Origin: Dehalococcoidia bacterium
GTDB taxonomy: Bacteria; Chloroflexota; Dehalococcoidia; DSTF01; JACRBR01
DNA: 64,000 nt
Assembly: GCA_021462855.1 (NCBI GenBank)
Contig: JAJTXQ010000040.1
Coordinates: 62,001-126,000 of the forward strand
Direction: 5' to 3'
Under the pieces are notes generated by a model. That model did no database searches. It was not told where the DNA came from and worked only from the letters and a program-made list of their open reading frames with translations. This document shows, one piece after another, positions 1 to 64,000 of this stretch (position 1 is the stretch's first letter; every line of letters starts with the position of its first letter). A program made the translations under genes and the position numbers.

Positions 1-153
1 ATAGAGCCCGGCCTCGGAGATGCCGGCGGCGCGCGCCAGGTCGGCCGTGCCGACCTTGGCATACGCCTGCGCGGCGAACACGCCGCGAGCGGAGTCGATG
101 ATCTGGCGTTTGCGCTTGTCGGCGGGGAGCCGCCGTGCGCGGGGCTGTGCCAT
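1..153 (-). CDS. TetR-family transcriptional regulator, N-terminal part (cut by window edge)
   Basis: Only the first 51 codons lie in the window; the gene runs off the left end. The translation starts MAQPRARRLPADKRKRQII and continues through an HTH with DLARAAGISEAGLY, the classic TetR pattern in which helix 2-3 is followed by a G-x-LY turn. The ATG at 153 is the first in-frame start. A perfect 14-bp palindrome lies 25 bp upstream, which fits autoregulation. The ligand and target genes cannot be told because the ligand domain is missing. The family call is firm, the function is not. Confidence 0.85.
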   Translation of the reverse strand, partial: MAQPRARRLPADKRKRQIIDSARGVFAAQAYAKVGTADLARAAGISEAGLY

Positions 154-177
154 CCCGAGTCGTTCCTCAGCGTTGTG

Positions 178-191
178 AGTGAGCGCTCACT
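178..191. promoter_or_regulatory. Perfect 14-bp palindrome, probable TetR operator
   Basis: AGTGAGCGCTCACT is its own reverse complement and sits just upstream of the truncated TetR gene. TetR dimers typically bind such short palindromes near their own promoter, so autorepression is the simplest reading. Binding is inferred. Confidence 0.6.
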
Positions 192-281
192 ATCGGCGCG
201 AGGACGATCGTAGGCGAATCAGCCGCCCTGTGTCAATGGCCAAATTCAGCCGATCCGCGGTTGGCGTGAACGCTGTGCGCC

Positions 282-1301
282 CTAGCCGGCGAGCGTCATC
301 GCGCAGCGCACGACCACGCCGTCCGGACCGTCGCTGAACACGCAGCCGATGCCGGCCCGGCTGTATGCGCCCAGGATCTGCTCGCGGTGCCCCGGGCTGT
401 CGAGCCACGCCTGGATGACGCCCGCCGGCTGCCAGCCAAGGGAGCCCATCGCGAGCACCTCGCCTACCGGCACGTCGAACGGGAAGCCGGCCGCTTCGGC
501 GCGGGTGACGAGCGTCGAGCCATCGGGGCCCTCGTGCGCGAACCAGTTGTGCTCGGCCATGAGCAGCGCGTAGTCCGTGGCCGCCCGTTCGAGGCGCGCG
601 TCGACCACGAGCGGCGCCAGGCCGTGCGATGCGCGAGCGGCGTTGACACCATCGAAGACCGCCTGCGTGTAGGCGCCGTCGTATCGTCCCGCCGCTGCCG
701 GCGGCGACGGTTCGGGTGACGGCTCCGGGGGCGCCGGGGTCGGCGGGACCGGCGTCGGCGGCTCGGCGGTGGGCGTCGGCGGTACCGCGGTCGGCGTCGG
801 CGGCGCCGGCGTCGGCGTCGCCGTGGGCGGCGGCGCGACGGGCGTCGCCCGGCGGGGGCGGCTCGGCGCAGATGCCGGCGTGGGCTCCACCGGGGCCGGC
901 GCGGGCTCCTCCGGCGGAGCGAGCATGGCCAGGGCGTGGAGCGCGTGCAACGCCTCGGACAGCGACGGCTCCGGCGGGGCGAGGAGCCCCGCTGCCACGA
1001 GCACATTCGCCGCCTCGAGCGTCTCAGCCAGCGTGGGGACCGGTGGGGGCGACGGCGGCGCGGGCGCCACGAGCACGAACCGCTCGACGCGCGCGCCCTC
1101 GATCACCATCGTGCTCGGCTCGGTCGGGACGAAGCGCGCCGCGGCTGCCGGCCGATGCGCTGCGGCGGCTACCTCGCTCCGGCGCGGCGCCGGATCCGGC
1201 GCGTCATCCGCCCGCGCGAGCGCGACAAGCGCCAGGGCGGGCGCGGTGACGGTGGCGATAGCGATAAGGAAACGGCGTCGTGCGGTGAGGCGTCCCTGCA
1301 A
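282..1301 (-). CDS. CAP (SCP/PR1-like) domain surface protein with Pro-rich linker
   Basis: 339 residues. Residues 1-30 form a basic start plus hydrophobic segment (signal peptide or anchor). About residues 125-205 are a Pro/Thr/Ala/Glu-rich spacer of repeated PPTPT-type units. Residues from about 208 to the end form a bacterial CAP domain: VFDGVNAARASHGL, FAHEGPDGSTLVTRAE and LDSPGHREQIL are the usual CAP motifs. The protein is likely exported and held off the surface by the spacer; bacterial CAP proteins mostly lack an assigned activity. The start is TTG at 1301, preceded by AGGAG at a suitable distance. The gene stands alone between the TetR and RDD genes. Confidence 0.85.
   Translation of the reverse strand: MQGRLTARRRFLIAIATVTAPALALVALARADDAPDPAPRRSEVAAAAHRPAAAARFVPTEPSTMVIEGARVERFVLVAPAPPSPPPVPTLAETLEAANVLVAAGLLAPPEPSLSEALHALHALAMLAPPEEPAPAPVEPTPASAPSRPRRATPVAPPPTATPTPAPPTPTAVPPTPTAEPPTPVPPTPAPPEPSPEPSPPAAAGRYDGAYTQAVFDGVNAARASHGLAPLVVDARLERAATDYALLMAEHNWFAHEGPDGSTLVTRAEAAGFPFDVPVGEVLAMGSLGWQPAGVIQAWLDSPGHREQILGAYSRAGIGCVFSDGPDGVVVRCAMTLAG
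716..850. repeat. Low-complexity coding repeat (Pro-rich linker)
   Basis: Degenerate GGCGTCGGCGG-like units encode the Pro/Thr-rich spacer of the CAP-domain protein on the minus strand. This is a coding microrepeat, not an array of independent elements. Confidence 0.7.
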
Positions 1302-1647
1302 ACCTTCGCTCCTGCATCATCCCCGCGCGACAACGTCTCGCGGCACGCTCGGCGCGATGTAGATGGTGTCGGAGCATCGGTGCGATCGTGAATGGAGGAG
1401 TCCCTGATGCGCCGCTCTGCGGCACGCCTAACACGCGGGGGAACTGCCCGTAGGTCGCTTGCCCGAGGTCGGAACGCGTAAGGGTTCCGCCGCGTCCCAC
1501 GCGCCCATTGCGCTGAGATCGCGCGTCTCGCGCGGCGACCCCGCGCGAGGCGCCGGCCGGCGCCGGGTGACCACCGACGGTGGAGATGCGGCAACGCCCG
1601 GCCGGCATTGCCGACCGGGCGTTACGTCAATTCACGGAAGCGGCGCG
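1302..1647. other. 346-bp intergenic region, no gene found
   Basis: I see no supported gene. It holds three dyads: GGCGCCGGCCGGCGCC (1549-1564), CCACCGACGGTGG (1571-1583) and a strong hairpin at 1593-1623 listed separately. The first may be chance in such GC-rich DNA. The CAP gene's SD is next to 1301. No clear promoter could be picked. Confidence 0.5.
1593..1623 (-). terminator. Hairpin downstream of the RDD gene, probable terminator without U-tract
   Basis: AACGCCCGG pairs with CCGGGCGTT (9 bp), continued inside by CGGC/GCCG around a 3-nt loop with one C/A mismatch. It lies 25 nt after the stop of the leftward RDD gene. No T-run follows, so intrinsic termination would be weak or factor-assisted. 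Confidence 0.5.
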
Positions 1648-2052
1648 CTAGCGCGTGTGGACGACGACGGTCTTCGCGATCTTGTCGTGCCAGCCCTGCC
1701 GGTTCTCGTCCCAGAGGACCCACAGGAAGCCGAGCGCGAGCGGCAGGCTCGACACGATGTAGCCGACGTAGCGCAACACCGCCGTGCCCGGGTCAACGAC
1801 CTCGCCGGTCTCCGCGCTCACGACCTTCAGCCCCATCAGCGACTTGCCGGGTGTCGACCCGCTCGTCGTCCAGAAGTACACCGCGTATCCGATGCCGATG
1901 ACGAGGCTCAGGATGAAGTACAGCGCCACCGGCACGATCATGCTGATGATCCACATCGGCACGCCGATGATCACCGCATCGATCAGGTAGGCAACGAGCC
2001 GCTCGCCGAACCCGGCGGCGCGGACCGCCCCCATGGTCTCTCCCTGCTGCAT
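1648..2052 (-). CDS. RDD-family integral membrane protein
   Basis: 134 residues. After MQQGETMGAVRAAGFGERL come the hallmark Arg/Asp residues of RDD proteins: RLVAYLIDAVIIGV, then two hydrophobic helices (about 25-65), GSTPGKSLMGLKVV in the middle, a third helix (about 95-113) and the closing DENRQGWHDKIAKTVVV. Length and motif order match single-domain RDD proteins, which sit in the cytoplasmic membrane; roles are mostly unknown, though some have been linked to ion or metabolite transport. It is monocistronic, followed by a hairpin at 1593-1623. The Met at position 7 is an alternative start. Confidence 0.88.
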   Translation of the reverse strand: MQQGETMGAVRAAGFGERLVAYLIDAVIIGVPMWIISMIVPVALYFILSLVIGIGYAVYFWTTSGSTPGKSLMGLKVVSAETGEVVDPGTAVLRYVGYIVSSLPLALGFLWVLWDENRQGWHDKIAKTVVVHTR

Positions 2053-2142
2053 GATCTGCTCCTTCCGGCGCGCGCGCCTGCTCGGCCCATGGCCACGATC
2101 AGTATCGGAGGAGATCGGCGCGCAGTGAACGCAGGGAACTCC

Positions 2143-3060
2143 CTAACCCAGCACGGTCTGGAGCCAGAATTCCGAGAACCCGCGCCAGTCCAGCGACGTC
2201 ACGATCTCCGCTTCGTGGCCCGCCGCGCCGTCGATGAACGTGCGGACGGCGCCATCGTGCAGCGCGACGGTGACGCGCGCCCGGCGCGATGTGACGAACC
2301 GACGGTCGACCATGCAGGCGACCGCGAGCGGGTCGTGCAAGAGTGCGGCGTACTCTTCCGGGAGGAGCCCTCCGGTCAGCCGGCGCAGGTACGGCGTCCA
2401 GATGTCGAGCTGCTGCGCGAGCGCGCGACACAGCGCGTCGCCGGCGCGCAGCGCGTCGACCTGGCGCGACGTCAGCCACGCGCCCATCGTCACATCGCCC
2501 GGGACGTAGAGCGTCGGCACCCCCGCATTGAGCGCGGCGAGCGACGCGGCCGCGTCGACGTTCAGGTTGTGGTCGACCGAGGGCGGCAGCGCAACGCCGA
2601 GGAACCGCACCGGCGCGAAGATGCCACCCATCACCGCCAGCCGCGGCACGCGCTGCGCGAACGTCGCATCGCGCGCGAGCGCCGCGGCGATGTTCGACTG
2701 CATGCCGACGGTCGCTACTTCGACGCTGCCGTCGCAGACATCGAGCAGCAGCGAGACGCCGTCGCGACCCGAGAGCGGCAGCGACTCGCCATCGCCGAGC
2801 AGCCCTTCGCCCTCGTGCCCGGCTTCCGCGTTGCGGCCGCCCTGCTTCGGGTCGCCGGAGACGCCCGCCGCAACCTCGATGTCGTCGCGGCCGGCGAGCA
2901 GCAGCAGCTTTTTCGCGATACGCCCGCGGCGCACCGCGTCGCCCGATACGGTCGTCACGGCGCGCAGGTCGAGGTCCGGGTGGCGCACGGCGAACGCCAG
3001 CGCGAGGGCATCGTCGACATCGGTGCCGATGTCAGTGTCGAGGATGAGCGGGAGCGGCAC
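2143..3060 (-). CDS. Inosine/uridine-preferring nucleoside hydrolase
   Basis: 305 residues, the usual family length. The N-terminal LILDTDIGTDVDDALAL is the calcium- and ribose-binding Asp cluster of the IU-NH fold. The enzyme hydrolyses the N-glycosidic bond of nucleosides for base salvage; exact substrate range cannot be read from sequence. The ORF track extends to 4170, but that is overlap with selD. The real start is GTG at 3060, placed 5 nt after a GATACT -10 element, so the mRNA is probably leaderless. The gene diverges from selD, and an 11-bp inverted repeat containing the -10 lies between them. Confidence 0.9.
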   Translation of the reverse strand: MPLPLILDTDIGTDVDDALALAFAVRHPDLDLRAVTTVSGDAVRRGRIAKKLLLLAGRDDIEVAAGVSGDPKQGGRNAEAGHEGEGLLGDGESLPLSGRDGVSLLLDVCDGSVEVATVGMQSNIAAALARDATFAQRVPRLAVMGGIFAPVRFLGVALPPSVDHNLNVDAAASLAALNAGVPTLYVPGDVTMGAWLTSRQVDALRAGDALCRALAQQLDIWTPYLRRLTGGLLPEEYAALLHDPLAVACMVDRRFVTSRRARVTVALHDGAVRTFIDGAAGHEAEIVTSLDWRGFSEFWLQTVLG

Positions 3061-3064
3061 GGCG

Positions 3065-3094
3065 CAGTATCGCACGAGCAGGCGTGCGATACTG
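3065..3094. promoter_or_regulatory. 11-bp perfect inverted repeat carrying divergent -10 elements
   Basis: CAGTATCGCAC-N8-GTGCGATACTG. The left arm contains GATACT on the minus strand (3071-3066), right before the nucleoside hydrolase GTG; the right arm has GATACT on the plus strand (3087-3092), placing a selD transcript start near 3099. The repeat thus looks like two mirror-image -10 boxes of a divergent promoter, or an operator overlapping them. Confidence 0.6.
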
Positions 3095-3141
3095 GGGCCG
3101 CGCGCGGCAGCGCGACGCTCCGGGAAGGGGGGTGATGCCTC

Positions 3142-4188
3142 GTGACACGAGAGGAAGTCAGGCTGACGAGCCTCGCGTCCTGCGCGGGTTGAGCCAGCAA
3201 GGCGGGCATCGCCACGCTGGCGCAGGTCCTGCGCCCGGTCGCCGCAACATTCGAGGCAGCATCGTACCCGGACCTCCTCGTCGGACTCGAGGGGCCCGAC
3301 GATGCCGCCGTCTACCGCCTCACCGATGATCTCGCGATCGTGCAGACGGTGGACTTCTTTCCGCCTGTCGTCGATGACCCGTACACCTACGGCGCCATCG
3401 CCGCCGCGAACGCGATGAGCGACGTCTACGCCATGGGCGGCGAGGTGCTGCTCGCGCTCAACATCACCGCCTTCCCGGAGGACCTCGACCCGGAGATCCT
3501 GGCGCGGATCCTGCTTGGCGGCGCCGAGAAGGTGGCGGAAGCCGGCGGCGTGATCGCCGGCGGACACACGCTGTACGACCGCGAGCCGAAGTACGGCCTG
3601 AGCGTGACCGGCATCGTGCACCCGCAGCGCGTGCTCACGAAGGGCGGCGCCCTGCCGGGCGACGCGCTCCTTCTGACCAAGCCACTCGGCACCGGCATCG
3701 TCCTCACGGCCGCGCGCGACGGCATCGACGACGCCGGCCACGCCGGCGCCGCAATCGACAGCATGCTGCGGCTGAACCGGCACGCGTCGCACGTGGCACG
3801 CGAAGCCGGCGCGCACGCGATGACCGACATCACCGGTTTTGGCCTGCTCGGCCACGCCTGCGAGATGGCCGAGGCCAGCGGCGCGCGCTTCGCGATCGAC
3901 GCGGCGTCGGCGCCGCCGCTCCCCGGCGCGCTCGACTACGCGCGCGCAGGCGCGCTCACCGGCGGCGCATCGCGCAACCGCGCGGGTCTCGCGGAGCGCG
4001 TGGAGGTCGCCGCCGGCATCGACCCGGCGACCGTCGACCTGCTGCACGACGCCCAGACATCGGGCGGCCTGCTCGTGGCGCTGCCGCGCGACGCGGCGGA
4101 GCGCGCCGCCGCGCGCCTGCAGGCCGATGGCCTCACCGGCGCGATCATCGGGCGCGTGGAGGCGGGGCACGGCGTGCGCGTCTGCTAG
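3142..4188 (+). CDS. selD: Selenide, water dikinase, a selenoprotein (TGA-encoded Sec17)
   Basis: SelD makes selenophosphate from selenide and ATP for tRNA-Sec charging and selenoprotein synthesis. The ORF track begins at 3340, but the same frame continues upstream through one TGA (3190-3192) to a GTG at 3142 preceded by a GGAAGGGGGGTGA Shine-Dalgarno. Read-through gives VTREEVRLTSLASCAG-U-ASKAG: Sec at residue 17 and Lys at residue 20, exactly the positions of catalytic Cys17 and Lys20 in E. coli SelD. Total 348 residues, normal for the family. Later motifs, ITGFGLLGHACEMAEASG and HDAQTSGGLL, are typical. No other stop breaks the frame. A hairpin resembling a bacterial SECIS follows the TGA at once. 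The organism must therefore encode selA, selB and selC elsewhere. Confidence 0.93.
3193..3221 (+). promoter_or_regulatory. Probable bacterial SECIS element in selD mRNA
   Basis: Directly after the in-frame TGA, GCCAGC (3193-3198) pairs with GCTGGC (3216-3221); inside, after an AA/AC internal loop, GGCG (3201-3204) pairs with CGCC (3210-3213) around a GGCAT loop. Bacterial SECIS hairpins sit within about 40 nt of the UGA and present a G-containing apical loop to SelB. Position and shape fit; SelB binding is inferred. Confidence 0.75.
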
Positions 4189-4208
4189 CGGATTGGCGAT
4201 GCCGGGAA

Positions 4209-4625
4209 TCAGTCGGGCAACAGGCGTAGCGATTCGCGATGTCGTGGCCGCATCAGCCCGAAGTGACGCCGGTCCAGCGTCGCGAGTTTCGGCTCCTGCC
4301 GGCGCTCGACCACCGCGAGCACTGCCGCATCGACAAAGCCGATATCCGAGTCGGCGTACTGATCGCAGAGTTCTCGCACGCGGACGAAGTCGAGTGCGTC
4401 GAGATCTTCGACTACGTATGCCCCCGCGAGCACATCATCCAGCAACTGCGTGAAGATCCCCGGATGGAGGCGGGCCTGGATCAACCAGTCGAGTTCGACC
4501 AGAACGGGCGCTGGAATGACGAGTAATTCGCCTGCGTGCTCAACGAGTTCGCGACAGCGGCTGTGGGCGGCATCTCGCCGGTCAAGAGCGGCGTAAATCG
4601 GGCCTGTGTCGAGGATCAGCGCCAC
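4209..4625 (-). CDS. vapC: PIN-domain ribonuclease toxin, VapC-like
   Basis: 138 residues. PIN-domain acidic residues are visible: D6 in LILDTGPIYAAL, Glu in PVLVELDW, and the pair DSDIGFVDAAV followed by LATLDRRHF. PIN toxins are Mg-dependent endoribonucleases that cut tRNA or rRNA and are held inactive by a paired antitoxin. The ATG at 4625 lies inside the end of the upstream antitoxin gene, a 10-bp overlap that indicates translational coupling. The pair is the only toxin-antitoxin module seen in the window. Length is normal; all expected acidic positions look present, so the toxin is probably intact. Confidence 0.88.
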   Translation of the reverse strand: MALILDTGPIYAALDRRDAAHSRCRELVEHAGELLVIPAPVLVELDWLIQARLHPGIFTQLLDDVLAGAYVVEDLDALDFVRVRELCDQYADSDIGFVDAAVLAVVERRQEPKLATLDRRHFGLMRPRHRESLRLLPD

Positions 4626-4840
4626 GAACGAGGCATCGGTTTGATTTCGCCCGCGATCTGAGAGGTGTCGGTGAAGCCCGAATCGGCGATCCCGATGGCG
4701 CGGGGCTTAGGGCGTGTGACGGGCGCCTTTTCCTCGAGTGCCTCCCTGATGATCGCGGCCATGGACGTGCGGCGTTCCGCCGCGAGCAACCGCAGCCGCT
4801 TGATGAGGTCCTCGGGCAAAGAGATAGTGGTGCGTTCCAT
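4616..4840 (-). CDS. vapB: Ribbon-helix-helix antitoxin of the VapBC pair
   Basis: 74 residues. Residues 1-40 (MERTTISLPEDLIKRL then AAERRTSMAAIIREAL) match the CopG/RHH fold: a DNA-binding beta strand, then two helices. The C-terminal tail, rich in Pro and Gly, would wrap the toxin. The track ORF starts at 4906, but the ATG at 4840 begins the RHH strand and sits 6 nt after a TATCAT -10 box, so I use it; translation would be leaderless. A TAGCAC-N5-TAGCAC direct repeat overlapping the promoter is the likely autorepression site for the VapBC complex. Confidence 0.88.
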   Translation of the reverse strand: MERTTISLPEDLIKRLRLLAAERRTSMAAIIREALEEKAPVTRPKPRAIGIADSGFTDTSQIAGEIKPMPRSWR

Positions 4841-4856
4841 AGCACAATGATAGCAC
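4840..4856. promoter_or_regulatory. vapBC promoter with direct-repeat operator
   Basis: TAGCAC-AATGA-TAGCAC (plus-strand reading) is an 11-bp-period direct repeat. It includes the minus-strand -10 TATCAT (4852-4847), which ends 6 nt before the antitoxin ATG. RHH antitoxins bind short repeats spaced by about one helical turn, so this is a good autoregulatory site candidate. Confidence 0.6.
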
Positions 4857-4938
4857 GTATGATGCACGCGCGCCGTTGCCCGCGCACGGCCGCATCGGGT
4901 ACACATAGGCGGTCACGCGCCCAGGCACAGGATCCCGA

Positions 4939-6387
4939 TTGAACGTCCTCTTCGTCTCGGCCGAGATGAGCCCGCTCGCCAAGGTTGGCGGCCTGGGCGA
5001 CGTCGCCGGCTCGCTGCCGATCGCGCTCCGCGCGCGAGGGCTCGACGTCCGCATCGCCATGCCGTTCTACGCCACGGTCGACCGCGCGAAGGCCGCCGCC
5101 CGCCGCATCGGCGAGGTCGAGGTGCCGTGGCCGGGCGGCCACCAGCGCGCGGGCGTCTGGCTCGCCGACGTGCGCGGCGTGCCGGTGTACCTGGTCGAGC
5201 ACGAGGGCATGTTCGGCCGCGAGAAGGTGTACGGCTTCGACGACGACCCGGCGCGCTTCCTCTTCTTCTGCGACGCGCTGCTCGCCGCCTCCGGGCTCAT
5301 CGACTTCACGCCCGGGGTCATCCACGCGCAGGACTGGCACGCCGCCCTGCTGCTCACCCGCCTCGACGCCGAAGCGTCGCACCCGTGGGCCGGCGCGGGG
5401 AGCGTCTACACCATCCACAACCTGGCGTTGCAGGGGAACTTCGACCGCGGGTTCGCGGCGCATTTCGGCATCGGTCACGCGCAGCTCGCGCCCCCCGACG
5501 CGCTGCCTCACGAGATGATGATGAGCGCGATGGCGCAGGGCATCGCACATGCCGACCGCGTCAACACCGTCAGCGATACGTATGCGCGAGAGATCCTCAC
5601 CCACGAGTACGGCGCGGGCCTCGACCCGCTGCTGCGCGCGCGCCAGGCCATCGTCTCGGGCATCGTCAACGGCATCGATTACGAGGAATTCGACCCGCAG
5701 ACCGACCGCGACCTCACCGCGCACTACACCGTCGACACGCTCGATGCCCGCGCGGAGAACAAGCGCGCGCTGCAGCGCCAGGCGGGGCTGCCCGAGGACG
5801 CGGGCGCGCTGCTGTTCGGCGTCGTCACGCGGCTGTTCGCGCAGAAGGGCATCGACCTGCTGCCGCCGGCGCTCGAGCCGGTGCTCGCGCACGGGAACGC
5901 GCAACTCGTCGTGCTCGGCACCGGCGACGAAGCGGTGCACGAGATGCTGAACGCGCTCGAGGCGCGGCACGCGCAGAAGGTCAAGGTGTGGCTCGACTTC
6001 AATCCACCGCTCGGGCAGAAGATCTACGGCGGCGCCGACTGCTTCCTCATGCCATCGAGGTATGAGCCGTGCGGGCTCGGGCAGCTGATTTCACTGCGCT
6101 ATGGCGCGGTCCCGCTCGTCCGCCGCACCGGCGGGCTCGCCGACACCGTCGAGGATGTCGATGCCGCCGTGACGGCGGGCACCGGCTTCGTCTTCGGCGC
6201 GGCCGACGCGCACGAGCTGCAGCAGGCCTGCGAGCGCGCGCTCGCGGCGTTCGCGCGACCCGGCGCCTGGCGCGCTATCCAGCAGCGCGGGATGCGGCAG
6301 GACTGGTCGTGGGGGCGCGCCGGAGCGCGGTACGCCGAACTCTACGAAGCGGCGCGCGCCTCGCGGGCCGCGAAGAAGGGCGCGTGA
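4939..6387 (+). CDS. glgA: Glycogen synthase (ADP-glucose type, GT5)
   Basis: 482 residues, the usual bacterial size. It transfers glucose from ADP-glucose to alpha-1,4-glucan ends. The N-terminal MNVLFVSAEMSPLAKVGGLGDV has the KxGGLGD nucleotide-sugar motif (Lys15). The C-terminal half has RLFAQKGIDLL and PSRYEPCGLGQLISLRYG, the GT-B donor-site motif with the conserved Glu, followed by GGLADTVED. Start is TTG at 4939, chosen because the family begins right here; a weak TTGCCC-18-TACACA promoter (4876-4905) may serve it. The stop overlaps the GTG of the following ROK kinase (GTGA), so both are probably one operon for glucose storage and phosphorylation. Confidence 0.95.
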   Translation: MNVLFVSAEMSPLAKVGGLGDVAGSLPIALRARGLDVRIAMPFYATVDRAKAAARRIGEVEVPWPGGHQRAGVWLADVRGVPVYLVEHEGMFGREKVYGFDDDPARFLFFCDALLAASGLIDFTPGVIHAQDWHAALLLTRLDAEASHPWAGAGSVYTIHNLALQGNFDRGFAAHFGIGHAQLAPPDALPHEMMMSAMAQGIAHADRVNTVSDTYAREILTHEYGAGLDPLLRARQAIVSGIVNGIDYEEFDPQTDRDLTAHYTVDTLDARAENKRALQRQAGLPEDAGALLFGVVTRLFAQKGIDLLPPALEPVLAHGNAQLVVLGTGDEAVHEMLNALEARHAQKVKVWLDFNPPLGQKIYGGADCFLMPSRYEPCGLGQLISLRYGAVPLVRRTGGLADTVEDVDAAVTAGTGFVFGAADAHELQQACERALAAFARPGAWRAIQQRGMRQDWSWGRAGARYAELYEAARASRAAKKGA

Positions 6388-7364
6388 CCGGGGGACCGTA
6401 TTACGCCGGCATCGACCTCGGCGGCACGAAGATCCTCGTCGTCATCGCCGATGCCTCGGGCGAAGTGCGCGCGACTGCCCGCACCGCGACGCTCGCCCAG
6501 CAGGGGCCCGATGCGGTCATCGAACGCATCGTCGAGTCGGTGCGCGAGGCCGCGGCGCAGGCGGGCGTCGACGCCGGTGACCTCGCCCGGGGCGGCGTGT
6601 CCGCGCCCGGACCCATCGACACCGACGATGGCATGATCACCCAGCCCCCGAACCTGCCCGGCTGGCGCAACGTGCCGCTTGCGGCCGAGCTGCGCTCGCG
6701 CCTTGGCTTCGGCATCGTGCTGGAGAACGACGCCAACTGCGCCGCCGTGGGCGAGCACCGCTTTGGCGCCGGGCGGGGCTACAAGCACATGGTCTACGTG
6801 ACGATCAGCACTGGCGTCGGCGGGGGGATCATCATCGACAATGAGCTGTACGCGGGCGCATCCGGCGCGGCGGGGGAGATCGGCCACATCGGCGTGTCGG
6901 TCGAAGGCCCCCGGTGCGGCGCTGGCCACCCCGGCTGCCTCGAGGCGTTCGCCTCGGGCACGGCGATCGCGGCCCGCGCACGGGAGATCATCGCCGCAGG
7001 CGGGCTGCCGCGGACGGCGCGCATCGGCGAGCACGAGCCGCCGGTGACGGCCAGGACGGTGTACCTCGCCGCGCAGCAGGGCGAAGCCGAGGCCGCCGCG
7101 CTCATCGAGAGCGCGGGCCGCTACCTGGGCATCGGCCTGGCGAGCATCATCAACGTGTTCAACCCGCAGGCGGTGGTCATCGGCGGCGGGCTGACGAACA
7201 TGGGCGAGGCGATCCTGGGGCCGGCCGTCGAGGTCGCGCGCCAGCGGTCCTTCGCGCAGGCCTTGGCGGATGTACGCATCCTCGAGGCGGAGTTGGGGGA
7301 GCGGGGAGCGGCACTGGGCGCCATCGCGGTGGCCCGGGACCGCAGCGGCGACGGCCGCGCCTGA
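6384..7364 (+). CDS. ROK-family sugar kinase (glucokinase-like)
   Basis: 326 residues. YYAGIDLGGTKILVVIAD is the N-terminal phosphate-binding motif; LENDANCAAVGEHRFGAG and VTISTGVGGGIIIDNELY are ROK signatures; GEIGHIGV holds the catalytic-site His. The enzyme probably phosphorylates glucose or a related hexose with ATP. The usual zinc site CxCGxxGC reads CGAGHPGC here: the second Cys is Ala, so metal binding may be altered. The track ORF starts at 6069 in the glgA shadow; GTG at 6384 overlaps the glgA stop as GTGA and begins just before the domain, so it is the likely start. Confidence 0.9.
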   Translation: MTGGPYYAGIDLGGTKILVVIADASGEVRATARTATLAQQGPDAVIERIVESVREAAAQAGVDAGDLARGGVSAPGPIDTDDGMITQPPNLPGWRNVPLAAELRSRLGFGIVLENDANCAAVGEHRFGAGRGYKHMVYVTISTGVGGGIIIDNELYAGASGAAGEIGHIGVSVEGPRCGAGHPGCLEAFASGTAIAARAREIIAAGGLPRTARIGEHEPPVTARTVYLAAQQGEAEAAALIESAGRYLGIGLASIINVFNPQAVVIGGGLTNMGEAILGPAVEVARQRSFAQALADVRILEAELGERGAALGAIAVARDRSGDGRA

Positions 7365-7452
7365 CGGCGGTACATCGTGCGCGCGTGGCCGACGCGTGCC
7401 GATACTAGGGTCAGGCGCCCGGGCGACGGTCCGCGGTGGAGTGGGGACGGGG

Positions 7453-8703
7453 ATGCAGCACCTACGGAGAATCAGCGCGCTGAGCGATGAGCGCGCGCAC
7501 GCGCTCGAACTCGCCGTGATCGTCTTCCTGTGGCAGGCGGCGGTCGGCGTGTACTTCCTCTCCCTCGTGCAGCAGTACCTGCCCCAGCGGCTCGACACCG
7601 GCGCGGCGTTCCCCGGCTACGCGATGGCGAGCTATGGCGTCGCCAAGTTCGTGTGGCAGCCGGTCGCCGGCTGGATCGCCGACCGCGCCGGGCGGCGGAT
7701 CACGATGGTCGCCGGCATGTCGGTGAATCTGCCCGCGCTGGCGCTGATGATGCTCGTGCGCGACGAGTTCGCGTTTCTCGCGTTCTCCGCGCTTCTTGGC
7801 ATCGGCGCGGCGACGATGTGGCCGGCGTTCATCGCGCATGTCGGCGACACGACGCCGCACCATCGCCGCGCCGGCGTCATGTCGGCGCTGAACATCGCGC
7901 AGATGGCGGGCATCGGCATCGGCACGCTCGCCGGCGTGCTGTGCGTCGACTTCGTGACGTACGGGGCGGCGTTCTGGGTGTGCATCGGCTTCTCGTGGCT
8001 GGCGGGGCTCTTCGCCGCCCGCCGCACCGAGGCGGCACGGCACGAGGTGGTGCGCATCGACAACGGGCGCGCCGCCAGCCGGCACGGCGCCGACGACGCG
8101 GCGTGGCGCCCGGGGATCGGCATGCTCGCGCTGATCGTGCTGTTCCTCACCGTCGGCACCAGCCTGCACACGCCGATGATCGGCGCCTACACGCGCGACG
8201 TGCTCGACGTGAAGATGTCGTACCTGGCGATGCTGTTCCCGGCGCCCGCCATCCTCGCGGCGCTGGCGATGTGGCGCTTCGGGCGGGTCGCCGACCGCTA
8301 TGCGCGGCACGTGCCGCTGATCGGCGGCCTGTTCATCGCGGCGGTCGCGATCTTCGCGCTGACGCTCACTGATCAGCCGATCATCGTCGTCAACCTCGTG
8401 GTGCTCGCGGGCTTGGCGTACGCCGTCAGCATTCCGGCGTGGGGCGCCGCCGCGCTCGATGCGACGGATGTCGGCGGGCGCGGGCTGGCGCTCGGCGCAC
8501 TGAGCGCCGTGCAGGGGCTTGGCGTCGCCGGCGGACAGGCGCTCGGCGGCATGATCGGCGGGTTCTGGGGCCCGCTGGCGCCGTTCAAGCTCGCCGCGCT
8601 GCTGCTGATGGGCGCCACCGCGCTGATCGTCGCGAACGTCGCCGCGCATCATCGCGCGCGCATGCGCGTCACCGCGGCGATCCCCGTGCGCATCGACGGC
8701 TGA
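7453..8703 (+). CDS. Major facilitator superfamily transporter
   Basis: 416 residues with about 12 hydrophobic segments. The MFS loop motif GWIADRAGRRITMVAG lies after TM2, and RFGRVADRYARHVPLIGG is its copy in the second half. These mark a cytoplasmic-membrane secondary carrier, but the substrate is not evident; the resemblance is closest to drug/small-molecule exporters. The track ORF begins at 7270; the ATG at 7453, after a purine-rich GTGGGGACGGGG and just before the first helix, is the better start. It follows the glgA-ROK pair by 88 bp, and a GATACT hexamer upstream (about 7400) may be its own -10. Confidence 0.85.
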   Translation: MQHLRRISALSDERAHALELAVIVFLWQAAVGVYFLSLVQQYLPQRLDTGAAFPGYAMASYGVAKFVWQPVAGWIADRAGRRITMVAGMSVNLPALALMMLVRDEFAFLAFSALLGIGAATMWPAFIAHVGDTTPHHRRAGVMSALNIAQMAGIGIGTLAGVLCVDFVTYGAAFWVCIGFSWLAGLFAARRTEAARHEVVRIDNGRAASRHGADDAAWRPGIGMLALIVLFLTVGTSLHTPMIGAYTRDVLDVKMSYLAMLFPAPAILAALAMWRFGRVADRYARHVPLIGGLFIAAVAIFALTLTDQPIIVVNLVVLAGLAYAVSIPAWGAAALDATDVGGRGLALGALSAVQGLGVAGGQALGGMIGGFWGPLAPFKLAALLLMGATALIVANVAAHHRARMRVTAAIPVRIDG

Positions 8704-8718
8704 TCGGCGGACGACCGG

Positions 8719-8730
8719 TATACTGGCCGC
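8719..8730 (+). promoter_or_regulatory. Leaderless -10 (TATACT) of the M23 lipoprotein gene
   Basis: TATACT at 8719-8724, then GGCCGC, then the GTG start at 8731. A transcript starting the usual 7 nt after the -10 would begin at the start codon. Confidence 0.6.
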
Positions 8731-9768
8731 GTGCCCCGCACCCTGAGACGAACGATCGCGCCGCTCTGGGTCGCGCCGCTGCTCGGCATCGCGCTGAGCG
8801 GATGCGACGCGCTCGGTGGCTCGTCGCCCACCGCCACGCCAACGGCCACCGCCACGTTCACCGCGACGAACACGCCGACCAACACCGCCACGCCGACATC
8901 GACGCCGACGCCGCTGCCGACCGACACGCCGACGCCCGAGCCGACGGCGACGACGGCGCCGCCAGCGCAGCCCGGCGGCTTCGTGCCCGAAGGGCGCATC
9001 CTGCCGCAGGGGCGGACGATCCTGCTGCGCACGGCCCCCCGCGAAGGCGCGGCGCGGGCGACGGCGCTGTTCCGCGGCGACACGTTCGAGATGGCGCCCG
9101 ACGGCGCCGGATGGTGGGCCGTCGCCGGCGCCAGCTCCGGCGCCCAGCTCGGCAACTTCCCGGTGACGTACACCTGGTATGACGCCGCCGGCGGCTCGCT
9201 CGGCACGTCCTCGGAGACGGTGAGCGTCACGTACACGGAGTACCCCGTTGAATACATCACCCTGCCGCCCGGCCAGGCCGAGGGCATCTCCGCCGAGGCC
9301 GTGCAGCAGGAGCTGAACATCCGCGCGGCGACGTTCGCCGTGCAGACGCCGTCGAAACTCTGGTCGGGGCCGCTGGCGATGCCGCTCGCCGGCGCCGTGA
9401 CCGGCATGTACGGCGAAGGCCGTAGCTACAACGGCGGACCGGTGTCGAGCCGGCACAGCGGCACCGACTTCGGCGCCGATGAAGGCACGCCGATCGGCGC
9501 CGCTGCGCCCGGGCGCGTCGCCTTTGCCGGCTACCTCGCGACGCGCGGCAACTCCGTGATCATCGACCACGGGATGGGTGTGTTCACCGGCTACCATCAC
9601 ATGTCGCGCATCGATGTCGCGCAGGGGCAGGACGTGGCGACCGGCACGCAGCTCGGCGCCGTGGGCATGACCGGGCTGGCGACGGGCCCGCACCTGCACT
9701 GGGAACTCGTCGTCGGCGGCGTGGTCGTGGATGTGATGTTCTGGACGTATGCCGGCGACGTCCCCTGA
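8731..9768 (+). CDS. M23-family metallopeptidase lipoprotein
   Basis: 345 residues. The signal peptide ends in the lipobox IALSGC (Cys about residue 31), so the mature protein is lipid-anchored outside the membrane. A Thr/Pro linker of TPT-type units follows (about 35-80), then an Ig-like stretch, and from about residue 225 a LytM/M23 domain with HSGTDFGADEGTPIGA, IIDHGMGVFTGYHHMSR and HLHWEL, giving the zinc ligands HxxxD and HxH. M23 enzymes cut peptidoglycan cross-bridges or act as regulators of cell-wall enzymes. The GTG at 8731 follows a TATACT box by 6 nt, so translation is probably leaderless. Confidence 0.9.
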   Translation: MPRTLRRTIAPLWVAPLLGIALSGCDALGGSSPTATPTATATFTATNTPTNTATPTSTPTPLPTDTPTPEPTATTAPPAQPGGFVPEGRILPQGRTILLRTAPREGAARATALFRGDTFEMAPDGAGWWAVAGASSGAQLGNFPVTYTWYDAAGGSLGTSSETVSVTYTEYPVEYITLPPGQAEGISAEAVQQELNIRAATFAVQTPSKLWSGPLAMPLAGAVTGMYGEGRSYNGGPVSSRHSGTDFGADEGTPIGAAAPGRVAFAGYLATRGNSVIIDHGMGVFTGYHHMSRIDVAQGQDVATGTQLGAVGMTGLATGPHLHWELVVGGVVVDVMFWTYAGDVP

Positions 9769-10435
9769 CGCCGCGCTCGTCGCGCGCGTGTACGACGCGC
9801 TCGCGGCGATCCACCGCGATGAGACGTGGCACTGGGACAGCGCCCACGGCCGCGGCCCGATGGACATCATCGCCGGCGCGGTGCTCGTGCAGCACACGAC
9901 GTGGACTAACGCCGAGCGCGCGCTCAACGCGTTGCGTGACGCCGGCGCGCTCGATGCCGGCGCACTCATCGCGCTGCCGGACGACAGGATTGCCGCGCTC
10001 GTGCGCGTCAGCGGCACACCCACGGTCAAGGCGCGCCGCCTCCGCGCCGTCGCCGAGACGATCGTCGCCGCCGGCGGCATCGACACGCTGATGGCGCTTC
10101 CGCGCGACGAACTGCGCGAGCGCCTGCTCGCCACGCACGGCATCGGCCCGGAGACGGCCGACGCGATCGCGCTGTACGCCGCGGGCGCGCGCACGTTCAT
10201 CATCGACGCGTACACCCGGCGGCTCTTCTCGCGCATCGGCGGCGGGCCGGGCGAGGGCGCGCCGTACGCCGCCTGGCAGCGCTGGTTCGAGGACGCGCTC
10301 CCCGCGGCAGATGCGGCGCATTTCCAGCGTTTCCACGCGTACATCGTCCTGCACGCGAAGGCGATCTGCGCCGCGCGGCCCCGGTGCGGGTCGTGCGCGC
10401 TGCGGACGTGGTGCCGGCAGGGGAGCACGGGGTAG
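9749..10435 (+). CDS. Endonuclease III-like HhH-GPD DNA glycosylase with [4Fe-4S] cluster
   Basis: 228 residues. The helix-hairpin-helix is LLATHGIGPETADAIALYA, followed by the GPD catalytic Asp in FIIDAYTRRLFSR. A C-terminal CAARPRCGSCALRTWC gives the cluster ligands spaced C-x5-C-x2-C-x5-C, slightly shorter than the x6 of E. coli Nth. The position of Nth's catalytic Lys (GxGxKTA) is Glu here, as in MagIII-type 3-methyladenine glycosylases, so a monofunctional base-excision glycosylase without lyase activity is more likely than a true Nth. The start overlaps the end of the M23 gene by 20 bp. Substrate is inferred, not shown. Confidence 0.85.
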   Translation: MPATSPDAALVARVYDALAAIHRDETWHWDSAHGRGPMDIIAGAVLVQHTTWTNAERALNALRDAGALDAGALIALPDDRIAALVRVSGTPTVKARRLRAVAETIVAAGGIDTLMALPRDELRERLLATHGIGPETADAIALYAAGARTFIIDAYTRRLFSRIGGGPGEGAPYAAWQRWFEDALPAADAAHFQRFHAYIVLHAKAICAARPRCGSCALRTWCRQGSTG

Positions 10436-10471
10436 GCGTCGCACGCACGCTGCTCGCGGTCGGCTTCCCGC

Positions 10472-10483
10472 TATGCTTCCGGC
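10472..10483 (+). promoter_or_regulatory. Leaderless -10 (TATGCT) of ribD
   Basis: TATGCT at 10472-10477 ends 6 nt before the ribD ATG at 10484, leaving no room for a Shine-Dalgarno sequence. Confidence 0.55.
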
Positions 10484-11572
10484 ATGTTGAGCGAGCACAT
10501 GCGGCGAGCGCTTGCGCTGGCGGCGTCCGTCGAGGGGACGACGAGCCCAAACCCGCACGTCGGTTGCGTGCTCGTGAAGGACGGGCGTGTGGTCGCCGAA
10601 GGGGCGACGGAGCCGCCACCGGGCCGCCACGCCGAGGCCGTGGCGCTGGCGAACGCGGGCGATGCCGCGCGCGGCGCCGACGCCTGCGTGACGCTCGAGC
10701 CGTGCTCGCACACGGGCCGCACGCCGCCCTGCGCCGACGCGCTGATCGCCGCCGGCGTCGCGCGGGTGATCGTCGCGATCGCCGATCCCGACGCGAAGGT
10801 CGCAGGCAGCGGCATCGCGCGGCTGCGCGACGCGGGCGTGCAGGTCGAGACCGGCGACGGCGAAGCCGGGGCGGCGCGCCTGCTCGAGGCGTACATCAAG
10901 CACCGCACGACGGGGTTGCCGTTCATCATCGCGAAGTTCGCGGCGACGCTCGACGGGAAGATCGCGGCGGCGAGCGGCGATTCGCGCTGGGTCGCCGGCG
11001 ATGCCGCGCGCGCCTGGGCGCACGAGTTCCGCACGAAGGTCGACGCGATCATGTGCGGCGTGAACAACGTACTGCTCGATGACCCGCAGCTGACCGCGCG
11101 CCCCGGCGGCGCGATCGCCGGGAAGCAGCCGCTGCGCGTCATCGCCGACTCGCGCGGCCGCACGCCGCTGACCGCGAAGGCGCTCGGCGCCGGCGGCCGC
11201 ACGCTCATCGCCACGACCGGCGCGTCGCCGGCGGCGTGGCGCGACGACATCGCGGCGCGCGGGGCGGAGGTGGCGGTGCTGCCGGCAGGCGAGGACGGCC
11301 GCGTCGACCTGCGCGCGCTCGTGCGCATGCTCGGCGAGCGCGACGTGCTGTCGCTGCTCGCCGAAGGCGGCGGCGTCCTGCACGGATCGCTGTTTGCCGC
11401 CGCGCTCGTCGACAAGGTGCACGCGATCATCGCGCCGAAGATCGTCGGCGGCTCGCTGTATCCGGCCGTCGCCGGCGAGGGCGCTGCGCGCATGGCCGAC
11501 GCGATCGCCCTGCGCGATGTAGAGACGCTCAGCCTCGGCGACGACGTGGCGTTCATCGGCTACGTGCGGTAG
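10484..11572 (+). CDS. ribD: Bifunctional riboflavin deaminase/reductase
   Basis: 362 residues, the normal two-domain length. Residues 1-145 are the cytidine-deaminase-like pyrimidine deaminase: GRHAEAVAL has the zinc His and catalytic Glu, and TLEPCSHTGRTPPCADAL has the two zinc Cys. Residues 150-362 are the DHFR-like 5-amino-6-ribosylaminouracil phosphate reductase, with AKFAATLDGKIAAASGDSRW. These catalyse two successive steps of riboflavin synthesis. No other rib gene is near, so the pathway is split. A TATGCT box 6 nt before ATG suggests leaderless initiation. Confidence 0.95.
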   Translation: MLSEHMRRALALAASVEGTTSPNPHVGCVLVKDGRVVAEGATEPPPGRHAEAVALANAGDAARGADACVTLEPCSHTGRTPPCADALIAAGVARVIVAIADPDAKVAGSGIARLRDAGVQVETGDGEAGAARLLEAYIKHRTTGLPFIIAKFAATLDGKIAAASGDSRWVAGDAARAWAHEFRTKVDAIMCGVNNVLLDDPQLTARPGGAIAGKQPLRVIADSRGRTPLTAKALGAGGRTLIATTGASPAAWRDDIAARGAEVAVLPAGEDGRVDLRALVRMLGERDVLSLLAEGGGVLHGSLFAAALVDKVHAIIAPKIVGGSLYPAVAGEGAARMADAIALRDVETLSLGDDVAFIGYVR

Positions 11573-11575
11573 CGA

Positions 11576-12334
11576 CTACAGCTCCAGCACGGCGTACAGG
11601 CCCAGGTGGTCGCTCGGGTACATGTCCGCGTTGTACGGCGAGGGCTTGTCGAACGCGAGCCCGGCCTCGACCACGCGCCACTCAGGCGTGAGCCAGATGT
11701 AGTCGAGCGTGCCGTGCGCGGAGTCGTCATACGTGTTGACGGGCGTCGTCCACGTCTTCTCCGGCTCGCGACCGTGCGCCGTCTCGTACGCGCTTCGGTA
11801 GCGCGACTTCATCAGCGTGACGGCGGGCTCCGGCGGGTCGGCGTACGCGTTGAAGTCGCCGACGATCACCGCCGGCAGGCCGCGCGTGTCGCGGTCGAGC
11901 CACGCCTGCATCCGCTCGATCTGCTCGACGCGCTCCTGTTTCGCCTCCGGCGGGTGGTGGAGGTGCGTGTTGACGAAGACGAACGGCCGGTCTCCACAGC
12001 GGAGCACCATGCGCTGCGCCACCCGCTCGAACGTCATCAGGTCGAGGATCTCGTGCTCCTCGAACGGCAGGCGCGACAACGTCGCGATGCTGTGGACGAA
12101 CGCGCGCGTCTCCGTGTTCGCCGCATGCTTGATGCGGTAGTGCGGCTGCAGCCCGAGCCGCGCATTGATCTGCCGGCTGATCCACATCCCCTGGTCGAGC
12201 ACCAGGTCGATCTCCTGCATGCCAATGACGTCCGGCGCCAGCTCCTCGAGCTGGTCGATGACGAGCGGGGCGCGGTGGCCCCACTCTCCCATGCGGTTGA
12301 AGATGTTCAGCGTCGCGACCTTCACCTGCGGCAT
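11576..12334 (-). CDS. Endonuclease/exonuclease/phosphatase (EEP) family hydrolase
   Basis: 252 residues. EEP motifs in order: ATLNIFNR near the start, MQEIDLVLDQG with the metal-binding Glu, VFVNTHLHHPPEAK, VIVGDFNAYADPP with the catalytic Asp-Asn pair, LDYIWLTPEW and the final SDHLGLYAVLEL with Asp-His. This is a Mg-dependent phosphodiesterase or phosphatase; substrates across the family range from DNA to lipids and nucleotides, and nothing here decides which. No signal peptide is present, so it is cytoplasmic. A strong AGGAGG lies before the ATG. It converges on ribD with only 3 bp between the genes. Confidence 0.88.
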   Translation of the reverse strand: MPQVKVATLNIFNRMGEWGHRAPLVIDQLEELAPDVIGMQEIDLVLDQGMWISRQINARLGLQPHYRIKHAANTETRAFVHSIATLSRLPFEEHEILDLMTFERVAQRMVLRCGDRPFVFVNTHLHHPPEAKQERVEQIERMQAWLDRDTRGLPAVIVGDFNAYADPPEPAVTLMKSRYRSAYETAHGREPEKTWTTPVNTYDDSAHGTLDYIWLTPEWRVVEAGLAFDKPSPYNADMYPSDHLGLYAVLEL

Positions 12335-12416
12335 CGCGCTACCTCCTGCGTGGGCACAGCAAACACCCCAGGCGCGTGGCGGGCAAGCGCGCGTTGTCCG
12401 GCAGCACGCGCGCGGC

Positions 12417-12428
12417 TAACCTTCGGCC
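12417..12428 (+). promoter_or_regulatory. Leaderless -10 (TAACCT) of leuB
   Basis: TAACCT at 12417-12422 followed by TCGGCC and the ATG at 12429: the same 6-nt arrangement found at many other starts in this window. Confidence 0.5.
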
Positions 12429-13508
12429 ATGAAGTTCAAGATCGCCGTACTGCGCGGCGACGGCATCGGCCCCGAGATCACGGATATCGCCGTGCGCGTG
12501 CTGCAGGCCGTCGGCAGACGCTGGGACCACGACTTCGCGTTCACCGAGGCGCATGCCGGCGGCGAGGCGTGGGACCGCTACGGCGAGCACCTGCCGGCCG
12601 TCACGCTCGATGCCTGTCGCGCCGCCGATGCGATCCTCAAGGGCCCGTTTGGCGGCCCGACAAGCGAGATCAATCATCCGAAATGGGCGGGCATCGAGAC
12701 GACGGCGATCCTCGGGCTGCGGCGGGCGTTCGACCTGTTCATGAACCTGCGCCCGGTCGTCGTCTACCCGGAGGTCGTCGCGCTGTCACCGCTACGGCCC
12801 GAGATCGTCGAAGGCGCGGACATGCTGATCGTGCGCGAGTTGACGAGCGGCATCTACTTCGGCGAGCGCGGCGAGCGCACGGTCGATGGCGAGCGGCAGG
12901 GGTTTGACACCGAGTCGTACACCGAGGGCGAGATCGCGCGCATCACGCACGGCGCCTTCCGCATCGCGCGGGTCCGGCGCAAGCACGTGACGCTCGTCGC
13001 CAAGTCGAACATCCTCGACTCGTCGCGGCTCTGGCGCGATGTGATGGCGAGGGTGGCGCCGGAGTACCCGGACGTCACGCACGACTACCTGCACGTGGAT
13101 AACGCATCGATGCAGATCATCACCAACCCGCGCCAGTTCGACGTGATGCTCACCAACAACATGTTCGGCGACATCCTGAGCGACGAGGCGAGCGTACTGG
13201 CAGGATCGCTCGGCATGCTCGGCTCAGCGAGCCTCAACGCCGGCGGCTTCGGCATGTACGAGCCGATCCACGGAAGCGCGCCGGACATCGCCGGTCAGGG
13301 GAAAGCAAACCCCATCGCCATGGTGCTCAGCGCGGCGATGATGCTCCGCCTCTCGTTCCAGCTCGAGGACGAGGCGGCGGCCGTGGAGACAGCGGTGCGG
13401 GCGGCGCTCGCGCGCGGCCTGCGGACGGCGGACATCGCCGGCGCCGGCGGCACGCTCGTCACGACGCAGGCGATGGGCGAGGCGATCGAGGCGGCGCTCG
13501 CCGGCTGA
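12429..13508 (+). CDS. leuB: 3-isopropylmalate dehydrogenase
   Basis: 359 residues. The beta-decarboxylating dehydrogenase fold is clear: VLRGDGIGPEI at the start, LRPVVVYPE substrate loop, RELTSGIYFGERGER (LeuB-type Tyr region), MLTNNMFGDILSDEAS with the metal Asp residues, and EPIHGSAPDIAGQGKANP for NAD binding. It oxidises 3-isopropylmalate in leucine synthesis. Other leu genes are not in the window. Start ATG is placed 6 nt after TAACCT. A GGCGGC-CCAA-GCCGCC hairpin (13521-13536) follows the stop but lacks a T-run. Confidence 0.94.
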   Translation: MKFKIAVLRGDGIGPEITDIAVRVLQAVGRRWDHDFAFTEAHAGGEAWDRYGEHLPAVTLDACRAADAILKGPFGGPTSEINHPKWAGIETTAILGLRRAFDLFMNLRPVVVYPEVVALSPLRPEIVEGADMLIVRELTSGIYFGERGERTVDGERQGFDTESYTEGEIARITHGAFRIARVRRKHVTLVAKSNILDSSRLWRDVMARVAPEYPDVTHDYLHVDNASMQIITNPRQFDVMLTNNMFGDILSDEASVLAGSLGMLGSASLNAGGFGMYEPIHGSAPDIAGQGKANPIAMVLSAAMMLRLSFQLEDEAAAVETAVRAALARGLRTADIAGAGGTLVTTQAMGEAIEAALAG

Positions 13509-13520
13509 GCGGACGGCCGC

Positions 13521-13536
13521 GGCGGCCCAAGCCGCC
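13521..13536 (+). terminator. Short GC hairpin after leuB
   Basis: GGCGGC-CCAA-GCCGCC, a perfect 6-bp stem with tetraloop 12 nt after the leuB stop. No T-tract follows, so it is a weak terminator candidate. Confidence 0.4.
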
Positions 13537-13570
13537 TCGCCCGACCTGCGGTTGTGCACGGATCTGTCAG

Positions 13571-13600
13571 TTGACATCGTTTCGGCGGCGCGCGTACCAT
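13571..13600 (+). promoter_or_regulatory. Sigma-70-like promoter of the ABC exporter leader
   Basis: TTGACA (13571-13576), 18-bp spacer, TACCAT (13595-13600). A transcript would start near 13607 and read the small ORF, the terminator and then the ABC genes. Confidence 0.75.
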
Positions 13601-13637
13601 GCGCCGAAGCCCCACCGGCGGGGGCGGGAAGGACAGC

Positions 13638-13742
13638 ATGGCAAACACCGGGACAGGCATCGCGATCTTGGCCGCGCGGGTCCGCGGGGCAGATCTGCGC
13701 GTCGGTGGGATGAATGCGTCCGGCGGAAAGGGTCAGCGTTGA
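13638..13742 (+). CDS. 34-codon upstream ORF in the ABC exporter leader
   Basis: The ORF (MANTGTGIAILAARVRGADL...) starts with ATG after a GGGAAGGAC ribosome site, lies 31 nt after the predicted transcript start and ends 28 nt before an intrinsic terminator. The peptide resembles nothing I know and is too short for the ORF track. Its place between promoter and terminator is what one expects of a leader peptide in ribosome-controlled attenuation. Part of its 3' half (13701-13713, GTCGGTGGGATGA) can pair with the terminator's 5' flank and arm (13769-13785). Translation is supported by the SD only; the peptide may matter only as a stalling track. Confidence 0.5.
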   Translation: MANTGTGIAILAARVRGADLRVGGMNASGGKGQR

Positions 13743-13770
13743 CTTAGCACTCCGGGCACGAGCGAGCGTC

Positions 13771-13806
13771 AACCCACTGCGCGACCGGGCGTGAGTGGGT
13801 TTTTTT
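13771..13806 (+). terminator. Intrinsic terminator/attenuator upstream of the ABC exporter genes
   Basis: AACCCACT (13771-13778) pairs with AGTGGGTT (13794-13801) and is followed by an uninterrupted T-run to 13806. It is the best intrinsic terminator in the window, and it lies before, not after, the ABC genes and 28 nt after the small ORF. Confidence 0.8.
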
Positions 13807-13847
13807 GATCCCTGCAAGGGACACCCGGACAAGGGGAGGAGACTGAC

Positions 13848-14711
13848 ATGAACCAAGTACCGCTGCAGGTGAACGACGTCGTGAAGTCGTTCGGCGGCGG
13901 CTGGAGCGCGAGCAGCGTGCTCCCGTGGAGGCGCAACGGCGCAAGCCACGGCCGCCGCGTCGTCGACCACGTGTCGTTCGAAGTGCGGCGCGGCGAGATC
14001 TTCGGCGTGATCGGCGCCAACGGCTCCGGCAAGTCGACGCTGATCCGCATCATCAGCACGCTGCTGCTGGCCGACGAGGGCGGCGTCCGCGTGTTTGGCT
14101 ACGACACCGTGCGCGAGGCGACACCGGTGCGCGCGCTGATCAACCGCGTGTCCGCAGACCCGTCGTTCTTCCGCAACATGTCGGCGATGGAGAACCTGCT
14201 GTTCTTCGGCCGCGTGTACGGGCTCACCGCCGGCGACGTGAAGCGGCGCACGCCGGTGATCCTCGAACGGCTCGGACTCGAATGGCCGCGCGCGCTGGAG
14301 CCCATGAGCCACCTCTCGCGCGGGCAGCAGCAGAAGGTCGCCGTCGCGCGATCGTTCCTGACCTCGCCCGTGCTCATGCTGCTCGACGAGCCGACGACCG
14401 GCCTCGACCCGCGCAGCAAACGCGACGTGCAGTCGTTCGTCCGCGACGTACAGCAGTCGCACGATGCGACGATCCTGCTCACCACGCACGACATGGACGA
14501 GGCCGAACTGCTCTGCGACCGCATCGCCTTCCTGTCCGGCGGGAGGATCGTCGCCGGGGGTTCGCCGCTGGAGCTTCGCCAGATGGTCGCCGACGGCCGG
14601 CCGCTCGACAGCATCAATATGGAAACGGTGTTCATGGAACTCACCGGCCGCCGCGTCGAGGACGACGAGGAGCCGGCCGAGGAAGGGGAGGAGGCGTTGA
14701 TCCATGGTTAG
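13848..14711 (+). CDS. ABC transporter ATP-binding protein (ABC-2 exporter type)
   Basis: 287 residues. Walker A GANGSGKST (about 60-68), signature LSRGQQQKVAVARSF, Walker B VLMLLDEPTTGLDPRS and the switch HDMDEAELLCDR place it in the DrrA/NatA-like group that powers ABC-2 exporters of drugs, lipids or polysaccharide. The signature has S-R-G-Q instead of SGGQ, a common variant. A 14-residue insert after residue 15 (SFGGGWSASSV...) and an acidic C-terminal tail are unusual. A strong GGGGAGGAG precedes ATG. The gene overlaps its permease gene by 8 bp, and is controlled behind the leader ORF and terminator described separately. Confidence 0.92.
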   Translation: MNQVPLQVNDVVKSFGGGWSASSVLPWRRNGASHGRRVVDHVSFEVRRGEIFGVIGANGSGKSTLIRIISTLLLADEGGVRVFGYDTVREATPVRALINRVSADPSFFRNMSAMENLLFFGRVYGLTAGDVKRRTPVILERLGLEWPRALEPMSHLSRGQQQKVAVARSFLTSPVLMLLDEPTTGLDPRSKRDVQSFVRDVQQSHDATILLTTHDMDEAELLCDRIAFLSGGRIVAGGSPLELRQMVADGRPLDSINMETVFMELTGRRVEDDEEPAEEGEEALIHG

Positions 14712-15546
14712 TATCGCGATGCCCCGCGCGCCCGGGACGGCTGGCGTGCTGTGGGCGTTCATCGAACGGCAGACGAATCTCTGGAAGCGCTACTGGGCGT
14801 GGGAACTCGTGTGGCTCGTGTACGGCGCGGTCAACACGCTCGCCGTCACGTTCATCGCGCGGCAGGTCGACAGCTCCGGCGCGGCCGCGAGCATCGATGT
14901 CGACCGGCTCGTGTTGTTCCTGCTCATCGGCACGCTCGTCTGGGCGTACCTGTCGGCCGTGCTCGACGACATCAGCCTGGTCGTCCAGTGGGAGCGCTGG
15001 GAAGGCACCATCGAGCACACGCTGATGGCGCCCGTCCGCCGCTCCGTGCACCTCGCCGGGATGTGCGTGTTCGGCGTGCTGCACGCCGTCGTCCGCACGA
15101 TGCTGATCTTCGCCATCGCGCTGGCGTTCTTCGAGGTGGACCTCGGCCAGGCCGACTGGCTGGCAGCGGCGACGGTGCTCTTCGTCGGCAGCTTCGCCGT
15201 CGCCGGGCTGGCCGTGCTCGCCGGAGTGCTGCCGCTGCTCTACCCCGAGCGCGGCCAGCAGATGTCGATGATGATCCAGGCGTTCGTGCTGCTCGTCTCC
15301 GGCGTCTACTACGAGGTCGACGTGCTGCCCGCGTGGCTGCACCCCTTCGCCGTGATCTCGCCCGCGACGTACATCCTCGATGGCATCCGCGGCGCGATCA
15401 TCGATGGCGAGGGCGTCGCCGGCGTCTGGCGCGAGATCGCCGCGCTCGCCGTGTTCGGCGCGCTGCTGCTTCCTGCATCGATGGCGACGTTCGCGGTCGC
15501 GGAACGCTGGGCGAAGCGCACCGGGCGGCTCAAGCGGCAGGGATAG
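14704..15546 (+). CDS. ABC-2 type exporter permease
   Basis: 280 residues with about six membrane helices: about 30-50, 72-95, 118-142, 155-180, 192-215 and 240-262. WERWEGTIEHTLMAPVRRS is the usual cytoplasmic coupling segment after TM2 of ABC-2 permeases, and PERGQQMSMMIQAFVLLVSGVYY matches the family's fifth-helix region. It forms an exporter with the ATPase encoded just upstream; the 8-bp overlap suggests coupled translation. The substrate is unknown. A perfect 11-bp hairpin follows the stop. Confidence 0.88.
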   Translation: MVSIAMPRAPGTAGVLWAFIERQTNLWKRYWAWELVWLVYGAVNTLAVTFIARQVDSSGAAASIDVDRLVLFLLIGTLVWAYLSAVLDDISLVVQWERWEGTIEHTLMAPVRRSVHLAGMCVFGVLHAVVRTMLIFAIALAFFEVDLGQADWLAAATVLFVGSFAVAGLAVLAGVLPLLYPERGQQMSMMIQAFVLLVSGVYYEVDVLPAWLHPFAVISPATYILDGIRGAIIDGEGVAGVWREIAALAVFGALLLPASMATFAVAERWAKRTGRLKRQG

Positions 15547-15561
15547 CCCGGCGCCAGCCGA

Positions 15562-15595
15562 TGCGGAGGGCCGCCTGTCTCGGGGGCCCTCCGCA
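15562..15595 (+). terminator. Strong hairpin terminator after the ABC exporter operon
   Basis: TGCGGAGGGCC pairs perfectly with GGCCCTCCGCA (11 bp, 12-nt loop), 15 nt after the permease stop. The 5' arm GCGGAGGGCC recurs in the hairpin after RNase Y at 24129. No T-run follows here. Confidence 0.65.
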
Positions 15596-15762
15596 CGTGG
15601 CGCCCGTCTGAAGCTGCGCCGGGGCGCCCGTGCGCCGTACCTGCGTGCTCGCGGCCGCTACATCTGCCGCGTACGGCGCCAGAGCGATGTGCCATCCGGC
15701 AGCTTCCGTCTCCACCGGCGCGTTAGTAGAGTGCAGCGGCTTTCACGCAAGGAGACACCGCC

Positions 15763-17235
15763 ATGACCCAGCGATACGTCACCACCCCGTCCGGCAAGAA
15801 GCTGGTCACGGTCATCCCCGGCGATGGCATCGGCCCCGAGTGCGTCAACGCCGCCCGCAAGATCATCGAGGCCACCGGCGCGCCGATCGAGTGGGAGGAG
15901 CGGCACGCGGGCGAGAGCGTGTTCAAGCAGGGCATCGCCTCCGGCGTGCCGCAGGACACGATCGAATCGGTGGGCAAGTCGCGCGTGGTGCTGAAGGGGC
16001 CGCTCGGCACGCCCGTCGGCTACGGCGAGAAGAGCGCGAACGTCACGCTGCGCAAGCTGTTCGAGACCTACGGCAACCTGCGCCCCGTGCGTGAGCTGCC
16101 CGGCGTGCCCACGCCGTACAGCGGGCGCGGCGTCGACCTGATTGTCGTGCGCGAAAACGTCGAGGACCTGTACGCGGGCATCGAGCACATGCAGACGCCG
16201 GGCGTCGCGCAGTGCCTGAAGGTGATATCGCGCAAGGGCTGCGAGAAGATCGTGCGGCTGGCGTTCGAGGTCGCGCGCGCCGAAGGGCGCAAGAGCGTCG
16301 CCTGCGCGACGAAGTCGAACATCATGAAGATGACCGAGGGCACGCTGAAGCGCACGTTCGAGGCGGTGGCGCCGGAATACCCGGACATCGAGTCGTGGCA
16401 CATCATCATCGACAACTGCGCGCACCAACTTGTGAAGAAGCCGGAGCAGTTCGACGTCATCGTCACGACGAACATGAACGGCGACATCATCAGCGACCTC
16501 ACATCGGCGCTGGTCGGCGGGCTCGGCTTCGCGCCCTCCGCGAACATCGGCAGCGAGGTGGCGATCTTCGAGGCCGTGCACGGATCCGCGCCGAAGTACG
16601 CCGGCAAGAACAACATCAACCCGACGGCCGTCATCGGCTCGGCGGTCATGATGCTGCGGCACATCGACGAGTTCGACGCCGCGTCGTCGATCGAGAACGC
16701 CCTCGTCGCCACGCTCGAAGAGGGCAAGACGCGCACCCGCGACGTCGTGGGCGACGAAAAGGGCGCGCCGACGACGGTCTACACCGACGAGATCATCAAG
16801 AACCTCGGCCGCAAGCCGAAGGCGTGGAAGGTGCGCGAGTACAAGCAGATCGAACTGCCGCAGGTGACGCGGGAGCCGGACTTCGTGAAGGTCGGCAAGC
16901 GCCGTGTCGCCGGACTCGACGTGTTCATCGAGTCGAACCGCACGGCGGTGGAGATCGGCGAGGACATCTCGCGCATCGTCGAGGGCACGCCGGTGTACCT
17001 GAAGATGATCGCCAGCCGCGGCACGAAGGTGTGGGAGCCGACGGGCGCCATCACCGACACGGTCGACGCGTGGTACGCGCGGCTGATGCTCCGCGACGCC
17101 GCCGGCGACCTCACCGACGCGCAGGCGTTCGACGTGCTGCAGCGCATCGCCGCGAACCACCGCTGGGCGCACGTCGAAAAGCTGCAGGAGTTCGACGGCG
17201 ACCCCGGCTATACCAAAGCCCAGGGCGAAGATTAG
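15763..17235 (+). CDS. icd: Isocitrate dehydrogenase, Thermus-like long form
   Basis: 490 residues. VTVIPGDGIGPECVNAARK opens the decarboxylating dehydrogenase fold; KGPLGTPVGYGEKSANVTLRKLFETYGNLRPVRE carries the isocitrate phosphate-binding Ser and Arg residues; VVRENVEDLYAGIEH, NMNGDIISDL and EAVHGSAPKYAGKN follow. The catalytic region ends near 335, and the last 150 residues form the extra C-terminal domain known from Thermus thermophilus isocitrate dehydrogenase. It makes 2-oxoglutarate in the TCA cycle; NAD versus NADP use is not decided here. AAGGAGAC precedes the ATG. Monocistronic, with a GC hairpin (17241-17256) after the stop. Confidence 0.93.
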   Translation: MTQRYVTTPSGKKLVTVIPGDGIGPECVNAARKIIEATGAPIEWEERHAGESVFKQGIASGVPQDTIESVGKSRVVLKGPLGTPVGYGEKSANVTLRKLFETYGNLRPVRELPGVPTPYSGRGVDLIVVRENVEDLYAGIEHMQTPGVAQCLKVISRKGCEKIVRLAFEVARAEGRKSVACATKSNIMKMTEGTLKRTFEAVAPEYPDIESWHIIIDNCAHQLVKKPEQFDVIVTTNMNGDIISDLTSALVGGLGFAPSANIGSEVAIFEAVHGSAPKYAGKNNINPTAVIGSAVMMLRHIDEFDAASSIENALVATLEEGKTRTRDVVGDEKGAPTTVYTDEIIKNLGRKPKAWKVREYKQIELPQVTREPDFVKVGKRRVAGLDVFIESNRTAVEIGEDISRIVEGTPVYLKMIASRGTKVWEPTGAITDTVDAWYARLMLRDAAGDLTDAQAFDVLQRIAANHRWAHVEKLQEFDGDPGYTKAQGED

Positions 17236-17240
17236 CTTCG

Positions 17241-17256
17241 CGGCGGCCCCCCGCCG
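17241..17256. terminator. GC hairpin between convergent icd and the GMC small-subunit gene
   Basis: CGGCGG-CCCC-CCGCCG, perfect 6-bp stem, between two convergent genes. It could serve both directions but has no T-tract on either side. Confidence 0.4.
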
Positions 17257-17280
17257 ACCAGTAGCCGAGCCGGCGCCGCG

Positions 17281-17733
17281 CTACCGCCGGCGGCGCGCCT
17301 CGAGCAACGCGAGCAGGGCGGGGTCGGTCTCGTCGACGGTGTAGCCTTCCGGGAACGGGGGGCGCGGCGGCTCGCCGATCCCTTCGAGCACGCGCGGGTG
17401 CTGATAGTACGCCGGGTACAGGTGCAACCCGACGCCCAGGATCAGCATCGGGTGGGCGGCGAGCTGGCTCTCGACCACCTCCGCGCGCAGGTGCGGCGGC
17501 ATCGAAGCGAACCCGGCCGGGTCGCGTTCGAGCGCCGCGTCGCGCACGGCGGCGAGGCCCGCGCCGACCGCCGGCCCGAGCATCGGGGCCGCTTCGATCC
17601 GCGCGACGATCGTCTCGCCCAGGCCCAGGCTGCCGGCGCCTGGCATCCTGCCATCGTCACCGGGCGGGATCAGCGTGTCGAGGAACGCCTGCAGGAAGGC
17701 GGGATCGCGCAGCGGTGTCGTCGCGTCGCTCAT
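17281..17733 (-). CDS. Gluconate 2-dehydrogenase subunit 3-like small protein
   Basis: 150 residues. LRDPAFLQAFLDTLIPPGDDGRMPGAGSLGLG matches the start of the small subunit that accompanies many bacterial GMC flavoenzymes (LxxLxxxLIPxxDxxPGA). The end lacks membrane segments, and no Tat or Sec signal is present, so unlike periplasmic gluconate dehydrogenase this complex is probably cytoplasmic. Its ATG follows the stop of the GMC oxidoreductase gene by one base, so the two are co-translated and probably form one enzyme. The substrate is unknown. Confidence 0.7.
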   Translation of the reverse strand: MSDATTPLRDPAFLQAFLDTLIPPGDDGRMPGAGSLGLGETIVARIEAAPMLGPAVGAGLAAVRDAALERDPAGFASMPPHLRAEVVESQLAAHPMLILGVGLHLYPAYYQHPRVLEGIGEPPRPPFPEGYTVDETDPALLALLEARRRR

Positions 17734-17734
17734 C

Positions 17735-19339
17735 TCAGTCGAACAGTGTCCCGATGTTCTTCTTGATGCGGTCGGCGATGTACAGCGCCAGCGCCTGGAT
17801 CGTCGACGTCGGGTTCACGCCGGCGGCAGTGACGAAGATGCTGCCGTCAATGATGAACAGGTTCCGCACATCGTGCGCGCGTCCCCACTCGTTGACGACC
17901 GAAGTGCGCGGGTCGGCGCCCATGCGCGCGGTGCCCATCAAGTGCCAGCCGGCCGCGCTCATCAACGGCTCGTCGAGCGTTTCGACGGCGCCCGCGGCGG
18001 CCAGCGCCTCCTTCGCACGCTCGATGGCGTGGGCCAGCATCTTCTTGCTGTTCTCGCTCAGCGCGTAGGTGATTTTCGGCGCCGGGATGCCGTTGCTGTC
18101 GGTCAGCTCCGGGTCGAGCGTGACGGTATTCGTCTCTTCCGGCAGGTCCTCGGCGATCGCCAGCATGCCGGTCGCGTGGTCGTACAGCCGCGCGAAGGCG
18201 TCGTGATGGCCGCCGCCCCACGGCAGCATCCCCCGCGCCATGCCCCACAGCGACGTCTGGCCGGGCGGAAACCCGCGGACAGCCTCCAGCGAGTAGCCGC
18301 GCACGAATCCGCGCGAGGGGTCGCTGCGGTAGAACTCGTGGCTCCAGATCGAGCAGCCCGTCGGCCCGCGGCGTCCGCCGAGCGGCTCATCGAAGATGCC
18401 GAGGATCGCGGCGTACGGGTGGAACATCAGGTTCTTGCCGACGAGGCCGCTGCTGTTCGCCAGCCCCTCCGGGTGCTGCGGGCTGCGCGAATTGAGGAGC
18501 AGGCGCGGCGTGCCGACACCGTTACAGGCGAGCACCACGATCTCCGCCTTCTGCTCCTGCAGCGCGCCCGCCTCGTCGTAGTACAGCACGCCGTCGGCCA
18601 TGCCATCGGCACGCACCGTGATCTCGCGCACGCGACAGCCGGTGCGGACCTGCACGCCGCGGCGCATCGCCGCCGGCCAGTAGGTGATGTCGGTGCTGGC
18701 CTTGGCGCCCTGCGCGCACCCGCTCAGGCACGAACCGAGGTTGATGCACGGCGCGCGGCCTTCATACTCGCGAGAGGTGACGGCGCTGTCCGACGGCCAC
18801 CAGTGCCAGCCGAGCTTTTCGAACCCGGCCGCAACGACATTGCCGCTCTTCCCGAGTGGCAGCGGCGGCATCGGCGGCTCGTGGTGCGGGTACGCCGGGT
18901 CGCCGGCGAGCCCCGCGACGCCCATCATCCGGTCGTTGGTCGCGTAGAACGGCTCCAGCGTCTCGTAGCCGATCGGCCAGTCGTCGGCGACGCCGTCCTC
19001 GGTCTTCACGCGGAAGTCGCCGGGCGTGAACCGCGGGAAGTGCGCCGCCCAGAGGATCGTGCTGCCGCCGACGGCGTTGAACATCAGCGGCGAGATCGCG
19101 GACGCCTGCTCATTGATCGGGTAGTCGGCAGGCAGCTTGCGGACGTTCGGGCTCGTCGCGAACGGCCCCATGCCGCGCGTTTCCCAGTCGATGAAGTTGC
19201 TCGGGTAATCGCCCTGCTTCATCCACGGACCCTGCTCGAGGCAGAGGACGCTCATGCCGGCCTCGGCGATGCTCCAGGCGAACGCAGCGCCCGAAGCGCC
19301 CGCTCCGATGATCAGTACGCCGACGGGTTCGTTTGCCAT
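17735..19339 (-). CDS. GMC-family FAD-dependent oxidoreductase
   Basis: 534 residues. VGVLIIGAGASGAAFAWSIAEAGMSVLCLEQG is the FAD-binding Rossmann motif (residues 6-37). The middle has NAVGGSTILWAAHFPRF, and GSCLSGCAQGAKAST, a Cys-containing loop typical of gluconate-dehydrogenase-like members. The C-terminal HLMGTARMGADPRTSVV and NLFIIDGSIFVTAAGVNPTSTIQALALYIADRI form the GMC catalytic region with His and Asn. It oxidises an alcohol or sugar; the specific substrate cannot be told. The track start at 19444 adds a Arg-rich unlikely leader; ATG at 19339 begins the domain and has AGGG upstream. Divergent from recA. Confidence 0.9.
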   Translation of the reverse strand: MANEPVGVLIIGAGASGAAFAWSIAEAGMSVLCLEQGPWMKQGDYPSNFIDWETRGMGPFATSPNVRKLPADYPINEQASAISPLMFNAVGGSTILWAAHFPRFTPGDFRVKTEDGVADDWPIGYETLEPFYATNDRMMGVAGLAGDPAYPHHEPPMPPLPLGKSGNVVAAGFEKLGWHWWPSDSAVTSREYEGRAPCINLGSCLSGCAQGAKASTDITYWPAAMRRGVQVRTGCRVREITVRADGMADGVLYYDEAGALQEQKAEIVVLACNGVGTPRLLLNSRSPQHPEGLANSSGLVGKNLMFHPYAAILGIFDEPLGGRRGPTGCSIWSHEFYRSDPSRGFVRGYSLEAVRGFPPGQTSLWGMARGMLPWGGGHHDAFARLYDHATGMLAIAEDLPEETNTVTLDPELTDSNGIPAPKITYALSENSKKMLAHAIERAKEALAAAGAVETLDEPLMSAAGWHLMGTARMGADPRTSVVNEWGRAHDVRNLFIIDGSIFVTAAGVNPTSTIQALALYIADRIKKNIGTLFD

Positions 19340-19541
19340 CCAATCATCCCTGACCGCGCGTGGTCGCGGTCGCTCGGCCTCGCGTACCCGCTCCCGGCCC
19401 GCAGCATGGCCACGGTCGGGGCGGTGGGTGCAGGATTGTAGCAATGCGCCGCGTTAGGCGGATGGCCCCCGCGCGACCAACGGCCGCGCACGCAGCTTCG
19501 GCGGCGGTACAATACGGGCCAGACATGGGCGAGAGAAAATC

Positions 19542-19607
19542 AGAACAAATGTCTTGACACAACCTGCGGCGATGCCTATGATTGCGCCGGAATAGGTCAT
19601 TTGTTCT
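19542..19607 (+). promoter_or_regulatory. recA promoter with two LexA-like SOS boxes
   Basis: Promoter: TTGACA (19554-19559), 17-bp spacer, TATGAT (19577-19582). AGAACAAATG at 19542-19551 abuts the -35 element, and the same 10-mer occurs inverted as CATTTGTTCT at 19598-19607, just after the expected transcript start. AGAAC/GTTCT is the half-site of LexA boxes in Gram-positive bacteria (GAAC-N4-GTTC); the second half of each box is degenerate. The layout of two boxes framing the promoter is a textbook SOS arrangement. Confidence 0.75.
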
Positions 19608-19627
19608 AGCCCTGGCAGGAGGCTGGC

Positions 19628-20716
19628 ATGGCTCGCAACCCCGACAAGAGCAACCCCCTCGAACCCGTCGCTCCCGACAAGAAAGACCAGGCCCTCAAGG
19701 ACGCGCTCGCCGACATCGAGAAGCGTTACGGCCGCGGCGCCATCATGAAGCTCGGCGACGCTCAGGCCGAGTTCAAGGTCGAAGTCATCTCCACCGGCTC
19801 GCTCGCACTCGACCTCGCGCTCGGCGTCGGCGGGCTGCCGCGCGGACGCATCACCGAGATCTACGGTCCGGAGGGCGCCGGCAAGTCGACGCTGGCGTAT
19901 CACGTCGTCGCTTCGGCGCAGCGTGGCGGCGGCGTCGCCGCGTACATCGATGTCGAGCACGCGCTCGACAAGGATCACGCCGAGTCCTGCGGGATCGATG
20001 TCTCGGAACTGCTGATCTCGCAGCCCGACACCGGCGAGCAGGCGCTCGAGATCTGCGACGCGCTGGTGCGCAGCAACGCCGTCGATGTCATTGTCGTCGA
20101 CAGCGTCGCCGCGCTCGTGCCGCGGGCGGAGATCGAGGGCGAGATGGGCGATTCACTGCCGGGCCTGCAGGCGCGGCTCATGTCCCAGGCGCTGCGCAAG
20201 CTCACGGCGGTGATCTCGAAGTCCCGCGCCACGGTCATCTTCATCAACCAGCTGCGCGAGAAGATCGGCATCGTCTTCGGCAACCCGGAGACGACGCCGG
20301 GCGGCCGCGCGCTCAAGTTCTACAGCTCCGTCCGCGTCGAGCTGCGCCGCGCCGAGCCGCTGAAGCAGGGCACCGATATCATCGGCAACCGCGTGCGCGC
20401 GAAGGTGGTCAAGAACAAGGTCGCCGCGCCGTTCCGGACGGCGGAGTTCGACATCCTCTTCAGCGGCAAGCACCGCGGGATCAGCCGCGAGGGCGACATC
20501 GTCGACCTCGGCGTGGACAACAACGTGGTGAAGAAGATGGGCGCCTTCTTCAGCTTCGGCGAGCTGCGGCTCGGCCAGGGGCGCGAGGCCGCGAAGGAAT
20601 ACCTGCGCCAGAATCCGGACATCGCGCGCGAGATCGAAGACCTCGTCGTGGCGGCGACGCCGGCGATGCGCGTCGGCAAGAACGGCAACGGCGCCGAACA
20701 CGACGACGCCGAATAG
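19628..20716 (+). CDS. recA: Recombinase RecA
   Basis: 362 residues. Walker [10 protein letters not shown] (about residue 76), the catalytic Glu in YIDVEHALD, Walker [13 protein letters not shown], loop L1 [20 protein letters not shown] and loop L2 [32 protein letters not shown] are all intact. RecA binds single-stranded DNA for homologous recombination and triggers LexA self-cleavage. GGCAGGAGG is a strong ribosome site before ATG. It has a consensus-like promoter framed by SOS boxes and is followed after 25 bp by recX. In L2 the usual GVMFG reads GIVFG, a mild change. Confidence 0.98.
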
Positions 20717-20741
20717 GGGCGGCCGCGAGCACGCGCACACG

Positions 20742-21398
20742 ATGACCATCACCGCAATCGAACGCAACGCGCGCCAGCGCGGCCGCGTCGACGTGTACGT
20801 CGATGGCGTCTCGCGGTTCGGCGTGACGCGCGCGACGGCCAAAGCCCACGGTCTCATGCCCGGCCGGGTCATCGACGACGAGGAGATCGCGCGGATCACC
20901 GCCGCCGACGAGCGGCGTCGCGCACTCGACACGGCAGTGACCATGCTCGCCCGCCGGCCGCGCAGCGAGCGCGAGGTCCGCCGGCGGCTCACACAGCGCC
21001 ACGTCGCCCCGGCGCTGGCCGACGAGACGATCGCGCGGCTGCGCGACGCGCACTTCCTCGACGATGCGGCATTCGCGCGTTCGTGGACGGAGTCGCGCGA
21101 GCGCGCGAGTCCCCGCGGCCGGCGGATGATCGTGGCGGAACTGCGCACGCTCGGTGTCGATGCCGAGACGGCACGCGCGGCGAGCGCCGGCATCGACGAA
21201 GAGGACGCAGCGTACCGCCTCGCCAGCGCACGAGCGCGGTCGCTCGCCACGCACGACGCCGCGAAGTTCCGCGCACGGCTCGGCGGCATGCTGCAACGAC
21301 GCGGGTTCGGCTGGAGCGTGACGCGCGCCGCCGTCGACCGCTGCTGGCGCGAGTTCGGCGCCGACCCCGCCGATGCCCCGGACGCCGGCATCGAGTAG
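20742..21398 (+). CDS. recX: RecA regulator RecX
   Basis: 218 residues with the three-repeat helical RecX layout: LDTAVTMLARRPRSEREVRRRLTQRHV, then TIARLRDAHFLDDAAFARSWTESRER with the family's LDD-x-FA-x-W core, and a third repeat near AKFRARLGGMLQRRGFGWSV. An N-terminal barrel-like extension (1-60, TAIERNARQRGRVDVYVDG) is typical of longer RecX proteins. RecX binds in the RecA filament groove and limits its activity. It lies 25 bp after recA, so it shares the SOS-type promoter. The TAG stop forms part of the -10 box of the next gene. Confidence 0.92.
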   Translation: MTITAIERNARQRGRVDVYVDGVSRFGVTRATAKAHGLMPGRVIDDEEIARITAADERRRALDTAVTMLARRPRSEREVRRRLTQRHVAPALADETIARLRDAHFLDDAAFARSWTESRERASPRGRRMIVAELRTLGVDAETARAASAGIDEEDAAYRLASARARSLATHDAAKFRARLGGMLQRRGFGWSVTRAAVDRCWREFGADPADAPDAGIE

Positions 21399-21407
21399 GC
21401 TGGCCGC
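21396..21407 (+). promoter_or_regulatory. Leaderless -10 (TAGGCT) of the propeller lipoprotein
   Basis: TAGGCT at 21396-21401 overlaps the recX stop codon; GGCCGC and the ATG at 21408 follow. Same 6-nt layout as elsewhere in this window. Confidence 0.45.
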
Positions 21408-22406
21408 ATGCGGCTCACCCGTGCGCTGCTCGCGTGCCTGTTCGCGCTCGCGTCCGCGGCGCCCGGCTGCGGCGGCGCTGATGGCCCGCCGGGCAGCGGC
21501 CGCGGCTCGCTGATCATCGCGCGCGGCGACAGCATCTTCGAATACGACATCGCCAGCGGCGAGACCGCGCCGCTCATCGAGCCGCAGGATGACGGCGCAT
21601 TCCTGCTCGACCCCGCGGTATCCGCCGACGGCACGCGCCTCGCCTACATCGTGCAGCCGCCGCCGCGCGTCAGCGGGGACCGCTACGACGCCGGCTCCGA
21701 CCTCTGGGTCGCGAACCGGGACGGCACCGAGCAACAGGCGGTGCTGGCCCACAGCGTGCCGAACCAGCTCATCCGATTCCCGCAGTGGGGCGCCGATGGC
21801 GCGCTCTACGCGATCGTGCAGGAGATCGAGGACGTTGGCGGAGTGGCCCACGTCGCCTACACGCTGCAGCGCATCGACCCGGCGACCGGGGCGCGGGCGC
21901 GGCTCCGCGACGGTGTGCTCGCCTACGCGATATCGCCCGACGGCGAGCGGGCCGCCTACGCCGTCCGCACCGAGCGTGACCGCGAGACGCTGTACCTCGG
22001 CGACCTCGACGGCGGGACACCCGGCGTGCTCGTCGACGTATCGAGTCAGCTCAGCCCCTTCAACTCACCCCGCTTCGCACCCGATGGCGCGACCGTCGCC
22101 TTCGCCGCCGCCGACCAGGCGCTCGCGCCGCCGACGGGCCAGCGGCTGGCGGCCCTGCGGCCGCAGCCCGCCGCGGCCCGCACCGACGGCCTGCCCGAGG
22201 ACATCTGGGCGGTCGCTGCGGCCGGCGGGGAGCCGCGCCTCCTCGCCGACCTGAACGAGGACCTGCCGGCGCTCGCATGGAGCGGCGACGGCGACCGGCT
22301 CTACGTGCTCGGGGCGGTGGGCCTGTACGAGGTGAACGCCAGGACGGGCGCGAGCGACATCATCGGCCCCGGCGTATTCCACGGGCAGATGGCATGGTCG
22401 CCGTAA
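21408..22406 (+). CDS. TolB-like beta-propeller lipoprotein
   Basis: 332 residues. The signal peptide ends at SAAPGC, a lipobox-like site (Cys21). The rest consists of repeated blades with PD40-type sequences: DPAVSADGTRLAYIVQP, IRFPQWGADGALYAIVQ, AYAISPDGERAAYAVR, SPRFAPDGATVAFAAA and ALAWSGDGDRLYVLG. Such propellers usually act as extracytoplasmic binding or scaffold modules; no enzyme motif is visible. It is similar in design to the lipoprotein at 49366. Start ATG directly follows a probable -10, so it is likely transcribed apart from recA-recX. Confidence 0.82.
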   Translation: MRLTRALLACLFALASAAPGCGGADGPPGSGRGSLIIARGDSIFEYDIASGETAPLIEPQDDGAFLLDPAVSADGTRLAYIVQPPPRVSGDRYDAGSDLWVANRDGTEQQAVLAHSVPNQLIRFPQWGADGALYAIVQEIEDVGGVAHVAYTLQRIDPATGARARLRDGVLAYAISPDGERAAYAVRTERDRETLYLGDLDGGTPGVLVDVSSQLSPFNSPRFAPDGATVAFAAADQALAPPTGQRLAALRPQPAAARTDGLPEDIWAVAAAGGEPRLLADLNEDLPALAWSGDGDRLYVLGAVGLYEVNARTGASDIIGPGVFHGQMAWSP

Positions 22407-22459
22407 AGGCGCGTCGCCGGGCGCGCTTGCCATCGCGCAGACCGACGGGGCGGTGTTTC

Positions 22460-22520
22460 TTGACCCCCGAATCTGGCGCTGCGTATGATAGCGGCCGGGC
22501 CCCGCAACTATTTCGGGGCC
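22460..22520 (+). promoter_or_regulatory. RNase Y promoter and 5'-UTR hairpin
   Basis: TTGACC (22460-22465), 18-bp spacer, TATGAT (22484-22489). The transcript would begin near 22496 and at once form GGCCCCG-N9-CGGGGCC (22498-22520). A hairpin at the extreme 5' end usually protects mRNA from 5'-dependent decay. Confidence 0.65.
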
Positions 22521-22573
22521 GAGATTTCGAGGGAGCAGTAGCGATTTAACCGTCGGAAAGAGAGGCTCTACCC

Positions 22574-24106
22574 ATGGCCGCCATCCTCGGCGCCGTTATC
22601 GGCGCGATCGTAGGATTGGCGATCGGGGCTCTTCTCGGCTACGCGGCCAGGCGTAGCGCAACCCGGGACCAGGAAGCCGCCGCCGAAGCCGAGGCGGCGC
22701 GCATCCTGACAGACGCGCAGACGAAGGAAAAGGAGCTCCTCCTCGGTGCAAAAGAGGAGGCCATTCAGGTCCGGGCTCAGGCCGAACAGGAACTCAAGGT
22801 CCGCAGGGACGAGATCCTGCGGCTTGAGCAGCGTGTTGCCACCAGGGAAGAGACCCTCGATCGCAAGCTAGAGGCGCTCGAGCGCCGCGAGACCACCTAC
22901 GCCGAGCGGGAACAGCAACAGGAAACCGCCCGCCAGCAGATCGAAGAACTCCGCAAGGCGAAGCTCGCCGAGGTGGAGCGCGTCTCCGGCATGACCAGCG
23001 CCGAGGCGCGTGACCTGCTGCTCAGCGAGCTCGAGCAGGAGATCCGCGAGGAAGCGAACCGCAAGGCACGCCAGATCGAAGCCGAAGTCCGCGAGGACGC
23101 GGACCGCCGCTCCCGCGGCATCCTGGCGACGACCATGCAGCGGCTGACCTCGGACGTCGTCACCGAGACCACCGTATCCGTGGTGCCGATCCCCAGCGAT
23201 GACATGAAGGGCCGCATCATCGGCCGCGAGGGGCGGAACATCCGTGCGCTCGAGGCGGCGACGGGCGTCGACCTGATCATCGATGACACGCCCGACGCCG
23301 TGACGCTCTCGGCGTTCGACCCCGTGCGGCGCGAGATCGCCCGCGTGGCGCTCACCAAGCTCGTGCTCGACGGCCGCATCCCCCCGACCCGCATCGAGGA
23401 GGTCGTCGACAAGGCGCGGCAGGAGGTCGAGGCCAGCATCAAGACCGCCGGCGAGCAGGCGGCGATCGAGGCGGGGTGCCCGGGCCTGCACCCGGAGATC
23501 CTGCGCACGATGGGCAAACTGCGCTACCGCACGTCGTACGGGCAGAACCAGCTGAAACACGCCGTCGAGTCCGCGTTCATCGCCGCGATGATCGGCGAAG
23601 AGATCGGCGCCGATGTGAACGTGTGCCGGCGCGGCGCGCTGCTCCACGACCTCGGCAAGGCGATCGACCACGAGGTCGAGGGCACGCACGCGGCGCTCGG
23701 CGCCGAGCTAGCGCGCCGGTACAACGTCAGCCCGTCGGTCGTGCACTGCATCGAGGCGCACCACGAGGAGATCGAGGTCGAGACGACCGAGGCCGTCGTG
23801 GTGCAGGTCGCCGACGCCATCAGCGGCAGCCGTCCGGGAGCGCGGCGCGAGACGCTCGAGCTCTACATCAAGCGGCTCGAGGCGCTGGAGAGCATCGCCA
23901 ACGGCTTCAAGGGCGTCGAGAAGTCGTTCGCCATCCAGGCGGGGCGCGAGATCCGCATCATCGTCAAGCCCGACGAGATCGACGACCTCGACTCGATGCG
24001 GCTCGCTCGCGACGTGAGCAAGAAGATCGAGGAATCGATGGAGTACCCGGGCCAGATCAAGGTCACCGTCGTCCGCGAGACGCGCGCCACGGAGTACGCC
24101 CGCTAG
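22574..24106 (+). CDS. rny: Ribonuclease Y
   Basis: 510 residues, full length. Residues 3-24 form the single N-terminal membrane helix (GAVIGAIVGLAIGALLGY). About 30-190 is a Glu/Arg-rich coiled coil. The KH domain holds VPIPSDDMKGRIIGREGRNIRALE (about 210-235), and the HD domain has RGALLHDLGKAIDHEVEGTH (about 355), giving the metal His-Asp pair. RNase Y starts mRNA decay at the membrane. The 5' leader has a hairpin right at the predicted transcript start, and a strong terminator hairpin follows, so the gene is monocistronic. Confidence 0.97.
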   Translation: MAAILGAVIGAIVGLAIGALLGYAARRSATRDQEAAAEAEAARILTDAQTKEKELLLGAKEEAIQVRAQAEQELKVRRDEILRLEQRVATREETLDRKLEALERRETTYAEREQQQETARQQIEELRKAKLAEVERVSGMTSAEARDLLLSELEQEIREEANRKARQIEAEVREDADRRSRGILATTMQRLTSDVVTETTVSVVPIPSDDMKGRIIGREGRNIRALEAATGVDLIIDDTPDAVTLSAFDPVRREIARVALTKLVLDGRIPPTRIEEVVDKARQEVEASIKTAGEQAAIEAGCPGLHPEILRTMGKLRYRTSYGQNQLKHAVESAFIAAMIGEEIGADVNVCRRGALLHDLGKAIDHEVEGTHAALGAELARRYNVSPSVVHCIEAHHEEIEVETTEAVVVQVADAISGSRPGARRETLELYIKRLEALESIANGFKGVEKSFAIQAGREIRIIVKPDEIDDLDSMRLARDVSKKIEESMEYPGQIKVTVVRETRATEYAR

Positions 24107-24128
24107 ACGGCGGCGGTCACGCACCTGC

Positions 24129-24160
24129 GGAGGGCCCGGCCAGCGGGCCCTCCTTCCTTC
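24129..24160 (+). terminator. Intrinsic-like terminator after RNase Y
   Basis: GGAGGGCCC-GGCCAGC-GGGCCCTCC, perfect 9-bp stem, then TTCCTTC. The 5' side GCGGAGGGCC is identical to that of the hairpin at 15562. Confidence 0.8.
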
Positions 24161-24183
24161 ACCCGCGAAATGAGCACCGCGAA

Positions 24184-24966
24184 ATGAGCGCGATGACGAG
24201 CGACCCGTTCGCGCAGTCCGGCTGCCGCTGCCGCTTCGGCTGGGGCCAGCGCGCCGTGGGTGAGGCCGCCGCCCGCGGCGACGTCGTCGTCATCGTGGAC
24301 GTGCTGAGCTTCTCGACGGCGGTGGCGACGGCCGCGCAACACGATGCGTTCGTCTACCCGTGCGCCGAACGCGAGGACGCGGCCGCGCTCGCGGCGCGGA
24401 TCGGCGGCGAGGTCACGCTGCACCGCGAAGACGTGCCGGCGCGCGGGCGCTTCTCGCTCTCGCCGCTCACGTTCGCCAGCGCGCCGGCAGGCGCCCGCGT
24501 GGTGCTGCCATCGCCGAATGGCGCGACCTGCACGCGGCTCGCGCGCAATGCGCCGCACGTCTTCGCCGGCGCGCTCGTCAACGCCCGCGCCGTGGGCTGC
24601 GCCGTCCATGAACTGCTCGACGGGAACGAACGCGGCGCGACGGTCGTCGCCTGCGGTGAGCGGTGGAGGACGCCATCGGCCGACGGCCCGCTGCGGTTCG
24701 CGCTCGAGGATTAGCTCGGCGCCGGCGCGGTGCTCTCGCACCTCCAGCAACCGCGCTCGCCGGAGGCAGAGGTCTGCGCGCGCGCGTTCGCGGCATCGCG
24801 CGGAGATCTCACCAGCCACCTCGTCGAATGCGCGAGCGGTCAGGAGCTATGCCAGCGCGGCTGGAAGGGAGACGTGCTCGCTGCCGCGGCTCTCGACGCC
24901 TGCGACGTCGCGCCCGAGCTGCGCGGCGGTCACTTCGGGCGCCACGTGCGCCCGGGTGGCGATTAG
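24184..24966 (+). pseudogene. comB: 2-phosphosulfolactate phosphatase-like gene (ComB) interrupted by an amber codon
   Basis: The first part (176 codons from ATG 24184) reads FGWGQRAVGEAAARGDVVVIVDVLSFSTAV, VLPSPNGATCTRLAR and VACGERW, the ComB fold. An in-frame TAG at 24712-24714 then cuts it, but the same frame continues with LGAGAVLSHL, RSPEAEV, LVECASGQELCQRGWKGDV and a normal stop at 24964-24966, exactly at the tail of the convergent gene. Family members continue unbroken through ALED-x-LGAGA. So the gene has lost about a third of its product by one nonsense codon, or the base is a sequencing error or is suppressed. Two tandem CGCGAAATGAGC copies (24164-24189) precede the start. Confidence 0.85.
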
Positions 24967-27239
24967 CGGCGGAACCGGAGCGCGCGGCGCAGCAGCTCGT
25001 TACGCACCGTCTGCCATGCCGACTCAAGCCGCTCCGTCTCCTCTTCGTCGAGCTCCTTGCGCCCGAAGCGCGCGCGCTCGTACGCCGCCGCGAGGTACGT
25101 GGCATCGCTGCCGGTGCGCGGCACCTCCGCGCGGAGCCGGCGGGCGAACTCCCGCGGCGTTTCCGTCGGCCGTGCGGCGGACTTGCCGGCGCGCGCCAGG
25201 CGCTGCGTCTTCTCCCAGAGCTGCACCGGCCGCGGCAGACCGCCGAGGCCGTACTCCCATGCGAACCGCGCGCCGCCGAACAGCAGCGCGGCCACGCCGC
25301 CAATCCCGGCGAGGATGAGCAACTGCCGCCACAGCCCCGAGCCATCGTCGCCCGTCTCGGCGAGCGGCGGCGCCGCCGGGTCGACCTGCGGGGCGCCGAG
25401 CGGGATGTCGATCGGCGCTTCGTCCTCCGTGCCGCGGTCGCTGCCGGTCGCCGGCGGCGCCTGCGCGGTGCCCGGGCGGTTGATGCGCGGCTCGGACGGC
25501 GTCGGGCTGAACTCCACCCAGCCAACTCCCGGGAAGTACACCTCGGGCCAGGCGAACGCCTTCTTCTCGGTCACCTCGTACGTCGTGCCGTCGCCGTCGC
25601 GCTGCAGGTCGTCGAGCGCGTAGCCGGTCGCCACGCGCGACGGCACGCCGAGTGTCCGCAGCATCACCGCCATTGCCGAGGCGTGGTAGTCGAAGTAGCC
25701 GCGCTGCAGGTCGAACAGGAAGTAGTCCACGCTGTCGCGCCCCGGCGGGGTGTCCGGCACGGCGAAGTCGACCGGGAATGTCCGCAGGTAGCGCTCGACT
25801 TCGGCCGCCTTGTCGTACGGCGTGGACGCCGGCCCGGTGACTTCACGCGCCTTGCGCGCGATGCGCCGCGGCAGGTCCGGGGGCAGGGCCAGGTATCGTT
25901 CCGTGACCCACGCCGGGTAGTCCTCGCCCGCGCTCTGCAGTTGTTCGATGGAGGCCACGGCCACGCTGCCGGTGACGCTGTACGTGTCGCCCTTGCGCAG
26001 ACGCCCCTCCGGCTCCAGGCTCGTCACATCGGACAGGTTGCCGCCGAGCGTCGCGTTCGAATCCGCGTCGGCCGACAGCGGCTGTCCGAGGCTGTACAGA
26101 TGCTGGTCGCCGGTATCCGTCACCGTGACGTCGATCGTCACGTCCTTGCGCGTGCCGTCGGCGGGCTGGTCGATGTTCGTGCGGTCCCCGGGCGCGAGCG
26201 GCGCCTCGCCCTCGGTATTGCCCTTCCAGCCGTCGCGCGTGTACTCGTCGTACGAGCGTGCGCGCAGGAATGCCGCCATCTCGGGCGTAAGCTCCACGTC
26301 GATGTCGACGGCGCGCTCGTTGTTGAGCGCGATCTTGCCCTGGAACGCGAGCGCGTCGTCGAGGTTGTGCACCTCGATCGGCTTCTTGGCATTGACGGAG
26401 ATGAACACGCGGCTGAGCGGCGCGACGCGCTCGGTGATCGGGTCGGTGAGCTTGCTCCAGCGGTCGTTCGCGCTGTCGGAGCGGTCGGCGAGCGGCATGC
26501 GCAGCACGAGCACGAGCAGCAGCAACGTCACCCAGAACGTCACGTTGAGCACGGACAGGCTCAGGAACTCCGGGTACGGCACATGGCGGTCTTCCCACTC
26601 CCGCTCGCGCGTGGCGATGTGCAGGCGCATGACGAGCAGCACCGCCGCAAACAGGAACACGACGAACGCGAAGCTGAACTGCCCCGGGATGAAGCTGATG
26701 TTCCACATCAGCGCCGTGCCGCCGGGGACGAGCCCGAGCCAGGCGTTGCGCCAACGGAAGATCGCCCACGTCGAGGCGTACGACCCGAGCCAGGTCAGCA
26801 CGAGCACCAGGATGACGAACGGCAACGGGTCGCCGCTGATCCCGTGCTGCGTCACCGCCGACCACCAGTCGTGCATGCGGTCGAGCATGTTGTCGACGCG
26901 CGCGGCGGGGGTGCCGCCCGGCAGGATCGCCAGCAACTGCAGGAAGACGAGCGTCGCGCCGGCGAACAGTGCGATCGGGTGGATGAATCCTTCGCGCCAG
27001 CGGATGCGCGCGAGCGCGTAGCCGGCGGCGATCGCGCTCAGCCCCGTCGGGTAGAGCGAAGGCATATCATCGACCCAGTTCGCGCTGTTGATCGAGTGCA
27101 CGACGCTCATGAAGCAGATGACGACGATCGACAGCGTCAGCCAGTCCTCCCACGGCAGGACCGAGGACAGGCGCTGCTCCGCATCGCCGCTGTCATCGGC
27201 GCGACGCTGGAAGATTTCGTCCCAGTTCGCTTCACGCAT
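24963..27239 (-). CDS. TgpA-like transglutaminase-fold membrane protein, catalytic residues lost
   Basis: 758 residues. N-terminal helices from about 28-215 (DUF3488-like, about six), an extracytoplasmic part with a transglutaminase-like domain (about 430-580), a further TM near 645-665, and a C-terminal DUF4129-like tail (ETPREFARRL ... YERARFG). In active relatives the Cys sits in RGYCDYYASAM and the His in AHAWPEVYFPG; here the text reads RGYFDYHASAM and AFAWPEVYFPG, so both catalytic residues are Phe. It is likely a non-catalytic binding protein. Its gene follows moxR and DUF58 genes within a few bases, the standard trio. Confidence 0.9.
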   Translation of the reverse strand: MREANWDEIFQRRADDSGDAEQRLSSVLPWEDWLTLSIVVICFMSVVHSINSANWVDDMPSLYPTGLSAIAAGYALARIRWREGFIHPIALFAGATLVFLQLLAILPGGTPAARVDNMLDRMHDWWSAVTQHGISGDPLPFVILVLVLTWLGSYASTWAIFRWRNAWLGLVPGGTALMWNISFIPGQFSFAFVVFLFAAVLLVMRLHIATREREWEDRHVPYPEFLSLSVLNVTFWVTLLLLVLVLRMPLADRSDSANDRWSKLTDPITERVAPLSRVFISVNAKKPIEVHNLDDALAFQGKIALNNERAVDIDVELTPEMAAFLRARSYDEYTRDGWKGNTEGEAPLAPGDRTNIDQPADGTRKDVTIDVTVTDTGDQHLYSLGQPLSADADSNATLGGNLSDVTSLEPEGRLRKGDTYSVTGSVAVASIEQLQSAGEDYPAWVTERYLALPPDLPRRIARKAREVTGPASTPYDKAAEVERYLRTFPVDFAVPDTPPGRDSVDYFLFDLQRGYFDYHASAMAVMLRTLGVPSRVATGYALDDLQRDGDGTTYEVTEKKAFAWPEVYFPGVGWVEFSPTPSEPRINRPGTAQAPPATGSDRGTEDEAPIDIPLGAPQVDPAAPPLAETGDDGSGLWRQLLILAGIGGVAALLFGGARFAWEYGLGGLPRPVQLWEKTQRLARAGKSAARPTETPREFARRLRAEVPRTGSDATYLAAAYERARFGRKELDEEETERLESAWQTVRNELLRRALRFRR

Positions 27240-27241
27240 GC

Positions 27242-28489
27242 TCAGCGCTCCCTCGTCGGGTCGCCCTCGGTCGAGGCCGCGAGCGCCGCGCCGATGTCAT
27301 CGGCGCGCTTGACGATGTACGTGAACACGTCGTTGGAGGCGAGCGACGCGAACACGCCAAGCGCGCTCTCGTCGCCGCCGAACGTGCTCGGCTCAAGCAG
27401 GATCGCCGCGACCTTCACGCCGCGCTGCTGCAGCGCGCCCAGCCCGGCGACCCACGCCTCGTCGGTCGATGGCGTCACGACGACGACCGTCGTGTGCCGC
27501 CCGAAGCGGCGCGCCTCGTTCGCCAGGATGTCGCCGAGTGGCGCATCGCCCCACGCCCGCGCCATCGCCAGCGATTCGAGGATGCGCGTGTACTGCTGGA
27601 TGCCGCGGTCGGCGTCCAGCACGTCGAACTGGCGGCCGTACGTCATGAATCCGACGGTGCGGTTCGCCGTCAGGAAGTAACGCGCGACCGACGCGGCGAT
27701 GCGCACGCCGTACTCCTCCGTCGAGTCGTCCCCTTCGCCCACGTGCGCATCGCGGTGCAGGTCGAGGATGATCCAGATATCGCTCGCCGGGTCGAGTTCG
27801 AAGATCTTCACCATCAGTTCACCGGTACGCGCGGTGCTCGACCAGTGGATGCGGTTGAAGCTGTCGCCGAACTCGTACGGCCGCACGCCGGAAGCGTTCG
27901 GCGTGACGTAGTGCGTGCGACGGCGGAAGCGGCCCTCGCCGGGCAGGTTCGCCGCCGGCACCGAGAAGCTCGGCAGGTCGACGGCGCGCGGGTACACCAG
28001 GATGTTCTGCTGGCGCCCGTACGTCCGCGTGTGGCGGAACAGGCCGAACGGATCGCCCGTAGTCACCTCGACCGGTCCGACGGTGTACAGCCCGCGCCGG
28101 CCGATCGTCGAACGTACCCGCCACGACTTGACGCCGCGCGCCGGCACCGTGACGACGCGGCGCGCGTTGTGCCCCGGCATCTCGCTGGGGTCGTTGACCT
28201 CGAGCCAGATCTTCGTCAGCCACGTCGTGTTTCGCACGGTGATGCGCTCTTCGAACACGCCGCCGGCTTGCAACCGGTCGGTGTGCCGGTCAGGCGTGAT
28301 CTCGATCCCGCGCAGGTTCAGCCGCGACCACACGTACGCAAGCGGGATGCCGACGACGGCGATGTATGCGACGCGCCACGTCAGCCAGAAGCCGGTCGAC
28401 AGCGCGATGATGACGCACGCGAAGAAGAGCAGCACCACACCCGTGAGCGTGCGATCGTCGACGAACAGCCGCCGATACAGCCTGCGCAT
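27242..28489 (-). CDS. DUF58 domain protein with vWA-like fold
   Basis: 415 residues. Two membrane helices near the N-terminus (about 17-57) are followed by a beta-rich part and the DUF58 core GVRPYEFGDSFNRIHWSSTARTGELMVKIFELDPASDIWIILDLH, whose DLH-x-DAHVG continues into a vWA-like domain with TVVVVTPSTDEAWVAGL. Proteins of this type work with MoxR ATPases as maturation or insertion factors for membrane or secreted targets. The ATG lies 3 nt after the MoxR stop region, and the stop is 2 nt before the transglutaminase-like gene, so the three form an operon. Confidence 0.9.
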   Translation of the reverse strand: MRRLYRRLFVDDRTLTGVVLLFFACVIIALSTGFWLTWRVAYIAVVGIPLAYVWSRLNLRGIEITPDRHTDRLQAGGVFEERITVRNTTWLTKIWLEVNDPSEMPGHNARRVVTVPARGVKSWRVRSTIGRRGLYTVGPVEVTTGDPFGLFRHTRTYGRQQNILVYPRAVDLPSFSVPAANLPGEGRFRRRTHYVTPNASGVRPYEFGDSFNRIHWSSTARTGELMVKIFELDPASDIWIILDLHRDAHVGEGDDSTEEYGVRIAASVARYFLTANRTVGFMTYGRQFDVLDADRGIQQYTRILESLAMARAWGDAPLGDILANEARRFGRHTTVVVVTPSTDEAWVAGLGALQQRGVKVAAILLEPSTFGGDESALGVFASLASNDVFTYIVKRADDIGAALAASTEGDPTRER

Positions 28490-28492
28490 GAT

Positions 28493-29485
28493 CTATCCCT
28501 GGCGTGGCGCCGGTTGACCGCTCCCGACGTTGCTCGAGCCGCGCGCCCGCGAGCCCGGCACGGGGATGCGGTCGAGGCACTGCTCGACGATCTCCTTCGG
28601 CGTCACGTTCTTCACCCGCGCCGATGGCGCAACGATGATCCGGTGGCCCAGCGTGGCATACGCCAACTCTTTCACGTCATCCGGCACGACGAAGTCGCGG
28701 CCGTCGAGCAGCGCCCGCGCCTGGCACGTGCGGTACAGCGCGAGCGACCCGCGCGGCGATGCGCCGAGGTACGCCGAGCCGTGCTTCCGCGTGGCATCGG
28801 TGATGCTGACGATGTACTGCTTGATCAGCGGGTCGACATAGATGTCCTTCACCGCGCGCTGCATGCTCATGATCTCGTCCGGATCCGTGACGCGCGCGAG
28901 CGAATCGATCGGGTGCTGCCGCTGCTGGCCCTCCATGATCAGCACCTCGTCGGTCATCGTCGGGTAGCCCAGGTGAATCCGCAGCAGGAAACGGTCGAGT
29001 TGCGCCTCGGGCAGCGGGAACGTGCCCTCGTACTCGATCGGGTTCTGGGTCGCGAGCACCATGAACGGCTCGGGCATCTTGTGCGTCACGCCGTCAACCG
29101 TGACCTGGCGCTCCTCCATCGATTCCAGCAGCGACGACTGCGTCTTCGGCGTCGCGCGGTTGATTTCGTCGGCCAGCACCACCTGCGCGACGATCGGCCC
29201 GGGGCGATACTCGAAGTCGCCGGTCTTCTGGTTGTAGATCGAGACGCCCGTCACATCGCTCGGGAGGAGGTCCGGCGTGAACTGGATGCGCCGGAAGGTG
29301 CAGCCCGTCGATACGGCGATGCTGCGGGCGAGCACGGTCTTGCCCACGCCGGGCACATCCTCGATCAGCACGTGGCCATGGCAGAGGAGCGCGATGAGCG
29401 TCATGCGCACTTCCGCGTCCTTCCCGATAATCACCTTCTCGACGTTGGCGGTGATCCGCTCGGCGATGATCCTGGGGTCTTCCAT
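28493..29485 (-). CDS. MoxR-family AAA+ ATPase
   Basis: 330 residues. Walker [13 protein letters not shown], Walker [24 protein letters not shown], sensor 1 [24 protein letters not shown] with the arginine region, and sensor 2 [16 protein letters not shown] are all present. MoxR ATPases are chaperone-like and are encoded with DUF58/vWA partners, as here. The track uses GTG at 29509, but ATG at 29485 has GGGAGG four to five bases upstream and starts at the conserved region, so I prefer it. A minus-strand TATACT at 29577-29572 may be the promoter, giving a leader of about 80 nt containing a GGCCGC-TACGC-GCGGCC hairpin. Confidence 0.93.
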
Positions 29486-29658
29486 GGGTCCTCCCGGAGG
29501 GGTTGACACTACTGACGGCCGCGCGTAGCGGCCTTCGGGTGATACGAAGGTGCCGGCAGGAAAGTTCCATGAGTATAGCAGCGGCCACCGGGCGGATTGG
29601 GTTTCAGAGCCGCTACGGTCGCTGACGCCGCCGCCGTGCGGGGCCGGTCGCGCGGACG

Positions 29659-30252
29659 CTACTTTGGCGGGGCGATGCGGCCGGCCTCGGCGAGCAGTTC
29701 GTTGCGCGCGGCGATCGTGTTCGGGTGCAGGGGCCAGCCGCGTTCGAGCGCCTGCACAACCTGCACGTCGAGGTAGGCGAGGAGCGCGGCGTCGAGGTCG
29801 GTCTCGGCGAGGTCGCCGACGCGGATCACCGCCGGGCGCCCGCCCATCTTGTGCGGCTCGATCTTGTCGGCGACGAACAGGAGCTTTTGCAGGCGGGTCA
29901 TCCTGGCCCGCGCCGTCGTGTGGGCGGCGACGGCGCCGAGCACGTCGGCATCGAGCACGCCGTACTGCTCCCGCAAGATCGGCACGGCGAGCGGGCCGTG
30001 CATCAGGATCGGCTCCGCCAGGTCGACGTCGTCGGCGACGAAGCCCTGCTCCGCCGCGATTTGCAGCAGCCGCTCGGCGCTATGCCCGCGCAGAATGTCG
30101 TGCCCGAGCGCGGCGAGGCGCGCAGCGTCGCGGTCGACGCCGTGCACTTTTGCGAGGCGGTCCGCCTCATCGGCGACGCGCAGCACGTGCTCCGCGAGGC
30201 CCTGCGGCATCTTCGCGAGCGCGGCGCGCAGCAGCTCTTCGGCGTCGTTCAT
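29659..30252 (-). CDS. HD-domain hydrolase, YqeK-like (diadenosine tetraphosphatase type)
   Basis: 197 residues. HD motifs: [16 protein letters not shown] (first His), [12 protein letters not shown] (His-Asp), [13 protein letters not shown] and [29 protein letters not shown], the last being the YqeK hallmark. YqeK enzymes symmetrically hydrolyse Ap4A to ADP. Usually the gene sits with nadD and rsfS, but here its partner is a PPOX-family flavoprotein gene that overlaps it by 4 bp (ATGA), so the context is unusual. All metal residues are intact. Confidence 0.85.
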
Positions 30253-30692
30253 CGCAGGCTCTTCGGGAATCGCTTGACGAAGTCGAGCACGCGGCAGTCT
30301 CTCACACGGACGCGGATGCGGCGCTGCGTCCTGACGCGCGTCCGCATCGGCGCCAGGTACGCGTCGGCCGCGGCGCCGAGGTAGCGCCCGACGATCGCCG
30401 GGTACTCCGGCGCCATCCCGTCGGTCTCCTCGATCCGCGCGTCGCCATCGACGAGCAGCACGTGGTACGGCGGTTTCGCGGAGTCGATCGTGATCGCGAC
30501 GGCCGGGTTCGCCTCGATCGCACGCACCTTGTCTGCCTTCGGGCCGGTGACCATCACGATCTCATCATCGGCAACGGTGAACCAGATCGGCACCACGCGT
30601 GGCCGCCCATCGAGGCCGATGTAGGCGAGCCGCGCCAGGTTCGCTTCGGCGAGCAACCCGGCGACCACCGGATCATCGGTCGGGATCGGCAT
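30249..30692 (-). CDS. PPOX-class flavin/F420-binding protein
   Basis: 147 residues. The split-barrel fold of the pyridoxamine-phosphate-oxidase superfamily is seen in ARLAYIGLDGRPRVVPIWFTVADDEIVMVTGPKADKVRAIEANP. Members bind FMN or F420 and reduce various small molecules, or bind haem; the sequence alone does not decide. The track extends to 30782, but the ATG at 30692 has GGGGAGGAG upstream and starts the domain. The 3' end overlaps the yqeK-like ATG by 4 bp, so the pair is co-translated. Confidence 0.8.
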   Translation of the reverse strand: MPIPTDDPVVAGLLAEANLARLAYIGLDGRPRVVPIWFTVADDEIVMVTGPKADKVRAIEANPAVAITIDSAKPPYHVLLVDGDARIEETDGMAPEYPAIVGRYLGAAADAYLAPMRTRVRTQRRIRVRVRDCRVLDFVKRFPKSLR

Positions 30693-30793
30693 GCGTCTCC
30701 TCCCCGGGCGCACGTGCGCTCGCGTGATTGTAGATGCACGGCCGCCGCGTCGCCACAGCGGCGCGGCGGTATGCTGTTGCATGAGGTGCGCGC

Positions 30794-30997
30794 GTGAGTG
30801 AACGCCGGGATTACGACGACGAGGACGAGTTCGGGCCCGGTAGCCCGGACTACGACCTGTCAGAGGAGCACGGATACAGCTGGGAGCCGGCGCGCGAACA
30901 CTGGCCGGTGCCGCCCGGCGTGCTCATCGCGGTGTCGCTGCTTGTCGTGCTGGCGCTCGTGCTTCCGGGCGTGCTGATCTTCTGGCAGTACCGGTAA
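30794..30997 (+). CDS. Small single-span membrane protein, unknown function
   Basis: 67 residues: a very acidic N-terminal half (DYDDEDEFG, DYDLSEEHGYSW) and one C-terminal helix, PPGVLIAVSLLVVLALVLPGVLIFW. The predicted form is a tail-anchored protein with acidic cytoplasmic end. I do not recognise the family. GTG at 30794 has GAGGTG upstream. A TATGCT box at 30770-30775 ends 5 nt before an ATG that opens a six-codon ORF overlapping this GTG, so transcription starts very near. The gene converges with the next leftward gene, with 2 bp between stops. Confidence 0.6.
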   Translation: MSERRDYDDEDEFGPGSPDYDLSEEHGYSWEPAREHWPVPPGVLIAVSLLVVLALVLPGVLIFWQYR

Positions 30998-30999
30998 CG

Positions 31000-31320
31000 C
31001 TACACCACCATCGCCGGCATCGCGTCGACAAAGGCGGGCGGAATCGCCGCCGGCTCCGGCGCGTTCGAGAGCCACGGCGGCGGCGACATGTCGTGTTCCG
31101 CCTCGCGCGGCCGCACGAAGTGGTTCACGTGCACCGCGTTCTCTTCGTACAGGCGCGCGATCGGATCGCCGAGCGCCGACGTGAGCGCGCGGGCGATGTC
31201 CGACGCGATCGTCTCGGCGACGGTGGGGCCGCCGAACAGCGCGATCGCCGGTTTCCACTGGTCGGCGATGAAGCGCGCCCATAGCGCCGCGTTCGCGGCG
31301 GTGGGGTCTGGCCGTTCCAT
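31000..31320 (-). CDS. Hypothetical protein, 106 residues
   Basis: Not recognised. The sequence (ANAALWARFIADQWKPAIALFGGPT, ASDIARALTSALGDP) suggests a small mostly helical soluble protein, ending in a Pro/Ala-rich tail. No signal peptide or membrane helix. The ATG has GGAGG seven nt upstream, and a TATACT hexamer lies at about 31388-31383 on the same strand, so expression is plausible. The gene is convergent with the small membrane protein and 149 bp downstream of hisA. Confidence 0.55.
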   Translation of the reverse strand: MERPDPTAANAALWARFIADQWKPAIALFGGPTVAETIASDIARALTSALGDPIARLYEENAVHVNHFVRPREAEHDMSPPPWLSNAPEPAAIPPAFVDAMPAMVV

Positions 31321-31469
31321 GATGATGCCTCCGGTACAGGGGGAGTGGCGGGTTCAGTCACTCCGGAGGATGTCGGAGATGCAAGTATATCGCGCCAACA
31401 TTACGGCGCGGTTACAAAACCGCCGCTCGCGTTGCGCCCGCGAACCATCGTGCGTATGCGCGCGTTATG

Positions 31470-32234
31470 TCAGCTCGCCGCGCCGGCACCGCCGGTAAGC
31501 GCGCGTTGCGCATCGCGCAGGTCGATGCTCCCGTCGTACAGCGCGCGGCCGCTGATCACGCCCTCGAGCTCGTAACGCGCGACCTCGACGATGTCGTCGG
31601 TCGAGGTGATCCCGCCCGAATAGATGAGCGGCGCCGGCTGCCCGGCCGGTGTCGCCGTCGCCTCCCGCACGGCGTCGACGATCGGCTGCACGTGCGCGAA
31701 GTCGGGATGCGCCATCGTGCCGTCGCGGCTGATATCGGTGTAGATGAAGTGGCCCACGCCGCGCGCCGCCATGGTGCGGATGAACGCGTCGACCGACACG
31801 TCGCTCGTCTCCAGCCAGCCGCGCGTGGCGACCCTGCCGTCGCGCGCGTCGACCGCCAGCGCGATGCGTTCGCCGTGCTGCGCCGCCGCCGCCGCGACGA
31901 TGTCCGGCGCCTCGACCGCGAGCGTGCCGATGACGACGCGCGCGGCGCCGGCCGCCACCCACGCGTCGACGGTCGCGAGGTCGTGCATGCCGCCGGCAAC
32001 CTGCACCGGCGCGCCGCACTCCGCGATGATGCGCCGCATCACGGCGTCGTTCACCGGGCGCCGGTCCTTCGCGCCGTCGAGATCAACGACGTGCAACATC
32101 TGCGCGCCGAGTGCGACCCAGTGCCGCGCCATCGCCAGCGGGTCCTCGCCGAACACGGTCTCGCGCGCGTAATCGCCCTGCACGAGGCGCACGCAGCGGC
32201 CGCCACGGATGTCGATCGCCGGGATGATGATCAT
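31470..32234 (-). CDS. hisA: Phosphoribosylformimino-AICAR phosphate isomerase
   Basis: 254 residues, a TIM barrel. IIIPAIDIRGGRCVRLVQGDYARETVFGEDPLAMA has the catalytic Asp8; LAVDARDGRVATRGW and HFIYTDISRDGTMAHPDF carry the second catalytic Asp and phosphate-binding residues; IYSGGITSTDDI ends the barrel. HisA isomerises ProFAR in histidine synthesis, its product being used by HisF with the HisH product encoded next door. A TATCAT box (32246-32241) ends 6 nt before ATG, so hisA may also have its own leaderless promoter inside the his pair. Confidence 0.95.
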   Translation of the reverse strand: MIIIPAIDIRGGRCVRLVQGDYARETVFGEDPLAMARHWVALGAQMLHVVDLDGAKDRRPVNDAVMRRIIAECGAPVQVAGGMHDLATVDAWVAAGAARVVIGTLAVEAPDIVAAAAAQHGERIALAVDARDGRVATRGWLETSDVSVDAFIRTMAARGVGHFIYTDISRDGTMAHPDFAHVQPIVDAVREATATPAGQPAPLIYSGGITSTDDIVEVARYELEGVISGRALYDGSIDLRDAQRALTGGAGAAS

Positions 32235-32258
32235 GCGCCGATGATATCGCGACTGCCG

Positions 32259-34972
<2,714 letters not shown>

Positions 34973-34975
34973 CCC

Positions 34976-36712
34976 CTACGCTGCTTCGTGCTCTTGCGCC
35001 GGCCGGTCGTCGTGCGCATCGGCATGGCGGTGACCGGGAATCTCGCGCAACTCCGGCCGCGTCGTGATCAGGTGGTCGAACGCACCGACGATGTTCGGAT
35101 CGAACTGCGACCCGCAGTGCCGCCAGATCTCCGCCATCGCCTCCTCGTGCGTCATCGCCGGCCGGTACGGGCGAACGGATGTCATCGCGTCGTAGGCATC
35201 GATGACGGCGAACAGGCGCGCCTCGATCGGGATGTTCTCGCCCTCGAGCCCGAACGGGTAGCCAGTGCCGTCGAACCGCTCGTGGTGGTACAGCAGGATC
35301 GGCAGCGCAGGCTCGAGAAACCCGACCTTCGACACCATGAGCCCGGCCAGCAGCGGGTGCTTGCGCATCGCCTCCCACTCGTTCTCCGTGAGCGATGACG
35401 GCTTCTGAAGGATGACATCGGAGACGCCGATCTTGCCGACATCGTGCAGCAGCGCGCCGCGCTCGATGTGCACGTGCATCGCCTCGGGCACGTCGAGCAG
35501 CTTCGCGAGGCTCACGGTGAGTCGCGCGACGCGCTCGCAGTGGCCCTCGGTCACATCGTCCTTTGCGTCGAGCGCGGCCATCAGCGCCTTGAGCGTCGAG
35601 TCGTAGCTCAGCTCGAGCTCCGTGGCATCGGCGCGCACCTTCGCGAAGAGCTGCGCCTGCTCGATCGCCGTCACGGCCTGCGCGGCGAGTTCCTCGATCA
35701 TGCGCACTTCGCCGAGCGTGAATCCCGACGTGCGTCCGGACCACGTGCGGATCACGCCGACCGCCCCGACGACGCGCCCGCGCATCGACATCGGCACGCA
35801 CATGAACCACGCCTGCCGCTCGATCTCCGACTCCGTGCCGAAGTGCTGCCGGTATCCGCTGGCGCCCTGCGACGAGACGACGGTCGTGTTCGTGGCGACG
35901 CAGCGGCGCATGAACCATTCGTCGATCGGGCGGCGGTGCGTTGCCGTCGTACCGTTCGTGTGGTCATACGTCGCGCGGAGCACGACCTCCGTCGTCGCCT
36001 CTTCATACAGCGCGACCATGCCGTAGTGGCCGTTCGCCAGCCCTGTCGCATCCGCCGCGAGCCGCATCAGCACGTCCTCCACGTCGAGGGTGGCGCGCAG
36101 TTGCTGGCCCTTGTCGTAGAGATACGCCAGCCGCCCATGTTCCGCCTGGAACACGCGAATACCGAAGCCGAACGCAAGCTGCAGCGCGCCGAACGCGATG
36201 AGCGCGAACCCGGCGACAGCGATGACGAAATTGCGCCGCGCTGTTTCCAGCGTCGCGTCGTGCCCGTTCGCGTCATCGGTGACCTCGATGATGTAGCCCT
36301 GGTGGCTGACCACCGTCTGCAGCACGGCGGCGCCCGTCGAGGACCGCGCCGGCACATCGCTGCGCTCGCCGGCGACTGGCGGCGCGGCATCGGCCGCGGC
36401 GATGTCGCCGCCGCGATACAGCTCACGTCCGTCCGGCGCCCACACGCGAATGCCAGTGACGCCGGCGCCGAGCAGCGGCCGCGCCGCCACGCCGAGTTGC
36501 TCGCCTTCGTCGGGCGCGCCAGCCGACGCGTCGATGGCCGCGGCGACGGCGCGCGCGGCGATGGCATTGGTCGCCTTCGATGGATTGAGCTCGTTGTCGC
36601 CGGCGAGGATGCGCACGCCCGTATAGGCGAACGCGCTCGCGACGACCGCGATCACGAGCGCGCTCGCAATCGCGAATCGGATGTGGGGACGAGAGTCGGG
36701 CGCTCCGCCCAA
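34976..36712 (-). CDS. Membrane sensor with GAF and HD-GYP domains (c-di-GMP phosphodiesterase type)
   Basis: 578 residues. TM1 about 12-34, an extracytoplasmic sensor of about 125 residues, TM2 about 163-186, a GAF domain about 200-345, and an HD-GYP domain about 365-545. The HD-GYP motifs are complete: GHCERVARLT, ALLHDVGKIGVSDVILQKPS, HHERFDGTGYPFGLEGENIPIEARL. Such proteins degrade cyclic di-GMP in response to a signal. No GGDEF gene is in the window. The stop converges closely on ligA. Upstream lies a 177-bp divergent region toward larE with a large dyad. Confidence 0.93.
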   Translation of the reverse strand: MGGAPDSRPHIRFAIASALVIAVVASAFAYTGVRILAGDNELNPSKATNAIAARAVAAAIDASAGAPDEGEQLGVAARPLLGAGVTGIRVWAPDGRELYRGGDIAAADAAPPVAGERSDVPARSSTGAAVLQTVVSHQGYIIEVTDDANGHDATLETARRNFVIAVAGFALIAFGALQLAFGFGIRVFQAEHGRLAYLYDKGQQLRATLDVEDVLMRLAADATGLANGHYGMVALYEEATTEVVLRATYDHTNGTTATHRRPIDEWFMRRCVATNTTVVSSQGASGYRQHFGTESEIERQAWFMCVPMSMRGRVVGAVGVIRTWSGRTSGFTLGEVRMIEELAAQAVTAIEQAQLFAKVRADATELELSYDSTLKALMAALDAKDDVTEGHCERVARLTVSLAKLLDVPEAMHVHIERGALLHDVGKIGVSDVILQKPSSLTENEWEAMRKHPLLAGLMVSKVGFLEPALPILLYHHERFDGTGYPFGLEGENIPIEARLFAVIDAYDAMTSVRPYRPAMTHEEAMAEIWRHCGSQFDPNIVGAFDHLITTRPELREIPGHRHADAHDDRPAQEHEAA

Positions 36713-36792
36713 TGCAACCTCGCAGCAGCTACGTGAGGGCCTTTCAGATCATCGGCCGCGAGCCACCCGCGCTACAGACACGCGGCGTCGCA

Positions 36793-36834
36793 GTTCCCTT
36801 AAGTCGCGGATCCCTTAAGGGGGATCGCGGGAAC
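36793..36834. promoter_or_regulatory. Interrupted inverted repeat in the HD-GYP/larE divergent region
   Basis: GTTCCC (36793-36798) pairs with GGGAAC (36829-36834); inside, CGCGGATCCC and GGGGGATCGCG face each other around TTAA with small asymmetries. CCCTTAAG occurs twice in direct orientation (36796-36803, 36812-36819). It could be a shared operator of the divergent genes. Confidence 0.5.
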
Positions 36835-36878
36835 CTGTGCAATCCGCGGCGCGCCGCTGGCCGCCGCCCGCGCGCTGC

Positions 36879-36890
36879 TATCATGGACGG
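36879..36890 (+). promoter_or_regulatory. Leaderless -10 (TATCAT) of larE
   Basis: TATCAT at 36879-36884, GGACGG, then ATG at 36891. Confidence 0.55.
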
Positions 36891-37724
36891 ATGGAACCGA
36901 ACCTCGAACGGAAGCTCGCCGCCCTGCACGGCATCCTGCGGGACATGGGTTCCGTGATCGTCGCGTTCTCGGCCGGCGTCGACAGCACATTCGTCGCCGC
37001 GGCCGCCGCCGACGCGCTCGGCGAGCGCGCGCTCGCCGTGACCGGCGTCTCGCCATCGATCCCGCAGTCCGAGGTCGAGGAGGCGAAGGAGCTCGCGGCG
37101 CAGATCGGCATCCGCCACGTGTTGCTCGGCACATCGGAGATGGACCGGCCGGGGTATGTGCAGAACACGCCGCTGCGCTGCTACCACTGCAAGACCGAGC
37201 TCTACTCGCTTCTCGAGGACATGGCCGCTCGCGAGGGATTCGCGCACGTCGCCGACGGCTGCAACCTGGACGACCTGGGCGACCATCGCCCGGGCCGCGT
37301 CGCCGCCGCCGAGCACCGCGTCCGCAGCCCGCTCATCGAAGCCGCGCTGACGAAGGCCGAGATCCGCGCCCTCTCCAGGGAGCGCGGCCTGCCGACGTGG
37401 GACAAGCCGGCGATGGCCTGCCTCGCGTCGCGCATCCCGTACGGCACGCGCGTCACCGTAGATGCGCTGGACCAGGTCGGCGCCGCCGAGGCGTTCCTGC
37501 GCGGCATCGGTATCCGGCAGCTGCGCGTCCGCCACCACGGCGATGTCGCACGGATCGAGCTGGAACCACAGGACCTGGCGCTGGCGGTGGAGCATCGCGA
37601 GCGGATCGTGCGGAGGTTGAAGAACCTGGGCTACACGTACGTGACGCTCGACCTCGCCGGGTTCAAGAGCGGCTCGATGAACGCCGCGCTCCCCGCGACC
37701 GCGCGGACGGACACGCCGCAGTAG
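36891..37724 (+). CDS. larE: LarE-type ATP-dependent sulfur transferase
   Basis: 277 residues. N-terminal PP-loop VIVAFSAGVDSTFVAAAA binds ATP; LRCYHCKTELYSLL and the later PAMACLASRIPYG hold the conserved cysteines of the family, the latter matching the region of the sacrificial Cys in Lactobacillus LarE. LarE adds sulfur to pyridinium-dicarboxylate nucleotide for the nickel-pincer cofactor of lactate racemase. Neither larB, larC nor larA is nearby, so it may serve another enzyme. The PP-loop has SAGVDS rather than SGGVDS. The track start (36837) is upstream of the probable -10; ATG 36891 is chosen. Confidence 0.85.
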   Translation: MEPNLERKLAALHGILRDMGSVIVAFSAGVDSTFVAAAAADALGERALAVTGVSPSIPQSEVEEAKELAAQIGIRHVLLGTSEMDRPGYVQNTPLRCYHCKTELYSLLEDMAAREGFAHVADGCNLDDLGDHRPGRVAAAEHRVRSPLIEAALTKAEIRALSRERGLPTWDKPAMACLASRIPYGTRVTVDALDQVGAAEAFLRGIGIRQLRVRHHGDVARIELEPQDLALAVEHRERIVRRLKNLGYTYVTLDLAGFKSGSMNAALPATARTDTPQ

Positions 37725-37727
37725 CGC

Positions 37728-39164
37728 CTACCACGCGCCCCAGTAGATCGGGTTGGTCAGCGCGTGCACGACGTCGCCGCGCTCGGGGCTGCCGCGGAAC
37801 CCGCGCACCTCGCAGCGCACGTAGTCGTCGCCCTCGGCCCGCAGCTCGAACTCGAAATCGTGCTCCTCGGCCGGCGCCGTCACCTCGTGCACGAGGCCGC
37901 GCTTGCCGAAGAAGCGCAGGTGCTTGCCATCGGGCCCGCGGTACTTGATGCGATAGCGCACCAGCGCGTCCGGCGCGACGGCGAGCGCGTCGCCGGGCAG
38001 CGCCTCGAACACGCCGTCGCCGTCCGCGTCAGCGCGCATGTCGATGTACGGACCCGTGGGCTCCTCCGAGATGAACACGTGCCCTGACGCCACCGCGTCG
38101 AGCACGGCGCGCTGGGTCAGCGGGCCTTCGACGTAGACCCACGTGCACGGTTCGCCGGGGCCGTTCGGCTGCGTCATCTTCGCCGGCGGCACGCAGTGTG
38201 AGTCGCTCCCGCCGACAGCGACCATGCGCTCGCCGCTGTCCAGGTGCGCCGTCCAGCGCAGCAGCGCGGGCTCGTTGAACCAGCGCCACGGCGCGTTCCA
38301 CACCTCGATCGCCTCGTAGCCACGCACGGCCGGGTGCAGCCAGGGGATCGGCGAGTCGGGGTGGTTGATCGAAAAGAGCGAGCCGCGCCGCTGCGCGTCG
38401 GTGACGAGCTGCTGCACCTTTTCGCTGTCGGAGCCGCGGAAGTCGATCCAGTCCTCGAGCCCCCAGACGTTGGCGTGGCCGCCGTACATCGTGATCTCCT
38501 CGCCGGCGATGAGCAGCGGCGCGCCGTCGTTGAGCCGCGCGAGGTCGTCCCAATGGCTGATCGTGTTGTGGTCCGTGAGCGCGAAGTAGTCGAGCCCGAC
38601 CTGCCGCGTGTACGCCACGATCTCGTCGACGGTGTTCGCGCCGTCGCTGTGTTCGCTGTGCGCGTGCAGGTCGCCGCGATACCAGCGCCCGCCGCCGTTC
38701 GACGCGCCGGCGGCCGCGATGCGCGGCATGCCAGGCGCGCGCGGCTCGCCGGCGGCGCCATCGGCCGCCAGCGGGTCGATGTCGACATCGACGTTCACGC
38801 GGTAGCGCACGACAGGATCGCTGATCTTCGAGCAGCCGAAGATGATGTTCCATTCGCCCGGCTGCAGCGGCCCGCGCAGATAGCCCGGCGTCGCCGTCTC
38901 GCGTTCGATGAAGAAGCCGTTGCGGGCGCCGCCGCTCCAGCCGCGGAAGCCGCCTCGCAGGAACTGCGCGCCCCGTACGTCGAACACGCCGATGTCGATG
39001 TTGTTGCCCGGGTGCGTCTCCTGCGCGCCGGTCACCTGGTTCTCGTAGAAGTACGACACTTCCACGCGGCGTGCGCCTGCTGGCATCTCGAACGGCAGGT
39101 ACACGTACTGCGTCTCCGCGTCCTGCGGCGTTACGAACCCCTCGAGCCGGATCTTGTGTCGCAT
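37728..39164 (-). CDS. CehA/McbA-like PHP metallohydrolase
   Basis: 478 residues. An N-terminal beta-rich part (about 1-150) is followed by a PHP domain: RGDLHAHSEHSDGANTVDEIVAYTRQVGLDYFALTDHNTISHWDD, ITMYGGHANVWGL, FSINHPDSP and AVGGSDSH supply the metal ligands. A short beta domain closes the protein. CehA is a carbaryl hydrolase and McbA a related amidase, but most family members have unknown substrates. No signal peptide. ATG at 39164 is chosen over the upstream track start; it follows the dienelactone hydrolase stop by 2 nt, so the two are co-expressed. Confidence 0.88.
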   Translation of the reverse strand: MRHKIRLEGFVTPQDAETQYVYLPFEMPAGARRVEVSYFYENQVTGAQETHPGNNIDIGVFDVRGAQFLRGGFRGWSGGARNGFFIERETATPGYLRGPLQPGEWNIIFGCSKISDPVVRYRVNVDVDIDPLAADGAAGEPRAPGMPRIAAAGASNGGGRWYRGDLHAHSEHSDGANTVDEIVAYTRQVGLDYFALTDHNTISHWDDLARLNDGAPLLIAGEEITMYGGHANVWGLEDWIDFRGSDSEKVQQLVTDAQRRGSLFSINHPDSPIPWLHPAVRGYEAIEVWNAPWRWFNEPALLRWTAHLDSGERMVAVGGSDSHCVPPAKMTQPNGPGEPCTWVYVEGPLTQRAVLDAVASGHVFISEEPTGPYIDMRADADGDGVFEALPGDALAVAPDALVRYRIKYRGPDGKHLRFFGKRGLVHEVTAPAEEHDFEFELRAEGDDYVRCEVRGFRGSPERGDVVHALTNPIYWGAW

Positions 39165-39166
39165 CG

Positions 39167-39856
39167 TTACACCAGCGCGCGCCGGAACAGCGCGATCGTC
39201 TTGTCCCACGCGTCGCGCGCGGCTTCGGGGCGATAGCTGGGGCGCGTGTCGTTGAAGAACGAGTGCGGCGCGCCCTCGTACACCTTCAGCTCGAAGCGCC
39301 TGTTCGCCGCGCGCAGCGTCTCCTCGATCTCGCGCACGCGTTCGAGCGGGATGCCGCCGTCATCGGCGCCATACGCGCAGAACAGCTCTGCTTCGATGCC
39401 CGCGAGCTGCTCCGGCGGCGGTGTCATGCCGCCGTAGAACGGCGCGGCCGCGGCGATGTCGGCCGTGGCGGCGGCGAGCGCGTACGTGAGGCTGCCGCCC
39501 ATGCAGAAGCCCATGCACCCGACGCGCTTCGGCTGGACGTCGTCGAGGCTCTGCAGGTGGCGGACCGCGGCGGCCAGCTCGTCGATCGCGCGCTCGCGGT
39601 TCATCGCCATCGCCAGCTTGCGCGCCTCGTCGGGCTCCGTGGCGAAGGCGCCGTGGTACAGGTCCGGCGCGAGCGCGACGAAGCCCTCGCCCGCCACGCG
39701 CCCGGCGACGTCCTTGATGTGCGCGTCGAGCCCCCACCACTCCTGGATCACGATGACGCCCGGATGCGTGGCGCCGTCGCGCGGCCGGGCGAGCCAGCCG
39801 CTGCCTTCGACCCGATCCGCGGCGAACGTTACCGATCGCCCGTCGATGTCCGCCAT
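39167..39856 (-). CDS. Dienelactone hydrolase-family protein
   Basis: 229 residues, alpha/beta hydrolase. Nucleophile Cys in VGCMGFCMGGSLTYAL, acid Asp in AYGADDGGIPLERV and His in YEGAPHSFFNDTRP give the Cys-Asp-His triad of dienelactone hydrolases. Members open lactone or ester bonds, in chloro-aromatic breakdown or elsewhere; substrate not evident. The track starts at 39892, but ATG at 39856 has GGGAGAG upstream. It stands between an MBL hydrolase and the PHP hydrolase, which suggests a shared degradative path. Confidence 0.88.
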   Translation of the reverse strand: MADIDGRSVTFAADRVEGSGWLARPRDGATHPGVIVIQEWWGLDAHIKDVAGRVAGEGFVALAPDLYHGAFATEPDEARKLAMAMNRERAIDELAAAVRHLQSLDDVQPKRVGCMGFCMGGSLTYALAAATADIAAAAPFYGGMTPPPEQLAGIEAELFCAYGADDGGIPLERVREIEETLRAANRRFELKVYEGAPHSFFNDTRPSYRPEAARDAWDKTIALFRRALV

Positions 39857-39931
39857 CTCACTCTCCCGCTCAGATGGGCGCCGGGAGTCCACATCGTACG
39901 CCAGTGCGCGGGATGGTGCATCCGCCGGGCG

Positions 39932-40810
39932 CTACGCGAGCCAGCGGTCGAGCTCCCCGCGGAACTCCGCGTACAGCCGCGCGACGTTCAGTCCGGCGCG
40001 TTCCGCTGCCTCGCCCCAGGCGGCGTACTCGCCGAGGTCGATGCTCGCCGCCGCTTCGTCGGCGCCGACGCCGGCTTCGAACGCGGCGCGAGCGCCGTCG
40101 CGAAGGCGCTCGAAGTACCCGAGCATCACGGCGAGGTCGTCCTTCGTGCCGACCGGCCCGTGGCCCGGCACCAGCACATCGGCAGCGAGTTCGTCGATGA
40201 TCCGGCGGCCGACGGTGATCCAGTTGCCGATGTGCCCTTCAATGGCCATGGGCGTCACGTGGAAGAAGCCGATGTCGCCAAGAAACGCGACCCGCTCGGC
40301 GGGAAGCAGCGCGACGACATCGCCGCGGGTATGGCCGGTGCCGTAGTGCAGCAGGCGCAGCTCGCGCCCGCCGATGTCGAGCGCGAGCGAGTCGCCGTCG
40401 AACGTCGTGTCGGGCAAGCGTTCCGCCGCGCCCTCCAGCTCCGGCGTGAAGTAGGGCGCGATGCGCTCGATCACCCGCAGCACGCCCATGCCGTTGCGCT
40501 GCATCTCCGCGCGGGCGCGGGCGTGCGCGACGATCGGCGCCTCCGCGGGAAACAGCGCGTTGCCGAGCGTGTGGTCGACATGGTGGTGTGTGTTGATGAG
40601 CCGCTCGGGCGGCCCGCCGGCGACGCGTTGCACTTCGCCGAGCAGCGCGCGCGTCATCGCCGGCGTAAACAGCGCGTCGATCACCGTGGCGCCGCCGCCC
40701 GGCGCGCGGATGATGCCGGCGTTCGCGACGCAGAAGCCGCCGCCCTCCTGCACGTACGCGAAGACGCCGGGCGCCACTTCCGTTGTGCCGGTCGGCCATG
40801 CCTCGATCAT
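39932..40810 (-). CDS. Metallo-beta-lactamase-fold hydrolase
   Basis: 292 residues. THHHVDHTLGN gives the HxHxDH zinc motif (about 74-79), HTRGDVV the third His, FLGDIGFFHVTPM the bridging Asp and VPGHGPVG the last His. No signal peptide is seen. MBL hydrolases of this kind act on thioesters, lactones or related bonds. It is 21 nt downstream of the histidine kinase gene and 75 nt upstream of the dienelactone hydrolase, all leftward. Confidence 0.87.
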   Translation of the reverse strand: MIEAWPTGTTEVAPGVFAYVQEGGGFCVANAGIIRAPGGGATVIDALFTPAMTRALLGEVQRVAGGPPERLINTHHHVDHTLGNALFPAEAPIVAHARARAEMQRNGMGVLRVIERIAPYFTPELEGAAERLPDTTFDGDSLALDIGGRELRLLHYGTGHTRGDVVALLPAERVAFLGDIGFFHVTPMAIEGHIGNWITVGRRIIDELAADVLVPGHGPVGTKDDLAVMLGYFERLRDGARAAFEAGVGADEAAASIDLGEYAAWGEAAERAGLNVARLYAEFRGELDRWLA

Positions 40811-40831
40811 GCGGCTCGTTTCCTGCGCGGG

Positions 40832-42451
40832 CTAGCGTTCGAGCGCGGCGCGCACGCTGTCGCGCACCTCGTGCAGACGGAACGGCTTGGCCAGCACCGT
40901 GTTTTCGATGCCCTGCAGGAAGCGCTTCGTGTCAGGCGCGACGGTATCGCCCGTGATGAAGATCATCCGGCGCGCCAGCGGGCTGCCGGCGTCGCGCAGG
41001 CGTTGGTACAGGTCGGGGCCGCTCATCACCGGCATCTTCACATCGGAGATGATGAGGTCGAACGCTTCGCGGCGCACGCGGTCGAGCGCCTCGCGCCCGT
41101 TGCTCGCGAGCGCGACCTCGTGCCCGTCCATCTGCAGCACGCCGATCAGCAAGTTCTTGATGCTCTCCTCGTCGTCGACGACGAGGATGCGGCGCTTCTC
41201 GAGCGGCTGCGGCGCGGGTGACTCGGCGGCCGGCGCCGGCCGCGCGGCCGGCTCCCCCCGCACGACGGGGAGCTCGATCGTGAACGTCGTGCCGCGCCCG
41301 CCGGAGCTCTCCGCCCAGATGCGCCCGCCGTGCTCCTCAACGATGCCGTAGCTGATCGTCAGTCCCAGGCCGGTGCCCTCGCCGGCGTCCTTCGTCGTGA
41401 AGAACGGGTCGAAGATGCGGCGCAGCGTGTCGGCGCCCATGCCCGGCCCGCTGTCGGTGAACGAAATGCGCACCTGTCCGCCGGCCACGCTCGTCTTGAT
41501 CCGCAGGCGCCCTTCGCCGCCGTCGCCGCGCATCGCCTGTTCGGCGTTGATGATGATGTTGAGGAACACCTGCTGGATCTGATTCGCATCGAGCATCGTC
41601 TCCGGGATCGCCGGGTCGAGCTCGAGCGCGACGTCGATGTTGCGGACGCGCAGGTCGTAGTTGCGCAGCTCCAGCACGCGTTCCAGCAGCGTGTTGACGT
41701 TCGCCGGCTCCTTCTGCGACTTGCGGCGGCGGGCGAACGTCAGCAGGTTGCTGACGATTTTCGACGCGCGCTCCGCCTCGCCGTAGATCGTCTCGATCTG
41801 CTTGCGCGCGGCGCCGTCGAGGTCGTCGCGCAGCAGCAGCAGTTGCGCGAAGCCGGTGATGCCCGTGAGCGGGTTGTTGAGCTCGTGCGCCACGCCTGAC
41901 ACAAGCTGCCCGACGCTCGACATCTTCTCCGACTGGAGCAGCCGCTCCTGCACGAGCCGCGTCTGCGTCATCTGCGCGTTCAGCCGCTCGATCGCCTTCG
42001 ACACGTCGCTGGCCATCGCGAAGTAGCGCGCGCGCTGCTCGCGGTCGAGCTCGCGCGGCCCGCTGATGCGCAGCATCCCCATCATCGCGCCGCCGACGAC
42101 GAGCGGCGCGTCCTCGTAGCTCTCCGGCTCGGCGATATCGCCCGCGCCCGGCCCGGCAAGCGCGATGACCTCCGGCTCGTCGGACGGCTGCTCGGCGTGG
42201 TCCTGGCCCGCCAGCTCAATGAACGCCGCCAGCGCCTGCACGTGCACGCCCTCCAGCGCCGGCGGCGCAAGCCGGCCCGCCGCGAACACCGGCACGATGT
42301 GGCGGCCGTCCTCGAAGAGCACGGCCACCGCGAGGTCAAACCCCAGCGACGGCCGCGCCGCCTCGAGCACCAGGTGAAGCAACTCGACCGAGCCGAACGG
42401 GCGCTCGGCGCGCTCCGCGGCGGTACGGAGGGTCTGCTGCGAGAGGACCAT
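40832..42451 (-). CDS. Hybrid sensor histidine kinase with C-terminal receiver
   Basis: 539 residues, no membrane helices, so cytoplasmic. A GAF-like N-terminal sensor (about 20-170) leads to the HisKA dimerisation helix MSSVGQLVSGVAHELNNPLTGI with the phospho-His, then the ATPase domain with NIIINAEQAM, DSGPGMG, FFTTKDAGEGTGLGL and SSGGRGTTF. The C-terminal receiver (about 412-535) has LVVDDEESIK, phospho-acceptor Asp in LIISDVKMPVMSG and the Lys in VLAKPF. A TATAAT box (42465-42460), the best -10 in the window, ends 8 nt before ATG. It may head the four-gene hydrolase group. Confidence 0.93.
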   Translation of the reverse strand: MVLSQQTLRTAAERAERPFGSVELLHLVLEAARPSLGFDLAVAVLFEDGRHIVPVFAAGRLAPPALEGVHVQALAAFIELAGQDHAEQPSDEPEVIALAGPGAGDIAEPESYEDAPLVVGGAMMGMLRISGPRELDREQRARYFAMASDVSKAIERLNAQMTQTRLVQERLLQSEKMSSVGQLVSGVAHELNNPLTGITGFAQLLLLRDDLDGAARKQIETIYGEAERASKIVSNLLTFARRRKSQKEPANVNTLLERVLELRNYDLRVRNIDVALELDPAIPETMLDANQIQQVFLNIIINAEQAMRGDGGEGRLRIKTSVAGGQVRISFTDSGPGMGADTLRRIFDPFFTTKDAGEGTGLGLTISYGIVEEHGGRIWAESSGGRGTTFTIELPVVRGEPAARPAPAAESPAPQPLEKRRILVVDDEESIKNLLIGVLQMDGHEVALASNGREALDRVRREAFDLIISDVKMPVMSGPDLYQRLRDAGSPLARRMIFITGDTVAPDTKRFLQGIENTVLAKPFRLHEVRDSVRAALER

Positions 42452-42459
42452 CGGTGCCG

Positions 42460-42465
42460 ATTATA
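42460..42465 (-). promoter_or_regulatory. Consensus -10 (TATAAT) of the hybrid histidine kinase gene
   Basis: Minus-strand TATAAT followed by CGGCACCG and the ATG at 42451, leaving a leader of at most one or two nt. Confidence 0.6.
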
Positions 42466-42700
42466 CGCGGCGCGAGCCGGTGGGCGGCAACCGCGCGGGG
42501 CGCCGGCCGCCGGTACCTGCGCGTTGCGATCGCACGCGTGCCGCAGCCGCCCGCAGGCGTCAGGGTTTCACCGCGACGGTATCGGGGCGACGTTCCCGAT
42601 ACCTCGGGCGCCGCCGCATGTGACAAAAGGCCGCCCGCCACGATACTGGGCCTCGCTCTGAAGACAGACAACGCGCGTCGCGCGACATCGCGGAGGTTCG

Positions 42701-43513
42701 ATGCCCCGACCACACATCTCCGACCAGCCGCTCGAAGATGATGCGGATGACGCGCCAGACCACGCCGAACAACCCGAGGACCTGTTCTCGGAAGCGCACC
42801 TCACGAAGATCATCAAGGACTACATGCCGCTCGTGCGCCACGCGGTGAACCGCATTGCCGTCGGCAGCGCCAACGGCGGCATCCTCCAGTACGAGGACAT
42901 GGTGTCGTGCGGCGTCCAGGGGTTGATCGAGGCATGGTACGCCTTTGACCCGAACAAGGGCGCCAAGTTCTCCACCTACGCCCTTCCCCGTATCCGCGGC
43001 TCAATCCTGGACTCGATCAGGGCGACGCACCCGCTGCCGCGCTCGCTGCAGAAGTTCGGCTCCGACCTCGAAAAAGCGACATCGGCGCTGCACGCCACGC
43101 TTGGCCGCGCGCCCACGCGCGACGAACTGGCGCAGCACATGGGTATGCACCCGATGGACTTCGTGGCGTCGTTGCGCACGAGCAACCTGCGCGTCGTCTC
43201 ACTGCAGAGCCTGTCCGACAACGCCAACAACGGCGGCGACGAGAAGCTGTGGGAGATGGCCGACGACGACCCGAACATCGACCCCGACAGCGTCGCCGAG
43301 GAAGGCATGGTCCGGGTCAAGCTCGCCGAGGCCGTGGAGCTGCTCCCCGAGCGCGAGCGGATGATCGTGCGCCTGTACTACATGAAGTCGCAGTCGCTGA
43401 AGAGCATCGGCGAGACGCTTGGCATCTCCGAGTCGCGCGCCTCGCAGCTGCGCCACCGCGCGATCCGCCGTCTGCGCACCGTGCTCGTACAGGAAATGCA
43501 GGACGCGGCCTGA
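42701..43513 (+). CDS. FliA/WhiG-type alternative sigma factor
   Basis: 270 residues. Region 2 has [71 protein letters not shown], close to FliA and WhiG/SigD; region 3 includes ALHATLGRAPTRDELAQHMGM; region 4 is LLPERERMIVRLYYMKSQSLKSIGETLGISESRASQLRHRAIRRLR. It directs RNA polymerase to a special regulon, in other bacteria flagellar, chemotaxis or sporulation genes. GCGGAGG lies before ATG; a GATACT box is at about 42641. It overlaps the following gene by one base (TGATG), and csrA lies 1.2 kb away. Confidence 0.9.
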   Translation: MPRPHISDQPLEDDADDAPDHAEQPEDLFSEAHLTKIIKDYMPLVRHAVNRIAVGSANGGILQYEDMVSCGVQGLIEAWYAFDPNKGAKFSTYALPRIRGSILDSIRATHPLPRSLQKFGSDLEKATSALHATLGRAPTRDELAQHMGMHPMDFVASLRTSNLRVVSLQSLSDNANNGGDEKLWEMADDDPNIDPDSVAEEGMVRVKLAEAVELLPERERMIVRLYYMKSQSLKSIGETLGISESRASQLRHRAIRRLRTVLVQEMQDAA

Positions 43514-44601
43514 TGACCGACAGCGAGCCGGCACGGGTGCGCGTCACGCTGCTCGGCGAAGGCCCCGGGGCCGACGCCTGGGCGCGCGCCTACCGCGGCG
43601 CCGACGGCGTCGATCTCGAACGGCTGGACGCCGCCGACGAATCGGAGCTCGCGCGCATCGCGCCCGGGGAGACGTCGGCGCTGGTCGTGGGTGCGGACGT
43701 GCCGGAACTCGCCGCGGTGACAAAGCGCGCGCTGCTCGCGCGGCGCCACGTGTTCGTCGCCGGCCCGGTCGCACTCGCATCGAAGCAGATCACCGCCATC
43801 GACGACCTCGCCCGCGCGCGCGGCCGCATCGCCATGTTCGACGCCGGCGACACGGGCGACGAGCGATTCGCCTTCGTGCGGCGGATGGTCGCCGGACCGC
43901 ACGCGCTCTGGCGCCCGCGCTACATCCGCTCGCTGCGCGCGGGCGGCGAGCCGCAGCTGTCGCTCGACCAGGCGGCGATCGCCGACATCCACGCGCTGCT
44001 GTCGCTCGCCGGCATGGCGCCGTCGCGCGTGTCCGCCCTCGCCCCCCGCCTCGACGACGAGACCGGCGCGGGCGGCATCGTCACCATGACCATCGCATTC
44101 GATGGCGGCCCCGCCGCGCGCATCGACGTCAGCCTGGCGGAGCCCCGCCCGGCACACGAGATCACACTCGTGTGCGACGGGCGCACCATCGTCCTCGACG
44201 CGTTCGACCTGCGGGCGCCGCTGCAGATCCTGGCCAGCGCGCGGCACAGCGGCCCGAGCGCAGGCGTCAACTGGGCAGAGACCGTCAGTGAGCACCCGGT
44301 CAGCGGTACGCACGACCGCCTGGCGCTCGCCGCCGGCGCGTTCCTCACGGCCGTGCGCACGCGGGACGCCGCCGCCGGCAACGCCGCATCGCTCGCCACC
44401 GCGGCGGCGACGTGGGAGGGCGCGCGCGCATCGATGGCGCAGGGCGGCGAGTGGGTATCCTGCGGCCGTGGCAGCCCGTCGGTGCGGCCGGAGCTGCACC
44501 TCATCAAGGGCGGCGGAAGGGGCGGCGAGGCGCTGCACGCGCCCGCGCTTACCCTTGTGCCGCGAGAGGCCGCGGTCCCCGACCCGCCGCGCTCGGCCTG
44601 A
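43513..44601 (+). CDS. Degenerate Gfo/Idh/MocA-like Rossmann-fold protein
   Basis: 362 residues. The N-terminal nucleotide-binding-like part (RVTLLGEGPGADAWARAYRG ... TSALVVGADVPELAAVTKRALLARRHVFVAGPVALAS) follows the Gfo/Idh/MocA pattern, in which a helix is followed by HVFVEKPLA. Here the EKP becomes AGP, so the conserved Lys is lost and the glycine-rich loop is also weak; oxidoreductase activity is doubtful. The second half has beta-sheet-like sequence with IDVSLAEPRPAHEITLVCDGRTI. The ATG overlaps the sigma-factor stop, so it is translated with the sigma factor and may modulate it. A bidirectional hairpin follows. Confidence 0.6.
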   Translation: MTDSEPARVRVTLLGEGPGADAWARAYRGADGVDLERLDAADESELARIAPGETSALVVGADVPELAAVTKRALLARRHVFVAGPVALASKQITAIDDLARARGRIAMFDAGDTGDERFAFVRRMVAGPHALWRPRYIRSLRAGGEPQLSLDQAAIADIHALLSLAGMAPSRVSALAPRLDDETGAGGIVTMTIAFDGGPAARIDVSLAEPRPAHEITLVCDGRTIVLDAFDLRAPLQILASARHSGPSAGVNWAETVSEHPVSGTHDRLALAAGAFLTAVRTRDAAAGNAASLATAAATWEGARASMAQGGEWVSCGRGSPSVRPELHLIKGGGRGGEALHAPALTLVPREAAVPDPPRSA

Positions 44602-44626
44602 GCTACCCCACAGGCAAGCAACGAGA

Positions 44627-44647
44627 AGACCGCCGTGACGGCGGTCT
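44627..44647. terminator. Hairpin terminator between convergent genes
   Basis: AGACCGCCG-TGA-CGGCGGTCT, a perfect 9-bp stem with a 3-nt loop, between the rightward MocA-like gene and leftward csrA. T/C-rich sequence (CTCTCC) follows on the plus strand. Confidence 0.75.
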
Positions 44648-44674
44648 CTCTCCATACTCGGACAGTTATCGTCG

Positions 44675-44905
44675 CTACGCCGAAGCGGCGGTCGGGCCCT
44701 CGGGGTTGGGGCTGCCAGCGCCGGGCTTTTTCTCGAACGGCTGGTTGCCGGAGCCTTCGTTCCAGAGCTCCTGCCGGAGCACCGTCACCTCGCCCGGCGC
44801 GCTGATGCCGATCTTCACGCGGTCGCGCTCGACGCCGAGCACCCGCACGAGAATGTTGCCGGAGATCACGATCCCCTGGTCGACTTTTCGAGTGAGAATG
44901 AGCAT
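44675..44905 (-). CDS. csrA: Carbon storage regulator CsrA
   Basis: 76 residues. MLILTRKVDQGIVISGNILVRVLGVERDRVKIGISAPGEVTVLRQELW is complete CsrA: Arg6 and the Arg of VRVL-like strands near the start, and the final beta strand with VLRQEL. The tail after 52 is Pro/Gly-rich and longer than usual. CsrA dimers bind GGA motifs in mRNA leaders and control translation and stability. The track starts at 45064 but ATG at 44905 begins the domain. Two tandem copies of TGCAAGGMGA precede the ATG. It lies near a FliA-type sigma factor, a pairing reminiscent of flagellar loci. Confidence 0.92.
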   Translation of the reverse strand: MLILTRKVDQGIVISGNILVRVLGVERDRVKIGISAPGEVTVLRQELWNEGSGNQPFEKKPGAGSPNPEGPTAASA

Positions 44906-45128
44906 CGCCTTGCATCTCCTTGCATACGCGTGCCGCGACGGGTCCGGTGCGGCGGGATGCCGGCGCTCCGTGGGCGCCGCCCGCTTCCTGTTGCTCATGT
45001 ATCGGCACGGGCTGAGGCGACCGTGCAGGCGGGCCGCCGCGCACGGGGAGACTGGGGGGCGCACACCCCACGCCCGCTGGGTGCCACCCGCCCCGCCGGA
45101 CCGGCGAGGCGCCGCCGGAGGCTGGTGC

Positions 45129-45134
45129 TAGAAT
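45129..45134 (+). promoter_or_regulatory. -10 element (TAGAAT) of the tRNA gene
   Basis: TAGAAT at 45129-45134, 8 nt before the mature 5' end of the tRNA. No convincing -35 was found. Confidence 0.45.
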
Positions 45135-45142
45135 CGACCGGC

Positions 45143-45217
45143 GGGCCCGTAGCTCAGCGGCAGAGCACCCGGCTCATAACCGGTGAGGCGCAGGTTCGAA
45201 TCCTGCCGGGCCCACCA
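45143..45217 (+). tRNA. tRNA with CAU anticodon (elongator Met, or Ile2)
   Basis: 75 nt including encoded CCA. Acceptor GGGCCCG/CGGGCCC, D arm GCTC-AGCGGCA-GAGC, anticodon loop CTCATAA, T arm GCAGG-TTCGAAT-CCTGC, end ACCA. Anticodon CAU. The 1-72 pair is G-C and the anticodon stem lacks the three G-C pairs of initiators, so it is not tRNA-fMet. The outermost anticodon-stem pair is a C/T mismatch. Elongator Met and lysidine-modified Ile2 cannot be separated here. Confidence 0.95.
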
Positions 45218-45247
45218 CGCCGGCCCGCCCGTCAACCCCAACCCCCG

Positions 45248-45276
45248 TTGACATCACGCCGCCGCGATCTGAGAAT
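45248..45276 (+). promoter_or_regulatory. Promoter of the TetR-like gene at 45311
   Basis: TTGACA (45248-45253), 17-bp spacer, GAGAAT (45271-45276). The -10 overlaps the ATG at 45275, which argues that translation begins later, at GTG 45311 behind AAGGA. Confidence 0.55.
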
Positions 45277-45310
45277 GAACGGAATTCAGCTTCCCGCCAT
45301 AAGGACGACG

Positions 45311-45943
45311 GTGACCGCTTCTCCCGTAACCGAACGCAGCCAGCGCGGCGAGCGCGCCCGCGCCATCCGCCGCGAGGAGATCCTCGATGCGGCGCGGCGG
45401 GTGTTCGCCGCGCGCGGCTTTCGCGGCACGACGATCGCCGACATCGCCGAGGACGCGGGCATCGCGCTCGGCACCATCTACCTCTACTTCAAGTCGAAGG
45501 AAGACGTGTACGCCGCGCTGCGCCAGCGTCTCATGGAACTGATCGCCGAGGCCGGGCGCCCGCCGGGCACGCCGGCCACCTGGGAGCAGGAGATACGCCG
45601 CCGCATCCGCAATGTGTTCGACGTCTGCGGCCGCAATACGGACCTCGTGCGGCTGGCGGTGTTGAACGCCGACCCGGACAGCCGCGTCATGGCGCTCTCG
45701 CGCGACGACGACCGCGCCCGCGCCGAGCCGCTCGCCCGCGCGCTCGCCGCCGGCATCCAGCGCGGGCAGGTGCGGCGTATCGACCCCGTGATCGCGGCAC
45801 GGATGATCCACGGCGCGGTCACGTTCGCCGTGTACCAGGCGTTCGTGCTCGCCGACGGCGGCGACGCCGAGCGCTACCGCGACACCTGCGCCGACATGAT
45901 CGCCGCGTATCTCGTGCCACCGCCGGCAAACGGGAGGTCGTAA
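45311..45943 (+). CDS. TetR-family transcriptional regulator
   Basis: 210 residues from GTG 45311. RAIRREEILDAARRVFAARGFRGTTIADIAEDAGIALGTIYLYFKSKEDVYAALRQRL is a full TetR DNA-binding domain (about residues 14-70); the remaining helical domain, about 75-205, has ARMIHGAVTFAVYQAFV and would bind a ligand and form the dimer. An ATG at 45275 is in frame but lies in the -10 box, so I prefer the GTG with AAGGA upstream. It is followed after 21 bp by an unusual membrane protein, its likely target. Confidence 0.88.
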   Translation: MTASPVTERSQRGERARAIRREEILDAARRVFAARGFRGTTIADIAEDAGIALGTIYLYFKSKEDVYAALRQRLMELIAEAGRPPGTPATWEQEIRRRIRNVFDVCGRNTDLVRLAVLNADPDSRVMALSRDDDRARAEPLARALAAGIQRGQVRRIDPVIAARMIHGAVTFAVYQAFVLADGGDAERYRDTCADMIAAYLVPPPANGRS

Positions 45944-45964
45944 CAAGGGGAGGGGAGGACTTCG

Positions 45965-47170
45965 ATGGACACCCACGACACACAGTGGAGCCGGGGAACA
46001 GGAGCTGGGTGGCTCGCATCGCCGGCGCTCTGGTTCGCGGTCGCGGTCGCCGGAATGCTGGTGGTCTTCGCCGGCCTCGCCGTCGACGCATGGCGCCACA
46101 ACAACGGCGCGGCCGAGGAATCGCTGCTCAGCCTGTCCAACCCCGGCCACCTCATTGCGGCGATCGGGCTCGGCGTGACATCGGCCGCGGTGCTCGCGGG
46201 GCTGAGCGTGTCACTGCTCGGCGGCGTGCGCGCGCCCGAGGCGCTCGTGCGGCGCTTCGTGCCGCTGACGGCCGCATGGGTGGCGGTCGCCGCCGTCGCT
46301 GTGGGCTCGATCACCTACATCGGCGCGTCCGGCACGTCGGTCGGCCACGAGCACGAGAGCGCCGTGGCGGGCGCGCAGACGGACGCGGCGGGCGGCGACG
46401 CCGGGGTGGCGCAGGCGCTCCGCGACCAGGGCATCCCCACGGGCACGGACACCAACCCTGCCGACGTCGATGGCGCATTCTCGCAGGGCGCGAGCGGCAC
46501 GCCCGACGGGCGCCACGACCACGGCAAGCACCCCACGTTCACGCAACTCGGCTCCATGCCAAACGACGACCTCGTCTCGCGCTTCCCGCAGGGCACGCTC
46601 GACGCCGCGGACCTGCCTGCGCTCAAGCAGCAGTTGCAGACCGTGCGTGAGGTGGCGCTCCGTTACCCGACGGTCGAGGCGGCCAACGCGGCCGGTTACG
46701 GAAACACGACCAACGACGTGCCGTTCATGGGCATGCATTACCTGAACTTCGACTACGTGCGCGACGGCGTGTTCGACCCGGCAAAGCCGGAAGGCCTGCT
46801 GTTCAGCAAGGTCGACGCCGGCCCGCCGAAGCTCGTCGGCGCGTGGTTCCTGCTGCTGCCCGGCATTGGCGACATCACGGCGGACACGCAGCCGGCCGGC
46901 TTCGTCGGCGACCTCGATATGTGGCACGCGCACATCGGCCTCTGCCTGGTCGGCCTCTCAGGCTCGAGCGAGGGCGAGACGAAGGAAAGCTGCGAGGCCA
47001 AGGGCGGCTCCTTCACGGGTGACCTGCGCTGGATGATGCACGTGTGGATCGCGCCCGAGGTCACCGAGAACCCCGACGGGTTCTTCGCCTACCTCAACGG
47101 CGACCTGTTCGAAAAGCAGCAGGCTGCCGGCAGGGAGGTGGGCGCGCAACCGTCGGGCGTCGCGCCGTAG
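45965..47170 (+). CDS. Membrane-anchored protein of unclassified family, possibly metal binding
   Basis: 401 residues. Three N-terminal helices (about 18-40, 58-82, 95-117) anchor an extracytoplasmic part. The first stretch is His-rich (GHEHESAV, DGRHDHGKHP). The C-terminal domain (about 195-390) has NDVPFMGMHYLNFDYVRDGVFDPAKPEGLLF, WFLLLPG, DLDMWHAHIGLCLVG and LRWMMHVWIAP, a pattern with conserved His residues that I know only from uncharacterised bacterial proteins. A possible role is metal or haem binding, but this is a guess. AAGGGGAGGGGAGG is a very strong ribosome site, and TetR lies directly upstream. Confidence 0.6.
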   Translation: MDTHDTQWSRGTGAGWLASPALWFAVAVAGMLVVFAGLAVDAWRHNNGAAEESLLSLSNPGHLIAAIGLGVTSAAVLAGLSVSLLGGVRAPEALVRRFVPLTAAWVAVAAVAVGSITYIGASGTSVGHEHESAVAGAQTDAAGGDAGVAQALRDQGIPTGTDTNPADVDGAFSQGASGTPDGRHDHGKHPTFTQLGSMPNDDLVSRFPQGTLDAADLPALKQQLQTVREVALRYPTVEAANAAGYGNTTNDVPFMGMHYLNFDYVRDGVFDPAKPEGLLFSKVDAGPPKLVGAWFLLLPGIGDITADTQPAGFVGDLDMWHAHIGLCLVGLSGSSEGETKESCEAKGGSFTGDLRWMMHVWIAPEVTENPDGFFAYLNGDLFEKQQAAGREVGAQPSGVAP

Positions 47171-47192
47171 CAGCGCGGGAGCGCGCGTTCAG

Positions 47193-47204
47193 TACACTGC
47201 GCCG
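47193..47204 (+). promoter_or_regulatory. Leaderless -10 (TACACT) of the DUF402 gene
   Basis: TACACT at 47193-47198, GCGCCG, then ATG at 47205. Confidence 0.5.
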
Positions 47205-47714
47205 ATGGGAACGGAATCCACGCTCATCGGCGCGGCGGTGCCCGTCCACGCGACGAAGTACGACGGCGCCTACCACCGCCGCTGGCCGATGCGGTACGTC
47301 ATGCGCCGCGGACCGCTGTACGTCCTGGAATTCGAACTCGGCACGCTCGCGACGAAGACGCGCGACCCGGCGGACGACCCCGACCCCGCCGCGTTCACGT
47401 GGCCCGGCGAGCTCTACCTGTGGGAGGACCGCTGGTACAACACGTGCCGCGTCCTCCGCGAAGGCCGCACGTGGTACTACACCAACATCGCCACGCCGGC
47501 GGAGTTTGACGGCTCGTCGTTCCACTACATCGACCTCGACCTCGACGTCTCGTGGTATCCGCACAACGAACCGCGCGTCCACGACGATGACGAATTCCTC
47601 GACCACAGCGCATCGATGGGATACCCTCCCGAGGTCATCGAACGAGCGCGCGCGGCGGTAGACGAAGTCCTCGGGCACATCGCGGCGCGCGCGTTTCCTT
47701 TTGATCGGCCATGA
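47205..47714 (+). CDS. DUF402 family protein (FomD-like fold)
   Basis: 169 residues. The second half has the DUF402 signature: WYYTNIATPAEFDGSSFHYIDLDLDVSWYPHN followed by VHDDDEFLDHSASMGYPPEVIERARAAVDEVLGHI. Acidic residues in DLDLDV and DDDEF are those that bind metal in FomD-like and nucleoside-diphosphate-hydrolysing members. Substrate is unknown. It starts right after a TACACT box and overlaps argS by 4 bp (ATGA), so it forms an operon with argS. Confidence 0.8.
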   Translation: MGTESTLIGAAVPVHATKYDGAYHRRWPMRYVMRRGPLYVLEFELGTLATKTRDPADDPDPAAFTWPGELYLWEDRWYNTCRVLREGRTWYYTNIATPAEFDGSSFHYIDLDLDVSWYPHNEPRVHDDDEFLDHSASMGYPPEVIERARAAVDEVLGHIAARAFPFDRP

Positions 47715-49369
47715 TTCGCGACGACCTCGCACGGATGGTTCAGGACGCCGCACAGGCGGCGATGGATGCCGGCGAACTGCCGGCCGTCGTCGTGCCCGAT
47801 GTCGTCATCGAGCGGCCGGCGCGGCCCGAGCACGGCGACTACGCCACGAACCTGCCGATGCGCCTCGCGCGCGCCGCCCGCGCCAACCCGCTCGATATCG
47901 CCCGGACGATCGCCGCGCGCGTGCCCGCTGACGCGTCGCTCGCGGCGGCCGGCGGGGCGCCGCCGGGGTTCATCAACTTCCGCCTGTCCGAGGCGTGGCT
48001 CGCGCGCCAGGTCGACGCCATCAGCGCCGCGGGCGCCGCCTTCGGCGACGTCGACGAAGGGCGCGGCGTGAAGGTGCAGGTCGAGTTCGTCAGCGCCAAC
48101 CCGACGGGCCCGCTCACGGCCGGCAACGGGCGCGGCGCCGCGTACGGCAGCGTCCTCGCGTCGATCCTCGACGCCGCCGGGTTCGACGTGCAGCGCGAAT
48201 ACCTCGTCAACGACGCGGGCACGCAGACCGACGTGTTCGGCCGCACGCTGCTCGCGCGCTACCGCCAGCAGTTCGGCGAAGACGCCGAGATCCCGCCGGA
48301 CGGCTACCCCGGCGAGTACATGGTCGAACTCGCCGCGCAGATCAAGGCCGAAGCCGGCGACCGCTACCTGCGCGCCGAGGAGCCGCCCGACGAACTCGTG
48401 CTGCGCGGCATCGATGTCATGGTCGAGCGCATCCGCGAGGACCTCGAGGCGCTCGGCGTGGTGTACGACAGCTGGTTCCGCGAGCGCTCACTGTACGCGC
48501 CCGGCGGCCTGTACGAGCGCACGCTCGCCCGCCTGCGCGAGGCCGGCGTCCTCGTCGAGAAGGAGGGCGCGCTGTGGCTCGCCTCGACCGAGCTCGGCGA
48601 GGACAAGGACAACGTCGTCGTGCGCAGCACCGGCAAGCCCACCTACTTCGCGTCGGACATCGCGTATCACAACGACAAGTTCCAGCAGCGCAACTTCGAC
48701 CGCGTGATCGATATCTGGGGCGCCGACCACCAGGGCCACGTCTCGCGCATGAAGGCCGCCGTCAGCGCGCTTGGCGTCGACCCGGCCCGGCTCGAGATCC
48801 TGATCTACCAGCTCGTGAGCTTCCGCCGCGGCGATGAGGTCGTGCGCCTCTCCAAGCGCGCCGGAAACATCGTGCTCATCCGCGACATCGTGGAGGAGGT
48901 CGGGCGCGACGCGGCGCGCTTCTTCTTCCTCGCGCGCTCGGCGGACAGCCAGATGGAGTTCGACCTCGAGCTCGCCAAGCGGCAGTCGGCGGAGAACCCC
49001 GTGTACTACGTGCAGTACGCGCACGCGCGCATCGCCGGCATCCTCGCGAACGCCGCCGAGCGCATCCCGACGTACGACGACGGCGATGTCGCGCTGCTCA
49101 CGCACCCGATGGAGCTGGCGCTCATCCGCAAAATGCTGCAGCTGCCCGAGCTCGTGCAGCTGATGGCGCGGCAGCTCGAGCCGCACCACCTGCCGCATTA
49201 CGCGCAGGACCTGGCGACCGCGTTCCACGCGTTCTACACCGAGTGCCGCGTGCTCAACACCGACGAACTGCCACTGTCGAAAGCGAGGCTCAAGCTATGC
49301 AACGCCGCCCGCACCACGCTGGCCCGCGCGCTATCGCTCATGGGGGTCTCCGCGCCCGAGCGCATGTGA
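47711..49369 (+). CDS. argS: Arginyl-tRNA synthetase
   Basis: 552 residues. The N-terminal Add1 domain (1-100, RPEHGDYATNLPMRLA) is followed by the class I core: VEFVSANPTGPLTAGNGRGAAYGSVLASIL, where the HIGH signature (usually LHxGHxRGA) reads LTAGN. GADHQGHVSRMKAAVSALG and FRRGDEVVRLSKRAGNIVLIRDIVEEVGRDAARFFFLARS hold the KMSKS-like loop, and the C-terminal helical bundle ends ARTTLARALSLMGVSAPERM, the standard family end. It charges tRNA-Arg. The second His to Asn is frequent in ArgRS; the first to Thr is less common. Overlaps the DUF402 gene before it and the lipoprotein after it. Confidence 0.95.
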   Translation: MIRDDLARMVQDAAQAAMDAGELPAVVVPDVVIERPARPEHGDYATNLPMRLARAARANPLDIARTIAARVPADASLAAAGGAPPGFINFRLSEAWLARQVDAISAAGAAFGDVDEGRGVKVQVEFVSANPTGPLTAGNGRGAAYGSVLASILDAAGFDVQREYLVNDAGTQTDVFGRTLLARYRQQFGEDAEIPPDGYPGEYMVELAAQIKAEAGDRYLRAEEPPDELVLRGIDVMVERIREDLEALGVVYDSWFRERSLYAPGGLYERTLARLREAGVLVEKEGALWLASTELGEDKDNVVVRSTGKPTYFASDIAYHNDKFQQRNFDRVIDIWGADHQGHVSRMKAAVSALGVDPARLEILIYQLVSFRRGDEVVRLSKRAGNIVLIRDIVEEVGRDAARFFFLARSADSQMEFDLELAKRQSAENPVYYVQYAHARIAGILANAAERIPTYDDGDVALLTHPMELALIRKMLQLPELVQLMARQLEPHHLPHYAQDLATAFHAFYTECRVLNTDELPLSKARLKLCNAARTTLARALSLMGVSAPERM

Positions 49370-50292
49370 CGCGCCGCGCGCTCGCTGCGGCCGCGCTCGC
49401 CCTGCTCGCCGCCGCAACGGCGCTGGCCGCGTGCGACGGCGGCGGTGGCGATGACGATGCCGACACCGCCAACCTCGTGGTCTACGAGTCGACGACCGCC
49501 CAGGTCACCGACGTGTTCACGATGGATCCGGACAGCGGCAAGACCCGGAACGTCACGCAGGGGACCGGGTTCAACGGCATGCCGGGGTGGTCGCACGACA
49601 AGAAGCGCATCCTCTTCAGCTCGGACCGCGACGCGGAGCGGCGCATGTACGACCTGTACACCGTGAAACCGGACGGCTCCGACGTCCGGCGCATCACGAA
49701 CACGCCCGATGTCGCCGAGTGGAGCGCCAAGTTCGACCCCACGGGCGAGCGCATCGGCCTGATCGAGCGGCGCAAGGGCGGGTTCTACATCGTCGTGATG
49801 GGCGCCGACGGCGCGAACGCGCGCACGCTCGCCGGCCCGATGAAGTTCGCGGAGTTCCCCGCGTGGTCGCGCGACGGCACCGAGCTAGCGTTCGCCGGCA
49901 TGCGCCGCGACCAGAACGCCGCCGACATCTTCGGCATCGACGTGGCGAGCGGCGAGCTGCACACGATCATCGGCAAGCCGGGCGCCGACCTCTGCCCGCA
50001 CTACTCACGCGACGGCAAGTTCCTGAACTACGCGTCGAGCGACAACCAGACCGAAGACGGTCCCGACATCTACCTGCACGACCTGGAGAAGGGCGACGCC
50101 ACGCAGGACACGCGGCTGACGACGAACCCGGGCCGCGACGACTACGCCACGCCCTCGCCCGATGGCAAGCGTTACGTCTTCCTCTCGCAGCGCGACGGCA
50201 ACATGGAGCTGTACATCATGGACGCCGACGGCTCGAACCAGCGACGCCTCACCGACACGCCCGGCTCGCGGGAGAACGTGCCCGACTGGTAG
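49366..50292 (+). CDS. TolB-like beta-propeller lipoprotein
   Basis: 308 residues from GTG 49366, which overlaps the argS stop (GTGA). The signal peptide ALAAAALALLAAATALAAC ends in a lipobox with Cys20. The mature part is a six-bladed PD40-type propeller: VFTMDPDSGKTRNVTQGTGFNGMPGWSHDKKRILFSSDRD, YTVKPDGSDVRRITNTPDVAEWSAKFDPTGERIGLI and similar, ending DADGSNQRRLTDTPGSRENVPDW. Such propellers bind partners or glycans outside the membrane. The track start at 49243 is within argS and is rejected. It resembles the lipoprotein at 21408. Confidence 0.85.
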   Translation: MTRRALAAAALALLAAATALAACDGGGGDDDADTANLVVYESTTAQVTDVFTMDPDSGKTRNVTQGTGFNGMPGWSHDKKRILFSSDRDAERRMYDLYTVKPDGSDVRRITNTPDVAEWSAKFDPTGERIGLIERRKGGFYIVVMGADGANARTLAGPMKFAEFPAWSRDGTELAFAGMRRDQNAADIFGIDVASGELHTIIGKPGADLCPHYSRDGKFLNYASSDNQTEDGPDIYLHDLEKGDATQDTRLTTNPGRDDYATPSPDGKRYVFLSQRDGNMELYIMDADGSNQRRLTDTPGSRENVPDW

Positions 50293-50314
50293 CGGCCCGC
50301 GCGCGGCCGCGAGT

Positions 50315-51316
50315 TCAGCGCGGCGCCTCGTCACGCAGGAGGCGCGCCGCTTCCTTCGCGTGGTACGTGATGATGATCGATGCGCCGGCGCGGCGGATCG
50401 CCGTCAGCGTCTCCATCATCACCCGCTGCTCATCGATCCAGCCGCGCTCGCCGGCTGCCTTCACCATCGCGTACTCGCCGCTGACGTTATAGGCGGCGAG
50501 CGGCACATCGACCGCCTGCCTCGCCCGCGCGATCACGTCGAGATACGCCAGCGCCGGCTTCACCATCACGATGTCCGCGCCCTCGGCGATATCGTCCTCG
50601 ATCTCGAGCAGCGCCTCGCGGACGTTCGGCGGGTCCATCTGGTAGCCGCGGCGGTCGCCGAACTGCGGCGCGCTGTCCGCCGCCTCGCGGAACGGCCCAT
50701 AGAACGCCGATGCATACTTCGCGCTGTACGCCATGATCGGCAGCGACGCAAATCCCGCGTCGTCGAGCGTGCCGCGGATCGCCGCCACGCGCCCGTCCAT
50801 CATGTCCGAGGGCGCCACGATGTCCGCGCCCGCCTGCGCGTGCGAGAGCGCGGTGTCGGCGAGCAGCTCGAGCGAGCGGTCGTTGTCGACTTCGCCGTCG
50901 ACGACGACGCCGCAATGGCCGTGGCTCGTGTATTCGCACATGCACACGTCGGTCACCACGACGAGGCGCGGGTCAGCGCGCTTGAACGCGCGCACCGCCC
51001 GCTGCACCACGCCGTCGTCGGCGTAGGCGCCGGATCCGGCCTCGTCCTTCGACTCCGGCAACCCGAACAGCAGCACCGCCGGGATACCCAGCGCCCGCAG
51101 GTCATCGGCCTCGCGTCCGGCCTGGTCGACCGACACGCGGAACTGCCCGGGCATCGACGCGATGGGTTCGCGGATGTTCGAGCCGTGCGTGACGAACAGC
51201 GGATAGACGAAGTCCGACGGCGATAGCCGCGTCTCGGCGACGAGCCGCCGCAGCCCCTCCGACCGCCGCAGCCGCCGGTGCCGTGCGAATTCGCCGAGCG
51301 TGTCGATATCGAGCAT
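50315..51316 (-). CDS. hemB: Delta-aminolevulinic acid dehydratase (porphobilinogen synthase)
   Basis: 333 residues. [20 protein letters not shown] is the Cys-rich zinc site of zinc-dependent HemB. The Schiff-base Lys residues lie in [23 protein letters not shown] and [16 protein letters not shown]. It condenses two ALA to porphobilinogen. The track ORF begins at 51706 in the previous gene's shadow; ATG at 51316 is 4 nt after the cobA-hemD stop. It is the last gene of the leftward tetrapyrrole operon. Confidence 0.96.
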
Positions 51317-51320
51317 GGCG

Positions 51321-59667: not shown

Positions 59668-59910
59668 ATGGCGAAGCAACGCGTGAAGTTCACGTTCCCG
59701 CAAGAGCTCATCACGCTGCCCATCATCTACGAGCTCGGCAAGCAGTTCAGCATCGTCACCAATGTCCGGCGCGCCGACGTGACGGAGGATCGCGGCTGGG
59801 TCGTGCTGGAACTCGAAGGACAGATCGAGGAGATCGAACGCGGGCTCGACTGGGTCGCCAGCAAGGGCGTCCGCATCGACCCCGTGCCCGGTGATATCGT
59901 CGAAGGATAA
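59668..59910 (+). CDS. NIL-domain protein
   Basis: 80 residues: QRVKFTFPQELITLPIIYELGKQFSIVTNVRRADVTEDRGWVVLELEGQIEEIERGLDWVASKGVRIDPV is a complete NIL domain, the ferredoxin-like ligand-binding fold first known from methionine ABC transporters (NIL = Asn-Ile-Leu region). No Fe-S cysteines are attached. GAGGAGA precedes ATG 59668. An alternative GTG at 59638, 6 nt after TATCCT, would add 10 residues as a leaderless start. Placed between thrC and a ThiS-like gene, it probably handles or senses a sulfur amino acid. Confidence 0.85.
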   Translation: MAKQRVKFTFPQELITLPIIYELGKQFSIVTNVRRADVTEDRGWVVLELEGQIEEIERGLDWVASKGVRIDPVPGDIVEG

Positions 59911-59954
59911 CCAGGCGGCGCGCCGCCGGCCGCGCGCACCACGAGGAACCGACC

Positions 59955-60230
59955 ATGGCAACCATCCGCATTCCCATGCCGCTGCGCAAGCTCACGAACG
60001 ACGCCGAGACCGTCTCATCCGACGCGGGCAGCCTCGCGGAGGCGATCGACGGGCTCGAAGCCACGTACCCCGGCATCAAGGAGCGCCTGTGCGACGAGGC
60101 CGGTGGCATCCGCCGGTTCGTGAACATCTACGTCAACGGCGAAGATGTCCGCTTCCTCGACAACATCAACACGCGACTCGGCGCGAACGACGAAGTCAGC
60201 ATTGTGCCGGCCGTGGCCGGCGGAGCATAG
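59955..60230 (+). CDS. ThiS/MoaD-like sulfur-carrier protein ending Gly-Gly-Ala
   Basis: 91 residues with the ubiquitin-like fold: TIRIPMPLRKLTNDAETVSSDAGSLAEAIDGLEATYPGIKERL and RRFVNIYVNGEDVRFLDNINTRLGANDEVSIVPAVAGGA. MoaD and ThiS end in Gly-Gly, which is adenylated and thiocarboxylated. Here one Ala follows, as in carriers that need a protease to expose the Gly-Gly, such as HcyS of Wolinella. Downstream of thrC and NIL genes, it is a good candidate sulfur donor for homocysteine or a related product. No E1-like or JAMM protease gene is in the window. Confidence 0.88.
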   Translation: MATIRIPMPLRKLTNDAETVSSDAGSLAEAIDGLEATYPGIKERLCDEAGGIRRFVNIYVNGEDVRFLDNINTRLGANDEVSIVPAVAGGA

Positions 60231-60234
60231 CGCC

Positions 60235-61467
60235 ATGAACGACGACGCCGCGCCGGCCGCCGGCGTCCCCACCGGCGTGCGCCTGACGGCGCTCGACCCG
60301 GAGTTCCGCGCCGACCCGCACCCGAACCTCGACGCGCTGCGCGCGGCCGATCCGGTGCACCACGACCAGGTGCTGCATCGCTACTACCTGACGGGCCACG
60401 ACGAGATCGATGCGACGCTGCGCGACCGCTCGTACTCCGTCGACCCGCGCAACGCCGCGCAGGGCACGTTCGAGGAGATGTTCCTCAACCGCGAGGACCG
60501 CGAAGGCCAGCCCAGCATGCTGTTCTCCGCCCCGCCGTACCACACGCGGCTGCGCGGGCTCGTCAGCAAGGCGTTCACCCCGCGCGCGATCGAATCGATG
60601 GCGCCGGAGATCGAGCGCATCGCCGATGAGCTGCTCGAAGCCGTCTCCGGCGAGGAGACGTTCGACCTGATCGCGGCGTTCGCGGCGCCGCTGCCAACGA
60701 TCGTCATCGCCGAGATGCTCGGCGTCGACGTCGCGCAGCGCGCCGAGTTCAAGCGCTGGTCCGACGACGTGGTGCAGTTCTTCAACCCGATGATCTCGGG
60801 CGAGGACCGCGCCCGCGCGGAGCGGTCGGGCGAGTCGATGCGCGCGTACTTCGAGCGAGAGATCGCCGCGCGCCGCGCGCGGCCGACCGGCGACCTGGTC
60901 TCCGGCCTCGCCAACGCCGAGGAGGACGGCGACCGCCTCTCCGACGGCGAGATCATCACCATGTGCAATCTGCTGCTGACCGCGGGTAACGTCACGACCA
61001 CCGACCTTATCGGCAACGGCGTGCTGGCGCTGTTGCAGCACCCCGGCCAGTTCGCGTTGTTGCGCGACGACCCGTCGCTGATCAAGAACGCCGTCGAGGA
61101 GATGCTGCGCTACAACGGCCCGGTCACCGATTCCGGCCGCACGCCGATGAGCGACGTCGAGATCGGCGGCGTGCCGATCGCCGCCGGGCAGTCCGTGGGC
61201 ACATCGCTCGCCGCGGCGAACCACGACCCGGCGGTGTACCCCGAGCCGCACCGGTTCGACATCACGCGCGCGGACACGCACCACCACGCGTTCGGCGGGG
61301 GCGTGCACTTCTGCCTCGGCGCGCCGCTGGCGCGGCTCGAAGCGCAGATCGGCATCAACGCGCTCGTGCGCCGCTACCCGTCGTTGCGCCTGGCCGACCA
61401 GCGGCTCGAATGGAAGTCCGTGCCGGCGTTCCGCGGCCTCGCGCGGCTTCTCGTCCACCCGCGCTGA
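60235..61467 (+). CDS. Cytochrome P450
   Basis: 410 residues, soluble bacterial type. Heme Cys in HHAFGGGVHFCLGAPLARLEAQI; ExxR in AVEEMLRYNGPV; I helix LLLTAGNVTTTDLIGNG. In most P450s the I helix has an acid before Thr (AGxDT/AGxET); here it is Val (AGNVT), which should alter proton delivery to oxygen. ATG 60235 lies 4 nt after the ThiS-like stop, so it is co-transcribed with it. Substrate and redox partners are unknown. Confidence 0.93.
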   Translation: MNDDAAPAAGVPTGVRLTALDPEFRADPHPNLDALRAADPVHHDQVLHRYYLTGHDEIDATLRDRSYSVDPRNAAQGTFEEMFLNREDREGQPSMLFSAPPYHTRLRGLVSKAFTPRAIESMAPEIERIADELLEAVSGEETFDLIAAFAAPLPTIVIAEMLGVDVAQRAEFKRWSDDVVQFFNPMISGEDRARAERSGESMRAYFEREIAARRARPTGDLVSGLANAEEDGDRLSDGEIITMCNLLLTAGNVTTTDLIGNGVLALLQHPGQFALLRDDPSLIKNAVEEMLRYNGPVTDSGRTPMSDVEIGGVPIAAGQSVGTSLAAANHDPAVYPEPHRFDITRADTHHHAFGGGVHFCLGAPLARLEAQIGINALVRRYPSLRLADQRLEWKSVPAFRGLARLLVHPR

Positions 61468-61505
61468 CGCGTCAACCGGCGCCCGGCGCCGCGCCCGCGA
61501 TGCGG

Positions 61506-61517
61506 TACTCTTCGGCC
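61506..61517 (+). promoter_or_regulatory. Leaderless -10 (TACTCT) of argC
   Basis: TACTCT at 61506-61511, TCGGCC, then ATG at 61518. It would start the argCJB transcript. Confidence 0.5.
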
Positions 61518-62549
61518 ATGACGAAGCGCGTCGGCATCCTCAACGTCACCGGCTACGCGGGCGCCGAACTCGCGCGCATCCTGTACGCGCACCCGGGGGC
61601 CGACCTCGTCGCCGTCACGGGGCGCAGCGCCGCCGGCAAGCGGCTCGCCGAAGTGTTCCCGCACCTCTGGGCGATGGACATGCCGGTCGATGATGCGCTG
61701 CCCGGCGTCCTCGACATCGTGTTCTCGGCGCTGCCGCACGCGGCGGCGGCCGAGCAGCTGCTGCCCGTCATCGAATCCGGCGCGACGGTCATCGACCTCA
61801 GCGCGGACTTCCGCCTGAAGCGCGTGGAGGAGTACGAGCAGGCGTACAAGGTGACACACCCGGCGCCGCACCTGCTCCAGCGCGCCGTCTTTGGCCTGCC
61901 GGAGCTCCACCGCGAAGAGCTCGCATCGTGCGACCTGATCGCCGTGCCCGGGTGTCACTCGACGGGCGTGATCCTGGCGCTGGCGCCGCTGTGCGCCGCC
62001 GGCGTCATCGAGCGCGACGTGATCGCCGACACGAAGACGGGGCTGTCGGGCGCAGGGCGAGCGCTCAACCTCAACGTGCACTTCTCGGAGGCCGACGAGA
62101 ACGTCGCGCCGTACGGGCTCGACGGCCACCGCCACCTCGCCGAGATGACGCAGGAGCTCGGGCTGCTCGCCGAGGCGCCGCAGCCCGCCGTCACCTTCGT
62201 CCCGCACTACATCCCGATGGCGCGCGGGATCCTCAGCACGTGCTACGCGCGCACGCGGCCCGGCGCGCTTTCCGGCGGCCGCGCGCAGATCATGGACATG
62301 TACCGCGAGTTCTACCGCGATGCGCCGTTCGTCCGCGTGTCAGACGCCGCGCCCGGCACCAAGCACGTGATGGGCACGAACTACTGCGTGGTCCATCCCT
62401 CGGTCGACCTGCGCACCGGCGCGGTCGTTGTCGCGAGCGCGCTCGACAACCTCGGCAAGGGCGCGGCGGGCGCGGCGGTGCAGTGCATGAACGTGCGGCT
62501 CGGCTTGCCCGAGACGGCCGGGCTGCAGTCGCTCGCGCTCTTCCCGTAG
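61518..62549 (+). CDS. argC: N-acetyl-gamma-glutamyl-phosphate reductase
   Basis: 343 residues. VGILNVTGYAGAELARIL binds NADP; IDLSADFRL follows; the nucleophile Cys is in LIAVPGCHSTGVILAL, where many homologues have PGCYPT; FVPHYIPMARGILSTCY and VASALDNLGKGAAGAAVQCMN complete the family pattern. It reduces acetylglutamyl phosphate in arginine synthesis. ATG 61518 is chosen over the track start in the P450 gene. It heads an arg operon. Confidence 0.95.
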   Translation: MTKRVGILNVTGYAGAELARILYAHPGADLVAVTGRSAAGKRLAEVFPHLWAMDMPVDDALPGVLDIVFSALPHAAAAEQLLPVIESGATVIDLSADFRLKRVEEYEQAYKVTHPAPHLLQRAVFGLPELHREELASCDLIAVPGCHSTGVILALAPLCAAGVIERDVIADTKTGLSGAGRALNLNVHFSEADENVAPYGLDGHRHLAEMTQELGLLAEAPQPAVTFVPHYIPMARGILSTCYARTRPGALSGGRAQIMDMYREFYRDAPFVRVSDAAPGTKHVMGTNYCVVHPSVDLRTGAVVVASALDNLGKGAAGAAVQCMNVRLGLPETAGLQSLALFP

Positions 62550-63778
62550 TGAGGAAGCGCGCCCCTGCGCGGGGCATCGAGGAGATCGCCGGCGGCGGCG
62601 TCACGTCGCCGCAGGGATTCCGCGCGGGCGCGACGTTCGCCGGCATCAAGACGCTCGGCAAGGCGCCCCTCGACCTCGGTATCGTCGCCTCGGACGCGCC
62701 CTGCGTGTCGGCGGCGATGTTCACGCGCAGCGCGGTCAAGGGCGCGGCGGTGCAGGTGTCGATACGGCACGCGCGCCGCGGCGCGTTGCGCGCGATCATC
62801 GTCAACGCCGGCTGCTCGAACGTCGCGACCGGGGCAACGGGGCTGCGCGATGCGGAAGAGATGGCCGACCTTGCCGCGGGCCGGCTGCGCATCGAGCCGG
62901 CCGGGGTGATCGTCGGCAGCACCGGCGTCATCGGCCGCGCGCTGCCGATGGACAAGATCCGCGCCGGCGTGCCGAGGATCCGCCTCGCGCGGGACGGCGG
63001 CGCCCGCTTCGCCCGGGCGATCATGACCACCGACACGCGCCCGAAGGAGGCCGCCGTGCGGTTCCGCGCCGGCGGGCGAGCGTACACGATCGGCGCGTGC
63101 GCCAAGGGCGCCGGGATGATCCACCCCGACATGGCGACCATGTTCTGCTGGATCACGACGGACGCCGCCGTCGAGCGGCGCTTCCTGCAGCGCGCGCTCC
63201 GCAATGCGGTGGACGACTCGCTGAACATGATGAGCGTCGACGCCGACACCAGCACCAGCGACACGACGGCAATCCTCGCGAACGGCGCCGCCGGTGGCCC
63301 GCGCATCGTCGCCGGCACGCCCGCCGCCGCAGCCTTCGCCGCCGCCTTGCGCCACGTCTGCATCAGCATGGCGAAGATGCTCGCCCGCGACGGCGAAGGC
63401 GCGCAAAAGCTGATCGAGGTGCGTATCGAGGGGGCGGCGAACGACCGGCAGGCGCGCGCGGCCGCCCGCACGGTCACCGCGTCGCCGCTCGTGAAGGCGG
63501 CGGTGCACGGCAACGACCCGAACTGGGGGCGCCTGCTGATGGCGGTCGGGCGCAGCGGCGCGCGCATCGACCTGGATCGGGCGGGTGTGTGGATCGGCGA
63601 CCTGCCCGTCTACCGTCGCCTGCCGCTGCCATTCGACGAAGCGGCGGCGAGCGCCTGCCTGCGAAACGAGGAGGTGCTGCTCCGCGTTGATCTCGGCGTG
63701 GGGAAGGCATCGGCGACGGCGTGGGGCTGCGACCTGACGCCGGAATACGTGCACATCAACAGTGACTACACCACCTGA
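62549..63778 (+). CDS. argJ: Ornithine acetyltransferase/N-acetylglutamate synthase
   Basis: 409 residues. GGGVTSPQGFRAGATFAGIK starts the fold; IVNAGCSNVATGATGLRDAEEM and GSTGVIGRALPMDKI follow; the autocleavage site is in IGACAKGAGMIHPDMATMFCWITTDA, between Ala and the nucleophile Thr; the C-terminus has VHGNDPNWGRLLMAVGRSG. It recycles acetyl groups between ornithine and glutamate. The GTG start shares one base with the argC stop (TAGTG). It proves that a cyclic arginine pathway is likely here. Confidence 0.95.
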   Translation: MRKRAPARGIEEIAGGGVTSPQGFRAGATFAGIKTLGKAPLDLGIVASDAPCVSAAMFTRSAVKGAAVQVSIRHARRGALRAIIVNAGCSNVATGATGLRDAEEMADLAAGRLRIEPAGVIVGSTGVIGRALPMDKIRAGVPRIRLARDGGARFARAIMTTDTRPKEAAVRFRAGGRAYTIGACAKGAGMIHPDMATMFCWITTDAAVERRFLQRALRNAVDDSLNMMSVDADTSTSDTTAILANGAAGGPRIVAGTPAAAAFAAALRHVCISMAKMLARDGEGAQKLIEVRIEGAANDRQARAAARTVTASPLVKAAVHGNDPNWGRLLMAVGRSGARIDLDRAGVWIGDLPVYRRLPLPFDEAAASACLRNEEVLLRVDLGVGKASATAWGCDLTPEYVHINSDYTT

Positions 63779-64000
63779 CGCCGCGGAACGCCCGATCGTC
63801 GTGAAGCTCGGCGGGTCGACGCTGGGCGCGCACGACACGTCGCTGCGCGACATCGCCGCCGCGCGCCGCGATGGCAGCGCGATCGTCATCGTGCACGGCG
63901 GCGGCGCGGCGATCAGCGCGTGGCTCGCGCGCACAGGCGTCGAGCCGCGTTTCGTCCGCGGCCTGCGCGTGACCGACGAGGCGACGCTCGAGGTCGTCGT
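63762..64000 (+). CDS. argB: Acetylglutamate kinase, N-terminal part (cut by window edge)
   Basis: 79 codons are visible from GTG 63762, which overlaps the end of argJ by 17 nt. ERPIVVKLGGSTL is the nucleotide-binding start, and IVIVHGGGAAISAWLARTGVEPRFVRGLRVTDEATLEVV continues as in ArgB. It phosphorylates N-acetylglutamate. The gene was not in the track because it has no stop inside the window. Together with argC and argJ it forms an arginine operon that continues beyond the edge. Confidence 0.9.
   Translation, partial: MTTPPDAAERPIVVKLGGSTLGAHDTSLRDIAAARRDGSAIVIVHGGGAAISAWLARTGVEPRFVRGLRVTDEATLEVV

Follow-up and report, generated by a model that had tools for sequence, protein, structure and literature searches.

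In attenuators of the type known from the Escherichia coli trp operon, the position of the ribosome on the leader decides, together with polymerase pausing, between a terminator and an antiterminator, and Trp codons are sensed. In Bacillus subtilis, the induction of the ABC exporter genes bmrCD by lincomycin requires translation of the bmrB leader (PMC4191407), while in the leader of the ABC-F gene vmlR the upstream ORF lies in the anti-antiterminator, ribosome stalling frees the antiterminator, and pausing assists (PMC9226507). The yxjB leader of B. subtilis is likewise reported to choose terminator or antiterminator by ribosome position, with polymerase pausing (PMC6851288). The characterised ribosome-sensing resistance attenuators in the literature searched belonged to Firmicutes, Actinobacteria, and Proteobacteria.

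The leader analysed herein comes from the Chloroflexota, little-studied bacteria of soil and water, and is located in a stretch of 64,000 nucleotides (the window) from a Dehalococcoidia bacterium, where it precedes a DrrAB-like ATPase and permease. As summarized in Table 1, a promoter, a 34-codon ORF with its Shine-Dalgarno (SD) sequence (GGAAGGA), a terminator with a T-run, and the SD of the ABC gene (GGGGAGGAG), all described in an earlier sequence-only reading of this DNA, were confirmed in the sequence. The promoter was the sole sigma-70-like match in 2 kb (0.1 expected by chance), and orthologous leaders possessed a similar promoter at the matching place. A simple terminator scanner caught a weak version only (0.7 expected by chance), and the assignment of the terminator thus rests on its full stem, T-run, and conservation rather than on the scanner score. 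The ATPase matched the TIGR01188 drrA subfamily at 1e-64, yet under the cutoff of that model, and the permease gene overlaps the ATPase gene to form one operon.

Table 1. Positions of the leader elements and neighbouring genes in the window.
Feature	Positions	Strand	Basis
Iso_dh (leuB/icd) family enzyme gene, upstream of leader	12429-13508		Pfam
Sigma-70-like promoter TTGACA-18-TACCAT	13571-13600 (TTGACA 13571-13576, TACCAT 13595-13600)	+	Scan of 2 kb; similar promoter in orthologous leaders
Strand 1 (anti-antiterminator), leader SD/start region GGAC-A-GCAT	13631-13639	+	Complementary to 13714-13721
Leader ORF, 34 codons, MANTGTGIAILAARVRGADLRVGGMNASGGKGQR*	13638-13742 (ATG 13638, TGA 13740-13742)	+	Sequence; frame and offsets kept in relatives
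Strand 2 (antiterminator strand within leader ORF), element GTCGGTGGGATGAATGCGTCC, consensus GTGGGTGGGAYGAGTGYGYCC	13701-13721	+	Conservation in leaders
Part of strand 2 pairing with terminator 5' arm in the window genome (2:3)	13703-13717	+	Duplex prediction
Candidate elemental-pause match GGGATGAATGCG	13707-13718	+	Consensus match; putative function
Stop-codon motif TGACTTAGC, consensus TGAGTTAGC	13740-13748	+	Column counts across leaders
Strand 3, antiterminator partner overlapping terminator 5' arm	13766-13779	+	Pairing tests
Intrinsic terminator stem (strands 3:4), AACCCACT / AGTGGGTT	13771-13778 / 13794-13801	+	Sequence and covariation
Terminator T-run, seven T	13800-13806	+	Sequence
DrrA-like ABC exporter ATPase (predicted regulated gene)	13848-14711 (ATG 13848)	+	Pfam ABC_tran 5e-28
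ABC-2 type exporter permease	14704-15546	+	Pfam ABC2_membrane 5e-13; DrrB-like, under cutoff
Isocitrate dehydrogenase-like gene, downstream of exporter pair	15763-17235		Judged by eye

Considering the evidence presented below, this leader is probably a ribosome-mediated transcription attenuator that senses impaired translation, most likely the action of ribosome-targeting compounds. The proposed mechanism involves four strands: the leader SD/start region (strand 1), the conserved element in the 3' half of the ORF (strand 2), and the 5' and 3' arms of the terminator (strands 3 and 4). Under normal translation, the first ribosome would cover strand 2, or would leave strand 1 and thereby allow 1:2 to form; with strand 3 then free, the 3:4 terminator would form, and the exporter would be off. 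When a ribosome stalls early in the leader ORF, most likely because of a ribosome-targeting compound, strand 1 would be covered and strand 2 free, and strand 2 would capture strand 3 ahead of the synthesis of strand 4, resulting in read-through and transcription of the exporter operon. A polymerase pause at the element would synchronise the ribosome and the polymerase. The trigger (stalling), the natural signal (ribosome inhibitors), and the coupling of both machines by the pause are inferred.

Orthologues of the ABC gene were gathered from the same order and their upstream regions compared, which revealed a matching leader layout upstream of them. A covariance model of nine leaders (R1), searched without reference to the exporter protein, matched in 14 of the 18 genomes of the order (one at E = 0.0014) and in 20 of the 393 genomes of the class, two further families among them, and a second model of 21 leaders confirmed this distribution. 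Since the layout is present before the orthologues of the order and was found by the covariance model independently of the protein, it stands above chance. Two additional Dehalococcoidia leaders were found among named Dehalococcoidia and other Chloroflexota MAG records, and overall the leader recurs in 23 genomes of the class (Dehalococcoidia-type Chloroflexota) in several families. What recurs is a short ORF in one frame, a fixed distance from the stop to the element, and a terminator pairing with the element; the comparison in relatives that the sequence-only reading had called for thus revealed leader ORF, pairing, and terminator conserved together. In a phylum-wide model search, the matches inspected beyond the known class members looked intragenic or like chance. 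Among the papers listed in a literature search on Dehalococcoidia and attenuation, none described the leader, which represents a new family of sequences, so far uncurated, within an already known kind of regulator.

The ORF frame was kept in all leaders, both in the first set (13/13) and in the full set (23/23). The start codon lay 60-99 nt 5' of the element in the 23 leaders with offsets that were all multiples of three, and the stop fell 27 nt past a conserved AGT codon in 20 of them. This conservation suggests that the leader ORF may be translated. While the N-terminal halves of the peptides were variable, a C-terminal stretch, VGG(M/T)S(V/A)(P/S), was recognisable. Together with the conserved surroundings of the stop codon, this stretch might indicate that the same switch is triggered by arrest of a specific nascent peptide or by a ligand acting on the leader peptide. 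However, the variable N-terminal part is where a stall would be needed, and the Ser codon of the element was AGT in 21 of 23 leaders, as compared with 1 of 110 Ser codons in seven window genes and 7 of 213 in the orthologues. The element is therefore constrained as nucleic acid besides its coding, and a peptide- or ligand-specific trigger appears unlikely. The element and the surroundings of the stop are highly conserved in their nucleotides (AGTGYG and TGAGTTAGC), a feature that the switch model only partly accounts for and that could alternatively reflect a metabolite riboswitch or the site of an RNA-binding antiterminator protein, with an incidental ORF. The conserved frame and start and stop offsets speak against this explanation; furthermore, Rfam (release 15) gave no match at the gathering score and chance-level matches only in a permissive search, and little conserved structure was seen beyond the competing helices, so that we regard a riboswitch or protein site as very improbable.

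Several further observations concern the same region. The stop motif was kept even in leaders with a shorter peptide tail (L066, L072). A reading of the stop region NTG-ANN-TAR as a re-initiation mini-ORF was rejected, as ATG was never present there, and so was the idea that TTAG acts as an additional stop for a different frame, since that frame often closes earlier. Leaders L047, L048, and L049 contained a second small Lys/Arg-rich ORF (MSRRKKKRNRTQKRS... in L047) between the terminator and the ABC gene.

In most genomes, a single copy of the leader was found, before the exporter only. In genomes G220 and G201, the operon behind it encoded the ATPase, an ABC-F protein, the permease, an RtcB-like protein (under NCBI cutoffs), and an MFS pump. 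The ABC-F protein of G220 passed NF000355 (ribosomal-protection-like) with 416 bits against a cutoff of 380; this score applies to the G220 copy alone, and the G201 copy is of equal length with a matching start. A pair of genes for fused (heterodimeric) ABC exporter subunits came directly after the leader in G011, and another such pair lay behind the ATPase and permease genes in G071. The leader heading an ABC-F operon in two relatives fits the sensing of ribosome inhibitors, and this link rests mainly on these two genomes because most leaders front the exporter only. The downstream gene set also agrees more with a response to ribosome-targeting drugs than with control by amino acids. The attenuator architecture and the Iso_dh gene upstream in the window could suggest a starvation attenuator of the trp/leu type tied to that leuB-like gene, but the peptides of the 23 leaders contained no run of regulatory codons, the genes downstream were exporters and ABC-F without any for biosynthesis, and the upstream neighbours varied in relatives, one family (L053, L054, L057, L058) having a divergent TypA gene, which makes starvation control highly improbable.

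In that family, the divergent gene upstream of the leader-exporter operon was that of the translational GTPase, typA/bipA. The gene immediately behind L116 (G282:C30:24427-24514, minus strand; E = 8e-5), a weaker relative of the leader with a 27-codon ORF, a GTGGG element, and a terminator, was RtcB-like. Within the order of the window genome, L119 (G015:C228:8673-8753, minus strand; E = 0.0016), with a similar short ORF and terminator, preceded a zinc-ribbon adenylate-cyclase-like gene.

Between the element and the terminator 5' arm, 93% of the cells were paired in the model-based alignment, as compared with 37-51% with slid partners, and U-A/C-G and G-C/C-G exchanges were seen. As this alignment was fitted to the structure, we separately compared, for every leader, the energy of the duplex between the element and its cognate arm with the energies obtained for arms of other genomes, and the cognate arm was better (p = 0.0002). 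In the window, the sequence-only reading had paired 13701-13713 with 13769-13785, which held in substance: the most stable predicted register joins 13703-13717 with 13766-13779 at -26.9 kcal/mol and extends to 13697-13700 with 13780-13783. In L043, L050, L051, and L052 as well as the window, the register was shifted by four bases and the second GTGGG was used, with the helix still stable. In the terminator, three pairs were changed on both sides.

The sequence-only reading had overlooked a further strand, the leader SD/start region, which is complementary to the element's 3' half: in the window GGAC-A-GCAT with ATGC-GTCC, in L003 ACACTCAT with ATGAGTGT, in L050 the SD region GCACTCGT with the element ACGAGTGC, and in L004 CGCTGAT with ATCAGTG. 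Cognate 1:2 pairing exceeded swapped pairing across 22 leaders (p = 0.0002 to 0.002 for windows on the 3' half of the element). An initial test window, before centring on this half, gave p = 0.06, a window further 5' p = 0.04, and a control ORF segment p = 0.91; as four windows were tried, the best p-value is somewhat optimistic. The pairing was weak or absent in L005, L006, L011, L043, L066, and L072. Because the SD region pairs with the element, termination is expected as the default, and the 1:2 pairing would also shut the leader's own SD.

Pairing and folding predictions both indicated that the antiterminator and the terminator are mutually exclusive. When folding was run with a ribosome-sized mask along the leader, a ribosome on the element abolished the antiterminator, whose value ahead of the 3' arm was 0.20, and the terminator stood at 0.98, whereas with the ribosome in codons 0-17 the antiterminator persisted at 0.81-0.91 before the 3' arm exists. 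For the window leader, the antiterminator values were 0.87-0.99 with the ribosome at codons 4-14, as compared with 0.05 or less at codons 18-28. In the complete transcript at equilibrium, the terminator usually won, even with an early stalled ribosome; the switch must therefore act kinetically, as other attenuators do. A constitutive terminator that limits background expression without regulated read-through, which the favoured terminator state would agree with, is scarcely credible given two alternative pairings under selection that a mere terminator would not need. The promoter, ORF, terminator, mutually exclusive pairings, and their conservation are evident from sequence and comparison, and the frame, the stop offset, and the cognate pairing give comparative and structural support to the attenuator interpretation that the sequence-only reading had put forward.

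The consensus elemental pause of RNA polymerase is G-11 G-10 T-3 G-2 Y-1 G+1. The base composition at GGGAYGAGTGYG fits this consensus, with G-10, T-3, G-2, and Y-1 in 23/23 leaders, G+1 in 22/23, and G-11 in 18/23. The motif is frequent in the window (57 and 72 occurrences on the two strands), so that nothing but its conservation makes it suggestive, and the same bases are also engaged in pairing. The polymerase may pause at the element.

In Anaerolineae and a soil Chloroflexota group, orthologous exporters were located behind leaders of different sequence, whose peptides mostly end ALSYCxxCP* or RRSLPTxxM(A/V)*. Their ORF 3' halves pair with the terminator 5' arms, and complementarity to this ORF segment was also seen in their SD regions (small samples, read directly). 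They look like the same design in other sequences. L089, L090, L091, L094, and L097, and likewise L092, L095, L098, and L099, form two other families of leaders that precede this exporter. In both, the SD region is complementary to the element and the element to the terminator; compared with GGCGCAA/TTGCGCC, L089 shows a joint change of the SD region (GGCGCAC) and the element (GTGCGCC). Actinobacterial L075, L077, L080-L083, and L085 contain very short ORFs (MHHR*, MQNY*, MTPGFPHY*, VLVISHY*) roughly 100-150 bases ahead of the ABC gene, with a GC-rich stretch directly after that is foldable in several, which looks like another attenuator type. Tentatively, and with somewhat less than even confidence, we propose that the Chloroflexota may possess a lineage-wide translation-stress regulon based on cis-acting ribosome-sensing attenuators. 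In this regulon, one and the same exporter would be preceded by at least three leader families with no recognisable sequence similarity, each using its own SD region as strand 1, and ABC-F, heterodimeric exporters, and RtcB-type RNA repair would be controlled by related leaders.

The Dehalococcoidia-type family would extend ribosome-sensing attenuation to the Chloroflexota, a phylum in which genetic tools are scarce, and would serve there as a marker of genes answering to translation stress. It suggests that uncharacterised exporters and RtcB-like proteins may belong to a ribosome-inhibitor response. The model is concrete in that it specifies the strands to mutate and the codons that a stall must occupy.

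In comparison with the known systems, the Chloroflexota leader differs from the trp attenuator in having no regulatory codon run. In its plan, it resembles the bmrB leader, which also places a short leader ORF, a terminator, an antiterminator, and a putative anti-antiterminator before an ABC exporter; the terminator of bmrB, however, lies inside the leader ORF, whereas that of the Chloroflexota leader lies behind the stop codon, its antiterminator strand being the 3' half of the ORF, unlike in bmrB (PMC4191407). Set against bmrCD (PMC4191407), the exporter is ABC-2 (DrrAB-like) in the window and fused heterodimeric in L043/L055. The choice by ribosome position reported for yxjB is like that proposed for the Chloroflexota leader (PMC6851288). 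The vmlR leader follows the same attenuator plan, and ABC-F also stands behind the Chloroflexota leader in two relatives, but the vmlR pause is NusG-dependent at TTNTTT, whereas the Chloroflexota candidate matches the elemental-pause consensus inside the ORF, in a host of another phylum (PMC9226507).
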